From: Bacillus sp. NEB1478
GTDB lineage: Bacteria > Bacillota > Bacilli > Bacillales > Fictibacillaceae
DNA: 64,000 nucleotides
Reading direction: 5' to 3'
Assembly: GCF_031582965.1 (NCBI RefSeq)
Contig: NZ_CP134049.1
Coordinates: 2,418,001 to 2,482,000 of the forward strand
In this document: positions 1 through 64,000 of the stretch, piece by piece
Layout of the letters: the number at the start of each line of letters is the position of its first letter
Position numbering within the stretch: the stretch's first letter is position 1
The notes under the pieces: model-generated
Told to the model about the DNA's origin: nothing
Databases searched by the model: none
Seen by the model: only the letters and a program-made list of their open reading frames with translations
Position numbers and translations under genes: made by a program

Positions 1-116
1 AAACTCGGCTGCCGCCAAACCTTATCCGTCAGCCTTAGTTGCACTTATACTTTAAACCTAAACTTGTCACTGCGTCCCGTAATTCATCCTGCTAACAAGT
101 TATACTTTCTTAAAGT

Positions 117-158
117 AAAAAAAATACGTGGCACAGACTTTTTGTCCGTGCCACGTAT
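117..158 (-). terminator. Terminator of the yitT-like gene
   Basis: A near-perfect inverted repeat (124-138 pairing with 144-158, five-base loop) is followed on the minus strand by eight T residues (124-117). It lies just downstream of the stop codon at 196-198. This is the classic layout of an intrinsic terminator. Confidence 0.85.
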
Positions 159-195
159 ACAAATGCGGTATTTGTATTTGTATGGGGTCTGTCCC

Positions 196-1068
196 CTAGC
201 CGTCGTTGCGGAAGAATCCAAAGATGCCAGTGGTATGAACAATGTTCGTGAAGGCATTTGGATCGACTTCTTTTAAGACTTGCTCCAAATCATACAGTTC
301 ATAGCGTGTAATAACGATGATGAGCATCTCTTTTTCTTGATTAGAAAATGCCCCTTTCGCAGGAATAATCGTAATTCCCCTTACCATCTGACCATGTATA
401 GCTTCCTGCAGTTCCTTTCCTTTCTTCGTGACGATCATCGCTGTCAATTTCTCGTGACGTGTATGGACTGTATCGATGACCCTTGAGGATACATAAAGTG
501 CTACAAGTGTATATAGCGCTTTTTCCCAGCCGAACAAGAAACCTGCAGCTAAAATAATTAAGCCATTCAAAATGAAAAAGTAACCGCCGATCGGCTTGTT
601 TTTCATTCTGGATAATACCATTGCAATGATATCTAATCCACCTGTTGAAGCACCATATTTCAATGTTATTCCTACACCAAGAGCAGCAATTACACCGCCA
701 AATACGGCATTTAATAATATGTCAGTGGATACAACAGTGATCGGAATAACTTGCAAGAAAAATGTAATCATAAGTACACTAAAAAAACTGTATACCGTAA
801 AGGACTTTCCTACCTTATACCATCCTAATATAGAAACTGGAATGTTAAAAACGAAATATAAAATACCTGTTGTGATAGGAAAACTTGTATTTTCGAGTAG
901 TGAAGATAAAAGCTGAGCGATCCCTGTAAATCCACTTGCATAGACTTTTGCAGGAATTAAAAACATGTTTAATGAAACAGCATTTAAAATTGCCCCAACT
1001 ATTATAAAAAATATTTTCTTCATTTCAGTAATTCCAAGTTCAGAAATACGAAAACGATCTCTTATCAT
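196..1068 (-). CDS. yitT: YitT family membrane protein (DUF161/DUF2179)
   Basis: Multi-pass inner membrane protein of about 290 residues with at least five hydrophobic segments in the first 190 residues, followed by a soluble C-terminal domain of the DUF2179 type (about 205-285). The family is widespread in Firmicutes and its function is unsettled. An upstream in-frame ATG at 1092 exists. I chose 1068 because AAGGAGG lies six bases before it and the protein then begins MIRDRFRISELG. The last codons run into a GGGG-N5-CCCC motif at 184-196. It is divergent from the degV-like gene, as in the B. subtilis yitS/yitT neighbourhood. Transcription ends at the hairpin at 117-158. Confidence 0.85.
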   Translation of the reverse strand: MIRDRFRISELGITEMKKIFFIIVGAILNAVSLNMFLIPAKVYASGFTGIAQLLSSLLENTSFPITTGILYFVFNIPVSILGWYKVGKSFTVYSFFSVLMITFFLQVIPITVVSTDILLNAVFGGVIAALGVGITLKYGASTGGLDIIAMVLSRMKNKPIGGYFFILNGLIILAAGFLFGWEKALYTLVALYVSSRVIDTVHTRHEKLTAMIVTKKGKELQEAIHGQMVRGITIIPAKGAFSNQEKEMLIIVITRYELYDLEQVLKEVDPNAFTNIVHTTGIFGFFRNDG

Positions 1069-1219
1069 ATGGGTCCTCCTTTCGACATCCAAGATTCATT
1101 TTTACCAGAAAAGCGAGAACCGCGTCAATAGCCAGATTTCCTATTTTATAAACATGAGCATTGCCTTTTCATTCCAACACAAGGTAAACTATAAAAAAAG
1201 CCATTAAGCAGGTGAAAAA

Positions 1220-2086
1220 ATGATACATATAATTACTGATACAGGTTCCGATCTGCCGAAACAAATCATGGACGAGCTGGATATCATCATGCTTCCGCTA
1301 GTCGTTCAAGTTAACAACGAAGAATACTTCGATCGTTCAACGATTGAACCCAAACAGCTCTATACATATATGAAAGATGGTGCAGCTCCAAAGACTGCAC
1401 AAGTACCTCCTGCTCTTATTAAAGAAACACTGGAAACTATCGCAAAAAAGGGAGAGTCTGCAATATACATCACACTGTCTTCTGGTATTAGCGGTACATA
1501 CCAGACAGCTGTACTTATGAAAAATGAAGTGCTTGAAGAATATCCTGATGCTAATATCGAAGTCTTTGATAGTCAGGCTGCCTCTTTAGGATACGGTTTA
1601 ATGGTATATGAAGCCGCTAAACAAGCTAAAGACGGCAAATCGTTTGACGAAATAATACATACCCTAAATCACTACATAGAGCACCTTGAACTTATTTTTA
1701 CCGTAGATGACCTTGAATATTTATTGCGTGGCGGCAGAATAAGCAAAACAGCTGCAGTGATGGGTACTCTTTTAAAAATAAAACCTGTATTGCACATGGA
1801 AGACGGAAAGCTTTTCCCTCTTGAGAAATTAAGAGGCAAGAAAAAAGTGTTAGGCCGTATGGTTGAAATCATGAAAGAAAGATCGCAAACAACGGATAAT
1901 ATTTCAACAATTGGAATCAGTCATGCAGATGATGTTGAGACTGCCCAGGCTCTTAAAGAAATGATTATTGAAGAAACAGGAAATAAAAACATCCTGATTA
2001 CGATGATCGGATGTGCCATCGGAGCACATGCTGGACCAGGCACGATTGCATTATTCTTTTTAAATACACCATTAAAAGAATCTTAA
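1220..2086 (+). CDS. yitS: DegV family protein (YitS-like)
   Basis: 288 residues, a normal DegV-family length. The N terminus TDTGSDLP, the SSGISGTYQTA segment near residue 88 and LRGGRISK near residue 168 are typical of these two-domain proteins. Family members bind a fatty acid between the domains, and some act as the binding subunit of fatty-acid kinase (FakB). No FakA-like kinase is visible here, so a kinase role is unproven. It starts at an ATG behind a weak GCAGGTG site and is followed 57 bases later by a small gene with a strong ribosome binding site, probably on the same transcript. Confidence 0.88.
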   Translation: MIHIITDTGSDLPKQIMDELDIIMLPLVVQVNNEEYFDRSTIEPKQLYTYMKDGAAPKTAQVPPALIKETLETIAKKGESAIYITLSSGISGTYQTAVLMKNEVLEEYPDANIEVFDSQAASLGYGLMVYEAAKQAKDGKSFDEIIHTLNHYIEHLELIFTVDDLEYLLRGGRISKTAAVMGTLLKIKPVLHMEDGKLFPLEKLRGKKKVLGRMVEIMKERSQTTDNISTIGISHADDVETAQALKEMIIEETGNKNILITMIGCAIGAHAGPGTIALFFLNTPLKES

Positions 2087-2143
2087 AACATACGTATAAA
2101 CGATTCCCTTCTGACAGATGTTAGTGACAGGAGGGATTCAAAC

Positions 2144-2281
2144 ATGACACATCGATATACAAAAGACAACGATAAGAGACCCGAAGACAATCAGGCAATG
2201 AATCAGCTGAAAAACGAAGCTGAGATGGCGACCAAACAAAAAGGCAAACAGCCATACTCGAAGAAGCCTGACCATTTATAA
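2144..2281 (+). CDS. 45-residue hydrophilic protein, function unknown
   Basis: A short open frame beginning MTHRYTKDND and ending KKPDHL. It is rich in Lys, Asp, Asn and Gln, with no hydrophobic segment and no Cys. An excellent AGGAGGG site lies seven bases before the ATG, and a terminator follows 20 bases after the stop, so it is very likely translated. The composition recalls the tiny uncharacterised Bacillus families such as DUF3941, but I am not certain of that assignment. Its position directly after the DegV gene suggests cotranscription. Confidence 0.7.
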   Translation: MTHRYTKDNDKRPEDNQAMNQLKNEAEMATKQKGKQPYSKKPDHL

Positions 2282-2297
2282 AAAGTCAACTCATATT

Positions 2298-2330
2298 AAA
2301 AAAGGCAACCCAACTGGGCTGCCTTTTCTT
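2298..2330. terminator. Bidirectional terminator between small gene and kinase
   Basis: A stem of AAAAGGCA...TGCCTTTT type with T-rich flanks on both strands lies between two converging genes (stops at 2281 and 2345), so it can end both transcripts. Confidence 0.75.
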
Positions 2331-2344
2331 ATGCTGCTCTGTCA

Positions 2345-3487
2345 TTAAACCATTGGAAACGAAATCGTAAAGCACGTAAATTCCTTTTTTGATTTTACTT
2401 CAATGGTTCCGTTATGTTTCTCAACAATTTGTTTACAGACAGACAGTCCAAGGCCCGTGCCAAGCGATTTGGTCGTAACAAATGGCTGGAATACATTTTC
2501 TAATAAATAATCTGGAATCGGTTTTCCGTTGTTGCAAATCGAAAGTTCCACATGATTTTCTTTCTTTTTTAATGTCACTTCGATTTTTCTTTCGCCATTC
2601 CACTCGCTTAATTCTTCAACGGCATTGACTAATATGTTAAGTAGAACTTGCTTGATTTGTGAGCTGTCACCATTAATATATACTTCTTCGTTCAATTTTA
2701 GATGAACGATAATATTTGCTTCAGTAAATCGCGGATACATAAATGCAAACATTTCTTTAATCAATTTTGTAAAAGGGATTTTAACAAGATTGTCCTCAAG
2801 GCCCCTCATTTTGGATAAATATAAAAACTGACTAATTTTTTCTTCAAGACTAAGCATCTCATTTTGAATAATTTCAAAGTAATACTCTGATTGCTCTGTC
2901 TTCTCCAATTCCTTTTGCAGCAAATAAATAAATCCTTTTACCGAAGTGAGCGGATTCCTAAACTCATGTGCAAAACTGGCTGCGATCTGGCCAAGCATAG
3001 TTAGTCTATCATGATGCATTTCTTGTATAAACTGATTTTTGTCTTCGATTATGGAATCCTTCAAAGATGTATAGTGCTCAACGCTTAATAACAATAAATG
3101 ATCAAAATAGCGCTGCATCAGAAGTACGCCTTCCCCTTTTTCCTGCTCTTTCAATAATGAACACATCAAAAGTTCATATACTATGCTTCTGCCTATATTT
3201 ATGTTATGAACAAAATCCCCGATGTTCGCTTTCGCCTCTATACGTTCTTTGGCCATTTTAGTTGTAAGCGTTCCTACATGTTCCAGAGACCCGCTCTCTA
3301 AAAAATAAATTAATTCATCTATCGTTTGTAACCCGTTCGATTTAACTTCTGTATAAAAAGGGTCATTCTGCGGAAGCAGCACGTGTTCTAGCCACATATC
3401 AACAATATTTGACTTCTGCTCTAGTAAAAACTGAGCGAGATTCTTATTCCCTTTTACTTGAGTATCGCACTCTGCCAATGTATTCAC
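2345..3487 (-). CDS. Soluble histidine kinase, sporulation-kinase-like
   Basis: 380 residues without a transmembrane segment. Residues 1-150 form a helical sensor region resembling the N-terminal domains of RsbR/Kin-type proteins. HisKA follows with the phospho-accepting His174 in AHEFRNPLT, then HATPase with an N box near residue 285 and the GLGLSVCKQIV G2 box near residue 345. The H-box resembles KinA/KinE-class kinases that feed the Spo0A phosphorelay. No response regulator gene is adjacent, so it is an orphan. The frame opens with GTG at 3487, but that codon is embedded in the GAGGGTG site. TTG at 3478, six bases after it, may be the true start. The signal it senses cannot be told from sequence. 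Confidence 0.85.
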   Translation of the reverse strand: MNTLAECDTQVKGNKNLAQFLLEQKSNIVDMWLEHVLLPQNDPFYTEVKSNGLQTIDELIYFLESGSLEHVGTLTTKMAKERIEAKANIGDFVHNINIGRSIVYELLMCSLLKEQEKGEGVLLMQRYFDHLLLLSVEHYTSLKDSIIEDKNQFIQEMHHDRLTMLGQIAASFAHEFRNPLTSVKGFIYLLQKELEKTEQSEYYFEIIQNEMLSLEEKISQFLYLSKMRGLEDNLVKIPFTKLIKEMFAFMYPRFTEANIIVHLKLNEEVYINGDSSQIKQVLLNILVNAVEELSEWNGERKIEVTLKKKENHVELSICNNGKPIPDYLLENVFQPFVTTKSLGTGLGLSVCKQIVEKHNGTIEVKSKKEFTCFTISFPMV

Positions 3488-3643
3488 CCTCTACCCATAC
3501 AATCTCTTCATCCATTATGAAGTATATTTGCAAAATCTACAATGAATTGTCGAAATGTGTATACACTTGGAAAAATATACATGAGGAGGAAACGACATTA
3601 ATTCAAACACTAAGTACTAAAAGACCGTGAAAGGATGATATTC

Positions 3644-4534
3644 ATGCATACGATGTGGAAAGGTGCAATTAGCTTCGGTTTAGTAAATATACCGATTAAG
3701 TTATTTGCTGCTACAGAAAACAAAGACATTAAAATGAGATATTTACACGAAAAATGTCATACTCCTGTTCAATATGAAAAGATTTGTCCTTCATGTGAGG
3801 AAACAGTTGACGCAAAAGAAATCGTAAAAGGATATGAATATGAACCTGGCAAATTTGTTGTAGTCGAAAAAGAGGAACTTGACGAACTTGCTGGTGTCTC
3901 AGATAAATCCATAGAGATTATTGATTTTATACAATTAGAAGAAATTGATCCTATCTTCTATAACCGTTCTTATTTTATTGGTCCTGGAGAAAACGGAACA
4001 AAATCCTTTGCTCTTCTAAAAAAAGCTATGGAAGACACCGGGAAAATCGGATTAGCAAAATTTACTCTTCGCTCTAAAGAACATTTGGCAGCGGTTCGCG
4101 TTTATAAAAACGGCTTAGTTCTGGAAACGATTTTTTATCCGGATGAAGTACGAAACGTAGACCATGTTCCAGGCTTAACTGACGAAGTATCTCTTAATGA
4201 TAAAGAGCTGGACATGGCTAAGCAGCTTATTGAACAGTTAACCGCGCCATTTGAACCGGAAAAATATGAAGATGAATACCGAGAAGCTGTTCTTGAACTA
4301 ATCCATACAAAAATTTCTGGCAATGAAGTTAAAATCTCTAAAGAAAAACCGAAATCGAATGTTGTGGATTTAATGGAAGCACTGCAAGCTTCGATCAATG
4401 AAAGTAAAGGGAAAGAAAAAGACACAAAAAGAGAAGAAACAAAAGGAAAAGAGACGAAAGAACAACAAGAAGCTTCAGAAAAGAGTACCAAAAAGAAAAA
4501 ATCAACGAACAAAAAGAAAGCATCTAGCTCTTAA
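3644..4534 (+). CDS. ku: Ku protein, non-homologous end joining
   Basis: Prokaryotic Ku homodimer subunit of 296 residues that threads onto broken DNA ends and recruits LigD. The core fold spans residues 1-250 and begins MHTMWKGAISFGLVNIP. It is followed by a Lys/Glu-rich tail ending in KKKSTNKKKASSS, as in extended Ku tails that contact DNA. An ATG at 3635 lies in the ribosome binding site AAAGGATG, so 3644 is preferred. The stop TAA shares its last base with the start of the ligase gene at 4534, so the two are coupled. In B. subtilis the corresponding ykoV/ykoU genes serve spore DNA repair. I do not see a convincing forespore promoter here. Confidence 0.93.
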   Translation: MHTMWKGAISFGLVNIPIKLFAATENKDIKMRYLHEKCHTPVQYEKICPSCEETVDAKEIVKGYEYEPGKFVVVEKEELDELAGVSDKSIEIIDFIQLEEIDPIFYNRSYFIGPGENGTKSFALLKKAMEDTGKIGLAKFTLRSKEHLAAVRVYKNGLVLETIFYPDEVRNVDHVPGLTDEVSLNDKELDMAKQLIEQLTAPFEPEKYEDEYREAVLELIHTKISGNEVKISKEKPKSNVVDLMEALQASINESKGKEKDTKREETKGKETKEQQEASEKSTKKKKSTNKKKASSS

Positions 4535-5496
4535 TGAAACAGCATTTTTTAAAACCAATGCTCCCCACTTTAGCGGAAACACTGCCAGTCGGAGTAAATT
4601 GGGTTTATGAAGTAAAATATGATGGATTTCGGTGTCTGCTTTATTGGGATGAGAATACGATTATCATGACATCAAGAAATGGCCATCCTTTACATGAAAT
4701 TTTCCCTGAAATCCCTGCATTTCTATCTGTTTATACAAAAAAATTATCACCTTATTTCCCATTCTTAATTGATGGAGAATTATGCATTTTGGAAAATCCA
4801 TTCAAAGCCAGTTTTGAACTGGTTCAAAAAAGAGGAAGACTCAAATCCCGTGCAAAAATCAAACACGCCTCTTCCGCATTCCCTTCATCTTTTTGTGCGT
4901 TTGACCTTCTTACGATAACCGGAAAAAACATTTGTAATGAACCTTTTTTGAGAAGAAAAGAAGTATTGATCAAGATTTTTGGTGAAATGGATATACCTGC
5001 TAAAGAAATATCGATTGATTCCCCATTCAATTACATTCCATTTACAACCGACTTAAGTCATATACAAGAGCTGGTTGTAAATCATCATGGTGAAGGAATC
5101 GTAGCGAAAAAGACAATGAGTAAATGGTCAACAGCTGCTAGAACTCCTTCTTGGATCAAAGTAAAAAACCTTAAAATGGGAACATTTTTTCTTCTTGGAC
5201 TTGATACCGAAAATGGATTCTTTCATGTAGGAATTTTAAAAGAAAAAATCGTTACTTTCATCGGATTGTTTGCTCATGGGATTACAGATGAAGAGAAAGA
5301 AGCATTAGTTCAAATCGTGAAAAAAAATCAAAGTGCGCGAAGAGGTTCGTTTATCGAGATAAAACCTTCTATATGCGTTGAACTTTCCTTTTTGGAATTG
5401 TACAAAGAGCAACTAAGACAACCGCGTTTTATAAGGTTTCGGTTTGATGTGAAGTGGGAGGATTGTACATGGGAAAGCCTGCAAAAGAACAATTAA
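4534..5496 (+). CDS. ligD: ATP-dependent DNA ligase, LigD ligase part
   Basis: 320 residues covering the ligase half of a Bacillus-type LigD, which seals the ends joined by Ku. Motif I KYDGFR carries the adenylated Lys28. Further nucleotidyltransferase motifs follow (LIDGEL near 80, GEGIVAKK near 190, WIKVKN near 208), then an OB domain ending near CTWESL. The frame ends within 20 bases of that point. The polymerase domain continues in another frame from 5469. Adding one A to the AAAA run near 5483-5486 would join both into a protein of about 618 residues, close to the 611 of B. subtilis LigD. Either the gene is naturally split at the domain border or one base is missing. Confidence 0.88.
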   Translation: MKQHFLKPMLPTLAETLPVGVNWVYEVKYDGFRCLLYWDENTIIMTSRNGHPLHEIFPEIPAFLSVYTKKLSPYFPFLIDGELCILENPFKASFELVQKRGRLKSRAKIKHASSAFPSSFCAFDLLTITGKNICNEPFLRRKEVLIKIFGEMDIPAKEISIDSPFNYIPFTTDLSHIQELVVNHHGEGIVAKKTMSKWSTAARTPSWIKVKNLKMGTFFLLGLDTENGFFHVGILKEKIVTFIGLFAHGITDEEKEALVQIVKKNQSARRGSFIEIKPSICVELSFLELYKEQLRQPRFIRFRFDVKWEDCTWESLQKNN

Positions 5497-6389
5497 ATGT
5501 ACAAATTAATGGTGATCTTGTAACGATTACGAGCCCTGATAAACCTTTGTGGCCAAAAGTGGATTTGAACAAAATTGAATATATTAATTACTTAACTCAA
5601 ATTGCTCCTTATATCCTCCCGTTTTTAAGAAACAGAGCGTTAACAGTAATCCGTTATCCGCATGGAGTCGGCGAGGAACGTTTTTATCAAAAAAACTGTC
5701 CTGATTATGCACCTGAGTTTGTATCAACGATTCGCCAAGAAGACATTGACTATATTGTCTGCAATAACCTTCAGACCTTAATCTGGTTAGGCAATCAGCT
5801 TGCTTTTGAATTTCATATCCCATTCCGCTTAGCCGAAGCATCGTTCCCTTCAGAAATCGTTATGGATCTCGATCCTCCGTCTAGAAATGATTTTATATTA
5901 TCTGTTGAAGCGGCTTTAATGATTAAAGAAGTCTGCGATAATCTTCACTTAAAGACATTTGTCAAAACGAGCGGTAATAAAGGAATGCAAATCTACATTC
6001 CGCTTCCAGACAATCAAATATCTTTTGAAGATACACGTCTATTTACAGAATTTTTAGCTCACTATTTGATTGAACGGGAACCCCGATGGTTTACAATTGA
6101 ACGATTGAAAAAGAACCGAGGTAATAAATGCTATATTGATTATATTCAACATGCTGAAGGGAAAACCATTATCGCACCCTATTCTGTTAGAGGAAATGAA
6201 GATGCATTAATAGCAGCCCCTTTATTTTGGGAAGAAGTGTCTAGAACTTTAAAGCCAGAATTATTCCCAATGCCCGTTATGGAACAAAGAATTAAGGAAA
6301 AAGGAAATCCATTTGAATCCTTTTTTACTGCAAAAGATACACAGCCAATACTTCATATAATCAAGGCTCTCAAAGAAAAAAGCCTCTAG
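5469..6389 (+). CDS. ligD: LigD polymerase domain (primase-polymerase)
   Basis: 306 residues of the archaeo-eukaryotic primase type, which fills gaps during end joining. The metal-binding pair is in MDLDPP (Asp133 and Asp135), the SGNKG turn is near residue 170, and a third Asp lies in YIDYIQ near 205. In the LigD-Pol family the SGxKG turn is usually followed by a His two residues on; here Gln174 is in that place. The GTG at 5454 is possible, but the ATG at 5469 has GGAGG seven bases upstream. It overlaps the ligase frame by 28 bases. No 3'-phosphoesterase domain is present, as in other Bacillus LigD proteins. A terminator follows. Confidence 0.87.
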   Translation: MGKPAKEQLNVQINGDLVTITSPDKPLWPKVDLNKIEYINYLTQIAPYILPFLRNRALTVIRYPHGVGEERFYQKNCPDYAPEFVSTIRQEDIDYIVCNNLQTLIWLGNQLAFEFHIPFRLAEASFPSEIVMDLDPPSRNDFILSVEAALMIKEVCDNLHLKTFVKTSGNKGMQIYIPLPDNQISFEDTRLFTEFLAHYLIEREPRWFTIERLKKNRGNKCYIDYIQHAEGKTIIAPYSVRGNEDALIAAPLFWEEVSRTLKPELFPMPVMEQRIKEKGNPFESFFTAKDTQPILHIIKALKEKSL

Positions 6390-6432
6390 CGAGTAGATTT
6401 TCAGATCTGTACCGCTAAAGGCTTTTTATTAG
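6377..6432 (+). terminator. Terminator of the ku-ligD operon
   Basis: AAAAGCCTCTAGCG pairs with CGCTAAAGGCTTTT across a 24-base loop and is followed by T residues. It begins inside the last codons of the polymerase gene. Confidence 0.8.
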
Positions 6433-6656
6433 GCTGCTTTCTAAACAATTGTTGCTTTTTGGTTATTTTAGTAATCATTCTTCATTGAAAAGTAGATTGG
6501 AGTGCAAGGTGCGAGACTCCTCGGGATCAGTGTGACAGGTGGGACCCCGCAGGTGCAAAGCGCCACGGTGGCTCACCGTACGCTCCGAGGAAAGCGAGCT
6601 ACCTGGAGTGGTAATCAACTTCTAAGAGCCACAATGGATACGAAAACAGCCTTATT
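6429..6656. repeat. Long palindromic intergenic repeat element
   Basis: The two ends are imperfect inverted copies: TAGGCTGCTTTC at 6430 matches the complement of GAAAACAGCCTT near 6641-6652. Inside are nested arms (TGGAGTGC on the left, CACTCCAGG complementary on the right) around a G+C-rich core with GGGACCCCGCAGG and GGCTCACCG. From memory, very similar 150-230 bp elements recur in intergenic regions of many Bacillaceae. It contains no coding frame and resembles a non-autonomous, MITE-like or structured-RNA repeat. A database name is not claimed. Confidence 0.7.
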
Positions 6657-6657
6657 A

Positions 6658-7677
6658 TTAGAACTTACCGCATGATTGGCGTTTTACAAGTTTATATGGC
6701 ACTGTGACACGCTTAGGATTATGCTTAGGACTTTGAATACAATCTAATAAACCTTTAGCCGCTTCATATCCTAATTGAAAAATGTTGATATCTACTGACG
6801 TTAAGGATGGTGAGGATAACTCAGATAACATTACATTGTTAAAACTAACGATCGAAATATCTTCTGGTACACCAAGACCAAGCTCATTTAACGTATGCAG
6901 AATACCAAACGACATTAAATCATCCATTACAATTAATGCAGAAGGAGGATTATCTAAGGCCAACAATTCTTTAATCGCTTCCTGTCCGCCCTCTTTTAAA
7001 AACTCTTCATGAACGATGTATTCATCATTTAATGGCATATTAGCTTTTCGTATGGCTTTTTCATAACCTAACAATCTGTCAATGGTTACAACTAAGTTCA
7101 AATTACCTCCAACAAAACCAATCCGTTCATGTCCCAATGAAAGCAAATACTCAGTCATTTCCTCTGCCGCTTTAAAATTATCGTTATCAATATGCGTAAT
7201 ATTTTCAGCGTTTTTAAATGGCTTGCCTATAACCGTGAAGGGAAAGTTTTGTTCTTGCAAATATGACATGATGTTGTCATCCACACGAGAATATAGCATC
7301 ACGATTCCATCTACTCGGCGGCCTTGCACCATGCGGACTACACCTTCAAAGATCTCTTCCTCTGTGTTTCCTGTAGACATGTATAATGCATATTCCTGTT
7401 CATGGGCCATGGTACTAATGCCCCGAATGACTTCTGGAAAAAATGGATTCTGCATCGTCTTATCTGCTGAACTTGGCATAACAAGTCCAATCGCCTGCGT
7501 AGATCTGTTCGCAAGACTCCTTGCATTAAAATTCGGATGATAACCGAGATAGTCCATTGCCTCTTTCACTTTTCTCTTTGTCTTTTCTGATATTCGCGGA
7601 TTGTTGGCAATGACACGCGAAACAGTTGAAGGAGCAACGTCTGCTAATTTTGCTACGTCTTTAATGGTAACTGACAT
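6658..7677 (-). CDS. malR: LacI-family repressor of maltodextrin genes (MalR-like)
   Basis: 339 residues. The N-terminal LacI helix-turn-helix (residues 4-25, IKDVAKLADVAPSTVSRVI) and hinge helix (about 48-58) are followed by a periplasmic-binding-like effector domain. It is the last gene behind mdxEFG and the amylase on the same strand, so it most likely represses this locus until maltose or maltodextrin binds. The palindrome CAAACGTTTG at 12910-12919 upstream of mdxE is a candidate operator. The start ATG follows AAAGGGGG. The effector and operator are inferences. Confidence 0.85.
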   Translation of the reverse strand: MSVTIKDVAKLADVAPSTVSRVIANNPRISEKTKRKVKEAMDYLGYHPNFNARSLANRSTQAIGLVMPSSADKTMQNPFFPEVIRGISTMAHEQEYALYMSTGNTEEEIFEGVVRMVQGRRVDGIVMLYSRVDDNIMSYLQEQNFPFTVIGKPFKNAENITHIDNDNFKAAEEMTEYLLSLGHERIGFVGGNLNLVVTIDRLLGYEKAIRKANMPLNDEYIVHEEFLKEGGQEAIKELLALDNPPSALIVMDDLMSFGILHTLNELGLGVPEDISIVSFNNVMLSELSSPSLTSVDINIFQLGYEAAKGLLDCIQSPKHNPKRVTVPYKLVKRQSCGKF

Positions 7678-7804
7678 TTATGAGACCCCCTTTCAAAATC
7701 CTTATTTACTCATAAACACCATTGTATACGCTTACTAAATCCATTCATAATTGTATAGAATCACAAGAAAAAAAGAAATGGTTTTTGGTAAAGTTTGTAA
7801 AGTG

Positions 7805-9331
7805 TTACGAACTTTTCTTTTTGCTCTTGAAAAAAAGGTATAAAAAGAGAACAAATATAAGAACCAGTCCGATTCCAACATACAACATCGTGTTCATTTT
7901 ACTTTCTCTTAAAATAAAAACTTGTGCTGTTTCACCCTTCATTTCAATAGAGACTTTATTATCATTCACGTTTATTTCTTCATCTTTTAATAAATTTAAA
8001 AGTTTATGCTGTTTCAAATCTTTTTCTGAAAAGTTTATTGTGTGTTTCTTTTTATCGTTGTTATAAACGACATAAATGGTTTCATTTTTGTATTTTCTTT
8101 TAAATACAGCTATTGCACCATCATCTACTATCATTTTCTGGTCACCTCGTCTTAGTGCGGTGTACTTTTGACGAAGATTTGCCAGTGATGCAGTGAATGT
8201 TTCGATATTCTTGTTTTGATTAAAGTCCGTCATTTTGCGGTTATCAGGATCTTGTGCCCCATCCATCATATGCTCTGTACCTTGATACAAAATAGGAATT
8301 CCAGGTGCAGTATACAAATATGTGAGCGCTAGTTTTAGCCTTTTTTCAGGATTTTCCTGTTTAAGCAGCGCTTCTCGGACAAATCGAATATTGTCATGAT
8401 TATCAATAAAGTTACCCAATGTATAAGGGTCGTTGTAATAATATTTGTTTCGTTCCCATACTGATTGCAGTTCAGAAAGAGACTGTCCGCTTTCTCTGAA
8501 AGCTTTAACCATTTCATTGAATAAAGGATAATCTACAAAAGACTGGATCCCTGCTTTGTTGTACTCTGCAATATATCTTGGATCATTGTGCCATACTTCG
8601 CCTATCAAATAAAAATCCGGCTTCGTTTCCTGCACTTTCCGAGAAAATTCTTTCCAGAAATCTTTTGGTACATGCTTTACCGTATCTAATCTGTAGCCAT
8701 CAATATCAGTTTCTTTAATCCAATATTGTGCAGCATCCAGCAAGTACTTTCTCGTAGCAGGATTTTCTGTGTTCAGATCTGGCAAACCTGCCAGCCATCC
8801 GTTCTCAACATTTTTCTGGTCATCCCAATTTGTAATTTCCAACTCAGGATGAAACCAATTCTTTTTGCTGGGGTCTTGCAGCCACGGATGATTATAGCCC
8901 GTATGGTTCACAACGAAATCCAGAATAATTTTAATACCTCTGTCATGTGATTCTTTAACGAGCTGTTTCAGTTCTTCTTTCGTTCCGAAATGTTCTTCTG
9001 TTTCAAAAAAATCTTCCGTCCAATACCCATGATAGCCTTTTGGTTCGTTTTTCACGACCGGCGTCATCCAAATTGCTGTAACACCTAAGCTTTTTAAATA
9101 ATCCAGTTTGTCCATAATCCCTTTAAAATCCCCGCCTTGATAAGCGGTTGGATCATTAGGATCTGCTTCAAAGTCATTCTCTTTATCACCATTATTAAAC
9201 CGGTCAATCATTATAAAATAAATGTTTTCATCTTTCCATGTCCGTTCTTCCTTTTTTTCTGCAAACGCTTTATTCTGTACAGATAAAAAAAGAAGAAACG
9301 AGACAGCCAAGAGAATCATTCTTTTGCCCAT
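7805..9331 (-). CDS. Membrane-anchored alpha-amylase (GH13)
   Basis: 508 residues. A signal peptide (1-24, cleavage after KAFA) precedes a GH13 (beta/alpha)8 barrel with nucleophile Asp216 in DGYRLD, acid/base Glu245 in LIGEVW and Asp313 in NHD. A small C-terminal beta domain follows. The last 30 residues hold a hydrophobic helix (about 480-502) and a KSKKKSS tail, so the enzyme is predicted to stay anchored on the outer face of the membrane instead of being released. It would cut starch fragments into maltodextrins for the adjacent MdxEFG importer. It starts at ATG 9331 behind GGAGG and lies 23 bases after mdxG. A maltogenic or cyclodextrin-cutting specificity cannot be excluded. Confidence 0.9.
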   Translation of the reverse strand: MGKRMILLAVSFLLFLSVQNKAFAEKKEERTWKDENIYFIMIDRFNNGDKENDFEADPNDPTAYQGGDFKGIMDKLDYLKSLGVTAIWMTPVVKNEPKGYHGYWTEDFFETEEHFGTKEELKQLVKESHDRGIKIILDFVVNHTGYNHPWLQDPSKKNWFHPELEITNWDDQKNVENGWLAGLPDLNTENPATRKYLLDAAQYWIKETDIDGYRLDTVKHVPKDFWKEFSRKVQETKPDFYLIGEVWHNDPRYIAEYNKAGIQSFVDYPLFNEMVKAFRESGQSLSELQSVWERNKYYYNDPYTLGNFIDNHDNIRFVREALLKQENPEKRLKLALTYLYTAPGIPILYQGTEHMMDGAQDPDNRKMTDFNQNKNIETFTASLANLRQKYTALRRGDQKMIVDDGAIAVFKRKYKNETIYVVYNNDKKKHTINFSEKDLKQHKLLNLLKDEEINVNDNKVSIEMKGETAQVFILRESKMNTMLYVGIGLVLIFVLFLYLFFKSKKKSS

Positions 9332-9354
9332 CGCCGTTCCTCCTTGATGACTAC

Positions 9355-10191
9355 TTATCCTTTTGTACCTCCAGCTGTTAACCCAGAGATGAAGAAACGC
9401 TGCAGTGACAGGAATAAAAGCCCGATTGGAATTGCAACTAAAACGGAACCTGCCGCAAAAAGTGTAAAATTATTACCGAATTTATTAGAAATCATGTTAA
9501 ACAATCCAACAGCAAGTGTTTGCTTTTCATCTGAACTGATCAAGATTGAAGCTAAGATAAAATCTCCGAACGGTCCGATAAAGGTAAATAGTGCGATAAC
9601 AGCCAGTATTGGTTTTGAAAGAGGCAAAATAATCTGCCAAAAAATACGGAAGTGTCCTGCACCATCTATACGTGCTGACTCATCCAATTCTTTCGGAATC
9701 GTATCGTAGTATCCTTTAGCAAGCCATGTGTTCATTGGAATACTTCCACCAACATATACAAGAATTAATGCAAGATGTGTATCCAAAAGACCAACTTGAT
9801 TCGCTAGAATATAGATTGCTAGAATCGCAACGAACTGTGGAATCATCTGCAAGATTAAGAATGTCATCAAGCCGTTTTTACGTCCAACGAATCTATATCT
9901 TGAAAAAGCATAGCCTGTGAGCCCAATAAAGATAACAGATAGAACCATCGTACAGAAACAGATTTTTAATGTATTCCAATACCACGTTAAATACTCGGTT
10001 TCAGCAAATAGCTTTTTGTAGTGAGCCAATGTGGCATTTGTAGGAATGATTGTAGAGCTTGATAAACTGTTGCCTGGATTGAGTGATGAACCGACAACCC
10101 AAAGTACTGGATAAATGACAACAGCAATGGCAATCATAAGAACTAGATAGGATAAAGTTAAACGGATAAATTTTGCTTTTTTTATACTCAT
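9355..10191 (-). CDS. mdxG: Maltodextrin ABC permease MdxG (MalG type)
   Basis: 278 residues with six predicted membrane helices. The EAA loop (about 178-197, ELDESARIDGAGHFRIFWQI) docks onto the shared ATPase. It is the inner-membrane partner of MdxF. The start codon lies one base after the mdxF stop, so translation is probably coupled. No ATPase gene is in the locus. In B. subtilis the multi-sugar ATPase MsmX encoded elsewhere serves this system, and the same is likely here. Confidence 0.92.
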   Translation of the reverse strand: MSIKKAKFIRLTLSYLVLMIAIAVVIYPVLWVVGSSLNPGNSLSSSTIIPTNATLAHYKKLFAETEYLTWYWNTLKICFCTMVLSVIFIGLTGYAFSRYRFVGRKNGLMTFLILQMIPQFVAILAIYILANQVGLLDTHLALILVYVGGSIPMNTWLAKGYYDTIPKELDESARIDGAGHFRIFWQIILPLSKPILAVIALFTFIGPFGDFILASILISSDEKQTLAVGLFNMISNKFGNNFTLFAAGSVLVAIPIGLLFLSLQRFFISGLTAGGTKG

Positions 10192-10192
10192 A

Positions 10193-11455
10193 TTAAATCA
10201 TCCCTTCATCCTTAAATGCTTTTGTTTTTCTAAATTGCCAAAGAGCAACTGTAATAATAATAATGGAAAGCATTACGGTTACCGCTGCTGCTTTACTATA
10301 TTGAGCAGACGTCATCGTTAAGTTGTAGATCCATGAAATCAAAATATCAGTACCGCCTGCATTTTGATCAGGCACTGCTGGACCACCGTTATTAAACAAG
10401 TAAATGACGTTAAAGTTATTAAAATTGAATGTGTATTGTGTGATTAATATTGGTGCAATTGCAAATAGAATCATAGGAAGCGTAATTTTTCTGAATTTAT
10501 CCAGCGTAGAAGCACCATCAACAGTCGCGGCTTCATATAATTCACCCGGAATAGATTGAAGTACACCTGTAGTCATAGCCATAATAAAAGGAAAACCTAA
10601 CCACGACTGAATCATTATCAATGCAATCTTTGTGAAGAACGGATCTGTCATCCAGGGTATGGGATCGATTCCAAGAGCTCCTAAAATATCAGTATTAATT
10701 GCGCCGAACGTATCATTGAACAATCCGCTAAAGATCAGGATTGAAACGAACGCTGGCACTGCCCAAGGAAGAATTAATAATGTACGGATAACCCCTTTAA
10801 ACCGCAAATCTGGTTGGTTAATAATTACGGCAAGAAGAATCCCGATCGCAACTTGCAATGTCGTAGCTGTAAACGTCCAAATAATCGTCCATGCAAATAC
10901 GGATACAAATGTTTCACGCCAAATATCTAGTGAGAAGATTTGAGTAAATGTTTGCAAACCTACCCAGTCTACTAATTTAGCAGGCGGTGAATGATATAAA
11001 TCATAGTTTGTAAAAGATAAAAGAAGCATGAAAATGATCGGAAAAATAACGACGAACAATAATAATAAGAATCCAGGTCCAATCAATAAATACGGAAAGC
11101 CTTTATCTACTACATTGTGATATTGTTCTCTTAAAGTGTTCAGTGTTAATCCCATATCACGCTTTTTGCCATTTTGATAAGCATCATAAATATTAAATAC
11201 ATAAAACCCGATACCTATTGCAACGACAAGCAAAGAAATAACACCTTGTACAAGTAGAAAAATTGAGTGGTCACGCGGAACTTCAGTACCAAGCGTAACG
11301 ATTCCCCAAAGACCGATGTTTAGAAAATCTGAAAAAGCGATTACATAACATGCTGCCAAAAATAAAAATGCAATTCCTTTTACCCATTGTTTATTAAAAA
11401 ACTGGCCAATTCCTGGAATAATGGACAGAAGAGCTGCCGTCTTACGATATGTCAT
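10193..11455 (-). CDS. mdxF: Maltodextrin ABC permease MdxF (MalF type)
   Basis: About 420 residues. A short N-terminal part with hydrophobic helices (GIGQFFNKQW motif near residue 15) is followed by a MalF-type permease domain with an EAA loop (PGELYEAATVDGAST). The frame is open to 11605, but MTYRKTAALLS at 11455 has an AAAGGAGAA site eight bases upstream and gives the normal length. It pairs with MdxG to form the membrane channel. It is separated from mdxE by 152 bases containing a hairpin, which may allow more binding protein than permease to be made. Confidence 0.92.
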   Translation of the reverse strand: MTYRKTAALLSIIPGIGQFFNKQWVKGIAFLFLAACYVIAFSDFLNIGLWGIVTLGTEVPRDHSIFLLVQGVISLLVVAIGIGFYVFNIYDAYQNGKKRDMGLTLNTLREQYHNVVDKGFPYLLIGPGFLLLLFVVIFPIIFMLLLSFTNYDLYHSPPAKLVDWVGLQTFTQIFSLDIWRETFVSVFAWTIIWTFTATTLQVAIGILLAVIINQPDLRFKGVIRTLLILPWAVPAFVSILIFSGLFNDTFGAINTDILGALGIDPIPWMTDPFFTKIALIMIQSWLGFPFIMAMTTGVLQSIPGELYEAATVDGASTLDKFRKITLPMILFAIAPILITQYTFNFNNFNVIYLFNNGGPAVPDQNAGGTDILISWIYNLTMTSAQYSKAAAVTVMLSIIIITVALWQFRKTKAFKDEGMI

Positions 11456-11562
11456 TTCAGGGTTCTCCTTTCTATATCTCACATTAGTTTTGGTGTTTTG
11501 TTCGAAAGATTTCAGGACCCTTACCAGCAAAACCTTTCCAACAAACACCTTAAGTGAGAGAA

Positions 11563-11591
11563 AGCAGTACCCGGCAACGCTGGGTACCGCT
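11563..11591 (-). terminator. Intercistronic hairpin between mdxE and mdxF
   Basis: On the minus strand GGTACCC and GGGTAC(T) arms enclose an eight- to nine-base loop, followed by TTCTCTC. The U-tract is poor, so it could be a partial terminator or an mRNA 3'-end stabiliser that raises mdxE expression relative to the permeases, as is common in binding-protein operons. Confidence 0.5.
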
Positions 11592-11607
11592 TTCAATAAA
11601 TCCATTA

Positions 11608-12870
11608 TTATTTGCTGTGGTTAGCTTTAATGTTATCGTTAATTGTTTTAACTGCACTTTCTAATGCAGCTTGAGGCTTAGATTTTCCTGTTGCAGCTAA
11701 TTGAAGTGCATTAGCAGCTGGAGCCCAAACTTCTGACATTTCAGGAATGTTAGGCATTGGAACACCACGTTCAGATTGAACAGCTACTGCTTTTGCTGCT
11801 TCGTTATCTGCAATAATTGGATCCTTCATTAGAGATACAACTGGTGGAATCTCCGCTGTTTTTTCATAACGAGCTTTTGCACTTTCTTCGTTCGTGATGA
11901 ATTCAACAAGCTTTGTAGCCCATTCTTTGTTTGCAGAGAATGCACTTACGTTATATCCTTTAACTCCGATGAATGTTTTCACATACTCACCATTTGGAAG
12001 TTTAGGCATAGGAGCAACACCGATGTCAATACCAGCATCTTTATAACCTTGGAAAGACCATGGACCATTCATTACAGATGCAGCTTTACCTTCAGTAAAC
12101 AACCCATCAATTGTCGATCCAGCTTTTTCACCGATGATTCCTTTAGGGAATAATCCGTCGTTGTACCAGCTATTGATGTATTCTAGACCTTTAACAGCAC
12201 CTTCGTTAGCAAGTCCAACATCTTTAGGATCTAGACTGCCGTTGTCATCTTTAAATACGTATCCACCAAAACCTGAAAGAATTCCATGAGCAAAGTAGAA
12301 ATCTGTCCAGTTAGCTAAGTAACCGTATTGAGCTCCGCCTTTGTCACCTTTCGAGAAAGCAAGTAAATCATCTAAAGACTCAGGAGCTTTATCCATAAGC
12401 TTCTTGTTGTAGATAAATACTGGTGTTTCAGTTGATTTTGGAAGACCATAAAGTTTTCCATCGTAAGTTAGTGCATTAATAGAAGAATCTGTGTAAAGTT
12501 TTGTAGTATCATCAGCCACTTCGATCGGTGTGATTAAACCTTCAATTGCTAAAGGTCCAATACGATCGTGTGGAGTTGTAATAATATCTGGTCCTTTTTT
12601 AGCTGGTCCGTCAAGACGAAGCTTTTCTTGCTGATCTAGCATTGGAATTTCTTTTAGTTCAACTTTAATGCCGTATTTCTCTTCGAATTTCTTAATAGCA
12701 TCCGTTGTTCCAACACCTTTTTCTTGGTCTTCCCAAATAACTAGCTTATCTGGTTTGTCACCAGCAGCTTCTTTCCCGCCTGTTGACTTGTCGTCATCTT
12801 GCGGTCCGCAAGCAGCTAGAGCACTTGCAGCAAGAGCAAAAGTTAAAGGCAATGCTAATAACTTTTTCAT
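11608..12870 (-). CDS. mdxE: Maltodextrin-binding lipoprotein MdxE
   Basis: 420 residues, solute-binding protein family 1 (MalE type). The start is the ATG at 12870, giving MKKLLALPLTFALAASALAACG: a lipoprotein signal with lipobox cysteine at about residue 21, preceded by GGGGGG seven bases upstream. The longer frame to 12924 would bury this signal. The mature protein begins with a flexible, charged Gly/Asp/Lys linker. It captures maltodextrins outside the membrane and hands them to MdxFG. First gene of the mdx operon. Confidence 0.92.
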   Translation of the reverse strand: MKKLLALPLTFALAASALAACGPQDDDKSTGGKEAAGDKPDKLVIWEDQEKGVGTTDAIKKFEEKYGIKVELKEIPMLDQQEKLRLDGPAKKGPDIITTPHDRIGPLAIEGLITPIEVADDTTKLYTDSSINALTYDGKLYGLPKSTETPVFIYNKKLMDKAPESLDDLLAFSKGDKGGAQYGYLANWTDFYFAHGILSGFGGYVFKDDNGSLDPKDVGLANEGAVKGLEYINSWYNDGLFPKGIIGEKAGSTIDGLFTEGKAASVMNGPWSFQGYKDAGIDIGVAPMPKLPNGEYVKTFIGVKGYNVSAFSANKEWATKLVEFITNEESAKARYEKTAEIPPVVSLMKDPIIADNEAAKAVAVQSERGVPMPNIPEMSEVWAPAANALQLAATGKSKPQAALESAVKTINDNIKANHSK

Positions 12871-12909
12871 GAATGTACCCCCCATTAAATATAAAAAATC
12901 AAAAGCATA

Positions 12910-12919
12910 CAAACGTTTG
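12910..12919. promoter_or_regulatory. Perfect palindrome, candidate MalR operator
   Basis: CAAACGTTTG is a perfect 10-base palindrome of the LacI-family operator type. With flanks it also matches the cre consensus at all but one position. It lies 40 bases before the mdxE start codon and about 80 bases after the predicted transcription start. Confidence 0.55.
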
Positions 12920-12974
12920 CACAATGGATCAAAAAAATAAATCCCAACTGAAATATGTACTTTTTTGTCGTTTA

Positions 12975-12988
12975 TGAAAACGATTGCA
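12975..12988. promoter_or_regulatory. cre site (CcpA) for the mdx operon
   Basis: TGAAAACGATTGCA fits the TGNAANCGNTNNCA cre consensus with no mismatch. It lies roughly +10 to +23 of the predicted mdxE transcript, where CcpA would block the polymerase. A second site with one mismatch, TGAATTCGCTTTCA, is at 13051-13064 between the divergent promoters. Confidence 0.65.
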
Positions 12989-13004
12989 TTGATTGCTCAA
13001 TTTC

Positions 13005-13032
13005 ATTATACCTCCCTGTTGAATTTTTACAA
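13005..13032 (-). promoter_or_regulatory. Sigma-A-type promoter of the mdx operon
   Basis: On the minus strand TTGTAA (13032-13027) and a perfect TATAAT (13010-13005) are separated by 16 bases. Predicted start is near 12998, immediately upstream of the cre site. Confidence 0.6.
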
Positions 13033-13070
13033 TAGTTTTTTAACTTTTTTTGAATTCGCTTTCATTTTTC

Positions 13071-13099
13071 TTGATTTAAACAATTGAACTGTTTATACT
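13071..13099 (+). promoter_or_regulatory. Sigma-A-type promoter of the neopullulanase gene
   Basis: TTGATT at 13071-13076 and TATACT at 13094-13099 with a 17-base spacer. It is divergent from the mdx promoter, with the cre-like site 13051-13064 between them. Confidence 0.55.
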
Positions 13100-13135
13100 A
13101 CAACCATTAACAATTTGAAGGCAATGTACACTTGT

Positions 13136-14923
<1,788 letters not shown>

Positions 14924-14929
14924 ATAAAA

Positions 14930-14966
14930 CTTCCCCTTACTGTAAAAAAAGTAGGGGGTTTTCATT
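14930..14966 (+). terminator. Terminator of the neopullulanase gene
   Basis: CCCCTTACT and AGTAGGGG arms around an A-rich loop, followed by a TTTTC tail, just after the stop codon. Confidence 0.75.
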
Positions 14967-15032
14967 TCATAACAATCAATTTATTGTACAATAGGAAAAT
15001 ACATTTCAATCCATAGATGGAGAGGGATTTAC

Positions 15033-16388
15033 ATGAAAGGAAATAAAGCAGTCAAGCTTTCCCTTTTTGCCATTACGTGGCCCATTTTCATAGACATTAT
15101 GCTTCACATGCTGATGGGCAATGCAGATACCCTCATGCTCAGTCAGTACTCAGATCATTCCGTTGCAGCTGTCGGTCTTACTAATCAGCTATTATCAATC
15201 GTGATCGTTATGTTCGGTTTTGTAGCAACAGGGGCTACAGTTGTTATTGCTCAATCACTCGGGGCGAAGCTTCAGAAAACAGCAGCAGAAGTAGCTGTTG
15301 TCGCATTACTTGGAAATTTAATTTTTGGTATAGTAATTAGTGCCGTTTTAGTCATTTGGGGAGACTTATTCTTAAAATGGATGAATACCCCTCCTGAACT
15401 GATGGAAGAAGCGTCTAGTTATTTGCTGATTGTAGGCGGTTTTGTTTTTATTGAATCTGTCATCATGTCTGCAGGAGCTGCAATCCGCAGTAATGGTTTT
15501 ACGAAAGATGCGATGTTTGTCACGATCGGTATGAACATATTGAACGTGATCGGTAACTATTTATTTATTTTTGGGGCGTTCGGCTTTCCTGTTTTAGGTG
15601 TAGAGGGAGTAGCCATATCGACTTCTTTCAGCCGTTTTCTAGGACTGCTCGTTATTTTGTTCTTGTTAGTTAAACGTTCTCCGTTTCCATTACCTTTTAA
15701 GCAATCATTCAAATTATTCCCGATTCATATTAAAAGTGTACTAAAAATCGGTCTTCCTTCTGCTGGCGAACACCTTTCTTACAGCGGTTCGCAAATGGTC
15801 GTGACTTTTTTTATTACGATGTTAGGTACGACTGCTCTGACGACAAAAGTGTATACGTTTAACATTATGATGTTCATTTTTCTGTTCGCAGTTGCTATTG
15901 GTCAAGGTACACAGATCATAATCGGACACTTAATCGGGGCAAAATCTTATGACAAAGCATATAAAACCTGTTTGCGAAGTCAGACTTACGCGATGATCAT
16001 CAGCTTCTTGATGGCTGGTGTGGCATCTCTTTTTGCAAAACCTCTATTGTCCATTTTTACGGATAACCCGGAAATTTTGAATGAAGGCACGAAGTTATTA
16101 TATTTAACACTGTTACTTGAGCCTGGCCGTTCTTTTAACCTTGTCATTATTTCTAGTTTAAGAGCAGCTGGAGACGTGAATTTCCCGATTATGATGGGTA
16201 TCATTTCGATGTGGGGAGTGAGTGTTTCGCTGGCATATTTGCTTGGAATTGTGTTCGAACTTGGTTTGACTGGAATCTGGATAGCCTTTGCGGCGGATGA
16301 ATGGCTGCGCGGTCTCTTTATGTTATGGAGATGGCGAAAACGAGGCTGGCAGAAAAAACATTTGGTTAAAAGTGAAGCAACTGCTTGA
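15033..16388 (+). CDS. yisQ: MATE family efflux transporter (YisQ-like)
   Basis: 451 residues with about twelve hydrophobic helices arranged as two homologous halves, typical of MATE cation-coupled exporters. The first helix begins SLFAITWPIFIDI, and the second half opens with IKSVLKIGLPSAGEHLSYSG. The substrate is unknown. It starts at an ATG behind GGAGAGGG and is convergent with the asparagine synthetase gene, as in the B. subtilis asnO/yisQ neighbourhood. Confidence 0.9.
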   Translation: MKGNKAVKLSLFAITWPIFIDIMLHMLMGNADTLMLSQYSDHSVAAVGLTNQLLSIVIVMFGFVATGATVVIAQSLGAKLQKTAAEVAVVALLGNLIFGIVISAVLVIWGDLFLKWMNTPPELMEEASSYLLIVGGFVFIESVIMSAGAAIRSNGFTKDAMFVTIGMNILNVIGNYLFIFGAFGFPVLGVEGVAISTSFSRFLGLLVILFLLVKRSPFPLPFKQSFKLFPIHIKSVLKIGLPSAGEHLSYSGSQMVVTFFITMLGTTALTTKVYTFNIMMFIFLFAVAIGQGTQIIIGHLIGAKSYDKAYKTCLRSQTYAMIISFLMAGVASLFAKPLLSIFTDNPEILNEGTKLLYLTLLLEPGRSFNLVIISSLRAAGDVNFPIMMGIISMWGVSVSLAYLLGIVFELGLTGIWIAFAADEWLRGLFMLWRWRKRGWQKKHLVKSEATA

Positions 16389-16395
16389 CGAATGA

Positions 16396-16452
16396 TTAAG
16401 AGCTGATTTAAAAGTGTGCTTGCCGCACTAGGATCAGCTCTTGTTTGTTTTA
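16396..16452 (+). terminator. Terminator of the MATE gene
   Basis: AAGAGCTGAT and ATCAGCTCTT form a perfect ten-base stem across a long loop, followed by a T-rich stretch. Confidence 0.7.
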
Positions 16453-16576
16453 CAAAACATATTCTTTTTTCTGTTACACGATTCCACTGAAAAAGTGGGT
16501 TTTCATCCTTAAACTCTTTACTTTCGCCATTAACTATCAAATCAGTCTTTCAGTTTTTGGATATGCCGTCTAAAAG

Positions 16577-16627
16577 TAAAAATGACTTAAAAGGATAATA
16601 GAATAATACCTTCTAAATCATTTTTTT
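16577..16627. terminator. Terminator of the asparagine synthetase gene
   Basis: AAAATGACTTAAAAGG pairs imperfectly with CCTTCTAAATCATTTT, with T or A runs on either side. On the minus strand it ends in TTTTTACTTTT just after the stop at 16631. It may also act on the plus strand. Confidence 0.65.
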
Positions 16628-16630
16628 GAA

Positions 16631-18478
16631 TTAATCTATTATGTTTACATTATAATCTGTCAGCCAGCTGTCGATCTGTGCTAAATGCGCCATGAGCTGA
16701 GGTCCGGTCATTAACTGGCCAAACCATGGTTCTTTAAATGTTTCTCCGTTCGTATCGATAATTTCTTGAACTTTATTTCGGTTCAGTATTTCAAACAACG
16801 GAGAGCTTTTCTTGTTCACGATGTTCTGCAGCCAATCTTTTACGCCGTTTGTATACTCCGGATGGAATGTTTTTGGATAAGGGCTTTTTTTTCGGTACAA
16901 TACATCATCAGGCAGAATTCCGGTTAAAGCTTTACGAAGAATTCCCTTTTCCCTGCCCCCAAGCATTTTCATTTCCCAAGGGATGTTCCACGCATATTCT
17001 ACGATTCTATGATCTGCAAAAGGTACTCGAACTTCCAAGCTGGCTCCCATGCTCATGCGGTCTTTCCGGTCTAATAGCGTTGTCATAAACCAGAGCATGT
17101 TTAAGTAAAAGATTTCTCGTCTTCTTGCTTCTAATTTTGATTCGCCATCTGATACAGGTGTTTCATTTATTGTTTCTTCATATCGCTGCTGAACATATGA
17201 TGATAGATTTAATTTTCTTGCCCATGAATCGTGTAGTAGGTTTTGCCTTGCTTCCGTTGAACGCATCCATGGAAACATTGCCCGATTCATAAGTTCCTCT
17301 TTATGAAACCATGGATATCCTCCAAAAATCTCATCTGCACATTCACCTGACAAAGCAACTGTTGACTGCGGTTTGATCTGACGGCAAAACCATAGAAGTG
17401 AAGAGTCGACGTCTGCCATGCCAGGCAGATCACGAACGGTTACAGCTTCACGAAGATGGTTGATCAGCAGTTCGTTATCAATGACACAGCGATGATGAAC
17501 AGAACCTGTTGCCTCCACCATTTTTTCTATCCATGGCGCATCTGAGTTCGGCTGGTAGTCACTCGCTTTAAAATATTTTTCATTATCAACATAATCAACA
17601 CTGAATGTATGAAGTTCACCTTTATTTTCTTCTTGAAAATATTTAGCCGCAATGGCTGTTATTGCGCTCGAATCGACTCCGCCAGATAAAAATGTGCAAA
17701 CCGGTACATCTGCGACAAGCTGACGTGTTACGGCGTCATTTACAAGAAACCTTACATTTTCAATCGTATCTGCTAAAGAATCTTGATGCGGTTTGCTCTC
17801 AACATTCCAATAGCGCCATATTTTTAAACCATTTTTCGTATATGTTGCCGCGTGTGCAGGACGCAGCTCTTTGATTCCATTATAAACACCATTACCTGGT
17901 GTTCTCGATGGTCCTAGCCCAAAAACTTCTTGCAAGCCTTCACGATCGACTTCTGCTTTAATATCTGGATGTGAGAGAATGGCTTTCATTTCTGAACCAA
18001 AAAGCAATGTCCCGCCGCCTTCATAATAAAAGAAAGGTTTCACTCCTAATCGGTCACGAACTAAAAACAGGCTTTCTTTTTCTTCGTCCCATATCGCAAA
18101 CGCAAAGATTCCATTAAATTTTTCAATACAGGCTTCTCCCCATTCCATGTACGAGACAAGGAGCACTTCTGTATCTGAATGACCTTCAAACCTATACCCT
18201 CTTTTCAGTAGTTCTTTTCGAATATCTTCCGTATTATACAGCTCTCCGTTGTAGCAAAGGGTATACGTCTTGTCGTTTTTGTATCTGGTCATCGGCTGAA
18301 CTCCGCCTTCGATATCAACTACTGCAAGACGTGCATGGCCAAACCCCGCATGAATCGTACTCCATACATTCAAAGCATCAGGTCCGCGTTTAGATAATGG
18401 TGTTGCCATTTTAATCAGTATATTTTTCTCTCCATTGAGGTTTCGATTCCAATCTGCCCAACCTGTTATTCCGCACAT
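16631..18478 (-). CDS. asnO: Glutamine-hydrolysing asparagine synthetase (AsnO/AsnB)
   Basis: 615 residues. The start is fixed at 18478 because class II glutaminases need Cys2 as the free N-terminal nucleophile, here MCGITGW. AAAGG lies nine bases upstream. The glutaminase domain covers residues 2-210 and the synthetase domain 235-600, with the ATP-pyrophosphatase loop SGGVDSS at 255-261. It makes asparagine from aspartate, glutamine and ATP. Length and pairing with a YisQ-type MATE gene match B. subtilis AsnO (YisO, 614 residues), the sporulation-linked paralogue, though the paralogue assignment rests mainly on context. Confidence 0.92.
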   Translation of the reverse strand: MCGITGWADWNRNLNGEKNILIKMATPLSKRGPDALNVWSTIHAGFGHARLAVVDIEGGVQPMTRYKNDKTYTLCYNGELYNTEDIRKELLKRGYRFEGHSDTEVLLVSYMEWGEACIEKFNGIFAFAIWDEEKESLFLVRDRLGVKPFFYYEGGGTLLFGSEMKAILSHPDIKAEVDREGLQEVFGLGPSRTPGNGVYNGIKELRPAHAATYTKNGLKIWRYWNVESKPHQDSLADTIENVRFLVNDAVTRQLVADVPVCTFLSGGVDSSAITAIAAKYFQEENKGELHTFSVDYVDNEKYFKASDYQPNSDAPWIEKMVEATGSVHHRCVIDNELLINHLREAVTVRDLPGMADVDSSLLWFCRQIKPQSTVALSGECADEIFGGYPWFHKEELMNRAMFPWMRSTEARQNLLHDSWARKLNLSSYVQQRYEETINETPVSDGESKLEARRREIFYLNMLWFMTTLLDRKDRMSMGASLEVRVPFADHRIVEYAWNIPWEMKMLGGREKGILRKALTGILPDDVLYRKKSPYPKTFHPEYTNGVKDWLQNIVNKKSSPLFEILNRNKVQEIIDTNGETFKEPWFGQLMTGPQLMAHLAQIDSWLTDYNVNIID

Positions 18479-18574
18479 TGGTTTCATCCTTTCTCTCTTC
18501 AAACTGCAAGTCGAATACATTTGCCCATTTACTTATCATATGCTTTCCTTCTTGTACCAGTGTTCAACTAATAT

Positions 18575-18604
18575 TTGTGTAAGTTCTTCCATCCTGTGTA
18601 TAAT
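18575..18604 (+). promoter_or_regulatory. Promoter of the AI-2E family gene
   Basis: TTGTGT at 18575-18580 and perfect TATAAT at 18599-18604 are separated by 18 bases. They lie 35 bases before the chosen start codon. Confidence 0.6.
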
Positions 18605-18638
18605 GTATCTATATTTTGAGAATACAAGGGGTTTTGGG

Positions 18639-19727
18639 ATGCCACAGTCAAAGTTTTTTCGTTTTGGTTACGGATTGCTGCTTATTTTTCTTGTCATTTT
18701 AGTAGGAACAAAGATTGATTTTATCTTCCGACCAGTAGTGGTCCTTGTACAAACATTATTTTTCCCTTTTTTACTGGGCGGCGTTTTGTACTATCTATTC
18801 CGTCCTATCGTGCAGTTTCTTCATAAAAGGAGAGTTCCTAAAGTTATTTCAATTTTGCTAATTTATTTGCTTGCGATCGGTTTGTTCGTATTACTGTTTT
18901 ATTCAATCGGACCGATCTTGCAGAGACAAGTAAGCAATCTAATCGAAAATACTCCTGCTCTCATTGATTCGATTCGTGGAAAATTAAATGATCTTCAGCA
19001 AAACGAATGGGTAAATCGTTTTCAGGAAAGCGATCAATTCGATGTAAAAGAAATCTCAGATAAGATATCTTCTTACTTATCACACAGTGTACAGACCATT
19101 GGAACAAACATCGCGAACTTCATTGGAATAATCACGAACATTATTATGATTTTTGTTACGGTTCCTTTCATTTTGTACTACATGTTAAAAGAAGGCGAGA
19201 AAGCACCGCAGATGGTACTGCAGACATTGCCTGAAAGACAGCGCAACAATGGCTGGAAAATTTTAAAAGACATGGACATTGCGTTAAGTTCATACATCCA
19301 AGGTCAGATTCTTGTAAGTGTATGTGTAGGAACGATGCTTTATATCGGTTATTTGATCATCGGAATTGAATATTCTTTGATCCTAGCGATTATTGCCATG
19401 TTTACGAACGTCATACCTTTTTTAGGACCCATTATTGGAGTCGTACCGGCTCTTATAGTTGCTGTAGTTGACTCTCCTGCAATGGTCATTAAAGTACTTA
19501 TAATTATGGTGATTGCACAGCAGATAGAGGGTAACTTGATTTCTCCGCAAGTAATGGGGAAAAAGCTCGATATTCACCCGCTTACGATTATCTCGATCTT
19601 GCTCGTTGCTGGAAGCCTTGGCGGTTTGCTTGGATTGATTCTTGCAGTTCCTGTGTACGCGGTTTTGAAAGTCATCGTACTTCATACGTATCGACTAATA
19701 AAACTGAGAAAAGAACAGCAACAATAA
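18639..19727 (+). CDS. AI-2E family transporter / permease
   Basis: 362 residues with seven to eight hydrophobic helices and the soluble segment between helices 3 and 4 (about 80-140) typical of the AI-2E (PerM/TqsA/YtvI) family. Family members have been linked to autoinducer export or Na+/H+ antiport, and the substrate here is unknown. The frame is open far upstream, but MPQSKFFRFG at 18639 has AAGGGG upstream and a good promoter. The longer version would overlap the asnO coding region. Confidence 0.87.
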   Translation: MPQSKFFRFGYGLLLIFLVILVGTKIDFIFRPVVVLVQTLFFPFLLGGVLYYLFRPIVQFLHKRRVPKVISILLIYLLAIGLFVLLFYSIGPILQRQVSNLIENTPALIDSIRGKLNDLQQNEWVNRFQESDQFDVKEISDKISSYLSHSVQTIGTNIANFIGIITNIIMIFVTVPFILYYMLKEGEKAPQMVLQTLPERQRNNGWKILKDMDIALSSYIQGQILVSVCVGTMLYIGYLIIGIEYSLILAIIAMFTNVIPFLGPIIGVVPALIVAVVDSPAMVIKVLIIMVIAQQIEGNLISPQVMGKKLDIHPLTIISILLVAGSLGGLLGLILAVPVYAVLKVIVLHTYRLIKLRKEQQQ

Positions 19728-19758
19728 AAAAACACCAGGCGACCGGTGTTTTTGTTTT
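19727..19758 (+). terminator. Terminator of the AI-2E family gene
   Basis: AAAAACACC and GGTGTTTTT arms around an eight-base loop, followed by GTTTT. It starts at the stop codon. Confidence 0.8.
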
Positions 19759-19767
19759 ATATAGGGA

Positions 19768-19802
19768 ATGGCGCGCATATTTTCCGTATGGCGCGCATAT
19801 TT
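19768..19802. repeat. Two-unit 20-bp direct repeat
   Basis: ATGGCGCGCATATTT occurs at 19768-19782 and again at 19788-19802, a period of 20 bases with a five-base spacer. It lies between two back-to-back terminators where no gene is present. Function unknown. Confidence 0.6.
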
Positions 19803-19818
19803 ATCTGGTTCCGCTCGT

Positions 19819-19858
19819 AAAAACAGCCCTGCTGAAATTTTCAGCGGGCTGTTTTTAC
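19819..19858. terminator. Terminator of the mtnWXBD operon (bidirectional)
   Basis: AAAACAGCCCTGCTGAAA pairs with TTTCAGCGGGCTGTTTT, with T runs on both strands, seven bases beyond the mtnD stop. Confidence 0.85.
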
Positions 19859-19865
19859 CATTTAG

Positions 19866-20402
19866 CTATTTTACTTCCTGAGGTTCTTTATCATAGATTG
19901 GAACCCATCCTTCTTTTGCTTTAAAAATGCGGACGGCAACAACTTTTCTGTCTTCTTGCAGTGTAAAATAATGACGGTAATTTTCTGGTACGGAGATTAG
20001 ATCGCCAGGCTCAAGCTCTACATCGAAAAATCTTCCGTTCGTACCTTCGATCGCAAAAATCCCGTGACCTGATACGATAAAACGAACTTCGTCATCTGTA
20101 TGATGATGCTCTGCCAAAAAGTTTTTCAACATTTCATCCAGGTTAGGCGTAGCATCAGATAAGGAAATTACATCTTCTGTCACATAACCTCTTCGTTTAG
20201 AAATGTCATCAATCTCCCCGCGGAATGTATGAATCACTTCTGCTTTTTCTTCATCTGTTAAGTTATAGTTTTCACGAAGATTCTCTGGCAATTTTTCGAT
20301 ATTCCACTTTTCATAAATAACACCTTGGCTATTTAAATAAGACTCTACCTCATTTTGTGGTTCAATTCTTTCATTGTTATCATGAAATCTTAAATGTGCC
20401 AT
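19866..20402 (-). CDS. mtnD: Acireductone dioxygenase MtnD
   Basis: 178 residues, cupin fold. Metal ligands are His99, His101, Glu105 (in EHHHTDDE) and His144. It oxidises the acireductone 1,2-dihydroxy-5-(methylthio)pent-1-en-3-one to the 2-oxo acid of methionine (Fe form) or to an off-pathway product with CO (Ni form). The start at 20402 follows GGAGGGG, seven bases away, and the preceding gene mtnB overlaps by 23 bases. Last gene of mtnWXBD; a terminator follows. Confidence 0.93.
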
Positions 20403-21057
20403 ATTTAACCCCTCCAAATGAATTGAATTTATGTTTTTTATTTAGTAAAGCCAGTGACTGAAGCTTGATTTGATAAGAAAATAAAAATTCAAATGCCTCT
20501 AGATGTTTTTTCGCTTCAAAAGCATTTCTTCCCCACACTGTAATACCATGGTTTCGGATTAAGACTGCTTTCGTTTCTGGTGTGATGACTTCAGCAACAG
20601 TCTTTGACAGCATTTCCAAATCAGCATGATTTTTTACGATTGGAACTGTAATGCTTCCGTCTTCTTCCCAGATACCAAATGCTTTGATTAGCTCTTGATC
20701 TTTAAACGTGATTTTCCCAGCATCTCCATACAACTCAGAAATAAGATTGTTGTCGACGGTATGGACATGAAGACAACAGCACGCATCCGTTAGTTTGTAG
20801 ACCTCGCAATGAATACCAGTTTCCGCCGAAGCTTTTAGTGAAGTTTGTTCTGCAGCTTTCCCTTCTCCATCTACTAATAAAAAATCCTCAGCTGTGCGTT
20901 TTGTTTTGTCTTTTCCACTTGCTGAAACGTAAAACGTAAGCGGATCGTCAGACACTTTGATCGATACGTTGCCGCTTGTTCCAGGAAACCAGTTTCTTGC
21001 AGCAAGTTCGTCCTTTACATCAGCTAGTTCATTCCAGCGTTCTTCATGTATCGTCAA
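20380..21057 (-). CDS. mtnB: Methylthioribulose-1-phosphate dehydratase MtnB
   Basis: 225 residues, class II aldolase/adducin fold. The zinc-binding HVH (in CLHVHTVDN) and the second His in RNHGITVWG are visible, with the phosphate-binding loop FPGTSGNVS near residue 24. It dehydrates methylthioribulose-1-phosphate to 2,3-diketo-5-methylthiopentyl-1-phosphate. The start codon is TTG at 21057, overlapping the mtnX stop as TTGA, with AAGGAGGT six bases upstream. Its 3' end overlaps mtnD. Confidence 0.92.
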
Positions 21058-21722
21058 CTTCTTACCTCCTTTTTCACTAAAGCATGAATCACATCAAAAA
21101 ATGTTTCAAAAGGCGTATACGGAATTGAATTTTCTTTACATTTTTCTATTAAGTAATCTCTGGCAAATACAACATCGGCTAACTTGGCTGCTTGAAGGTC
21201 TGTTATTGAATCACCGATTACTATTTTTTGAGAATGAGGATGCTTTTCCTCTAAGTTACGAATGACAGATGGTTTGCAGCAGCCGCAATCATTCGTGCAT
21301 TGCTCATCACAAGAATTCGGCCATGTAATTTCAATAAAATCTTTTGTGAAAATACTGCCGTTGCAGATGATGTGTTCTGTCTCTAACTTATTTTCCAAAA
21401 CAGGATGAACAAAAAAGTCGATCCCTCCGCTCACAATGTAAAGCGGTATGTTTTCTTTTTTTGTAAAATTGATAAATTCCTCAAAACCATCTCTTATCTT
21501 TGATCTGGTTAGAACAAACTGGATAATATCATTCCGTTTATTAGCTGATATTCTGGAAAACAACTTCCCTACCCCTTCTCGAATCGAGATTGACTCATTC
21601 AAGATATTGTTCACGATTGGCTGCCATCCTTCTGGTGAGAACTCCTCCATGATGGCAACAATATTATCTTTTTCAGTGACCGTTCCATCAAAATCACAAA
21701 AAATCACAGGTTGGCTAGTCAT
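21054..21722 (-). CDS. mtnX: HK-MTPenyl-1-phosphate phosphatase MtnX
   Basis: 222 residues, HAD-superfamily phosphatase. Motif I is [12 protein letters not shown] near residue 10 and motif III/IV is [16 protein letters not shown] near residue 170. It removes phosphate from 2-hydroxy-3-keto-5-methylthiopentenyl-1-phosphate to give the acireductone. A Cys-rich stretch near residues 140-150 ([12 protein letters not shown]) is conspicuous and might bind metal. The ATG at 21722 overlaps the mtnW stop as ATGA and is preferred over the upstream in-frame start at 21743. Confidence 0.92.
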
Positions 21723-22960
21723 GTAGCAGGCACTCCTCCCCAAAGCTCTAATGCTTTTAAAAGTTCAGGATGATGTTCAGCATATTTCTCGAAGTCTTCA
21801 CCTCTGACGACTGCATCGATCGCTTGCCTGAAAGCTCGTGCACCGCCAGCTGCTCCATCCGGGTGGCCATGTATTCCACCACCTGCATTAATCACACTAT
21901 CGACACCAAAATCTTTGAACAAAATAGGTGTCAGTCCCGGATGAATTCCCGCTGATGGTACTGGAAAAGATTTTGCAAGCTTGATATTGTCTGTTGTCAA
22001 TGCTTCACTTATACCGAGTGCCTCACCGCGTTCAAGTGCAACACTTCCATATGGGCTTGGGAATAAGACGAGATCTGCACCAGCATATCTTAATAATTTT
22101 CCTAATAGAACAGAATATCCAATTCCATAAAGGGATGAAGATCCAATTGCTCCTGATAACGCTGGATGGGCCATAATCGGCAGCGGAATTTCTTTATCTT
22201 CTGCCAGTTCTTGAAGAACATCAGGTCCATACGACAATACGTTGAAAAGTAAAGCGTTCGCACCTAACTCAGCTGCAAGCCTCGCTTTATCTCTCAGTTC
22301 ACTCGTACGTCCAGTTAAGTTAACTGCGTATAGTGTTTTTTCACCTGTTCGTTCTTGAACTTGCTGCAACACTTTTTTTGCCGTTCTTATTCTGTCATCA
22401 AACGGTGTGAGCGGATTATCAAAAAGAATTTCATCATCTTTTACAAGATCAACACCGCCTAAAGCTTGCTCGTAAAGCTGTTGTTCAAAAAATGATATAT
22501 CTTTGCCTAATACTCCTTTAAAGATACTCATAACGAGCGGCCGGTCGTGAACACCGAGAATATTTCGGATACCATCAATACCGTATTTCGGCCCTGGGAA
22601 ACGCTGCTCCAGATGCTTATCTAACTCTAAATCTACTAGCTTTATTTCACCATCTAGTGACAGCTTCCCGAAAATAGTCGTTAAAATCGCCGGAAGATCC
22701 GGTGAAAAATTGGCAGCAGGATATGAAATTTTAATTAATCCTTTTGTACGCTTGCTTCCTAAAAATTGATTTGTTTTATTGTCGTCATCCAATACCACGA
22801 CACTTTCTACAGTGCCTTTATGTTTTTCCAGCTGATTTTGTTCTAATTGCGGGAGATCTGTCCACGATCCTACAGTCAGACCGAGTGCGATCCCCTCAGC
22901 CTTCTTTTCCAAATTTCCTTTTTTATCATGTACCAAATATGTCGCTGTTACTTTACTCAT
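21719..22960 (-). CDS. mtnW: DK-MTP-1-phosphate enolase MtnW (RuBisCO-like)
   Basis: 413 residues, form IV RuBisCO-like protein. The lysine that is carbamylated in the family, with metal ligands, is in LVKDDE (Lys174, Asp176, Glu177). It tautomerises 2,3-diketo-5-methylthiopentyl-1-phosphate and does not fix CO2. [10 protein letters not shown] at 22960 is chosen over 22984 because AAAGGAG lies between them. First gene of mtnWXBD. The leader upstream carries a SAM-I riboswitch, a terminator and two copies of a repeat. Confidence 0.93.
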
Positions 22961-23029
22961 CGTTGTTATACTCCTTTCAAACACAAAACTTGCTATAAAC
23001 TTTTCATCCTTTGAACATTTAAAGGCAAG

Positions 23030-23112
23030 AAAGTCTAGGAATCATTTATTGGCTCCTCCATGAGCACCGAGAAAACAAAACTGACGACGAGATTCGACGC
23101 TTATTAATGATC
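23030..23112 (+). repeat. Intergenic repeat family, copy 1 (partial)
   Basis: The block from CATGAGCACCGAGAAAAC at 23060 to TTATTAATGATC at 23112 is almost identical to the 3' half of copy 2 at 23115-23232. The 5' half is divergent or truncated. No coding frame. It lies in the mtnW leader, antisense to mtnW. Confidence 0.75.
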
Positions 23113-23114
23113 TT

Positions 23115-23232
23115 CCAATCGTTTGATCATTTAGAAGCGAGAAGGTCGAGAAAGTGAAGGTTTCGAGGCGCGGAATGTAGTCCTCCTACATGAGCACCGA
23201 GAAAACAAAACTGACGACGAGATTCGACGCTT
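23115..23232 (+). repeat. Intergenic repeat family, copy 2
   Basis: A unit of about 118 bases beginning CCAATCGTTTGATCATTTAG and ending TTATCAATGATC, with a 3' half shared with copy 1 and a diverged third copy at 62480-62592 on the other strand. ATCATT near its start and AATGAT at its end form short inverted termini. Confidence 0.75.
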
Positions 23233-23252
23233 ATCAATGATCAAACACAATA

Positions 23253-23281
23253 AAAAGCCCCATCCAAGAAGGAAGGGGCGC
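23253..23281 (-). terminator. SAM riboswitch terminator upstream of mtnW
   Basis: On the minus strand GCCCCTTCC...GGATGGGGC is followed by TTTTTATT. It lies 22 bases after the aptamer, as expected for the expression platform of a SAM-I switch. It ends transcription when SAM is abundant. Confidence 0.8.
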
Positions 23282-23303
23282 CAAAAATCACAGTCCACGC
23301 TTC

Positions 23304-23422
23304 CTCTCATCTCTCAGTCCTTTTATAGACTGCAAGAATTAGCACCGTTTTCAGCATAAAAAATAAGCTGAATGGTTGCCGGGTTTCATCGGGCTAGTCC
23401 CTCCACCTGCTCTTAATAAGAG
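23304..23422 (-). promoter_or_regulatory. SAM-I riboswitch (S-box) of mtnWXBD
   Basis: The minus strand carries the S-box core: CTCTTAT (P1 5' strand), AAGAGCAGGTGGAGGGA, GCCCGATGAAACCCGGCAACC, GGTGCTAATTC and an ATGAGAG P1 closing strand. These are the conserved SAM-contacting and kink-turn segments. Together with the terminator at 23253-23281 it should switch the salvage genes off when SAM is plentiful. Confidence 0.93.
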
Positions 23423-23453
23423 TGCAAATTGTTTGAATATAATGTTAAATGTG

Positions 23454-23482
23454 ATTATGACAGGGTCATTACGATCTGTCAA
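23454..23482 (-). promoter_or_regulatory. Promoter of the mtnWXBD operon
   Basis: TTGACA (23482-23477) and CATAAT (23459-23454) on the minus strand with a 17-base spacer. It starts ten bases past the mtnE stop and leads directly into the SAM riboswitch. Confidence 0.75.
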
Positions 23483-23491
23483 CAAAAAAAT

Positions 23492-24658
23492 TTATAGCAA
23501 CGTTGCAATGCGGTCTGCAGCTTCTATTAGCCGCTCTTCTGAAGTAAGAAGCCCGACCCGTACGTATCGGTCACCTTCTTTTCCGAACCCGATTCCCGGT
23601 GCTACGACAACATGTGTTTTATCTAACACATGATCAGCGAATGTTTCTGAAGTGAATCCATCAGGAACTGGGAGCCAGCAGAAAAAGGATCCTTTTGGCG
23701 CCTGGACACTCCATCCGTGTTCTTTTAACCGCCCGATAAATGCATTTCGTCGCCTTTCGTAAGTTTGGACGAGTTCATCCACGCAGTCTTGTGGTCCATT
23801 TAAAGCAACTGCCGCTGCATGCTGAACAGCGCCAAAAAGACTAACGTAAAAATGATCTTGTAATAGATTGATTGACTCAATGACTTGTTCATTTCCGACC
23901 GCGAAACCAACACGCCACCCAGCCATATTGTATGTTTTAGATAATGTATATATTTCGATTCCTACATCCTTTGCACCATCAGCCTGAAGGAAACTTACTG
24001 GCTTTTGCCCGTCATATCCGATCGCACCATACGCAAAATCGTGGCAAACTAAAATATCGTGGTCTTTAGCGATCTTCACAGTTTCATCAAAAAATTCTTT
24101 TGTAGCAACACCTGCAGTCGGGTTGTTCGGATAGTTTAAAAACATGAGTTTCGCTTCATTCAGCACGCTTTCATCCAAGCTCTTATAGTCAGGAAGAAAT
24201 TCATTTTCTTTTTTGAGTGGCATCGTTTCCATTCTTGCTCCTGCCATTGCAATGCCTGACCAGTAATCCGGGTAGCCTGGGTCAGGAACAAGTGCAACTT
24301 CATCAGCGTTCAAATAGCATTGAGAAAGTTCAACAAGTCCGACTTTGCCTCCAAAAAGAACAGCTACTTCTTTATCAGGGTCGAGATCAACATCATATTC
24401 CCGTTTATAAAAATCAACAGCGGCCTGCTTTAAAAACGGGTAGCCGCGAAAAGGGGAATACTTGTGATAACCCGAATGATCTGCCCCTTCTTTTAGTGCG
24501 TCAACAATATGATTTGGTGTAGGCAGATCTGGATTACCTTGTCCAAGATTGATAACATCATAACCTTGATCCACATAATCCGTTACTTTTTTTACGAGCT
24601 TAGCAAAAAATTGTTCCGGCAGCTTTCCCAAAACCTCTGCCTGTTCAAAACGTTTCAC
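23492..24658 (-). CDS. mtnE: Methionine-salvage aminotransferase MtnE
   Basis: 388 residues, fold-type I PLP aminotransferase. The PLP lysine is Lys241 in TLSKTYNMAGWR, with the NYPNNPT loop near residue 175. In Bacillus, MtnE transaminates 4-methylthio-2-oxobutyrate to methionine, preferably with glutamine as donor. The frame starts with GTG at 24658 behind GGAAGTGA. It is divergent from mtnU, and transcripts may run into the mtnW promoter region because no clear terminator separates them. Misassignment to LL-diaminopimelate aminotransferase is possible from sequence alone, but the context argues for MtnE. Confidence 0.88.
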   Translation of the reverse strand: MKRFEQAEVLGKLPEQFFAKLVKKVTDYVDQGYDVINLGQGNPDLPTPNHIVDALKEGADHSGYHKYSPFRGYPFLKQAAVDFYKREYDVDLDPDKEVAVLFGGKVGLVELSQCYLNADEVALVPDPGYPDYWSGIAMAGARMETMPLKKENEFLPDYKSLDESVLNEAKLMFLNYPNNPTAGVATKEFFDETVKIAKDHDILVCHDFAYGAIGYDGQKPVSFLQADGAKDVGIEIYTLSKTYNMAGWRVGFAVGNEQVIESINLLQDHFYVSLFGAVQHAAAVALNGPQDCVDELVQTYERRRNAFIGRLKEHGWSVQAPKGSFFCWLPVPDGFTSETFADHVLDKTHVVVAPGIGFGKEGDRYVRVGLLTSEERLIEAADRIATLL

Positions 24659-24767
24659 AGAATCACTTCCAGTCTAATTTGAATGTTCTTGAAATTCTAA
24701 TGAGTTATGTTATACGCTTAAGGAAATTCTGTAAAGACTTTTTTTTACCATGGAGGGTTGTTATTCA

Positions 24768-25550
24768 ATGAAAATTGCATGCATACAAGTGGATGTTCAA
24801 TTTGGCAAACCGCAATTAAACTATGAACATATTGAAAAAAAGATACGTGAGACAGTACACCTTTATAAGCCAGATACAATTGTTCTTCCTGAGCTATGGG
24901 ATACCGGTTATGATTTAACCAGATTAGATGTAATCAGCGATGATAACGGCGAAAAAGCCAAGAAGTTATTAAGCTCTCTTGCAAAAGAGTTTGCGGTCAA
25001 CATAATTGGCGGCTCTGTTGCCATGAGAAACGAGCAATCCGTTTACAATACAATGATGAGCTTTAACCGAAATGGAGAGCATATTGGAACTTATTCAAAA
25101 GCCCACCTCATTACACTGATGGATGAAGAAAAATACATTTCAGCAGGAGATGCAACTGGTTTATTCAAGGTGGATGGCATTCTTTCGGCAGGGGTTATCT
25201 GCTACGATATCCGCTTTCCTGAATGGATTCGCAAACCTTTTTTAAATGGGGCAAAAGTACTTTTCGTTCCTGCACAATGGCCGATCCAGAGAGAGATTCA
25301 TTGGCGGGCTTTGCTCATCGCGCGAGCCATTGAAAACCAATGTTATGTCATTGCTTGCAACCGTATAGGAAGTGATCCGAATAATACCTTTGCCGGGCAG
25401 TCGATGATTATAGATCCATGGGGTGAGATCGTTGCGGAAGCTTCAAAAACAGAGGAAGAAATTTTAGTTGCAGACCTTTCATCAACGCTCGTTGATGAAG
25501 TTCGCACAAAGGTTCCAGCATTAAATGACCGTCGTGTGGATTTGTATTAA
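24768..25550 (+). CDS. mtnU: Omega-amidase MtnU (nitrilase superfamily)
   Basis: 260 residues with the Glu42-Lys111-Cys145 triad of carbon-nitrogen hydrolases (LPELWDTG, YSKAHL, VICYDIRFPEW). Its likely role is to hydrolyse alpha-ketoglutaramate formed when MtnE uses glutamine, pulling the transamination forward. The ATG at 24768 has GGAGGG nine bases before it; the ATG at 24750 sits just before that site. Divergent from mtnE with about 110 bases between, where overlapping promoters are plausible but not clear-cut. Confidence 0.88.
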   Translation: MKIACIQVDVQFGKPQLNYEHIEKKIRETVHLYKPDTIVLPELWDTGYDLTRLDVISDDNGEKAKKLLSSLAKEFAVNIIGGSVAMRNEQSVYNTMMSFNRNGEHIGTYSKAHLITLMDEEKYISAGDATGLFKVDGILSAGVICYDIRFPEWIRKPFLNGAKVLFVPAQWPIQREIHWRALLIARAIENQCYVIACNRIGSDPNNTFAGQSMIIDPWGEIVAEASKTEEEILVADLSSTLVDEVRTKVPALNDRRVDLY

Positions 25551-25576
25551 TTCGTAATCTTTTCCCAAAAATGTGG

Positions 25577-25605
25577 TTGACAACCTTTTATTATCGATGT
25601 AGTAT
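25577..25605 (+). promoter_or_regulatory. Promoter of the mtnKA-transporter operon
   Basis: Perfect TTGACA at 25577-25582, 17-base spacer, TAGTAT at 25600-25605. The predicted start is about 50 bases before the S-box aptamer. Confidence 0.7.
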
Positions 25606-25663
25606 AACGATTATGAATTGTGCGAATATTATTTCGCCTTGTACTTTTAATTGAATAACAGGT

Positions 25664-25835
25664 CTCTTATCAAGAGCAGGTGGAGGGATATGGCCCGATG
25701 AAACCCAGCAACCGACCGTAATTCCATTGTGAAATGGGGCGCCCGCAATTTAGGGGGAGCCGCTGAATGAATGAATTAAAGCGTATGGCACGGTGCTAAT
25801 TCCAGCAGAACATTTTTGTTTTGCTAAGATAAGAG
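25664..25835 (+). promoter_or_regulatory. SAM-I riboswitch (S-box) of mtnKA
   Basis: P1 is perfect: CTCTTATC (25664-25671) pairs with GATAAGAG (25828-25835). Between them are the conserved AAGAGCAGGTGGAGGGA, GCCCGATGAAACCCAGCAACC and GGTGCTAATTCCAGCAGA blocks. P3 and its neighbours are longer than in the mtnW copy. The 3' strand of P1 is shared with the terminator stem, giving the switch mechanism. Confidence 0.95.
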
Positions 25836-25873
25836 GCACGGGACTATACCTTTCCGAGCCTCTTTTCTTATAT
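25831..25873 (+). terminator. SAM riboswitch terminator upstream of mtnK
   Basis: AAGAGGCACGG pairs with CCGAGCCTCTT and is followed by TTCTTATAT. Its 5' arm overlaps the closing strand of the SAM aptamer. Confidence 0.88.
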
Positions 25874-25918
25874 AGAAAAGGGGCTTTTTATATTTCAATA
25901 TATAAGGGGGAAACGGAA

Positions 25919-27136
25919 ATGAGTATCCAATTGGAGCGATCATACGAACCGTTAACTGAATTAAACGTGATAGAAGTCATTCGTGATTTAAATTATTTTC
26001 TACCTGAACACGAAAACGAATTAGTAGTAAATGAAATTGGCGATGGAAACTTAAATCTCGTGTTTCATATTAAACATCCTTCCACAAAAAAATCATTGAT
26101 CGTAAAACAGGCATTGCCTTATGCAAAGGTTGTAGGAGAAAGCTGGCCTCTTACATTGGACAGAGCACGAATAGAAAGTGACGCTTTACGGGCAAAAGGT
26201 GAATCGGTTCCCCATCTTGTTCCTCAGGTGTATCACACAGATAGAACTCTAGCAGTGACTGTAATGGAGGATTTGTCCGACCATACGATATTAAGAAAAG
26301 CATTGATTGAAGGAAACACCTATTCGCAGCTAGCTGAAGATATCGGAACGTTTACAGCAAACACAGCATTTTATTCCAGTGATTTTTATCTTCATCCTTT
26401 TAAGAAAAAAGAACAAGTTGCTAAATTTATCAACCCCGAGCTTTGTAAGATCACAGAAGATCTCGTGTTTACAGATCCTTTCTTCGACCATGACACGAAC
26501 GATTTTCCTAATGAACTTTCTACCAATGTCAAAAAGCTATGGAATGATAATGAACTTTTAAGAAACGTATCACAATTACGCTACTCTTTTTTAACCCGAT
26601 CTGAAGTTCTGCTGCACGGTGATCTTCATACAGGCAGTATTTTTGTAACAGCAGATTCTACAAAAATTATCGATCCTGAATTTGCTTTCTACGGACCTGC
26701 CGGATTTGATTTAGGCCATTTTTTGGCAAATTTGGCACTGAACTATCTTTCACAAAACGCACATGCAAAAGAACCTTTTAACCGTGAAGCATTGCAAAAT
26801 TATTTACTCGAAACGATTCAAAAAACTTGGGATACGTATGAAAAGACTTTCTCGGATTTATGGCATGAAAAAGCGGAAGGTCCCTTTTCAAAAACGAGTG
26901 GAGTATTAAAAGATTTCATTCGGCAAACATTCCAGGACAGTATAGGTTTTGCAGGATGCGAAATAATCAGACGGACGATCGGTCTTGCTCATGTAGCTGA
27001 CTTAGACTCTATCGAAAACAAAGAAGTAGAACTGTTTTACAAAAAGAAAGCACTGGAGCTTGGCAGTCAGCTCATTAAGAAACGATCAAATTTCACATCG
27101 ATTACTCAACTAACAGATTGGATCAGAGGTGCATAA
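25919..27136 (+). CDS. mtnK: 5-methylthioribose kinase MtnK
   Basis: 405 residues, aminoglycoside-phosphotransferase-like kinase fold. The catalytic HGDLHTGS loop and the metal-binding IIDPEF segment lie near residues 230-260. It phosphorylates 5-methylthioribose at C1. The frame is open from 25793, but that part is riboswitch RNA. The ATG at 25919 follows AAGGGGG and gives the family length. It ends three bases before mtnA. Confidence 0.94.
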   Translation: MSIQLERSYEPLTELNVIEVIRDLNYFLPEHENELVVNEIGDGNLNLVFHIKHPSTKKSLIVKQALPYAKVVGESWPLTLDRARIESDALRAKGESVPHLVPQVYHTDRTLAVTVMEDLSDHTILRKALIEGNTYSQLAEDIGTFTANTAFYSSDFYLHPFKKKEQVAKFINPELCKITEDLVFTDPFFDHDTNDFPNELSTNVKKLWNDNELLRNVSQLRYSFLTRSEVLLHGDLHTGSIFVTADSTKIIDPEFAFYGPAGFDLGHFLANLALNYLSQNAHAKEPFNREALQNYLLETIQKTWDTYEKTFSDLWHEKAEGPFSKTSGVLKDFIRQTFQDSIGFAGCEIIRRTIGLAHVADLDSIENKEVELFYKKKALELGSQLIKKRSNFTSITQLTDWIRGA

Positions 27137-27139
27137 GGA

Positions 27140-28198
27140 ATGACAGTCACAGATAAATGGGTGGCTTCGGTTCGCTATCGAGGCAACCACCTCCTTTTAT
27201 TAGATCAACAGCAGCTTCCACACAACACGGTTTACTTAAACGTAACCAGAATCGAGCATGTATGGGAAGCTATTTCAAAACTAAAAGTCCGCGGTGCCCC
27301 AGCAATTGGAATTGCGGCTGCATTCGGACTCACTCTTTGGAGTAATGCAGAAAAAGAAACGAACTTGAGTTTATTTTTAGAAAAACTGATTAAGCAGCGT
27401 GATTATCTTGCCTCTTCCCGTCCTACAGCTGTTAACCTTTTCTGGGCGATTGACCGTGTTACTTCTTCCGCTCAAAGTGCCCTATCTGTCGAGGACGCAA
27501 AAATACGAATCGAGCAGGAAGCCAAAAATATTCAAACAGAAGATGAAAATACATGCCGCAAGATCGGTGAATACGCACTATCTCTACTTCAGGACGGAGA
27601 TTCAGTAATGACGATTTGCAATGCAGGTGCCATCGCAACAAGTAAGTACGGGACAGCACTTGCACCCTTTCATCTTGCAAAGGAAAAAGGATGGAATCTC
27701 AGTGTATATGCAAATGAAACGCGACCCGTCCTGCAAGGATCCCGGTTAACCGCTTGGGAACTTCAATCTAATGATATAGACGTGACTCTGATCACGGACA
27801 ACATGGCAGCCCATACGCTGAAAACGAAGAATATTAAGGCTGTAATTGTAGGATGTGACCGTGTTGCCGCTAATGGAGATACTGCCAATAAAATCGGAAC
27901 GTTCGGACTTGCGTTACAAGCTAAAGCGCTTAATATCCCTTTTTACGTCGCCTGCCCCCTCTCCACTTTAGATTTGGAAACAAAAAGCGGTGAAGAAATC
28001 CCGATCGAGGAGCGGCCAGAAGAAGAAGTCACTCACCTAAACGGTATCCGTATTGCACCAGAAGGAATCAAGGTTTTTAATCCGGCATTTGACGTCACTC
28101 CTGCTGATTACATATCAGCGATCATTACGGAAAAAGGTATCGTCGAAGGAAACTATATTCAGTCCCTATCAAAACTTAAGGAGGAGGAAACCAATTGA
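27140..28198 (+). CDS. mtnA: Methylthioribose-1-phosphate isomerase MtnA
   Basis: 352 residues, eIF2B-like fold. The [13 protein letters not shown] motif is at 51-63, and the catalytic Cys160 (TICNAG) and Asp240 ([10 protein letters not shown]) are present. It converts methylthioribose-1-phosphate to methylthioribulose-1-phosphate. The start lies three bases after the mtnK stop. The stop TGA overlaps the TTG start of the next gene, tying the transporter to the pathway by translational coupling. Confidence 0.94.
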
Positions 28199-29322
28199 AA
28201 TCATGGAAAGCACTGTCTGCCGGAATCGTGACTGCCTCTCTTCTTCTTACTGGCTGCACGAGTGAACAAGACGCAGTCGCTCAAAAAACAGAGACGAGAA
28301 CGGTTAGCGCAGAGAAACCCACAAACAAATCAAAGGATGTATCATCCAAAGAAATTCCATCTCAGCTTCAGAAACCATTAAAGATTGCTTCTATTAATCA
28401 ATTTTCAATCGGCACCTTCTCTTCTCAATACGTGAGCGGTGTTAAGAAACAAGTAGAAGAGTTCGGTGGTTCCGTTCAAGTATATAATGCGGACAACGAT
28501 TTATCTAAAATGGCTGCGTATGTGGAAACCGCCATCAATCAACAAGTTGATGGAATCTTGATCGATCATGGCCGTGCCGATGCCATAGCTCCTAGTGTTA
28601 AAAAAGCAGTGGCAAAAGGAATTCCTGTTGTAGCTTTCGACAGTGATATTAACATCCCTGGAGTAACTGTCATCGATCAGGATGACTATAGCCTCGCTTG
28701 GAACTCACTGCGTACAATGGCTCAAGACTTAAATGGCAAGGGAAAGATTGTATATGTTTGGGTTGGTGGCTTTACGCCAATGGAACGGAGAAATGTGATG
28801 TATGAAGCATTTAAGAAGCGCTATCCAAATATTAAGGAAATCGCACGCTTTGGAAATGCAAGTCAGAATACAGCATTAGACACTCAATCACAAATGGAAG
28901 CTCTGTTACAAAAATATCCGAACAAAGGAGATATCGATGCTGTTTTTGCTCCATGGGATGAGTTTGCCAAAGGAGCGACAAGAGCTATTCAGCAGGCCGG
29001 TCGGAACGAAATAAAAGTATATGGCATCGACCTTAGCGATGAAGATCTTCAGCTGATGCAAGCTGACGGCAGCCCTTGGAAAGCAACCGCTGCCACAGAC
29101 CCTGCTGATGTCGGAAAGATGCAGGTTCGTTTTCTTTATCAAAAAGTTGCAGGTGAAGAAACGCCGCAAGTATACAGTGTCCAGCCGCATTTAGTTAAAA
29201 AAGAGACACTTCCCGCTTCAAAAGTATCGATGAGCGAGATGGGCAAATACGTAGAGAGCTGGGGCAAATCTGATGTAGCGAAGTCCACTTGGATGAAAAC
29301 ATTAAAAGAGGCGAGTAAATGA
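28195..29322 (+). CDS. Sugar-binding lipoprotein, putative methylthioribose importer
   Basis: 375 residues, periplasmic-binding protein of the ribose (RbsB) class. A lipoprotein signal with lipobox LTGC (Cys21) is followed by a charged linker to about residue 60, then a two-lobed PBP-I domain with [14 protein letters not shown] and PVVAFDSDI segments. The TTG start at 28195 overlaps the mtnA stop (TTGA) and has AAGGAGGAGG just upstream. Cotranscription with mtnKA under an S-box suggests methylthioribose or a related thio-sugar as ligand. This is inference from context; AI-2 or ribose binding are alternatives. Confidence 0.85.
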
Positions 29323-30827
29323 TGAGTGAACTTCATTTAAGTAAAATCACAAAATCATTCGGTGATCAGAACGTGTTAAAAGGAGTGGATTTCACTGTCA
29401 AAAGCGGCGAGGTCCATGCTCTCCTAGGAGCGAACGGTGCTGGCAAAAGTACGCTTATGAAAATTCTTTCCGGAGACTATGAAAAAAATGAAGGTACGAT
29501 ATTCTTAGACGGAATACAACAAAACTTTCAATCTCCTATTGATGCGAAAGAAGCCGGCATTGAAATGGTCGTACAGGAAGTGGATACAGCTCTCGTCTCT
29601 TCTTTAAGCGTTGCTGAAAACATAATGATGAACGCCATTATTAATGGCCCCTCCTTTTTTTCATGGAGACAGCGGAACAAAAAAGCTTCTGCACTTCTGC
29701 AGCGAGTCGGTCTGAAACTGGACCCTGCTATATCCGTCTCTCAATGTACTTTAGCGGAAAAACAATTAATATTAATTGCAAAAGCTCTGTCGCGTGACCT
29801 GTCTTTTATTATTCTTGACGAACCGACTGCTCCATTAAGTTTAAGAGAAGCCGAACGTTTATTTGATGTTCTGCGCGGGCTACAGCGTGACGGAGTTGGA
29901 ATTATTTATATTTCTCACCGGCTACCGGAAGTGCTGGAACTCTCCAATCAAGTGACTGTTTTAAAAGATGGATACGTCTCTCTGCATAAAGAAACGGATT
30001 TATGCCAGAAGGAAGAAATCATATCTGCAATGCTCGGAAACGTCCTAGAAGAAATTTCAAACAAAGATGAGGCAAGAAACCATGGAGACACCATTTTTGA
30101 AGTAAAAGATTTCAGAGTTCCCTCTACAGGTGAAAGCGTTTCATTATCTGTAAAACAAGGAGAGGTCGTGGGAGTAGCAGGTCTTGTAGGTGCAGGCAAG
30201 ACTGAGACCGCTAGAGCGCTCTTTGGAGCCGACCGTTCAATAGATCCTGTTTACGTTCATAACAAAAAATTAAGGTTAACGAGTACTGCAAAAGCAATTT
30301 CTGCAGGTATTTCTTTTATCCCAGAAGAGCGGAGAAAAGAAGGAATTTTAGTAGACTTTAATGTGATAGAAAACTTGACTCTCCCTGTTTTAAAACAGTT
30401 TACGAAATTCGGGCTCATTCAAAAAAAGAAAGAAAAAACTGAAGCTGAAAAGTGGATAAAAACGCTTGGAATCAAGACTCAATCCTCTTCTTCCCGCCTG
30501 AATCATCTAAGCGGCGGAAATCAGCAAAAAGCTTCTATCGGTAAATGGCTATTAAATGATGGTGAGATTTTTATTTTTGATGAGCCAACAAAAGGAATCG
30601 ACGTCGGCGCTAAGCAAGATGTGTTTCAATGTATTCAAAATCTTGCTTTAAAAGGCAAAGGTATTCTTTATTTTACGAGTGAGATCAGTGAACTCCTTGC
30701 ATTTTGTGATCGGATCCTCATAATGTTCGATGGAAAAATAGCCGGTGAACTAAGCAAAGAAGATGCAACAACAGATAAAATTATGTATTACGCGACAGGA
30801 GGTCACTATGGCACAGTACGTTCATGA
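29319..30827 (+). CDS. Sugar ABC transporter ATPase (RbsA type, two domains)
   Basis: 502 residues with two fused nucleotide-binding domains. Domain 1 has Walker A GANGAGKST at 37-45 and Walker B LDEPT near 167, but its signature motif is poorly conserved (CTLAEKQ). Domain 2 has a Walker A-like GLVGAGKT at 288-295, LSGGNQQ at 397-403 and DEPTKG at 421-426. Such asymmetry is usual for RbsA/MglA/LsrA-type importers. It overlaps the lipoprotein stop by four bases (ATGA); a second ATG follows at 29322. It powers the putative methylthioribose importer. Confidence 0.9.
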   Translation: MMSELHLSKITKSFGDQNVLKGVDFTVKSGEVHALLGANGAGKSTLMKILSGDYEKNEGTIFLDGIQQNFQSPIDAKEAGIEMVVQEVDTALVSSLSVAENIMMNAIINGPSFFSWRQRNKKASALLQRVGLKLDPAISVSQCTLAEKQLILIAKALSRDLSFIILDEPTAPLSLREAERLFDVLRGLQRDGVGIIYISHRLPEVLELSNQVTVLKDGYVSLHKETDLCQKEEIISAMLGNVLEEISNKDEARNHGDTIFEVKDFRVPSTGESVSLSVKQGEVVGVAGLVGAGKTETARALFGADRSIDPVYVHNKKLRLTSTAKAISAGISFIPEERRKEGILVDFNVIENLTLPVLKQFTKFGLIQKKKEKTEAEKWIKTLGIKTQSSSSRLNHLSGGNQQKASIGKWLLNDGEIFIFDEPTKGIDVGAKQDVFQCIQNLALKGKGILYFTSEISELLAFCDRILIMFDGKIAGELSKEDATTDKIMYYATGGHYGTVRS

Positions 30828-31836
30828 AGAATCAGTTAAAAATACGAAACTGCCTTTTACTGATAAACTATTTCCTTTTTTATACCGTTATGGAACATTG
30901 CTCGTTATTTTATTAACGGTGATAACATTTAGTCTCATCAACGATAAGTTTTTGAGTTATCATAACTTCACAGATATATTACGCTCCATCTCCATTATCA
31001 CCTTGCTTGCGATCGGGGTGACGATTTCACTCATCGTCGGCGGCTTTGATCTGTCTGTAGGCTCGACAGCAAGTCTTGCTACGGTTACAAGTGCTGCCGC
31101 TCTTGTTCTTTACCGTCAAGAAACGATTGTTGCCATTTTAATCCCGATCATAATCGGACTGCTCGTAGGATTATTAAATTCATTTTTCGTTGTGAAAGTA
31201 CGATTGCCTGATCTTCTTGCCACACTTGCGGTGATGTACATTATTAATGGTCTGCACCTGACATTTACGAAGGGATTTTCCATCTATAACAATATGCCGT
31301 TAGCTGAAGGAGGAACTGCACCTGGTGTATTTCTGCCGTCATTCCTGTTTATAGGACAAGGTGAGATTTTCTCGGTTCCCTTCCCTGTTATCATTATGCT
31401 TGTGGCGGTTATTGTGGTTCATTTCATTTTGCAGCAAACGCGTTTTGGAAGACTTCTATATATTACTGGCGGAAATGAAGAAGCTGCGCGCCTTTCAGGT
31501 GTTCGTGTAAAGCGTTATAAAATGTATGCTTATCTTTTATCCTCCTTTTTCGCGACGCTTGCTGGTATCCTGCTAGCAGCCAGAATCGGAACCGGCCAAG
31601 TTTCGGCAGGTGCTCCCTTGTTGATGGACGGTGTTGCTGCTGCCTTTATCGGTTATTCTGTTTTTGGTGCCGGCAAGCCAAATGTGATCGGTACATTTGT
31701 TGGTGCCGTTTTGATCGGAATTTTGTTAAATGGTCTTACGATGCTGAATGTGCCGTATTACGCTCAAGATATTGTGAAAGGTTCTATTTTAATAGGAGCT
31801 CTCGCTTTTATGTACTACGAAAAGAAAAACGCTTAG
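30808..31836 (+). CDS. Sugar ABC transporter permease (RbsC type)
   Basis: 342 residues with eight to ten hydrophobic helices and the GGFDLSVGSTASLA segment near residue 85 that is hallmark of the BPD_transp_2 (RbsC/LsrC) family. The start at 30808 has AGGAGG five bases upstream and lies inside the last codons of the ATPase gene. Only one permease gene is present, so the channel is probably a homodimer. Last gene of the mtnKA operon. Confidence 0.9.
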   Translation: MAQYVHEESVKNTKLPFTDKLFPFLYRYGTLLVILLTVITFSLINDKFLSYHNFTDILRSISIITLLAIGVTISLIVGGFDLSVGSTASLATVTSAAALVLYRQETIVAILIPIIIGLLVGLLNSFFVVKVRLPDLLATLAVMYIINGLHLTFTKGFSIYNNMPLAEGGTAPGVFLPSFLFIGQGEIFSVPFPVIIMLVAVIVVHFILQQTRFGRLLYITGGNEEAARLSGVRVKRYKMYAYLLSSFFATLAGILLAARIGTGQVSAGAPLLMDGVAAAFIGYSVFGAGKPNVIGTFVGAVLIGILLNGLTMLNVPYYAQDIVKGSILIGALAFMYYEKKNA

Positions 31837-31843
31837 GATAAAA

Positions 31844-31883
31844 AAAACAGCCCCTCCCTTAATCAGGATAGGCTGTTTTTTAT
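31844..31883. terminator. Bidirectional terminator after the importer operon
   Basis: AAAAAACAGCC and GGCTGTTTTTT arms around a T- and A-bounded loop. It serves the plus-strand importer genes and the converging minus-strand FIST gene. Confidence 0.8.
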
Positions 31884-34796
31884 GATGGAAGAAAATTTAA
31901 GAAAAACGTCAGCCTCGTTAGCCGGCATTGGTTTTGAGATGAAATACCCTTGAGCGTGATGGCACCCGTATTCTTTTAATAGTTTCAACTGCTCATATGT
32001 TTCTACACCTTCAGCAACGGTTGTTAAAGACAGCCCTTCGCACATCATGATGATTGCCTTAATAATTGCGGCATCACTTGAATTGAAGTAATCCTCACTT
32101 AAATGGCGGATAAAGCTCTGATCAATTTTTAACGAATCGACTGGCAGATCTTTGAGATAACTTAACGAACTATATCCCGTTCCAAAATCGTCGATTGATA
32201 GTTTCACGCCAAGTTCGCGAAGCTCTTCCATGATGCTGATGCTATATTCCACATTATGAATCATCGTACTCTCGGTAAGTTCAAGGTTCAGGCACTCTGC
32301 TGGTATACCGGTTAATTGCAGCACTTCTTTCACTTCGTATACAAAGGATAAACGCTGGAATTGCCTGCTGGATACATTTACAGAGATTGATAAATGAGCG
32401 GCACCTTCATCATGCCATTGTTTTAGCTGTTTACAAGATTCAAAGAGAACAAATCGTCCAATTTCATCGATCAGTCCTATTTCTTCTGCAAGAGGTATAA
32501 ACTGCATAGGCGAAACAAGTCCTAGTTCTGGATGTTTCCACCGAATAAGAGCTTCAAATCCATTAATCTGTTCTGTTTTCATACAAATTTGCGGCTGGTA
32601 ATATGGCACTAATTCACCTTTTTGAATGGCTTTGCGAAGGAAGCCTTCCAACCTTAACCGCTCCAGTGTAAAAGCGTTCATTTCCCCGGTAAAGAATTCT
32701 CGCTTTCCAAATCCTTTTTCTTTCGCTTTGTGTACAGCGATATCAGCATTTTTCAATAAAACATCTGTACTGATGCTGTCATCCGGATAAATACTGATCC
32801 CGATCGACGCACTCACTGTATACTCTTCTCCATCTAAATAAATCGGCATTTTTAACGCTTCTGTAATCCGTTCAGTCGTTTCAATAATTTCACCGGGCTT
32901 ATTAAGCGACGGCAAAATGAGTGCAAATACATCTCCAGCGAACCGGCATAACAAATCGTGGTTTTTCGTAGCCTGTCTTAATTGCTTGCTGACATGTTTC
33001 AGCACTACATCACCAATGTGATGGCCAAGGCTTTCGTTTATGATTTTAAAACGATCCAGATCAATAAACATAACTGCAAGCTTTTGCTTATTATGATCGC
33101 TTTCTTCCAAAAGTTCGTGAAGCCTTTTTTCGAACAAACTGCGGTTTGGCAATCCGGTTAATGAATCATGGAACGCCAATCGTTCCATTTTTTCTTCTGC
33201 CTTTTTCTGCCACGTAATATTTTTTCCGATCCCGTAGATTCCCACAACTCTTTGATTTACAACGATCGGAATATTGGTTATGCTGCAAACGATATTTTTC
33301 CCATCTTTTTTTTGGATCGTTGTTACAAATGTTTGAGGCTTTTCATGTATGGCAAGCTTAAAGTGTTCAATAACCTGTTTGTGATTTTCCAGACAAACAA
33401 AATCTAATGCAAGTGAACGCATCAATTCTTCTTGTGAGTAGCCAAGCGTTTGCACAAGTGCAGGATTGACACTCGTAATGTAGCCCTTCAGATCCATTGA
33501 ATAGATTAAATCAGGATTATGGTCAAATAAAGATTTATACCTTTGTTCACTTTCCAGGAGATTATCATTTAACTGCTGCATCTCTTCTGTACTTGTTTGA
33601 ATTAAGTGCGATAATGCTAGCAGTTCATCGATCTCTTTTGATTTTTCAGGTTTCTTGGCGCTGAATTTTTTTTCTAAAGTCGCGTCAGCAGATTCACTTA
33701 AAATCAACAGAGTAAGTGCATGTGACAGCAGATGAACTTGTTTCCCATCATGAAAATATTCCCCATACGTAAAGAAACCTGTTGTAGGAACAAATTGTTC
33801 TATAGCAAAAAACTCTTCTTCTAGTGTGCTTTTTAAAAATCTTCTTCTTGCCATGCACGAATACATAAATATAGATTCAGCAGGTTTTTTTTGCAGATCC
33901 TTTGTCACAATATCTATCGAATTTAATAAGAGGCTTGCATCACGATACCCGATTTGCAACTGATTTCCTGTCTGAATATTTTGGTGGAACGAGTAATGAT
34001 CTTCCTGTTCCGATGACTTAATAGACAAGGGGTGATAGCTTTTATCCTTCTTTTTGATCAGCGGATATTCAACCGCAGACTTTGGGAGGCTTTCGGCGAT
34101 CTCTTTCCCCATATATTGAGCATATAATTCATAGATTGACATACCATCAATCTCTAATTCTCCCCGTTCAGATACGTCTGTAACAGTAAACACCTTACCT
34201 GCAGGTTTCCACTCTGTATATGACATCGTACTTATGTATAATTCTTCACTATCAATAGCAGCTGCTACAACACCTTTATCAAACACACCTTCTTCCGTAA
34301 AAAGGCAAATGTTTTTGAAAAGTCCATTATCGCCTGCATTTCCGCCTGATACGATTACTTCCGGTGCTACGGAATGAATACCCTGCAAAAAAGAAGAGCT
34401 TTCCATGTACATGCCGTTACCAAATATGAAAAGCAGCTTCGTTTTTTCATTAATGAAATTTTGTGCAAGCTGCTTTCCTAATTCTTCACTGTTGTTATTA
34501 TCCAATAGTGGTATGTAAGAAGTTCGGGGGAAAGATTTTTCGAATACCGAAACAGAAATAACGGTCTCCTTTGTTGTCACACGGCCTTGCAAAACTTCCC
34601 CATCCGTTGTTACACCTATTATTTTGGCATCAGGCAAATGGATGGTTAGTTTTTCTCTTAATCTATTAATCCATCCCTTGTCGAGTCTTCCAGTGAAAAC
34701 TTGCACTAACATCTTTTTATGTTGTTTTATGTCATTTTCTTTCATCCATTTTTTGAACTGGATTTCATTTTTATATAAACAGTTAAAGGTTTTCAT
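31863..34796 (-). CDS. FIST-PAS-GGDEF-EAL protein, probable c-di-GMP phosphodiesterase
   Basis: 977 residues. Order of domains: FIST N and C sensory domains (about 25-375), a short helical link, PAS (417-530), GGDEF (543-700) and EAL (715-965). The GGDEF signature is degenerate (AGDVF at 620-624), so cyclase activity is unlikely. The EAL domain keeps EAL at 748-750, ELTEST, DDFGTGYSSLSYL and AEGVET, the metal and base residues of active c-di-GMP phosphodiesterases. No membrane helix, so cytosolic. FIST domains are thought to sense small ligands such as amino acids. It starts at an ATG behind GAGGTG. Confidence 0.9.
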   Translation of the reverse strand: MKTFNCLYKNEIQFKKWMKENDIKQHKKMLVQVFTGRLDKGWINRLREKLTIHLPDAKIIGVTTDGEVLQGRVTTKETVISVSVFEKSFPRTSYIPLLDNNNSEELGKQLAQNFINEKTKLLFIFGNGMYMESSSFLQGIHSVAPEVIVSGGNAGDNGLFKNICLFTEEGVFDKGVVAAAIDSEELYISTMSYTEWKPAGKVFTVTDVSERGELEIDGMSIYELYAQYMGKEIAESLPKSAVEYPLIKKKDKSYHPLSIKSSEQEDHYSFHQNIQTGNQLQIGYRDASLLLNSIDIVTKDLQKKPAESIFMYSCMARRRFLKSTLEEEFFAIEQFVPTTGFFTYGEYFHDGKQVHLLSHALTLLILSESADATLEKKFSAKKPEKSKEIDELLALSHLIQTSTEEMQQLNDNLLESEQRYKSLFDHNPDLIYSMDLKGYITSVNPALVQTLGYSQEELMRSLALDFVCLENHKQVIEHFKLAIHEKPQTFVTTIQKKDGKNIVCSITNIPIVVNQRVVGIYGIGKNITWQKKAEEKMERLAFHDSLTGLPNRSLFEKRLHELLEESDHNKQKLAVMFIDLDRFKIINESLGHHIGDVVLKHVSKQLRQATKNHDLLCRFAGDVFALILPSLNKPGEIIETTERITEALKMPIYLDGEEYTVSASIGISIYPDDSISTDVLLKNADIAVHKAKEKGFGKREFFTGEMNAFTLERLRLEGFLRKAIQKGELVPYYQPQICMKTEQINGFEALIRWKHPELGLVSPMQFIPLAEEIGLIDEIGRFVLFESCKQLKQWHDEGAAHLSISVNVSSRQFQRLSFVYEVKEVLQLTGIPAECLNLELTESTMIHNVEYSISIMEELRELGVKLSIDDFGTGYSSLSYLKDLPVDSLKIDQSFIRHLSEDYFNSSDAAIIKAIIMMCEGLSLTTVAEGVETYEQLKLLKEYGCHHAQGYFISKPMPANEADVFLKFSSIIKNSLS

Positions 34797-34909
34797 GCTA
34801 ACACCTCAATTAACAAGAACGTTCGAATATTATACTTCTATTATTATCGGTGGTATGTGTTATTTTTTAACAGTATAGTTGGAGGTATTTTTTTACAGAT
34901 GCTTTTAGG

Positions 34910-34998
34910 GGGGACTGACCCCTTACAATTTATTTCCCTCTTCGTTTTCCTATAATCAATCTGATCAGATCCTCGATTTTGATATCGTAATAGAGTGC
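34910..34998 (-). pseudogene. Possible transposase C-terminal remnant with GGGG-CCCC motif
   Basis: A 23-codon open stretch ending LIRLIIGKRRGK and TAA (34998-34930 on the minus strand) is followed by GGGGTCAGTCCCC (34922-34910). The same kind of motif, GGGGTCTGTCCCC, occurs at 184-196. Such motifs are known beside REP-associated tyrosine transposases, so this may be a decayed copy. The assignment is tentative because only the tail remains. Confidence 0.3.
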
Positions 34999-35223
34999 AT
35001 TTCAAAGTTTAAGTTTTTTTCATTTGATTATTTCCTAGGTTAAGCGGATAGTGGCTGGATAGAAGACTTCATTTCAGAAGCTGAAAACAAACCACATAAA
35101 AAATCATATCAATTCATCGTCAAATATTTTAAATTCAATGAAAAAAGAAAGAAAAAGCCGCTCGGTAACCAAATCGGCTTTTTCTTAGTCTCATATAATA
35201 GTTCATGAAGTCACTTTTTTCGT
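34999..35223. other. Gene-poor stretch with a decayed coding fragment
   Basis: A plus-strand frame without start codon (35045-35209) encodes a peptide beginning DSGWIEDFISEAE with a Lys-rich end. It has protein-like composition but no recognisable family and no ribosome site. It runs into a terminator-like hairpin at 35152-35190 (AAAAAGCCG...CGGCTTTTT). I read this as the 3' end of a lost gene. Confidence 0.35.
35152..35190 (+). terminator. Orphan terminator hairpin
   Basis: AAAAAGCCG and CGGCTTTTTC arms separated by 14 bases, with T residues after. No intact gene ends here, which fits a deleted gene upstream. Confidence 0.65.
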
Positions 35224-35344
35224 AATCAAGTCTGTTTTACAAAAAATTAAGTCTGATGTGTTGCCAATTAAGCTAATTTATAATTTTTAATCTCTTTAAA
35301 CTATAATTAAGTCTAATTTTAGTCAATTAAGTCTTTCTACAAAT
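35224..35344. repeat. Degenerate array of 20-21 bp direct repeats
   Basis: AATCAAGTCT at 35224 and AATTAAGTCT at 35245, 35305 and 35325, plus the weaker AATTAAGCT at 35266 and TTTAATCT at 35286, are spaced 19 to 21 bases apart. The ten-base core is conserved and the intervening half is variable and A+T-rich. No gene overlaps it. Confidence 0.6.
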
Positions 35345-35390
35345 TTCGACAAAAACTCACTCCAAAAGCCTACACTACCAAGCAAACAAA

Positions 35391-35437
35391 AAAAGACCCA
35401 AAAAGTGTGCAATCCAGCACTCTATTGGGTCTTTCTT
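35391..35437. terminator. Terminator of yisL
   Basis: AAAAGACCCAA and TTGGGTCTTT arms with A and T runs on both sides, 17 bases beyond the yisL stop on the minus strand. Confidence 0.75.
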
Positions 35438-35453
35438 AATCATTAATTTTAAC

Positions 35454-35813
35454 TTATCCAATTACAATGTAACCATAAAACAAGACTAATAAGAAGGTTA
35501 CAAAGAAAAACACCCAATTTAGCAGTCGAACTTCGCCGCGTTTTCTTTGAACAAGGATGATTTCCATCAAACCGATTAATGTAATACCAAGAATACCTTT
35601 AATAATAATCGGTCCTTTGTTTACAATACCCGCGTCCATTAGATAGCTTCCAAACATGTGTCCGCCTGTTGCCAGGATTGCTAAATACAAAACGCGTGTG
35701 ATCATGTGAAAAATTTTCGCCTTTTTCCCTGCATTCTTTTTGTATAACATATACGTTACAACAAACAGAATAAGCGCTAGAAACCAAGCTGCTACGTGAT
35801 AATGGATAATCAT
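35454..35813 (-). CDS. yisL: YisL family membrane protein (UPF0344)
   Basis: 119 residues with four hydrophobic helices (about 5-22, 38-58, 66-85, 95-117) and a short KKNAGKKAK cytoplasmic loop. Length and pattern match B. subtilis YisL (about 118 residues). Function unknown. AGGAGG lies nine bases before the ATG. Monocistronic, with its own terminator. Confidence 0.88.
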   Translation of the reverse strand: MIIHYHVAAWFLALILFVVTYMLYKKNAGKKAKIFHMITRVLYLAILATGGHMFGSYLMDAGIVNKGPIIIKGILGITLIGLMEIILVQRKRGEVRLLNWVFFFVTFLLVLFYGYIVIG

Positions 35814-35958
35814 AAATATATCCTCCTATGTATAATTCTCCATATTACTATACCACGAAGTCGTATGGACAAGACAACTAAAAGAGATTACCCTACAACG
35901 AAAGCCTTTTCATTGGTATAATAGCGTTGTGAGAAAACTTGCGAATAGAGGTGTTTCC

Positions 35959-37167
35959 ATGAAACAGACAGAAACGAAGAATACGGAAAAAGTTATTTCT
36001 AAAACGGAACAATATGGTGCTCATAACTATCATCCGCTTCCGATCGTGATTTCCAAAGCTGAAGGGGTTTGGGTAACAGATCCTGAAGGAAACCGCTACA
36101 TGGATATGCTCAGTGCATATTCTGCAGTAAATCAAGGACACCGTCACCCGAAAATCATTCAAGCTTTAAAAGATCAAGCAGACAAAGTAACGCTCACATC
36201 GCGTGCTTTCCATAACGATCAGCTTGGCGATTTTTATGAAAAAGTATCAAGCTTAACGAAAAAAGATATGGTTCTTCCGATGAACACTGGTGCTGAGGCA
36301 GTCGAAACAGCCATTAAAGCTGTCCGACGCTGGGCTTATGATGTAAAAGGTGTCGCTGAAAACCAAGCTGAGATCATCGTTTGTGAAGGAAACTTCCATG
36401 GACGTACGATGACAGCCGTATCTATGTCATCTGACCCTGATTATCAGCGTGGATTTGGACCAATGCTTCCCGGCATAAAAGTGATTCCATATGGTGACTT
36501 GGATGCATTAAAAGCTGCCATCACAACTAACACAGCAGCTTTTGTTTTAGAACCGATCCAGGGTGAAGCTGGAATCGTCATCCCGCGCGAAGGATTTTTA
36601 AAAGAAGCTCTTGATGTATGTAAACAAGAAAACGTGTTGTTTGTAGCTGATGAAATTCAGTCTGGTCTTGGCCGTTCTGGTAAAATGTTTGCATGTGACT
36701 GGGAGCAAGTTGAGCCAGATATGTACATTTTAGGAAAAGCACTTGGCGGCGGAGTTATGCCGATCTCTTGTGTTGCAGCTAATCGTGAAGTACTAGGCGT
36801 ATTCAACCCGGGTTCACATGGTTCTACTTTCGGAGGAAACCCACTTGCTTGTGCCGTTTCAGTCGCTTCTGTTGACGTTCTGGTAGAAGAAAACTTAGTA
36901 GAACGTTCTTTAAAACTTGGAGAGTATTTCTTAAACGAACTTAAGAAGGTCAACAATCCTGCGATCAAAGAAGTCCGAGGAAAGGGATTATTTATCGGTG
37001 TTGAACTAAACGAGGCAGCGCGTTCTTACTGTGAACGATTAAAAGAACAAGGGTTGCTTTGTAAAGAAACACACGAAAACGTAATCCGTTTTGCACCTCC
37101 GTTAATCATCTCTGAAGAAGATTTGGAATGGGCAATTGAGCGAATCAAGAACGTATTGTCCGTATAA
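35959..37167 (+). CDS. rocD: Ornithine aminotransferase RocD
   Basis: 402 residues, class III PLP aminotransferase. The PLP lysine is Lys260 in ILGKALGGG and the DEIQSGLGR metal/PLP segment is at about 231-239. It converts ornithine and 2-oxoglutarate to glutamate-5-semialdehyde and glutamate, in arginine breakdown and proline supply. The ATG at 35959 follows AGAGGTG; the frame from 35929 is a read-back extension. A TATAAT at 35917-35922 is a possible -10 with a weak -35. Other roc genes are not in the window. Confidence 0.93.
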
Positions 37168-37171
37168 GGCT

Positions 37172-37206
37172 GAAGCCGGCTCGTAACATGAGCCGGCTTT
37201 TTTTCT
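37172..37206 (+). terminator. Terminator of rocD
   Basis: AAGCCGGCTC and GAGCCGGCTT form a perfect stem with a seven-base loop, followed by seven T residues. Confidence 0.9.
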
Positions 37207-37211
37207 CAAAA

Positions 37212-37243
37212 TAAAAAAGAAGCAGCCACTACTGCTTCTTTTC
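37212..37243. terminator. Terminator of the FAH-ALDH-SDR operon
   Basis: AAAAAGAAGCAG and CTGCTTCTTTT arms around a six-base loop. On the minus strand it ends in CTTCTTTTTTATTTT after the SDR stop at 37254. Confidence 0.8.
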
Positions 37244-37253
37244 AAATTTAACC

Positions 37254-38042
37254 TTACAATGCTTTTACCATACCGCCGTCTATTAACAAAGATTGTCCGG
37301 TTATATATGAATTAGCGCCTGAGCATAAAAAGACGACCATTTTAGCAAATTCTTCAGGTGTCCCATAACGTCCAAGGGGGATTCCTCCCACTACACTTGC
37401 TTTCACGTCTTCTGTTGAAATACCTTTTTTCTCGGCTGCCATTTGGTCCAGTTCTCCTACCCGATCAGTTCCGATTCGGCCAGGTCCAATCGTATTAATC
37501 AGAATATTGTCTTTCCCTAATTCTTGGGACAAACTTTTAGAAAGACCATTAATTGCCGTTCGGAACGTATTCGATAATATCAGTCCGTCGATCGGCTGCT
37601 TAAATGAAGAGGATGCGATATTTACAATTCGTCCACCGCCATTTTTAACCATGTTTGGTGTGACAGCACGTACTGTCCTGACAAGACTTAACAGTGTCAG
37701 CTCAAACGCTCCTTGCCAATGTTCGTCTTCAAAATCATTAAACCCTCCAGCAGGAGGACCACCAGCATTATTGACTAATACATCGATACTTCCGAAGGTT
37801 TCAACTGTTTCTGCAACGAGCTCATCAATCTCGTTTCGCTGTGTAATATCGCACTTTTTATAACGAACGTTCGAACCTGTTTCTATGTTAATCGCTTCCG
37901 CTGTTTCTGAAAGCAGCTCTTCATCGCGGCTCGTCAGCATCACGTTTGCACCTTCTTTCGCAAACTGCAAGGCACAAGCTTTTCCGAGTCCTTTGCTAGA
38001 CGCTAGAACTAATACGTTTTTCCCTTTTAATCCTAAATCCAT
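37254..38042 (-). CDS. Short-chain dehydrogenase/reductase, atypical active site
   Basis: 262 residues with a Rossmann fold. The nucleotide-binding turn reads ASSKGLGK (14-21) and NNAGG is at 91-95. The usual YxxxK is absent: alignment on the GLSKSL helix puts Ser157 and Arg161 at those positions (LSNTFR). Members of this divergent group are often annotated as 3-oxoacyl-ACP reductase, but the substrate is unknown. Last gene of a three-gene operon with an aldehyde dehydrogenase and a FAH-family enzyme, suggesting catabolism of a carboxylic acid. Confidence 0.82.
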   Translation of the reverse strand: MDLGLKGKNVLVLASSKGLGKACALQFAKEGANVMLTSRDEELLSETAEAINIETGSNVRYKKCDITQRNEIDELVAETVETFGSIDVLVNNAGGPPAGGFNDFEDEHWQGAFELTLLSLVRTVRAVTPNMVKNGGGRIVNIASSSFKQPIDGLILSNTFRTAINGLSKSLSQELGKDNILINTIGPGRIGTDRVGELDQMAAEKKGISTEDVKASVVGGIPLGRYGTPEEFAKMVVFLCSGANSYITGQSLLIDGGMVKAL

Positions 38043-38071
38043 AAGTGCTCACCCGATTCTATTTATTTTTT

Positions 38072-39496
38072 TTATAAAACATAACTTACATATTTTGTTT
38101 CTAAATAAGCTTCCATTCCTTCAATTCCGCCTTCACGGCCTAGGCCGCTTTCTTTCATTCCGCCAAACGGCGCTTGTGCGGCTGATGGAACGCCATCATT
38201 CCATCCGATGATTCCATAATCCAGACCTTCTACTACTTGTGTCCCTTTTGATAAGCTTTCTGTGTAGACGTATGCCGCTAGGCCGAATGGGCTTTTGTTC
38301 GCAAGCATAATACCTTCTTCAATTGTTGAAATCTTATGAATGGGTATAACAGGCCCGAATGTTTCTTCGTTCATGATCAGCATATCTTGGTTCACATTTT
38401 TCAGCACCGTTGGCTCATAATAATATGCGCCGTTTTCAGCTGTTCCCTTCCCGCCAGTCACACACTCTGCGCCATTCGAAACAGCGTTCTCAACATGTTC
38501 CGCTATTTTTTCATATCCATCTTTGTTGATGATTGGTCCGATATCTGTTCCTTCTACAAGCCCGTTTCCAACTTTTAGCTTTTTCGCTTCTGCAGCTACG
38601 AGTGCTGTGAATTCATCATATATATCTTCATGCACATATACTCTGTTTATACAAATACATGTTTGACCAGCATTACGAAACTTTGAAGCTACAACTCCCG
38701 CAACTGCTTTTTTCAGATCTGCGTCATCTAGCACAACGGCTGGTGCATGCCCGCCTAGCTCCATAGATACGTTCTTTACGGTTGCAGCACTTTGCTCGAT
38801 CAGTTTTTTGCCGATTTCAGTAGAACCTGTAAATGTTACTTTTCTTACTTTATCACTGTCCATGATCGCTTTTCCGATCACAGATGAAGCTCCAGTTACA
38901 AGGTTGATAACCCCTTTAGGAAAGCCTGCCTTGTCAGCCAGTTCTACTAGTTTAATGGCCGTCAAAGGGGTTTCTTTTGGAGGCTTCACGATAAATGTAC
39001 AACCTGCTGCAAGCGCCGGTCCTAGTTTTCTTGTAATCATAGCAGCCGGAAAGTTCCACGGGGTAATCGCGGCAACAACCCCCACTGGCTGTTTCAAGAC
39101 TTGCATTCTCTTATTTTGACCGCTCGAAGGAATCGTTCTGCCGTATATCCGCTTTCCTTCTTCCGCATACCATTTTATAAATGACGCGGCATACAGTACT
39201 TCACCTGCAGATTCTTTTAATGGTTTACCCATCTCCAATGTCATCAGTTCAGCAAGTTCATCTTTTTCTTCAACCATTAAATCATGCAGCTTCATAAGAT
39301 AGTCAGCCCGCTCATATGCGGTTAATTTTGACCATCCTGCAAATGCATGATGAGCTGCATCGATAGCAGCATTCGTTTCGTCTTTTCCACATGAAGGCAC
39401 GGTTCCAACTACTTCACCATTTGCCGGGTTATAAACCTCTATCTTTTCAAGATCGCTTCCTGTCCAAGAACCATTAATATAAAGCAGTTTATCCAT
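38072..39496 (-). CDS. NAD(P)-dependent aldehyde dehydrogenase, GabD-like
   Basis: 474 residues, full-length ALDH superfamily member. General base Glu246 (SMELGGHAP) and nucleophile Cys280 (NAGQTCI) are both present, with the TPWNFP motif at 145-150 and TFTGSTEIG at 221-229. It is most like succinate-semialdehyde dehydrogenases. Given a FAH-family hydrolase upstream and an SDR downstream, a dedicated catabolic semialdehyde is equally possible. GGAGG lies seven bases before the ATG. Confidence 0.87.
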   Translation of the reverse strand: MDKLLYINGSWTGSDLEKIEVYNPANGEVVGTVPSCGKDETNAAIDAAHHAFAGWSKLTAYERADYLMKLHDLMVEEKDELAELMTLEMGKPLKESAGEVLYAASFIKWYAEEGKRIYGRTIPSSGQNKRMQVLKQPVGVVAAITPWNFPAAMITRKLGPALAAGCTFIVKPPKETPLTAIKLVELADKAGFPKGVINLVTGASSVIGKAIMDSDKVRKVTFTGSTEIGKKLIEQSAATVKNVSMELGGHAPAVVLDDADLKKAVAGVVASKFRNAGQTCICINRVYVHEDIYDEFTALVAAEAKKLKVGNGLVEGTDIGPIINKDGYEKIAEHVENAVSNGAECVTGGKGTAENGAYYYEPTVLKNVNQDMLIMNEETFGPVIPIHKISTIEEGIMLANKSPFGLAAYVYTESLSKGTQVVEGLDYGIIGWNDGVPSAAQAPFGGMKESGLGREGGIEGMEAYLETKYVSYVL

Positions 39497-39533
39497 GTGA
39501 ATTCCTCCTCTATGTATCTTGTAAAATTCGACT

Positions 39534-40418
39534 TCATTCTACTATTTCATTACTGAGTGTCCCGATTCCTTCTATTGTAATTTCTATCGTGTCACCACTT
39601 TTTAGAAACACAGGCGGTTTCATACCTTTTCCAACACCGGCAGGAGTACCTGTTGCAATAATATCTCCTGCTTCAAGTGTCATTCCTTTTGACAGTTCAG
39701 CTATCATAGTCGGGATGTCAAAAATAAAATCTCTCGTGTTACCGTCTTGTCTTTGCTCGCCATTTACTTTCGTCTGAATTGATAATTTCTCTGGATTCGG
39801 GATTTCAGAATGATGAACAATCCATGGCCCCATTGGACATGTGCCATCCAGGCTTTTTCCGATCAAAAACTGTTTATGCTTTTGCTGCAGATCGCGTGCT
39901 GTAACATCATTGATAATCGAATAGCCAAAAATATAATTCATAGCTTCTTCCTTAGAGATATGAATACCCTTTTTTCCAATGATTATGGCAAGTTCACCTT
40001 CATAATCGAGCTGATCTGTCAGATTCACATGGCTTGGAATTCCTTTTTTATGACCAATAATGGATGTAGGGGCTTTTGAAAACACCATAATATCCTCTGG
40101 AATATCAGCCTCGCTCCCCATCTCAATTGCATGATCACGATAGTTTTTTCCGATGCAGAATACATTTTTTGATGGTCTTGGAATAGGTGCTAATAATTCG
40201 ATTGTTTCTAAAGAATACGTAAAATCACTTACATCAAAACGCGAAATTAACTCCTCTGCCAGCGAAACAAAGGAAGGACCTTGTTCAACACCTTCTAAAA
40301 GGGTTCCTGGAAAGTTTTTATCATTATGTTGTGCCAAGTCAGTAAGGTTGATGATACTCTCGCCTTTAACTGCACCAATGAATAGATTTTCATTATGAAG
40401 CCCGGTTGCAAATTTCAT
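39534..40418 (-). CDS. Fumarylacetoacetate hydrolase family protein
   Basis: 294 residues. The C-terminal FAH domain (about 75-290) shows the YEGELAIIIGKKG metal ligand segment and GYSIINDVTARDLQ near residue 165. A small N-terminal domain precedes it. The family includes acylpyruvate hydrolases, hydratase/isomerases of aromatic meta-cleavage and oxaloacetate decarboxylases such as B. subtilis YisK (301 residues). The exact reaction is not readable. First gene of the operon, with AGGAGG ten bases before the ATG. Confidence 0.85.
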   Translation of the reverse strand: MKFATGLHNENLFIGAVKGESIINLTDLAQHNDKNFPGTLLEGVEQGPSFVSLAEELISRFDVSDFTYSLETIELLAPIPRPSKNVFCIGKNYRDHAIEMGSEADIPEDIMVFSKAPTSIIGHKKGIPSHVNLTDQLDYEGELAIIIGKKGIHISKEEAMNYIFGYSIINDVTARDLQQKHKQFLIGKSLDGTCPMGPWIVHHSEIPNPEKLSIQTKVNGEQRQDGNTRDFIFDIPTMIAELSKGMTLEAGDIIATGTPAGVGKGMKPPVFLKSGDTIEITIEGIGTLSNEIVE

Positions 40419-40608
40419 TTATCAAAAGCCTCCTAGTTATGAATGAAATCATTTATATCTACTATAAAGTTTCTTACTTTTAGCCGTAAAGCAATATGCA
40501 ATGCTGTTTTTTGATAAAACTGATTTTTTACTTCTTTTTAAAATATGGTAAAATAGTGTGTCATCTAAATAACCCGATTTTAGGGTAATCGTAATGAGGT
40601 TATAAATC

Positions 40609-42366
40609 ATGAAAACTGTACTAAGTACGTTAAATGCAAAATATATACACACTTGTCTGGCACTTCGCTATTTAAAAGCTTACAGCGAGCCTGATTTTCC
40701 TATAACGATCCGCGAATTTACGATAAAAGATCCTTCTTTAAATATCGTCACTGACTTGTTTAATCAGCAGCCTGATGTTCTCGGATTCAGCTGCTATATC
40801 TGGAACATTGAAGAAACGATTAAAGTCATTCAAATGTTTAAGAAGATCAAGCCTGAGACGAAGATCGTTCTTGGAGGCCCCGAAGTTTCTTATGATGTTG
40901 CTTACTGGCTTGACCGTATTCCTGAAGTTGATTTTATCGTGGTCAACGAAGGAGAAGAAACTTTTAAACATTTGTTGAGCGAGATTCAAAATGAAAGTCA
41001 GTTTCAAAAAGTAGCTGGTTTAGCTTACCGGAAAGAAGGAAAACCAAAAATCAACGGTCCTCGTGAAAAATTAGACCTAAAAACAGTCACTTCTCCTTTC
41101 CGTTTTGAAGAAGATGTTCAGGATCTTTCTAAAAGGATTACTTATTTTGAAACGAGCCGTGGATGCCCATACTCTTGTGCATTTTGTTTATCTTCTATTG
41201 AAGTTGGAGTACGTTATTTTCATCCTGATGCTGTAAAAGAAGATCTAATCTTTTTGATGGATAACGGAGCAAAAATCATTAAATTCGTCGATCGCACGTT
41301 TAACATTCGCCGTGATTATGCACTCGACATGTTTTCCTTTTTAATAGAGAATCGAAGACCCGGGGTCGTGTTCCAGTTCGAGATCACGGCAGATATTATG
41401 CGGCCTGAAGTCATTGACTATTTAAATGAACACGCGCCAAAAGGACTATTCCGTTTCGAAATTGGTGTTCAATCAACAAATGACGCGGTTAACCTTCTTG
41501 TAGAACGCAGACAAAACTTTGAGAAGCTTACCCGTACGGTTACGACCGTTCGTGATGGTGGAAAAATTGTACAGCATTTAGATTTAATCGCTGGGTTGCC
41601 TAAAGAAGATTACACATCTTTCCGAAAAACATTCAATGATGTTTTCGCATTCGGCATCGAAGAAGTTCAGCTTGGATTCTTAAAAATGCTTCGAGGGACT
41701 GGGCTTCGTCTTACAGCAGCTCAACATGATTATGTTTATATGGATCATTCTCCATATGAAATTCTAGGGAATAATGTTTTATCGTTTGAGGAAATTATTC
41801 GTATTAAACAAGTAGAAGATGTATTGGAAAAATATTGGAACGATCATCGAATGGATCATACAGTAAAATATTTGATCAACCATGTATTTGAATCACCTTT
41901 CGATTTCTTCCAAGAATTTGGAACGTATTGGGAAACAAGAGGCTGGTCTCGTATCGGCCATCAGCTCGAGGATTTATATAAACGGCTTATCGCGTTTTTA
42001 ACAGAAGCTGCACCACACTCTCTACCGGTTGCAGAAAGTTTAATGAAGCTTGATTATTTAGAGCGTCAGCAATTCAAACCACGTAAGCCATGGTGGGAAC
42101 ACACTCAAAACAAAGAGGAATCCTCAAAAGTCCTTACTATTCTTGCAAATGAACCTGATTTAATTGACGGTTTTCCAATTATGACAGAGAAAGATCTTCA
42201 TAAGCATGGATTCGTTACAGAAGCGGCGATTGATCCGTTGTCAGATCAGCTAAAGCCGAATGAAACAATTTCTTATATACTCATTGCGTTATTCGATCCA
42301 AAACTGGATAACACACAAATTTTCACGTTGCCAAAATCTGCTTTTCAAATAAAAAAGGATGCGTAA
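40609..42366 (+). CDS. B12-binding-domain radical SAM protein (DUF4080 type)
   Basis: 585 residues. An N-terminal cobalamin-binding-like domain (1-150) precedes the radical SAM core with the cluster motif RGCPYSCAFC (Cys186, Cys190, Cys193). A C-terminal DUF4080-like region (about 370-570) follows. The N-terminal domain lacks an obvious DxHxxG, so cobalamin may be bound without a histidine ligand or not at all. The substrate is unknown. It stands alone with a GAGGT site and its own terminator. Confidence 0.85.
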   Translation: MKTVLSTLNAKYIHTCLALRYLKAYSEPDFPITIREFTIKDPSLNIVTDLFNQQPDVLGFSCYIWNIEETIKVIQMFKKIKPETKIVLGGPEVSYDVAYWLDRIPEVDFIVVNEGEETFKHLLSEIQNESQFQKVAGLAYRKEGKPKINGPREKLDLKTVTSPFRFEEDVQDLSKRITYFETSRGCPYSCAFCLSSIEVGVRYFHPDAVKEDLIFLMDNGAKIIKFVDRTFNIRRDYALDMFSFLIENRRPGVVFQFEITADIMRPEVIDYLNEHAPKGLFRFEIGVQSTNDAVNLLVERRQNFEKLTRTVTTVRDGGKIVQHLDLIAGLPKEDYTSFRKTFNDVFAFGIEEVQLGFLKMLRGTGLRLTAAQHDYVYMDHSPYEILGNNVLSFEEIIRIKQVEDVLEKYWNDHRMDHTVKYLINHVFESPFDFFQEFGTYWETRGWSRIGHQLEDLYKRLIAFLTEAAPHSLPVAESLMKLDYLERQQFKPRKPWWEHTQNKEESSKVLTILANEPDLIDGFPIMTEKDLHKHGFVTEAAIDPLSDQLKPNETISYILIALFDPKLDNTQIFTLPKSAFQIKKDA

Positions 42367-42381
42367 CCGCATCCTTTTTGT
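42353..42381. terminator. Terminator of the radical SAM gene
   Basis: AAAAAGGATGCG and CGCATCCTTTTT form a tight stem with a three-base loop, overlapping the stop codon. It can also end the converging transcript that stops at 42383. Confidence 0.85.
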
Positions 42382-42382
42382 T

Positions 42383-42712
42383 TTATTTTAAGCTAAAAGC
42401 GGGCTCACCTGAGACGAAGACTTTAGAAGGGTTTACCACAACTGCTTCATTCTTTTTAAGTCCTTTTTTAATCTCAATGACACCTTTTTGTTTTAATCCT
42501 GTTATAACGTTTACTTTATATAGTTTGTCTTTATCAATCGTATACATATATTGTTTGCCATCATTTTTAATAACTGCATTTTGCGGAACACTCACTGCAT
42601 TAGCAGATAAGGTTTCAGGAATGACGATATCAGCTTTCTGTCCTTCCGTTAAAGCCGATTCGTCTTGTGCAAGAAAAGAAATCACAAATAGATGATCTTT
42701 CTTTGAAGGCAT
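42383..42712 (-). CDS. yknX: C-terminal part of a YknX-like efflux adaptor (frameshifted)
   Basis: 109 residues with the end of the beta-barrel domain and the membrane-proximal domain of an HlyD/RND-type adaptor (VPQNAVIKNDGKQYMYTID is typical). The ATG at 42712 shares one base with the TAA of the upstream part. One additional base in the short run before it, for example CAACT read as CAAACT near 42716-42720, would join both into one protein of about 360 residues, near the 377 of B. subtilis YknX. It is therefore probably not an independent gene. Confidence 0.7.
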   Translation of the reverse strand: MPSKKDHLFVISFLAQDESALTEGQKADIVIPETLSANAVSVPQNAVIKNDGKQYMYTIDKDKLYKVNVITGLKQKGVIEIKKGLKKNEAVVVNPSKVFVSGEPAFSLK

Positions 42713-43464
42713 TATAGTTGAACCGTTGCCTTTTGCTTCTTTTTAGAAGCTGATGTTGCAAATTCAACTTCATCACCGGTTTTCACAATGCTCGCGATAT
42801 CCCCGTTCACTTCTGCCTGTATTTCATAATTGCCTTGTCCAACAATTTCTACAAGCGGTTTTTCGCTATCGCTTCCATTTACTACTGTGACAACACCATC
42901 TACCGGGCTTTTAACAGATTGCTCGTCTAGCTTTTTTTCTAACTCCAGTATTTCATCAAACAATACGGCACTTTCTTTTTCAGCTAAGTCTGCTTGCAGC
43001 TCAGCATCTGCCAGCTGTTTTTGTATCATAACTTTTGTATCTGCCGTATCTTTTTCTTCATCAAAACTGGACAATTCACTTTGCCAGTCTGTAATTTCAC
43101 TTGAATAATGACTCGCTTTTACGTCTGCCGCTTCTTTTTCTCTTTTTAGATTGCGAAGTTCTTTTTCTAAATCATTATTTTCATAAGTTGCTATCGTTTG
43201 ACCAGAAGTAACGGTTTCTCCTTCAGTAACCTGTATCTCTTTTATCGAGCCAAGAGATGGATTGTGATGTACATCAAACGTATTTTTGGACTTAGCTAAT
43301 CCTGTAACTTCCCACTTTTTAATAAAATCACGTTCTTTTGATAGTTCCGTTTCAAGTCTTGGTGCCTCTACTGCAGTTGTTTTTTCTCGATCAAACAGCA
43401 TAATATTCATTGTTAATAGGAGAGCAGCGATTACACCTGCTGAAATCCACTTCCATTTATTCAT
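42712..43464 (-). CDS. yknX: N-terminal part of a YknX-like efflux adaptor (frameshifted)
   Basis: 250 residues. An N-terminal membrane anchor (5-25), a biotinyl-lipoyl hairpin split around a coiled coil (about 95-175) and the beginning of a beta-barrel, then a stop just after KKKQKATVQ. The remaining barrel strands continue in another frame at 42712. In B. subtilis YknX works with YknW and the ABC pair YknYZ to protect from the SdpC toxin. No YknY or YknZ gene follows here, so the remnant is unlikely to be functional as an exporter. Confidence 0.75.
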   Translation of the reverse strand: MNKWKWISAGVIAALLLTMNIMLFDREKTTAVEAPRLETELSKERDFIKKWEVTGLAKSKNTFDVHHNPSLGSIKEIQVTEGETVTSGQTIATYENNDLEKELRNLKREKEAADVKASHYSSEITDWQSELSSFDEEKDTADTKVMIQKQLADAELQADLAEKESAVLFDEILELEKKLDEQSVKSPVDGVVTVVNGSDSEKPLVEIVGQGNYEIQAEVNGDIASIVKTGDEVEFATSASKKKQKATVQL

Positions 43465-43478
43465 TTATACGCTCCCCC

Positions 43479-44150
43479 TTACACCAGTTGTCCGCTGACT
43501 AGTGCAGAATATAGAGAAAATAAAACAATCCAAAAAACACAAGTTCCAAGCGTGATAATTAAACAATAAGATTTGGACTTAAAAGATAATCGAACAAGTG
43601 CATAATAAGTCACTGCCGTTCCCCAAACAGTAAATACATTTATGAAGTTTAGAAGCTCCTGCCAAAATCCATGTTTAAAAATCAATACCCCTAAAAACCC
43701 TAATCCCAGCGGCTGAACCACTTCTTCCCCGCCTGATGTAAACTGAAACGGAAGTTCAAAGGCCATACCTGCCAAAAACAAGATATAGATCACACTCATT
43801 ACATAAAAAAGAGCTTTATAGCCAATATCACGGAAAAACAAATATAGAAAAAGTGTACCTGCCTGAATAACAAAAAATGGCACGATAATTCCCCATACTA
43901 AACCAGCTAATCCCAGTAAATATCGTAGGAGCTCTAATTCAGGTGCAGAGAGCTTTGCTGAAACTACAAAATGAATGGTTTTAAACGAAGGAAATGCAGC
44001 AAAAAAAGACAATGCATGAAGTAAACCGCTGACTGCCAATATCGCCACAAACCGCAGCCAAAACCCTTCTTTGTCCTTTGATTCTTTGAAAAATGAAAAA
44101 TATGTATAAGGCTTAGTCAGTGCAGGAATAAACTGAGCGTTTCCTGTCAT
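43479..44150 (-). CDS. yknW: Yip1 family membrane protein (YknW-like)
   Basis: 223 residues with five hydrophobic helices of the Yip1 domain (about 28-215). MTGNAQFIPAL at 44150 is preferred to 44192 because GGGGGAGG lies just before it. It lies 14 bases before the YknX-like adaptor, in the same order as yknW-yknX of B. subtilis. There, YknW assists assembly of the YknXYZ exporter. The exporter ATPase and permease are missing here. Confidence 0.8.
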   Translation of the reverse strand: MTGNAQFIPALTKPYTYFSFFKESKDKEGFWLRFVAILAVSGLLHALSFFAAFPSFKTIHFVVSAKLSAPELELLRYLLGLAGLVWGIIVPFFVIQAGTLFLYLFFRDIGYKALFYVMSVIYILFLAGMAFELPFQFTSGGEEVVQPLGLGFLGVLIFKHGFWQELLNFINVFTVWGTAVTYYALVRLSFKSKSYCLIITLGTCVFWIVLFSLYSALVSGQLV

Positions 44151-44310
44151 ACGGCCTCCCCCTTCTCTCTCTTTATGTCTATATCCTATCACAGATTACC
44201 TTCGGTGAATGACAATTTTTGACGTTTTCATCAAAAAATAGTCATATCTCCGCATAATTACATTTCATTAACAAAAACTAAGCCAAACTCTGTGATCGGG
44301 ATGAGGCGAA

Positions 44311-45921
44311 ATGACTTTCTTTAAAAAACCCAAAAAATTAAAACAAGTCATGCAAGAAAATAAAGAAGCAAATGAACAATCTGTTCAAAACAGTTCGAAT
44401 AATGACACTAAAATAGACGCTCAAAACGGTTCTCAAATTGAAAGTAAGGATATTTCCGTAGTAGGACAAATGACAATCGAGGAATTAGTTGAAGAGGTAA
44501 AAAAACCTTTTTCAAATACAGAAGATATGGTGACGCATTGGATTACCCTTCCTTCTGACAACACCAAAATTGCTTTCCTATTTCTTGATTCTATTATCGA
44601 TAAAAGTATTTTGAAGCTGCACATTTTAAATCCATTCTTTGAACTTAAGGAAGACATTGACAAATTATCGTTTGAAGAAATAGCACAAATTGAATTAAAG
44701 AAACAAGAGGATTTCACACAAGTACCCCAACTTTTGCTGCAATCGAATGCACTTGTTTTTACAAAAGATACATCTTGCTACTATTCCGTTTTAGCACCAG
44801 TAAAGACACAAAGAGACATAAAAGAACCCGATAATGAAGCGATTATTCGAGGTTCTCATGAAGGATTCATTGAAAGTATGACAATGAATCTCGCTCTCAT
44901 CCGAAAACGGTTAAAATCCCCTAAGCTTACTTTTAAGTATTATAGAGTCGGCAAAGAAACACATACGAATATTGCGATGGCTTTCGTTGAGAATATCGCT
45001 AACCCTGATCATGTTAAAGAAGTAGAAAGAAGAATTACTTCCATTGAAGCTGATGCTGTTTATACGCCTGGAAACATAGAAGAGAGTATCGAGGAAAAAC
45101 CGTTTAGTTTTTTTCCGCAAATGTTAAGTACGGAGCGGCCAGATCGGGTTGCAGCTAATCTTATGGAGGGGAGAATCGCACTCATTTATGATACTTCGCC
45201 TACTGCTCACGTAATGCCTGTAAACTTTTTTACTTTTTATCAATCTGTTGACGATTATAATAAGCGGTGGCATATTGGATCGTTTTTTCGTTTCATACGA
45301 CTTTTTAGTTTTTTTATTGCTATTGGTCTTCCTGCACTCTATATCGCGATCGTTTCTTTTCATTTTGAGGTTATACCGTTTAACCTGATTTTGTTAATCA
45401 AAGGATCACTTGAAGATATCCCTTATCCTCCACTTTTTGAAGCAATGCTGATGGAGTTAACGATTGAATTAATACGGGAAGCTTCAATCCGCCTCCCTAC
45501 TCGGATCGGTACGACCATTGCGATCGTTGGTGGTTTAGTAATCGGAGATGCTGTTGTAAAAGCAGGTCTCGTTTCTAACTTAATGATCATTGTTGTGGCG
45601 ATTACCGCTATTGCAGCTTATATCGTTCCTTCTAACGAAATGAGTGCTGCAGTGAGAATTATGCGGTTTCCTTTCATGCTTGCAGCTGCTACTTTAGGTT
45701 TTCTTGGAATTGTTTTCGGCTTTATGATTTTGCTGTTTCATTTGTGCAAACTTTATACGTTTGGCTCTCCATATTTTGCTCCTTTAGCACCATTAAAGAT
45801 CGATGACCTAAAAGATGCCTTTATCAGGTTGCCATTCTGGAAACAGAATAAACGTCCAAGCGATGTGACTCCTTTGAAATCAGATCAAGATAACCGCACA
45901 AGAAAGTGGGATAAAAATTGA
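44311..45921 (+). CDS. Spore germinant receptor A subunit (GerA/GerKA family)
   Basis: 536 residues. The first 55 residues are a hydrophilic Asn/Gln/Lys-rich extension. The N-terminal soluble domain runs to about residue 315, with GSHEGFIESMTMNL near 190, a family signature. Four to five membrane helices (325-490) and a basic cytoplasmic tail follow. With the B and C subunits it forms a nutrient receptor in the spore inner membrane. The start follows GATGAGGCGA. A forespore sigma-G promoter is expected upstream, but I cannot point to one with confidence. The germinant is unknown. Confidence 0.92.
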   Translation: MTFFKKPKKLKQVMQENKEANEQSVQNSSNNDTKIDAQNGSQIESKDISVVGQMTIEELVEEVKKPFSNTEDMVTHWITLPSDNTKIAFLFLDSIIDKSILKLHILNPFFELKEDIDKLSFEEIAQIELKKQEDFTQVPQLLLQSNALVFTKDTSCYYSVLAPVKTQRDIKEPDNEAIIRGSHEGFIESMTMNLALIRKRLKSPKLTFKYYRVGKETHTNIAMAFVENIANPDHVKEVERRITSIEADAVYTPGNIEESIEEKPFSFFPQMLSTERPDRVAANLMEGRIALIYDTSPTAHVMPVNFFTFYQSVDDYNKRWHIGSFFRFIRLFSFFIAIGLPALYIAIVSFHFEVIPFNLILLIKGSLEDIPYPPLFEAMLMELTIELIREASIRLPTRIGTTIAIVGGLVIGDAVVKAGLVSNLMIIVVAITAIAAYIVPSNEMSAAVRIMRFPFMLAAATLGFLGIVFGFMILLFHLCKLYTFGSPYFAPLAPLKIDDLKDAFIRLPFWKQNKRPSDVTPLKSDQDNRTRKWDKN

Positions 45922-47012
45922 AGCATCATACAATAACACATAGACAGCTATTTTTTGTTGTCATTCAAGCACAAATCGGTGTGGGCATCCTTTCCCTTCC
46001 ATATTCGTTGTTTCAAAAAGCAAAAATTGATGGCTGGATGTCACTTCTTATTGCTGGGATTTTGATTCAATTTTCTTTGCTTGCCATTTGGAAGCTTTGC
46101 GATCGCTTTCCACAAAAAACACTTTTTGATTTTCTGCCAAAAATATTAGGGAAGTACTTAGGATTGATTTTCAATGTTATTTACACACTCCACTTTCTAT
46201 TCATTTCTGTCCTAATCTTAATCTTGTATAACAGCATTGTAGCAAAGTGGATTTTATTTGAAACGCCAAGTTGGATAATTATATTAATTATGGCATTCAC
46301 TGGTGCTTATTTCATTTCAAGTTCACCAAGGGAAATAGCAAGGTTCTCAACTATCGTTACACCCCTTTTGCTCATCTTATTTGGTTTCATATTGTACGGC
46401 TACACTGGAGTTCATCCACTCTATATCCTGCCTATGGGTGAAGTGGGCATGAGTACAATCTTAAAAAGCTCTCAAGACGCTGTCGTTGCTTTATTAGGAT
46501 TCGATGTTGCCCTCGTATTCTTAGCTTATACAGAAGGGGCTAGATCGAAGAAAATTAAAGTGATATCCTATGCATCACTATTTGTAACAATTCTTTATAC
46601 TTTTATTGTACTGACAACTTATATGTACTTTAATCCTTTAGAAATTGTTATTGTGCCTGAGCCTGTACTATACATGTTAAAAGCATTTTCTTTCAGTATC
46701 ATAGAACGGACAGATTTAGTCTTTATTTCCATTTGGATGGTTTCTGTTGCTACCTCTTTTATAAGTTATTTATTTTTAACTGCCAAAGGTGTTCAAAAAC
46801 TTTTTGGTTTGAAAGATAATAAAAAATCGGCACCATATATAGCCATTCTGTGTACTCTCATTGCAGTAATTCCAAACGATAAACTCGAAATATCCACTTG
46901 GAATAAATATATAAGTCTTACGTCATTAGCATTTTCAGCTATATTCCCTGTTCTTCTTTTAATTATTGCGGTTATAAGAAAAAAAGAAGACAAAGGAGCT
47001 GCTTCTTCATGA
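45918..47012 (+). CDS. Spore germinant receptor B subunit (GerAB/GerKB family)
   Basis: 364 residues with ten hydrophobic helices, APC-superfamily spore germination permease. The first helix begins FFVVIQAQIGVGILSLPY. The B subunit is thought to bind the nutrient. The start codon is TTG at 45918, overlapping the A-subunit stop as TTGA. No ATG is available before residue 41. It overlaps the C subunit by four bases (ATGA). Confidence 0.9.
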   Translation: MKHHTITHRQLFFVVIQAQIGVGILSLPYSLFQKAKIDGWMSLLIAGILIQFSLLAIWKLCDRFPQKTLFDFLPKILGKYLGLIFNVIYTLHFLFISVLILILYNSIVAKWILFETPSWIIILIMAFTGAYFISSSPREIARFSTIVTPLLLILFGFILYGYTGVHPLYILPMGEVGMSTILKSSQDAVVALLGFDVALVFLAYTEGARSKKIKVISYASLFVTILYTFIVLTTYMYFNPLEIVIVPEPVLYMLKAFSFSIIERTDLVFISIWMVSVATSFISYLFLTAKGVQKLFGLKDNKKSAPYIAILCTLIAVIPNDKLEISTWNKYISLTSLAFSAIFPVLLLIIAVIRKKEDKGAASS

Positions 47013-48133
47013 AAAAAAGGTGGTGTTGTTTCCCAGTTCTTTTTCTCTTAACAGGCTGCTGGGATACAACTGCATTAAATCAAACAAAACTAATTACAGC
47101 AGGTGGATTTGATTATACAAAAAAGGGAGATGTCACCACAACAGCATCGATTCCACAGACAACAACATCGGTAGCTGGCGGACAATCTCTCGTAAATCAA
47201 GCCTTTTTCGCAACAGGTCACACAGCACGTCAAAGCCGGCTAAGACTTGACAGAAAAGTGTCTGAACGATTAGATGCATCTAAGAACCAAATCATAATTT
47301 TTGGTGAAGATGCTGCAAAAAAAGACATCTACCCGCTCTTGGACGTTTTTTACCGTGATCCAAAATCTGCACTAAACGCCAAATTAGCTGTTACGAAAGG
47401 CAGAGCTGGAGATGTAATCAGCAACAAGTACTTAGAAACAGAAAAAGGGGCAACAGGGATCGGAGAATATTTACGAGATGTTGTTAAAAGTTCTGAAGAG
47501 GCGGCAACTGTTTCAAAAGAAAACATTCAATCCATATGCCCCGTCATGTTCGATCCCGGACAGGATTTTACATTACCTTATATCATTCCTTTGAAACATA
47601 CGGCTAAAGTAGATGGTGTTGCCGTTTTCCATGGCGAAAAAATGGTAGGAAAGTTACTAGGACCTGAATCAGTATTGTACGTTATGTTGACAGGAAAACA
47701 TTACACAAAAGCGATGTCAACCACAAAAAAAATTTCAACAGACAGAAAAAGTAAACTCAATAATTACACCACATTTAAAGTAAAAAGAAACAGACGGATA
47801 TTAGATGTAACTGTATCTCCTTCTGGTGAAATATCCGTCGATCTTCATTTAAAAACAACAGTAGTCATCACTGAATATCCTCACGATAACCTGAATACAC
47901 CTGCTGAAGTAATGAAAGTTGAAAAAGCATTATCAAAAGTATTAACGAAAGAGTCTCAAAGAATTGTTGCGAAACTTCAAAAAATGAATGCAGATACGTT
48001 TGGAATTGGAAGTGAATTAATGGCATTTCACTATCCTCTTTGGAAAAAGTTAGATTGGGAAAAAGAATATCCAAAAATCCCTATCCATACAAAAGTGGAC
48101 ATTACAGTAATAGGACATGGGATAATTGAATAA
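47009..48133 (+). CDS. Spore germinant receptor C subunit lipoprotein (GerAC/GerKC family)
   Basis: 374 residues. The signal peptide ends in the lipobox LTGC with Cys17 followed by WD, the characteristic GCWD of GerAC proteins. The mature part matches the Ger(x)C three-domain lipoprotein on the outer face of the spore inner membrane. Length is normal. Last gene of the germinant receptor operon; a strong terminator follows. Confidence 0.92.
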   Translation: MKKRWCCFPVLFLLTGCWDTTALNQTKLITAGGFDYTKKGDVTTTASIPQTTTSVAGGQSLVNQAFFATGHTARQSRLRLDRKVSERLDASKNQIIIFGEDAAKKDIYPLLDVFYRDPKSALNAKLAVTKGRAGDVISNKYLETEKGATGIGEYLRDVVKSSEEAATVSKENIQSICPVMFDPGQDFTLPYIIPLKHTAKVDGVAVFHGEKMVGKLLGPESVLYVMLTGKHYTKAMSTTKKISTDRKSKLNNYTTFKVKRNRRILDVTVSPSGEISVDLHLKTTVVITEYPHDNLNTPAEVMKVEKALSKVLTKESQRIVAKLQKMNADTFGIGSELMAFHYPLWKKLDWEKEYPKIPIHTKVDITVIGHGIIE

Positions 48134-48175
48134 AAAAAGGATTCAAGGCGAAGAAACCTTGAATCCTTTTTCGTT
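48134..48175. terminator. Bidirectional terminator, germination operon and sbcC
   Basis: AAAAAGGATTCAAGG pairs with CCTTGAATCCTTTTT across an eight-base loop, between the converging stops at 48133 and 48176. Confidence 0.9.
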
Positions 48176-51100
48176 TTAAACCTGATCCAGCCGTACTCTC
48201 GTTCCTTTACCGGAATGTTCAGCTGGTTCGACGATTAATCTTTTGGTTAATCGTGCTTTTAGTTCAGGAACATGCGAGATCACGCCGATTGCAAAATTCT
48301 CCATCTGCACTTTTTCCAGTGCGGTAACTACGGTATCGAGCAATCCTTGATCAAGTGTTCCGAACCCTTCATCTAAGAAGAAGAATTGCAGCGGATACTT
48401 TCCTCTTAGCTGAATTTGTGCAGAAAGTGATAGTGCAAGTGCCAATGAAGTCAGGAAAGTCTCTCCTCCAGAAAGAGAACTAACCGGACGCTTTATTCCA
48501 CCGTTCGCATCATCACGAATGACAAATCCAGAATTAGAATCTACTTCAATAGCGTACCGCCCTCGTGTAAGCTTTGACAAACGGCTGGAAGCATCGCGAG
48601 TAACATGAATCAGCTGCTCTTCGGCCATAAATTCAACAAAAGTATTTCCCCTGAACACAGTCTGAAGCTTCCCGATTTGTTCAAGTAGTGTCGAAACTTT
48701 TGACTTCTCACCATCGAGTTCATTAAAGCGAGAATGATTTCTTTCGATCGTTATCCACTGTTGTCTAGATTGGCCTACCGCTTCTCGTGACTCATCGGTT
48801 TCTGACTTTGATTTTCTTAATTGTTCTTTTGCAGCTGTTAATTGTTCCTCAGTCAAACGTTCAGGAGGAAGCTTTTCTTTTAAAGTCTCAATTGATGTAC
48901 GCACAGCTTTACATTGGTCATCATAGTGATTTAAGGTCTTTTCCCAAGACTGTTGTTCTTCTTCTGTCGTAAAACAACTTTCATATTCTTCAAAGGAGGA
49001 AAACATAGACTTTTCCAATTGTACTTTCCATTCATCTTCTGCTTTAGTTTTTCTTTTTTGCACATCTTCAAAACGCTGCAAAATGGAATGGTATTCCTTG
49101 TCACATTCTAAAAACTGTACACGAGCTTTTTTATAACCCTCCTCTGCGATTTTAAAATGGTTCTGCAGTTCATTAAGCTTTTCTTCCACCATTATTAATT
49201 GTTCTTGTGCACTCTTATTTCCAATCCGTTTTTGAAGTTTTTCCTGAAGAATTTCAATATCTTTTTGCAGTAGCTTTTGCTTATTTAAAGATGTATTCAA
49301 TTCCAGTTCAAGCTTTCCTTTTTCACCTTTAGCTTTATCAATTTTATCTGTTTGTTCTTCTAAAAATCCGACAGCTACTTCGAGACTTTTTTGAATCTCA
49401 GCTTGACGGTCTTCTCTTCGTTGGAATTCTTGCCACATTTCAATAAGCTGTTTTCGATCGAATGGAATATTAGCTTCATCCCACTCTTTTTGAACTTGTT
49501 CCGTTTTTATATGAATGTCCGAAAGATTACCTCTTAGCTTCTGCAGCAAGTTTTCCGAACTCTCTTGTTCAAACACAATTCGTTCCAGCTTTTTTTGAAG
49601 TTCATCCATATGTTGGTGTGTAGATTCAAATCTTTCATCCATTGTGAGTCTGTCTTGTAAAATTCCCTTTACACGAGCGGAATGTCTGTTCACATTCTCT
49701 TTATCATAACGTGATGTCGATTCAACCGTTTCTAATGTCAATGTTTCTCTGGCTGCTGCAATTTCAAAATTGGATGAACCTATTCTGTTCCAGATTTTTT
49801 CTGAAACTTTTTCAAGCGATTCACGAATATGGTTAAGATTATGATTCAAACTTTTTAGTGATTCTTTTGCCGATTCCAGCTCTTCAATATTCTCCTGTTG
49901 TTCTTCTGCTTTTTCAGATTCCTTTATAGGAGATGGATGGATTTTTGATCCACATACTGCACATGGCTCATTATCTTTTAATTGTGAAGAAAGCTGAGCT
50001 GCCAGATGTTTAACACGGTTATTTTCTTGGACGGATTTAGCCGAATTCAACTCATTCTGCAGTGAAGTCGTAAGCTGTTCATTTTCTCGAATTAATTCAC
50101 ACGTATTTCCGTATAACCGTTCCACTTCATTGGACATACCTTTCCACATTTCCATACATTCAGATAAATGGTTTTGAAGTTCATTTTTGGATTGCATAAT
50201 GGTATGGGCACTTTTCTCAGTCTCATCCAATTCGCTTTGAAGTTTATTTTCTTCTTTTTCTGTATTTTGAAATTGCTGAAATAACAATAAAGCTTGCTGA
50301 AACATTGTTCTATCTTTTTGGGAAATTTCAATGGACGACAGTTCTGTTTTTAGCTTTGATTGTTTCTCTTTACCTTTTTGAAGCATTTGCTCTGCATCTG
50401 ATTCAATTTTTTTACCTTGTTCAAAATCATTTAACAATTGATTATGTCTTTGTTCTTCTTGTTTTAAGGAAAGCTGTTTTTCTTTAAGCTCTTTTTCCCA
50501 TTCAAATGCATCTTTTAAGCCACTTCTTTTTTCAAAAAGAAGAGGTTCTTGCTTGTTTTTTTCTGTCTTACTAGACTCATATTCTTTTTCCGATTCTTCA
50601 AATGATTGTTTTAACTTTTTGGTAAGCATTTGAAGTTCATCTTTTTCTTTGCAAAGCTTTTGTTCAGTAAGAATTGAGTCTTGCCATTCTTTTGCATAAG
50701 GATATATTCGATCCGCATAAATAGCCTGCTTTAGACGGTGTTTGAGCTGTACCATCTCAGGTTTTTGCTGGTCTAGTTCAACTTGAGCTTTTAACAGTTT
50801 TTCATTTTCAGTCTGAACTTCCCAATAGGATTTTAAAGTTGTGAAAACCTCTTCTTCATTCTTCATTCGTTCAGAAACTAATTTAAGTTTTTGTTCGTTT
50901 TCTTTAAGAACTTTAACCGCTTCATTCAACGCTTCACTAGATGCATCACCAAGTCCAGCTTGCTCGGCATTGATTTCGTTAAGTCTGTTTTTCTGTTCAT
51001 CCGATCTTCTTTTTAGCTTTTGGTTAAGTACATCACCATACTTTTCAAGCTGAAAAAGACGCTGAAGCATTTGACGTCTGTCAGCGCCTTTCAGTGAAAG

Positions 51101-51577
51101 AAATTCGGCAAACTTTCCTTGAGGAAGAACTACCGCTCGAGTAAAATCTTCAATTGTAAGCCCAATCAGCTCTTGAACAAGACGGGTTACATCTCTTTCT
51201 TTATCTGCATGTACAACGGAATCATTACCGTTTACTTCAAATAGTCTGGAAGTACTTGTCCGAATGGTGTGCTCGCCTGACCTTTTGTAAGAACGTTCAA
51301 CAGTGTAATGTTTTTCCGCAGCTCCTTGACCAATTTGAAATGTAAAAGAAACGGAAAGCTTATCTTCCGCTTGGTTCAATATTCCGTGTGTTCCGCTAGC
51401 TGCTCGTTCTACTTTACCGTATAAAGCAAGCGTCACTGCATCGAGAATGGTTGATTTACCGCTTCCAGTCGGTCCAAAAATACCAAACACTCCACCTGAA
51501 CATAATTCACTGAATGGGATGGTTTGAGCCTCTCGGAAACTTTGCAATCCTGATACGGTTAGTGAAACAGGTCTCAT
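48176..51577 (-). CDS. sbcC: Exonuclease subunit SbcC (Rad50-like ATPase)
   Basis: 1133 residues. The N-terminal half of the ABC ATPase has Walker A GPTGSGKS at 35-42. Two long coiled-coil arms (about 175-500 and 570-950) flank the zinc hook CAVC (Cys539, Cys542). The C-terminal ATPase half carries the LSGGETFLTSLALALSLS signature near residue 1040 and a FLDEGFGTLD Walker B. It partners with SbcD to cut hairpins and blocked double-strand ends. The ATG overlaps the sbcD stop (ATGA). The partner gene is frameshifted in this sequence. Confidence 0.93.
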   Translation of the reverse strand: MRPVSLTVSGLQSFREAQTIPFSELCSGGVFGIFGPTGSGKSTILDAVTLALYGKVERAASGTHGILNQAEDKLSVSFTFQIGQGAAEKHYTVERSYKRSGEHTIRTSTSRLFEVNGNDSVVHADKERDVTRLVQELIGLTIEDFTRAVVLPQGKFAEFLSLKGADRRQMLQRLFQLEKYGDVLNQKLKRRSDEQKNRLNEINAEQAGLGDASSEALNEAVKVLKENEQKLKLVSERMKNEEEVFTTLKSYWEVQTENEKLLKAQVELDQQKPEMVQLKHRLKQAIYADRIYPYAKEWQDSILTEQKLCKEKDELQMLTKKLKQSFEESEKEYESSKTEKNKQEPLLFEKRSGLKDAFEWEKELKEKQLSLKQEEQRHNQLLNDFEQGKKIESDAEQMLQKGKEKQSKLKTELSSIEISQKDRTMFQQALLLFQQFQNTEKEENKLQSELDETEKSAHTIMQSKNELQNHLSECMEMWKGMSNEVERLYGNTCELIRENEQLTTSLQNELNSAKSVQENNRVKHLAAQLSSQLKDNEPCAVCGSKIHPSPIKESEKAEEQQENIEELESAKESLKSLNHNLNHIRESLEKVSEKIWNRIGSSNFEIAAARETLTLETVESTSRYDKENVNRHSARVKGILQDRLTMDERFESTHQHMDELQKKLERIVFEQESSENLLQKLRGNLSDIHIKTEQVQKEWDEANIPFDRKQLIEMWQEFQRREDRQAEIQKSLEVAVGFLEEQTDKIDKAKGEKGKLELELNTSLNKQKLLQKDIEILQEKLQKRIGNKSAQEQLIMVEEKLNELQNHFKIAEEGYKKARVQFLECDKEYHSILQRFEDVQKRKTKAEDEWKVQLEKSMFSSFEEYESCFTTEEEQQSWEKTLNHYDDQCKAVRTSIETLKEKLPPERLTEEQLTAAKEQLRKSKSETDESREAVGQSRQQWITIERNHSRFNELDGEKSKVSTLLEQIGKLQTVFRGNTFVEFMAEEQLIHVTRDASSRLSKLTRGRYAIEVDSNSGFVIRDDANGGIKRPVSSLSGGETFLTSLALALSLSAQIQLRGKYPLQFFFLDEGFGTLDQGLLDTVVTALEKVQMENFAIGVISHVPELKARLTKRLIVEPAEHSGKGTRVRLDQV

Positions 51578-52754
51578 ATGGCGCTCTCTGCCTCCGTATC
51601 TTCTTCCCCAACGAGATCTAAGAAAAGGGATATTAATGCTTCATCTGGCTGTGCTCCGCCTGTTTGGCGTTTATAAAAAGAGGTGAATAGTTCATCTATC
51701 GGCATTTTATTTGCCGAAACAGCAGCTTGTTCAATACTATTTTCAATGAATACTGGTTTGATATGAATGATTCCTTCATGGGCTTTTCTAAGCCTTTGAA
51801 TTTCTTCCATCGATAGGGAATCTTGTACATGGATAGAAAGGTCAATCCAGCAGTTTCGGTGCATGCCGTCCTCAATTCCTTGCAAAACTTCCTGTATCCC
51901 GTTTTTTGCTTCCCAAGTCACGAGTGGTTTTCCGCTCTTAAGATGAATTTCTTCCAATTGAGCCTGGCAATTCGGTTCCACATCAATGATGAAAACCGAT
52001 TTCGTTTGTCCGCTCTCTGAAAAGCTATAAGACAAAGGCGAGCCGGAATATCTTGCATCAGTTTTTGCCCGCTTTACCACTTGCGGTCTATGAAGATGAC
52101 CGAGTGCTACGTATTGAGCCGCAGCCGGCAGACTTTCTGCTGCAACTGTGTAAGCTCCACCGATGTGAACAGGACGCTCTGAGTCACTCTCCTTGCTTCC
52201 GGCCACATATAAATGACTCATTGCAATGTGTACATTTCCAGGCTGGAACTTTTTTGTCATCTCTTTAAAATAAGAGTCTACCCAAAGGTCATACTTGTTT
52301 CGAACATCAAGCTCTTCAGCTGATTCACTGAGCAGCATCTTTAACCTGGATTCAGAAGGATACGGCAGTGCCGCGATCTCCAGTATCTCTCCTGTACGTT
52401 CTATAGGCACCTTGCATAGCTCTAATGAGGGCAGACCGACTAACGTAATACCAAGTTCTTTTGATAGCGGAAATGAAGCCGCAAGCCTGTCTGGCTGATC
52501 ATGATTTCCTGCTATCGCAATAAATGGACATGTCCCTTTGCGGCTTATTTTAGCAAGCGTTTCGTAAAACATCTGCTCGGCTGCGGCAGGGGGATTTACT
52601 GTATCAAACACATCCCCTGCCATCAAGACAGCATCAATTTTCTCCCGTATGACGATATCTGTTAATTCGTCTAAAAAAGCTTGCTGTTCTTCCAACCGGC
52701 TGCGTCCCTCCAGGACCGTCCTAAATGCCAGTCAGCTGTATGAAGCAATCGCAT
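51574..52754 (-). pseudogene. sbcD: Exonuclease subunit SbcD (Mre11-like), 5' frameshift
   Basis: The main open frame (from TTG at 52695, 373 residues) starts at LEEQQAFLDELT and holds AGDVFDT, GNHD and GHLH metallophosphoesterase motifs. The true start is the ATG at 52754 with AGGAGG seven bases upstream. It reads MRLLHTADWHLGR, which supplies the first Asp and His metal ligands. The frame then slips by one base near 52714-52716, where TCCTG replaces an expected three-base-plus-CTG sequence, and stops after 27 codons. Restoring one base, for example CCC for CC, yields 393 residues, against about 391 in B. subtilis. As written, the nuclease would lack its first metal motif. Sequence error or genuine mutation cannot be told apart here. 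Confidence 0.85.
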
Positions 52755-52765
52755 CAGAAAACCTC

Positions 52766-55700
52766 CTATTTAACTTGTAAAATATGTCCGCCATCAAAAA
52801 AGTACAGATAGCTTTCTTTTACAGGCTTCTTTAAAATCCGTTCAATCGCCTTTGCATATAAAGTAAGCTGCACTTCATAACGATCAAGCAGCACTTGTTT
52901 TGCACCTATGAATCCGTTAGTAAATCGATTTGTAATTTTGTCTGTTTTATAATCAACTAATATAAAACCATCGTCTTCTTCAACTAAACAATCTATCACA
53001 CCTTGAACGAGTATGTGCTCATCTTCCTCCCCGCTCCATCCTGTCTTTGTTTCTGACAAAGGAAGTGCCAGACTGAAAGGGATCTCTCGATGAATGTTTC
53101 CAATCTCGATGATTCTTCTTCCTAATGGACCTTCTATGAAAGCTTTAATTTGCGGAAGTTGAATGTAACGAGCTTGTTCTTCAGTTAAGAGTTCTTTTGC
53201 AGTCATTGCCGCAAGTTGTTCTTCCAAATCTTCTAATGATATAGATGAGTTGAAATCAATGTGCTGCATAACCATGTGCATCGCTGTCCCTGCTTCTGCT
53301 GCATTCAGCTGTGCTTCCTGCATAAATCTCGGACGTTCGTGGATGACAGGCTGTGCCACTTTTACCAAGTCGGTACCGCTGTATTCATCATGGCTTTGAA
53401 ACTGCTTTTTTATCTCGGTAACAGATTGCTTAGATCGGGTAACAGACGACTGTGAATATTCATATCTCCACTCTAGGCGCTGTATGATTTTTTCATTAGC
53501 TTCACTCGTTAATCCAACTGTTTCACCTTTTTGCAGCGTCGTTATCAGCTCTTGCTGATCTTGTTTTTGTTCAATATTCAGTTCCTCATAATCACTAGCT
53601 GGGAGAATCGTAATTTTCCAGTCTGCCTGATCGATGAACACTTCCCCACGGCCCTGTTCACTAGATTGTAAATGAGCCAATATCGGCGCTGCATTTTTAT
53701 GACGGATAACGGCTGGTCCAATCCAATCAAGATAACTCATTACTTGGGTACGCTCAAAATCAGGTAACAGCCAGCTTTCCTCATAAAGGGAATCACTCCA
53801 TTTGTCTGCTGATTTCTCAATATCATTCACTGTTCCAATTAGATACAATTTCTCTTTTGCACGCGTCAGCGCCACATAGAGAACTCGCATCTCTTCTGCT
53901 ATGAGTTCCATCTTCTTGCGCCCTGTAATTGCAAGCTTCGGAAGTGTCGGGTACATCACACGGTATTGCGGATTGATATATTGCGTTCCGAGACCAAGCT
54001 CTTTATGAAGCAGCACCTTTTCTTTTAGATCCCGTGTATTGAACTGTTTATTCAAGCCTCCTACGAACACAATCGGAAACTCCAGCCCTTTACTTTTATG
54101 AATCGTCATGATCCTAACTACATCTTCTTGCTCACCAAGTGCTCTAGCGGCCCCTAAATCTTTTCCACGTTCCTGCATTCTTTCAATAAAACGAAGAAAG
54201 CGGAAAAGTCCGCGGAAAGATGTACTCTCATACATTTTAGCCCGGTCGTACAACGCTCTTAAATTAGCTTGTCTTTGCTTTCCTCCGGGAAGGCCGCCGA
54301 CATAGTCAAAATAGCCTGTTTCTCTATAAATATCCCAGATCAAGTCTGCGAGTGAGCCTTGTCTGGCCTGATTCCTCCATGTATCCAGCTTTTCTAAAAA
54401 GAACGAAACCTTTTCACGAATAGCAGGATCACTTCCGCTCTTACTGTACTGCTCGGCAGCTCCAAGGTAGTTATCCTTTTTTTGGATAAGGCGTACAATA
54501 GCAAGCTCTTCTCCAGACATGCCAACTAGTGGTGAACGGAGAACGGAAGCCAAGGGAATATCCTGCAGCGGATTATCGATCACTTTTAAAAGAGACATCA
54601 TAACATGAATTTCGGTTGCATCGAAATATCCAGTAGATAATTCAGCATAAGCAGGAATTCCTTGTTGTTTAAACTCTTCCAAAATAACAGGAGCCCAAGC
54701 TGATGTTGCACGAAAAAGCATAACGATATCTTTATATTTTGCAGGACGCATCGATTTTGTATATTTATCAAAAACAAGGTGTGGAGGTTCACCATTTGCA
54801 CCAATAATTTCTTTAATCTTTTCAGCGATTACTCTTGCTTCAAGCTGAACGGTTTCAAGCTCAGACTTTTCCATTTCACCTGTATCCAAACCTTCTTCAT
54901 CAACTGCCGGCTCGCTTTTATTTATTAAAATTAATTCTGGCTCATTGTTTTCGAACTCAGGATAATAAGATGCGCCTAGCTTAAGTTCAGCATCTTCACT
55001 ATATTCGATCTCTCCAACTGTCTCATTCATAATCTGTCTGAACAGATAATTAGTAGCGTGAAGCACACTTTCACGGCTTCTGAAGTTTTTAGCGAGATCA
55101 ATTCTGAGACCTGCTCCACCTTCTTTTGTAAACTGCTTATATTTTGATAAAAAAAGCAGTGGTTCAGCTAACCGAAAGCGATAGATCGACTGTTTTACAT
55201 CACCCACCATGAACATGTTGCCTTGATCTTCATCTTTTGCTACAAGCCGTACGATTGATTCTTGTACAAAGTTTGTATCTTGGTATTCATCAACTAAAAC
55301 TTCAACAAAACGTTCACGGTACTCATTTGCAGCATCTGATGGTACTGGATGATCCATTGTTGATCCTTCACCTTTTAATACATGCAGGCAATAGTGCTCC
55401 AGATCTCCGAAATCAACGAGTGACTTTTCTCGTTTTGCTTGTGAATATCGTCGGCCGAATTCCTTTACTAAAGAGGTTAATTCAAGAACAATCGGAGCCA
55501 TTTCTTCAATATGGGTGACATATGATTCTGGATGGCGTTCAAAGTACTCTTCTTTCATCGTACTTAGACGTTTCTTAATGGTATCCCTCATACCTTTTAC
55601 TTTTTCTTTTAGAATTTCATCAACTTCTTGTCCTCGCACTGCTTTTAACTTTGCTGGTTCAAAGTTTTGAAAGATTTCGTATAAAGAATTCCAGCTGTTC

Positions 55701-56512
55701 TTAGCCTGATTTAATTCGTTCAGGAACTGCAAGTCTTCTTGTAACGCAGAAACATATGCCGCCGGACCACCTGGGGATTCGGCAAGCTCATTTGCACGGA
55801 TTGTCATTGCTTTAAGACCTTCAATCTGCAATCCAATGTCCAAGAGAAGCTCTTTTGTCCAAGGCAGATCATCGATTGATAAATGACTCACATTATAGTT
55901 TTGAGCCATTTGATCAAGCCAGCTCTCAGGATCTGGGTGGCTTCTTGCAAAATCATAGAGTGACAGCACAAGCTTTTGCAGATCGATGTCATTTCGGTCG
56001 GAACTATAGGCGTCCACTACTTGATAAAAAGCGTGATCTTCCCCCTTGCTGTATTCTTCTTCAAACAAATCCTCGATCACTTCTTGGCGAATCAGTTCTG
56101 CTTCTGTTTCCTCTGACACACGAAAACCGGGGTCCAGATCCGTTTCGTAATAATGTTTTCGAAGTACTTCAATACAGAACGAATGGAGAGTTGAGATTGA
56201 AGCTTTATTGAGTAAATTCAGCTGTCTTCTCAAATGCAGCGAAGAAGGATGCAGTGACAGTTCTTTATCGATCGCTTCACCAATTCTCTTTCTCATTTCT
56301 GCAGCTGCTGCATTTGTAAACGTTACGATAAGCAGTCTGTCAACATCAGCAGATTGTTCCCGAATCATCGTAATTATTCGTTCAACAAGGACAGCCGTCT
56401 TTCCGGATCCAGCGGCAGCAGCTACGAGAATATTTTCACCTCTTGCTTGAATCGCCTGCCATTGTTCATCTGTCCAGGTAGAACCTTCAGGTTTAGGAAT
56501 TAACGTTTTCAA
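52766..56512 (-). CDS. addA: Helicase-nuclease subunit AddA
   Basis: 1248 residues, UvrD-type superfamily 1A helicase fused to a RecB-family nuclease. Walker A AAAGSGKT at 32-39, DEYQDTN near residue 405 and the IMTIHKSKGLEFP motif near residue 800 are present. The nuclease motif is VDYKTDK with Asp1187 and Lys1189. With AddB it resects double-strand breaks up to Chi for RecA loading. The start codon is TTG at 56512, overlapping the addB stop (TTGA), with AGGAGG upstream. Eleven bases separate its stop from the sbcD start. Confidence 0.95.
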   Translation of the reverse strand: MKTLIPKPEGSTWTDEQWQAIQARGENILVAAAAGSGKTAVLVERIITMIREQSADVDRLLIVTFTNAAAAEMRKRIGEAIDKELSLHPSSLHLRRQLNLLNKASISTLHSFCIEVLRKHYYETDLDPGFRVSEETEAELIRQEVIEDLFEEEYSKGEDHAFYQVVDAYSSDRNDIDLQKLVLSLYDFARSHPDPESWLDQMAQNYNVSHLSIDDLPWTKELLLDIGLQIEGLKAMTIRANELAESPGGPAAYVSALQEDLQFLNELNQAKNSWNSLYEIFQNFEPAKLKAVRGQEVDEILKEKVKGMRDTIKKRLSTMKEEYFERHPESYVTHIEEMAPIVLELTSLVKEFGRRYSQAKREKSLVDFGDLEHYCLHVLKGEGSTMDHPVPSDAANEYRERFVEVLVDEYQDTNFVQESIVRLVAKDEDQGNMFMVGDVKQSIYRFRLAEPLLFLSKYKQFTKEGGAGLRIDLAKNFRSRESVLHATNYLFRQIMNETVGEIEYSEDAELKLGASYYPEFENNEPELILINKSEPAVDEEGLDTGEMEKSELETVQLEARVIAEKIKEIIGANGEPPHLVFDKYTKSMRPAKYKDIVMLFRATSAWAPVILEEFKQQGIPAYAELSTGYFDATEIHVMMSLLKVIDNPLQDIPLASVLRSPLVGMSGEELAIVRLIQKKDNYLGAAEQYSKSGSDPAIREKVSFFLEKLDTWRNQARQGSLADLIWDIYRETGYFDYVGGLPGGKQRQANLRALYDRAKMYESTSFRGLFRFLRFIERMQERGKDLGAARALGEQEDVVRIMTIHKSKGLEFPIVFVGGLNKQFNTRDLKEKVLLHKELGLGTQYINPQYRVMYPTLPKLAITGRKKMELIAEEMRVLYVALTRAKEKLYLIGTVNDIEKSADKWSDSLYEESWLLPDFERTQVMSYLDWIGPAVIRHKNAAPILAHLQSSEQGRGEVFIDQADWKITILPASDYEELNIEQKQDQQELITTLQKGETVGLTSEANEKIIQRLEWRYEYSQSSVTRSKQSVTEIKKQFQSHDEYSGTDLVKVAQPVIHERPRFMQEAQLNAAEAGTAMHMVMQHIDFNSSISLEDLEEQLAAMTAKELLTEEQARYIQLPQIKAFIEGPLGRRIIEIGNIHREIPFSLALPLSETKTGWSGEEDEHILVQGVIDCLVEEDDGFILVDYKTDKITNRFTNGFIGAKQVLLDRYEVQLTLYAKAIERILKKPVKESYLYFFDGGHILQVK

Positions 56513-59500
56513 ATTAAGTCCCCTCCTTCCTGCATCATTTTCTCTAAAATAATTTCATCTTTTTCTGATCTTAGCTGACGATACTGATTTTCATCGAGTG
56601 TCTGATCAAACTGACAGACAGGTTTATAAGAACAATACGTACAAGGCGTTTTTTTACTCATCTCATATGGCGATATATCAATGATTCCATTCGTAATTCC
56701 TGCACCGCTGTCCACTGCTTTCTTGCGCACATGGTTACGCATAGTTTGAAAATGCGGGCTAGTTGCAACAGAAGACTGTGTTTTGTGAAATCCTTTTGCC
56801 GTCAGAGCAACTGGAACGATATTTGAACGTTTCTCCATTGTGCTATCCATCAGGTTTACCGCTTCTTCATCTGCTAGCACAAGACCCTTCATTTTGAACT
56901 TTTTCAAAATTTCCTGCTCAATCTCTTCGACAGATAATAACTTCTTCTTATTCAGCAATGGATTATGAACATGAAAATAAAGCACACCTGCCGGTATCGA
57001 TTCTTTACCAAGCCACTTTTCTGAATGAGTAACTGCTACATCAAGATACGTAAGCATTTGCAGCGCAATTCCATGATAAAGCTCAGATAAACTCAATCCA
57101 GTAGAGCTGGATTTATAATCGATAATACGCATTAATAACCCATTAGAACTTTCTGCTGTATCGACCCTATCAATACGGCCGACAACTTCCATGGTTGTAC
57201 CGTTTGGAAGTTTGTACATGAGAGGCGGCAATGTCCCGCCTGTCCCAAACGCAAGTTCCAGTCCGGCCGGCGTAAAACCGCTTGCTTTTGCATGCTCACT
57301 CAGCACATGAGAAGCTTTCCCGACCACTTCTTTCAATTTCTTTTTTATATAAAGGTGCCGATTCGAACTCAGTAAGATTTCATGCTGAAGCTGTGGAGCC
57401 AATAATTCTACAATATCTCCAGCCATACGGTAACAATCCCCTTTTGAGAGATCGCTCCAAGACACTCTTCTCTGCTGCAATGCATCGTTCATCTGCTTTA
57501 ACGCAGCATGAAAAAGCTGTCCGATATCGGGAGCTTCGAGCTTGTACATCTGCCGCTCCTTCAATTTCAATCCATACGATGCAAATTGAGAAAACGGACA
57601 AGACTGAAAAAGTTCCATGCGCGAAATACTTGTTAGGATTGTTTCACCGTACAGTTCTCTGGAAACTTCTTCGCTTAATTTCGCTTCTCGGTTTAAATAA
57701 AACAAACTGGATATCGTTTTTGCAGCATAATGGCCATATTTATGATTAGTTATGGACCAATTGTACACATCCCACCATATCGGCGAAATCGGATATCCCC
57801 TTTTCCATTCGCGAAGCTGAACGCTTAGGCAGGATATACTTTTTAAAGGATGTTGAATAAAGTCCATACTTCCTTCTATAGATGGTTCATTTTGATACAG
57901 CTCTTCATTTAATGCCGGAAAAAGGTCTTGAAGACGCCCAATAACCATTGAGGGCTGCAGGGTTTTCCCTTCTTCATCGGCAAGAGCATACGACACATAT
58001 AGACGGTCACTGGCATTTGTTAAAGCCAAATAAATCATAAACTGTTCATCAAGCAATTTACGGCGTGATGAAGGTGCAAGTTCGACACCATTTTTGGAAA
58101 GAGCATCTCGTTCATCTTCAGATAATAGACCGTCATCTTTTGGTTTTGCAGGAATAACACCATCGTTAACACCTAAAATAAAATTCACTTTTACATCAGT
58201 AAATCGGGATCGTTCGATTGTTCCTGCAAGAACTTGATCCAGTGATGGAGGAACTAATGCAAATTTCATGCTTTCTAGCCCTGTATCCAGCATCTGCGTC
58301 CAAGTTTCTTTTGAAAGTTCTTCTTTTCCGGTTAGTTCAACCATCTCATCTAATAGGTTCAGCACAGCATTCCACACTTGACCGTGCTCTCTTGCTGCCC
58401 GAAGTTTCCCGTCAGATTCGGATCTGAATCTCATTTTTTCAAGTTTTAAAGGGATGCTGAGCTCCTCTAGAAATGTATAAAGCGCACTGCAATAATCTTT
58501 AATCGTCTTACTTGAAGACAGTCTCCTAGACAAGCGTTTTAATGGTGAAACAATCATTTCACGCAAATCATTGAATAGTTGTTCTTTCTCATCATCGCGT
58601 GTAGTTTTACCAAAATCTTCGGCTTCAAACCCTCTGAATCTCTTATATTGCCATGGTTTAGAGTCTGTCCATCTACTTCCTTGTATACCAAGAGCAAGTA
58701 CATAGTTTTCTAGTTCGTCCATACCTCTTCTGATCTCTGTTGTCGTTTTGCTGATCTCATCAGCCGGGTATAGCAATTCTGTTTTGACCGCTCGGAAAAC
58801 TGCCTCATACCTCCAATTTTTCAGCACAATATCTAAGGAAGAACGAATCAATTCGATCAGCGGATGATGAAGCATCGATTTTTTCTGATCTAAAAATACA
58901 GGAATGTCATAATCGGCAAAAACGGTTTCGATCAATGGCTGGTAGCTTCCTGAGTTACGGACAGTTACGGCGATATCACGATATCTGTATCCATGATCAC
59001 GAACCAGCTCAATAATCTTCCGTGCTGCTCCTTCTACTTCTAATCTTAAATTAACCGCTGCTCCAATATGTATTCCTGATGAATCTGGAAAAGTCATTGC
59101 AGGTCTTGTATCATAATGTTTTTCAATATGTGAAATAGCATGCGATCTGAATTTCGGAGTTTCATAGCGTAAAACCGGCTCCATCAATTCCACACCAAGT
59201 TCTTGTGCTTTTTGTGATAATACTTGCCTAGTTCTTATCGTCATATAAAACACATCTAATTCATGAGGTTCAGACCCATTTTCTTGTGATGGATCTACAG
59301 TAAGTGCAATGGTTACTTTTTTCGCATGCTGCATCAATGCTGCTGTTACTTCTAGCTCCTGAGGTGTAAACGAGTGAAAACCGTCTATATAAATTTCACA
59401 GTTCTTGATCATTTCTGAATAAGCGATTTTTTCCTGCAGCAATCTCAAGTAATCTTCTGAATCTAAATATTGTTCAGCCAGCGCCTTTTCCAGCGCACTT

Positions 59501-60012
59501 GAAATTACGCTCAAATCGGATAATTTATCTTTCAGTACCTTCTTATTGTTTTCTTTCTGACCAAGACTTAAAAGCGTTTCTGCATTATAAGTTAAATGCT
59601 CTGAAGATACACAATATCGCTTCAGCTCTGTCATCATCATTTCTAGTAATTCATAAAAACCATTCTGCTCTGATGCTTTCTTAAAGATCTTAAGTTCTTC
59701 TTTTTTGTTCTCAATAATCTTTCTGAGCATCATCCGTACTCCAGAACTTGTGATGTGAAGCCGCGTCATACCCCCTGTTTCACCAAGAATACGCCAGGCT
59801 AGCCTTGAGAAACTATAGACTTGGGCTCTCATCATTCCGTTCAAACCTGGTGTACCTGCAAGTTTGTATTCTGATTGAAATGTCATCTGATCTGGTACTA
59901 AATAAATAATAGGACTTCCAGATGGATCATCTGCCAACTTTTGTTGGATGTCCTGAAAGACAGAGTGGGACTTTCCGCTGCCGGATCGCCCCAAAATAAA
60001 TTGCAAACTCAT
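56509..60012 (-). CDS. addB: Helicase-nuclease subunit AddB
   Basis: 1167 residues. Walker A-like GRSGSGKS at 8-15, an inactive helicase body that reads Chi, and a C-terminal nuclease with RIIDYKSS. The four cysteines of the iron-sulfur cluster are Cys805, Cys1124, Cys1127 and Cys1133 (SCPFS and CTYCSYKPVC). MSLQFILG at 60012 is chosen over 60099; the length then matches B. subtilis AddB (1166). First gene of addB-addA-sbcD-sbcC. Its promoter region contains a perfect inverted repeat. Confidence 0.95.
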   Translation of the reverse strand: MSLQFILGRSGSGKSHSVFQDIQQKLADDPSGSPIIYLVPDQMTFQSEYKLAGTPGLNGMMRAQVYSFSRLAWRILGETGGMTRLHITSSGVRMMLRKIIENKKEELKIFKKASEQNGFYELLEMMMTELKRYCVSSEHLTYNAETLLSLGQKENNKKVLKDKLSDLSVISSALEKALAEQYLDSEDYLRLLQEKIAYSEMIKNCEIYIDGFHSFTPQELEVTAALMQHAKKVTIALTVDPSQENGSEPHELDVFYMTIRTRQVLSQKAQELGVELMEPVLRYETPKFRSHAISHIEKHYDTRPAMTFPDSSGIHIGAAVNLRLEVEGAARKIIELVRDHGYRYRDIAVTVRNSGSYQPLIETVFADYDIPVFLDQKKSMLHHPLIELIRSSLDIVLKNWRYEAVFRAVKTELLYPADEISKTTTEIRRGMDELENYVLALGIQGSRWTDSKPWQYKRFRGFEAEDFGKTTRDDEKEQLFNDLREMIVSPLKRLSRRLSSSKTIKDYCSALYTFLEELSIPLKLEKMRFRSESDGKLRAAREHGQVWNAVLNLLDEMVELTGKEELSKETWTQMLDTGLESMKFALVPPSLDQVLAGTIERSRFTDVKVNFILGVNDGVIPAKPKDDGLLSEDERDALSKNGVELAPSSRRKLLDEQFMIYLALTNASDRLYVSYALADEEGKTLQPSMVIGRLQDLFPALNEELYQNEPSIEGSMDFIQHPLKSISCLSVQLREWKRGYPISPIWWDVYNWSITNHKYGHYAAKTISSLFYLNREAKLSEEVSRELYGETILTSISRMELFQSCPFSQFASYGLKLKERQMYKLEAPDIGQLFHAALKQMNDALQQRRVSWSDLSKGDCYRMAGDIVELLAPQLQHEILLSSNRHLYIKKKLKEVVGKASHVLSEHAKASGFTPAGLELAFGTGGTLPPLMYKLPNGTTMEVVGRIDRVDTAESSNGLLMRIIDYKSSSTGLSLSELYHGIALQMLTYLDVAVTHSEKWLGKESIPAGVLYFHVHNPLLNKKKLLSVEEIEQEILKKFKMKGLVLADEEAVNLMDSTMEKRSNIVPVALTAKGFHKTQSSVATSPHFQTMRNHVRKKAVDSGAGITNGIIDISPYEMSKKTPCTYCSYKPVCQFDQTLDENQYRQLRSEKDEIILEKMMQEGGDLI

Positions 60013-60049
60013 ATTTTCATCCCCTGTTCCGTACACAATTTCTGTTTTT

Positions 60050-60077
60050 ATTATCTCATAATCTCTTATGAGAACAA
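60050..60077 (-). promoter_or_regulatory. addB promoter with embedded inverted repeat
   Basis: TTGTTC (60077-60072) and GATAAT (60055-60050) on the minus strand are 16 bases apart, about 40 bases before the start codon. The spacer is almost entirely the perfect palindrome TCTCATAA-TCTC-TTATGAGA at 60054-60073, which could be an operator or form a hairpin. It is not a LexA box. Confidence 0.55.
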
Positions 60078-60290
60078 AGGTTAGCATTCTCAAAAACAAG
60101 TAAATAAAGCTGGAATTTAAAGGATATCTCTTAATAAAAAGCTCGGTTTAATATTGTTTTAGCTCTTTTCTTAAAGATTATTGTTTTTTAATAAGATTTG
60201 GTTAAACTATCCTTTGATAAGAAGACTGGAGCGGAAATCAACATCGCCATCTCTAATAACAATAAAAAAAAAAGAAAACCCACTGTTATT

Positions 60291-61358
60291 TCAGCTGATT
60301 TCCTTTTTATGATCTACTTTGAATGTATTTCTTCCCGATGTTTTCGCATCGTAAAGAAGTGTATCCGCTCTTTTAATGAGATTTGCTGGCTTTTCGCCAG
60401 GATGATGGACGGCGATACCATAGCTTAATGTTACAGGCAGAACCCCTTGGTTTAATCTGTAGGGGTATTTTTTTAAATGGTCATTCACTTGTTCGATCGA
60501 TCTCTTAACTGCCGATTCTTTATCTGTATGTATGATCCAGGCAAATTCTTCTCCCCCATAACGGTATGCAGTTCCTTCTTTCATTGGTAAATACCGTGTG
60601 AAGACAGAAGAAACAAGCTTCAGCACTTCGTCACCAACAACATGTCCATGAACATCGTTCACTTTTTTAAAATGATCAATATCACAAAAAACAAGTGTAA
60701 AGGAAGATTCATGTTTTGTTTTTTCTAATACATCTTCTTGAAATTTACGATGATTGAAAAGACCGGTTAAATAATCTTGAACAGACTGAAGCTGATACAT
60801 GTTTTTCTCAAAAAAGTTCTGTCGTTCCTTCGAAGCTAATACCCCGCCATATAAAGCAATCAGCCACAAAAAAGTACTGTTAATAAAGAAATTAAAAAAG
60901 GTTTTTGTTTCTAAATATCCTGCATCATACAAGAATAGGGATACGAATCCTGTAAATATGGCGGCAGCTAAAACGATAGAACCTTTTAGTCTCCAGTAAA
61001 TCGCAGCATGGATTACAATCAAATAACCTACTGGAATAAACGGACTTTCTGAATTTCCGGTAAGGAGCAGCAGCCACGAGTATACGATAAAATCAAAAAC
61101 AATACCTCCACGCGTAAATATCCGATAGTAATAGGATTTCTCATGAAAGCGCCATAGAACAAACTGAGTAGCTCCCATATAAGCAATTCCTATTGTTAAA
61201 AGTAAAGGAAATGTCTCTTTATTAAAGTTCAATACGCTCGCAATCGGATTGTAATAAAATAAGGGTACGCAAACGATTACAAAAAACCACCGTAAAAGTG
61301 ACGAGATTGTCTCTGAACGATGATCTGTTATTACAAATAAGTCTCTCATTACTGCCAT
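60291..61358 (-). CDS. Membrane diguanylate cyclase (GGDEF)
   Basis: 355 residues. Six hydrophobic helices (about 22-178) form an MASE-like sensor and are followed by a GGDEF domain with an intact RYGGEEF (GGEEF 268-272), DIDHFKKVND and DxLT-type entry (QDYLTGLFNHRKF). It should make c-di-GMP. The RxxD inhibitory site is absent (EGTAYRYGGEEF), so product inhibition through that site is not expected. The ATG at 61358 reads MAVMRDLF; MRDLF four codons later is an alternative start. The ligand of the membrane sensor is unknown. Confidence 0.88.
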   Translation of the reverse strand: MAVMRDLFVITDHRSETISSLLRWFFVIVCVPLFYYNPIASVLNFNKETFPLLLTIGIAYMGATQFVLWRFHEKSYYYRIFTRGGIVFDFIVYSWLLLLTGNSESPFIPVGYLIVIHAAIYWRLKGSIVLAAAIFTGFVSLFLYDAGYLETKTFFNFFINSTFLWLIALYGGVLASKERQNFFEKNMYQLQSVQDYLTGLFNHRKFQEDVLEKTKHESSFTLVFCDIDHFKKVNDVHGHVVGDEVLKLVSSVFTRYLPMKEGTAYRYGGEEFAWIIHTDKESAVKRSIEQVNDHLKKYPYRLNQGVLPVTLSYGIAVHHPGEKPANLIKRADTLLYDAKTSGRNTFKVDHKKEIS

Positions 61359-61466
61359 CTTCTTTCGTATTTATGTTCCTAATTCTAGAAATTATAGCAT
61401 ATGGGCATACTTCCCTGATAAGACTTTTCTTTACATATTAGTAAAACGGTTCATTTGGCACGGGAA

Positions 61467-62402
61467 TTATGTCTTGATTTCCCGTTTATTGCTATACATT
61501 CGTTCATCAGCTAGTTGAAGATAATAGTCAATATTTTCATATGCATCATTTAAGAGCTCTATAGCACCATAGGCGAGCGAAATGTCTTTATTCCAATTCA
61601 TAAGCTGGTTCTCCATTTTTTCGACGAGAAGATACGAATCTTCTTCATTTAAACCTGGCAGTAAGAATACGAACTCATCGCCTCCAAATCTAAAGCCAGA
61701 CGAAAGCTTTAGCCGTTTAGCCAATTCAGCAATTTGCTGCAGAAGTTCATCTCCGGCATGATGACCGTAAACATCGTTAATATGTTTGAAGTTATTAATG
61801 TCAAACATAACAAGCGTGATTGGCATTTTAATCTTCTTAGCATTTTTAATTTCACTTTCCAGACAATCATAAAAATAACGGCGATTATACAGATTCGTTA
61901 AAGGATCCCTGATACTGATCTCTTTTAAATCTTTAAATTGCTGTGAAGAAAATCCGCTCAAAAAGCCTGTTATCGAACGATGAGCCGCATGGTTCCATCG
62001 GTCAAGCATGATAAGCTGAATGTAAATATCTTCACTTTTAGTGACTTTCTTCATCTCTTGCAGTACGGCTTCTCTTATACTTGTTGAGAAACAAGCGAGA
62101 GAACGGTGCGGAATACGCTGATGCTTCAAAAAATGAATACCTGAGCGAAACGCTTTTTCCTCAGCTTGTTTCAAGAAGTCTTGAAAACGATGTTCTTTCA
62201 AAAACACAGCATGTACAATTCCGCGTAAAAATTTTTCCAGCACCCGCTCATATTGTTCAACAAAGCTGCTAAGAAAAGTATTAAAATCTTCATATAAATG
62301 CAGCTCTTTTTTATGTATATCAATCATAGATGGGATGGATTTTATAAATCTTTTATACAAATCTTTTTTGAGTGCGCGCAGGTCTAGTTGGCTTTCTTCC
62401 AT
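61467..62402 (-). CDS. Soluble diguanylate cyclase controlled by a c-di-GMP riboswitch
   Basis: 311 residues. An all-helical N-terminal domain (1-160) of unknown type, reminiscent of globin-like or four-helix sensors, precedes a GGDEF domain with intact FRFGGDEF (240-244) and DINNFKHINDVYGHHAGD. No membrane helix and no RxxD inhibitory site. The ATG at 62402 follows GAGGG; the TTG at 62417 lies inside that site. Upstream are a terminator hairpin (62439-62478), a repeat copy and a c-di-GMP-I aptamer (62598-62705), so the enzyme's product probably controls its own transcription. Confidence 0.88.
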   Translation of the reverse strand: MEESQLDLRALKKDLYKRFIKSIPSMIDIHKKELHLYEDFNTFLSSFVEQYERVLEKFLRGIVHAVFLKEHRFQDFLKQAEEKAFRSGIHFLKHQRIPHRSLACFSTSIREAVLQEMKKVTKSEDIYIQLIMLDRWNHAAHRSITGFLSGFSSQQFKDLKEISIRDPLTNLYNRRYFYDCLESEIKNAKKIKMPITLVMFDINNFKHINDVYGHHAGDELLQQIAELAKRLKLSSGFRFGGDEFVFLLPGLNEEDSYLLVEKMENQLMNWNKDISLAYGAIELLNDAYENIDYYLQLADERMYSNKREIKT

Positions 62403-62438
62403 ATTAGCAACCCTCAAATCTTCAATAATTTACATACA

Positions 62439-62478
62439 AAGAGCCATCCCCCTTAAGAATTAAAGGGAAATGGCTCTT
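62439..62478 (-). terminator. Terminator-like hairpin between riboswitch and cyclase gene
   Basis: AAGAGCCAT and ATGGCTCTT arms, extended by CCCTTT/AAGGGG, form a stem of about 15 pairs. On the minus strand it is followed by TTTGTATGT, a mediocre U-tract. Located 36 bases before the start codon and the best candidate expression platform. Confidence 0.6.
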
Positions 62479-62479
62479 A

Positions 62480-62592
62480 ATGCTTGATAAACTTGGAATC
62501 TCGTCTTGTTTTGTCCTTCCGGTGCTCATGTATTAGCAATACACTGAACTCCTCTGAACTCCACATCATCGATCTTCTAGCTTCAGAAACAT
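62480..62592 (-). repeat. Intergenic repeat family, diverged copy 3
   Basis: Read on the minus strand, TACATGAGCACCGG, ACAAAAC, GACGAGATTC and TTATCAA follow in the same order and spacing as in the mtnW-leader copies (23030-23232). I estimate about two thirds identity over roughly 110 bases. It sits between the c-di-GMP aptamer and the terminator hairpin. Confidence 0.6.
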
Positions 62593-62597
62593 TAATA

Positions 62598-62705
62598 TGG
62601 CATCGTTCCCCTTTGGCAACCGGCTGCCATCGTATGCATCCACATACTTTAGGCCCATAGCTTTGCGTCCCAGCTTTTCAACTGGTTTGCCCTTATTACA
62701 AAGGT
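62598..62705 (-). promoter_or_regulatory. c-di-GMP-I riboswitch (GEMM-I)
   Basis: The minus strand carries the GEMM-I core: GGGCAAACC, a GAAA-capped P2 (CCAGTTGAAAAGCTGG), the invariant GGACGCAAAGC, GGGCCTAAAG, a P3 hairpin (GTATG/CATAC) and the closing GGCAGCCGGTTGCC. These form the c-di-GMP pocket and the tetraloop receptor. It starts about 10 bases after the predicted transcription start. Confidence 0.93.
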
Positions 62706-62722
62706 TTTTATGATTTATAGTT

Positions 62723-62752
62723 ATTATATCCTATATAGGGAAAATGTGCCAA
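62723..62752 (-). promoter_or_regulatory. Promoter of the riboswitch-cyclase transcript
   Basis: TTGGCA (62752-62747) and TATAAT (62728-62723) on the minus strand with an 18-base spacer. The spacer contains the palindrome CCTATATAGG (62730-62739). Predicted start near 62716. Confidence 0.7.
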
Positions 62753-62774
62753 TATTTTTTATAGGCAATATTAA

Positions 62775-63428
62775 CTATTGTAATTTCTTTTCGATAGAAT
62801 ATTTTAACTTTCGATAATATCTATACCCTATTCGAACTAGATTTAAAACAAAATATGGAATGCGTATAGGGAAACGGTAAAGTGTTTTTTTGTAAAATTT
62901 GAAGTAGGCTTTTCTTAAATCTGCCCATTTTCTGCATTCTACCTGTTTTAAGAAGTCAGAAACATCGACAATAATTCCTCTGCCGTTACTGATCATGACA
63001 TTCTTCCCATGAACATCAACAGGAAATAAGCCCTTTTTCTTCGCATAATTCAGAGCTTCATCGATATCATAAATGACTTTTTCAGGAATTTTAACACCTT
63101 TATGAACACAATCATAGAGAGTTACCCCTTCAATTCTCTTTAAAATCAGGAATCGATCTTCCGTATAATAGCATACGGAATAGCCAGGATGCTCTCCCAG
63201 TTTTTCATATACCTTCTTTTCTTGGATAAGGCCATGCGCTTCTCTTCCATAGATTTTAACAACATAAGCGGGATAGTCAGGATGAAGGAATACTGCGGCA
63301 TAGTTTCCGCAGCCGATCAATTTCCAAGGATGAGGAGTGTTGATAGGGCATACCGGATCAAACGGACTCTGACTCTCTATAATCATTTCTCTATTTAACT
63401 GTCTTGTAAGCTGGATAAAGTGTTCCAT
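62775..63428 (-). CDS. Small protein-kinase-like protein
   Basis: 217 residues with a minimal eukaryotic-type kinase fold. A Gly-rich GCGNYAAVF (near residue 40) and VVKIYG lysine precede the catalytic loop DVHGKNVMI and a metal-binding Asp in VDVSDF. A basic, aromatic C-terminal tail (RIPYFVLNLVRIGYRYYRKLK) may touch the membrane. It resembles the short putative Ser/Thr kinases of Bacillus such as YrzF/YbdM. Substrate unknown. The start at 63428 follows AAGAGGA; the frame from 63494 lacks a ribosome site. Confidence 0.78.
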   Translation of the reverse strand: MEHFIQLTRQLNREMIIESQSPFDPVCPINTPHPWKLIGCGNYAAVFLHPDYPAYVVKIYGREAHGLIQEKKVYEKLGEHPGYSVCYYTEDRFLILKRIEGVTLYDCVHKGVKIPEKVIYDIDEALNYAKKKGLFPVDVHGKNVMISNGRGIIVDVSDFLKQVECRKWADLRKAYFKFYKKTLYRFPIRIPYFVLNLVRIGYRYYRKLKYSIEKKLQ

Positions 63429-63534
63429 ACATTTCCTCTTTTTCGTTGGTATACCATGAGTTTTAGCATCTAGCAATACGTTCATTGTATACACAACCAG
63501 CTAAAAAGGAAACCAATTTGAAGGAAAGAAATTT

Positions 63535-63894
63535 CTATTGTGATGCAACGCGAAGATAAGACATCATGAGGGTTTCAGCTTTATTCTTCAAATGGACATT
63601 CGGAAATCTCATAATTTCACGATAACCTCGAATGAATATCTCATATTCGGTAATATCGTTATCTTTCTGGCCATCCATCACCTTAATTTTTCTTTTTCTT
63701 AGTTCAACGCGAACATCATGCAAGTCTTTGCTAATTTGATTCATTATCTGCTCTAAGAGAGCGATGTAAGGCTGCTTTAATTTAAATGCTGAACGGTTTA
63801 CAACTTGTAAATCACGGTGAAAAACCGTTAATATAATCGGATACATTACGAATTTATCGATTAATGAACGTTCCTCTTCATTACCATACTGCAT
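63535..63894 (-). CDS. yhjD: YhjD-like protein of unknown function
   Basis: 119 residues, soluble, helical and charged. The core MYPIILTVFHRDLQVV and FKLKQPYIALLEQ followed by a basic RKRKIKV segment resembles Bacillus YhjD (about 120 residues), whose gene lies near addB in B. subtilis as well. The ATG at 63894 follows AAGGGGG; the longer frame to 63957 has no ribosome site. Function unknown. Confidence 0.7.
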   Translation of the reverse strand: MQYGNEEERSLIDKFVMYPIILTVFHRDLQVVNRSAFKLKQPYIALLEQIMNQISKDLHDVRVELRKRKIKVMDGQKDNDITEYEIFIRGYREIMRFPNVHLKNKAETLMMSYLRVASQ

Positions 63895-64000
63895 ATAGAT
63901 CCCCCTTTTAAGAAGGCAAAAATTTAAATTGAACAGATAAAATATTGCTGATTTCAAAGGTTCTTATTTGTTTTCGCTCAGAACAGAAAGCCGTAACAAG

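Follow-up and report, generated by a model that had tools for sequence, protein, structure and literature searches.

Excerpts of published work describe the class I c-di-GMP riboswitches of C. difficile as OFF switches that act through terminators (PMC6366702), with all but one of 12 working in this direction (PMC3649979). In Bacillus methanolicus MGA3, predicted c-di-GMP riboswitches lie before BMMGA3_04760-04765, which the relevant section calls 'c-di-GMP turn-over' genes, and before sinI (PMC4342826), and in B. thuringiensis the Bc2 RNA lies before cap, according to an excerpt of the report (PMC4933901). A general statement in part of a further source has c-di-GMP riboswitches controlling both synthesis and degradation (PMC9495176). 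Class I OFF switches with terminators, and GEMM-I RNAs before genes of c-di-GMP turnover, are already known or predicted. For the Fictibacillus cyclase case treated here, with its proposed two-helix antiterminator and a repeat in the expression platform, our search of the open-licence PMC literature found no description.

The locus lies in a 64-kb stretch of DNA, hereafter called the window, and its features are collected in Table 1. The preliminary description had placed a GEMM-I aptamer at 62598-62705 and proposed a covariance-model search as a check; the RF01051 match (62701-62612, minus strand) falls inside that interval, covers the whole model (1-87; E 3.7e-14 over the 64-kb window) and scores far above the gathering cut-off of 35 bits. 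The good promoter claimed directly ahead of the aptamer is also present, and a pattern search detects a promoter at about this position in 19 of the 20 ortholog leaders. The leader folds far better than shuffled sequences (z -5.3). A terminator was found between aptamer and gene in 20 of 20 leaders, that of the window (62477-62440) being absent from the output of the consensus scan for terminators.

Table 1. Features of the cyclase locus, in positions of the window.
Feature	Position	Strand	Score or basis
Sigma-A-type promoter, TTGGCA-18-TATAAT	62723..62752	-	11/12 consensus matches
CCUUUG, putative closing helix (P0/P1 extension), 5' strand; 3' strand 62615-62610	62699..62704	-	sequence
GEMM-I (c-di-GMP-I) aptamer	62612..62701	-	RF01051, 80.1 bits
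Aptamer P3 5' strand, AAAGCUAUGGGCCUAA	62649..62664	-	predicted ON-fold partner of the terminator 3' arm (antiterminator helix 2)
Putative antiterminator strand (helix 1), AAAGGGGAACGAU	62602..62614	-	complementarity, folding models
Inserted hairpin repeat of 119 nt, from a dispersed family	62477..62595	-	model R1, 110.3 bits, E 3.6e-23
Intrinsic terminator: 15-bp stem, 8-nt loop, then UUGUAUG	62440..62477	-	MFE fold; -20.2 kcal/mol
Diguanylate cyclase gene: N-terminal fold modelled as globin-like, GGDEF domain, without RxxD	61467..62402	-	
Extended -10-like sequence ahead of the second cyclase, TGCTATAAT	61391..61399	-	sequence
Second GGDEF gene	60291..61358	-	PF00990, 116.5 bits; N-terminal part hydrophobic by eye

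The base that we take to set specificity (G20 in Vc2 numbering, mapped by hand) is a G in the window aptamer, AAGGGCAAACC as read by eye, and a cGAMP-type aptamer was rejected on that reading. Judged from its sequence, the window aptamer would bind c-di-GMP. In another genus of the family, the GEMM-I RNAs of L039, L043 and L063, which accompany orthologous cyclases, have an A instead of a G at position 20, a mark of cGAMP-type GEMM RNAs. The relatives L172 and L174 are likewise titled Fictibacillus, and the cyclases L035 and L036 retain the usual GD residues.

The first gene on the aptamer strand encodes an active-looking GGDEF protein, as had been proposed. Its GGDEF domain matches PF00990 with 109.7 bits, and the signature and the metal and GTP residues are intact, as in a diguanylate cyclase: RFGGDEF, D206, N208, F210, K211, N214, D215, G218, H219, G222 and D223 are invariant in 12 orthologs. 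The RxxD product-inhibition site is optional among diguanylate cyclases. It is missing here, in agreement with the preliminary description, since the residues ahead of RFGGDEF are LKLSSG, and it is found in none of the 12 aligned orthologs (by eye). The length of the closest orthologs, 311 aa, favours ATG 62402 (311 aa), which follows the ribosome-binding site GAGGG (62415-62411), over TTG 62417 as the likely start codon. The N-terminal half consists of helices. As the fold search with the whole model gave GGDEF matches, the N-terminal domain was folded alone, and the resulting model suggests a resemblance to globin sensor domains; the Pfam matches for this protein, listed up to E 1, include no protoglobin model, and His100, the candidate proximal His for heme binding, is retained in 8 of 11. 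Among known systems, E. coli DosC, a globin-coupled diguanylate cyclase, is one of the closest.

We found an orthologous cyclase in 18 of 18 genus genomes (56-100% identity), each preceded by a GEMM-I in the same orientation (78.1-84.1 bits). In the family, 23 of 34 genomes have the gene, and 21 of these 23 hold the pair, one gene copy being broken. Outside the genus, the riboswitch is present at three of five family orthologs, including L038, where it precedes the broken copy; L034 and L037 have the cyclase gene without it. A protein search with the cyclase gave 32 matches at E <= 1e-25. The first 22 (63-98% query coverage, 40-92% identity) are from Fictibacillus wherever an organism is named, and the closest genes include those of F. 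arsenicus, F. nanhaiensis, F. barbaricus and F. phosphorivorans; Virgibacillus litoralis comes next (33%), and the last eight match through the GGDEF half alone. The Virgibacillus locus L175 showed no GEMM core motif in a pattern search. GEMM-I occurs in 108 of 120 genomes of the order, and a GGDEF motif lies within about 1.5 kb downstream of two of the 29 new best-scoring loci of the order, as judged by pattern rather than profile. In the window's own genome, a single 3.93-Mb contig with 10 GGDEF domains and 5 GEMM-I matches, the first window cyclase is the only one of the 10 directly behind a GEMM-I (coordinate comparison). The suggestion that a riboswitch may provide feedback for a cyclase that lacks RxxD stands, with the pairing kept across the genus, and such feedback might conceivably take the place of allosteric inhibition.

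Whether the ligand turns the gene on or off could not be read, according to the preliminary description; the leaders of the relatives point to OFF, and the window's own leader shows no switching in the equilibrium model. Based on folding models, we consider it rather probable that this class I c-di-GMP riboswitch is a transcriptional OFF switch of the diguanylate cyclase gene, providing product feedback; for the window copy, the direction is taken from its relatives. We compared the leaders of 20 orthologs, L063 with its frameshifted cyclase copy having been dropped beforehand. Common to all 20 are the aptamer, immediately followed on its 3' side by AAAGGGRAA or a closely similar sequence, and a terminator, whereas the gap from aptamer to terminator is 9-25 nt in L039, L041, L043 and L015 and 120-255 nt in the other 16. 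AAAGGGRAA can pair with UUYCCCUUU of the terminator 5' arm (helix 1), and the P3 strand pairs with the terminator 3' arm in the MFE folds of L014 and L015 (helix 2). This two-helix antiterminator was adopted post hoc, after inspection of the folds. Against shuffled sequences, complementarity reached p <= 0.03 in 15 of the 20 leaders for helix 1 and p <= 0.02 in 16 for helix 2; significance was lacking for both helices in L039, L041, L043 and the window's leader, and for helix 1 in L064. The leaders come from close relatives and their aptamers are nearly invariant, offering little covariation.

We used full-length equilibrium models, which contain no ligand energy, pausing, strand displacement or tertiary contacts, to estimate terminator probability. 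With the aptamer locked, it was 0.94-0.99 in all 20 leaders. With the aptamer free, it was 0.00-0.14 in nine, 0.28 in L054, 0.52 in L064 and 0.69-0.99 in the remaining nine. An antiterminator excluded by the locked aptamer is clear in 9 of the 20 leaders, the window's own not being one of them. When the helix 1 strand was shuffled, 0-1 of 40 shuffles reached the native terminator probability in 10 of 20 leaders, in one of which (L057) the difference was only 0.95 to 0.96. In the nine responsive leaders, scrambling of helix 1 brought the mean terminator probability to 0.61-0.94, compared with 0.00-0.14 for the native sequence. Together, the locking and scrambling results argue for the OFF direction.

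In the mechanism that we propose, the terminator 5' arm would pair with AAAGGGRAA and its 3' arm with the P3 strand at low c-di-GMP, and from this antiterminated leader transcription would continue and the cyclase would be made. Binding of c-di-GMP would lock P3 and leave the terminator 3' arm without its partner, so that the terminator would form and cyclase synthesis would stop, a negative feedback by the product. As P3 cannot hold the ligand and the terminator 3' arm together, the coupling would be direct. Blocking of helix 1 by the bound aptamer through the closing helix CCUUUG:CAAAGG was considered first but found no support: this helix has a probability of 0.89 in an aptamer-only transcript of the folding model, yet at the decision point every one of the 20 leaders gives it 0.00, even with the aptamer locked. 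Helix 1 is stronger than the closing helix at that point in all 20, by 1.4-9.9 kcal/mol. In the folding models, locking of the core alone still lets helix 1 form before the 3' arm is made. With the closing helix unpopulated as well, coupling would run via P3 or via ligand energy outside the models.

The window's own leader belongs to the nine unresponsive ones, with a terminator probability of 0.97 both free and locked. Its complementarity is weaker (p 0.061 for helix 1 and 0.10 for helix 2), and scrambling has no effect, 5 of 40 helix 1 shuffles reaching the native value. The window has GGCUCUUU for GGCUUUUU, whereby helix 2 and the U-tract are interrupted and the terminator stem is longer; the stem is followed by CUUUG, compared with at least five U in the other 19 leaders. 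In these models the balance of the window copy appears tipped to the terminated state. It may be that the window species has lost the antiterminator and retains a constitutive attenuator, c-di-GMP regulation being confined to its relatives, a reading that we find unlikely. The features just listed, together with the altered insert flank and terminator stem, agree with it, as do the unpopulated closing helix and the fall of helix 1 to a probability of 0.00-0.01 once part of the 3' arm is present, with or without the insert. However, the aptamer itself scores 80.1 bits, inside the genus range, and helix 1 reaches 0.29 in a transcript ending at the start of the 3' arm; kinetic control could thus still operate at that decision point. 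Equilibrium folding ignores pausing and strand displacement.

An ON switch, in which c-di-GMP would relieve termination and raise cyclase synthesis, giving positive feedback and a commitment switch, appears quite unlikely. The B. thuringiensis Bc2 RNA provides a precedent, being a class I switch turned ON by antitermination, as stated in the excerpt (PMC4933901). In the window, termination is the ground state and a UGCCAU 3' of the aptamer can pair with aptamer AUGGCA in the MFE fold, yet this UGCCAU is found between aptamer and terminator in the window alone among the 20 leaders. Moreover, no second terminator partner that a bound aptamer could release was seen, and locking of the aptamer lowered terminator probability in none of the 20. 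It is most improbable that the element has no meaningful regulatory effect, being associated with the gene by descent while the true signal enters via the globin-like domain. The resemblance of the N-terminal domain to globin sensors would suit that explanation, and so would the family orthologs L034 and L037, but 18 of 18 genus species retain aptamer and terminator, and almost all retain the promoter pattern too, in contrast to the freely varying spacer between aptamer and terminator. The OFF switch is the reading that we retain.

The spacer of the window leader had been reported as 120 bases containing a repeat. The repeat is real: it is a 119-nt hairpin repeat of a dispersed family, and BLAST with the spacer gives 10 further genomic matches at E < 1e-4, independently of model R1, of whose eight sequences the spacer copy is one. 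The eight aligned copies share a hairpin of 37 pairs, and for 10 of these pairs at least one copy has both bases changed. With R1 we count 53 copies in the window's own genome; the other 17 genus genomes have 0-7 each and one genome of the family has 69, many of these genomes being drafts in which repeats may be collapsed. In the order, 57 of 150 genomes have an R1 match. Seven of the 20 leader loci have R1 matches and the other 13 have none; the matches are clear in L006, L008 and L013, the last with a second, weaker one (E 6e-5), and weak in L007, L009, L010 and L022 (E 5e-4 to 0.04). When the 120-nt spacer was searched with Rfam at a relaxed threshold for another aptamer or any known RNA, all 10 matches were below their cut-offs, and no Rfam family matched the hairpin repeat above its cut-off. 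We ruled out the spacer as a ligand-responsive part or second sensor, as it is a repeat dispersed in 53 genomic copies. The element looks like a mobile hairpin repeat.

Several genomic copies form tandem arrays with a period of 122-130 bp. Of the copies fetched, six are placed in the 16S-23S rRNA spacer and end 2-5 nt short of the 23S match (L025-L029, L033), and two of those rRNA operons have further R1 copies about 3.1 kb along, probably beyond the 3' end of 23S. A role of the repeat in rRNA processing is possible. Elsewhere in the window, a SAM riboswitch (23422-23304, minus strand) has two tandem copies of the repeat (23011-23114 and 23123-23244, plus strand) just past its terminator-like hairpin, in opposite orientation. 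A second SAM riboswitch (25664-25835, plus strand) has a long insert in one hairpin, 66 bases of which the alignment does not display.

In the proposed OFF switch, the hairpin repeat would fold on itself, and the switching strands would still be able to meet. We tentatively suggest, as a fairly unlikely extension, that it serves as a mobile, self-folding kinetic spacer, which would prolong the interval from the finished aptamer to the decision to terminate, gain and loss of inserts tuning the level at which c-di-GMP shuts the gene off. The hairpin might also be a processing site, an idea that comes from the position of the repeat beside 23S rRNA. Removal of the insert from the window leader had no effect in equilibrium folding, the spacer-timer idea being a kinetic one.

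A second cyclase gene lies downstream on the same strand, as the preliminary description had it, and is followed by an addB-like gene. Read-through into it, also raised there, is possible but not indicated, because the gene has its own extended -10-like TGCTATAAT, similar to sequence in L009, L010 and L013, and seems by eye to be missing or degraded after the first cyclase in four species of the genus (L007, L008, L011 and L012). The FIST-PAS-GGDEF-EAL protein mentioned for another part of the window is encoded at 31863-34805 on the minus strand.

Other GEMM-I RNAs of these genomes precede different genes. In the family, a sinI-like gene begins 20-35 nt behind the GEMM-I at 28 of 134 loci, spread over 27 of 34 genomes and including all 18 of the genus; a sinR-like second ORF follows in 27 of the 28. 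The GEMM-I of this kind in the window's own genome (L004, 385930-386014, minus strand) precedes a gene with a SinI domain (PF08671, E 4.5e-11). The short distance from GEMM-I to gene suggests control of translation. As GEMM-I precedes sinI in the same genomes, a single type of RNA sensor may connect the c-di-GMP level with both the biofilm switch and the synthesis of the cyclase. Another GEMM-I of this genome (L001, 3118592-3118678, plus strand) lies before a Spo0E-like gene (PF09388, E 5.3e-12), and the same ORF cluster occurs at 5 of the 134 family loci; through such RNAs, c-di-GMP may be connected to the control of sporulation. The remaining two (L003 and L005) precede a DUF5667 protein and a 62-residue, membrane-protein-like ORF. 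In the family, GEMM-I is also found before an apparent DUF192, pilin and prepilin peptidase cluster (names by eye).

The genus-wide case offers a tractable RNA product-feedback loop around a cyclase without a protein inhibition site, and its natural platform variants (short, one-repeat and two-repeat) provide a test of how spacer length sets a riboswitch. ERIC and bcr1 are dispersed palindromic repeats. In general description, the hairpin repeat is like them in its length of about 120 bp, imperfect palindrome, many copies and tandem arrays, and unlike them in that copies of it sit next to 23S rRNA and within a riboswitch. Families similar to bcr1 are listed with it in an excerpt (PMC2267715). 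With the C. difficile class I switches (Cd1/Cdi1_3 before flgB), the locus shares the GEMM-I aptamer, the intrinsic terminator and the predicted OFF direction. It differs by the repeat copy within the expression platform of the window leader and by its target: the excerpts on C. difficile name flagellar, surface, prophage and unknown genes, whereas here the target is a diguanylate cyclase and therefore synthesis of the ligand itself. B. methanolicus MGA3 similarly combines GEMM-I at turnover genes with sinI as a second target, a likeness in the kind of association; a mechanism is proposed here, while the relevant section gives none there (PMC4342826). The B. thuringiensis Bc2 RNA, as described in part of its source, likewise belongs to the class I switches of Bacillales and has both a terminator and an antiterminator, but it works in the ON direction and its target is an adhesin (PMC4933901).
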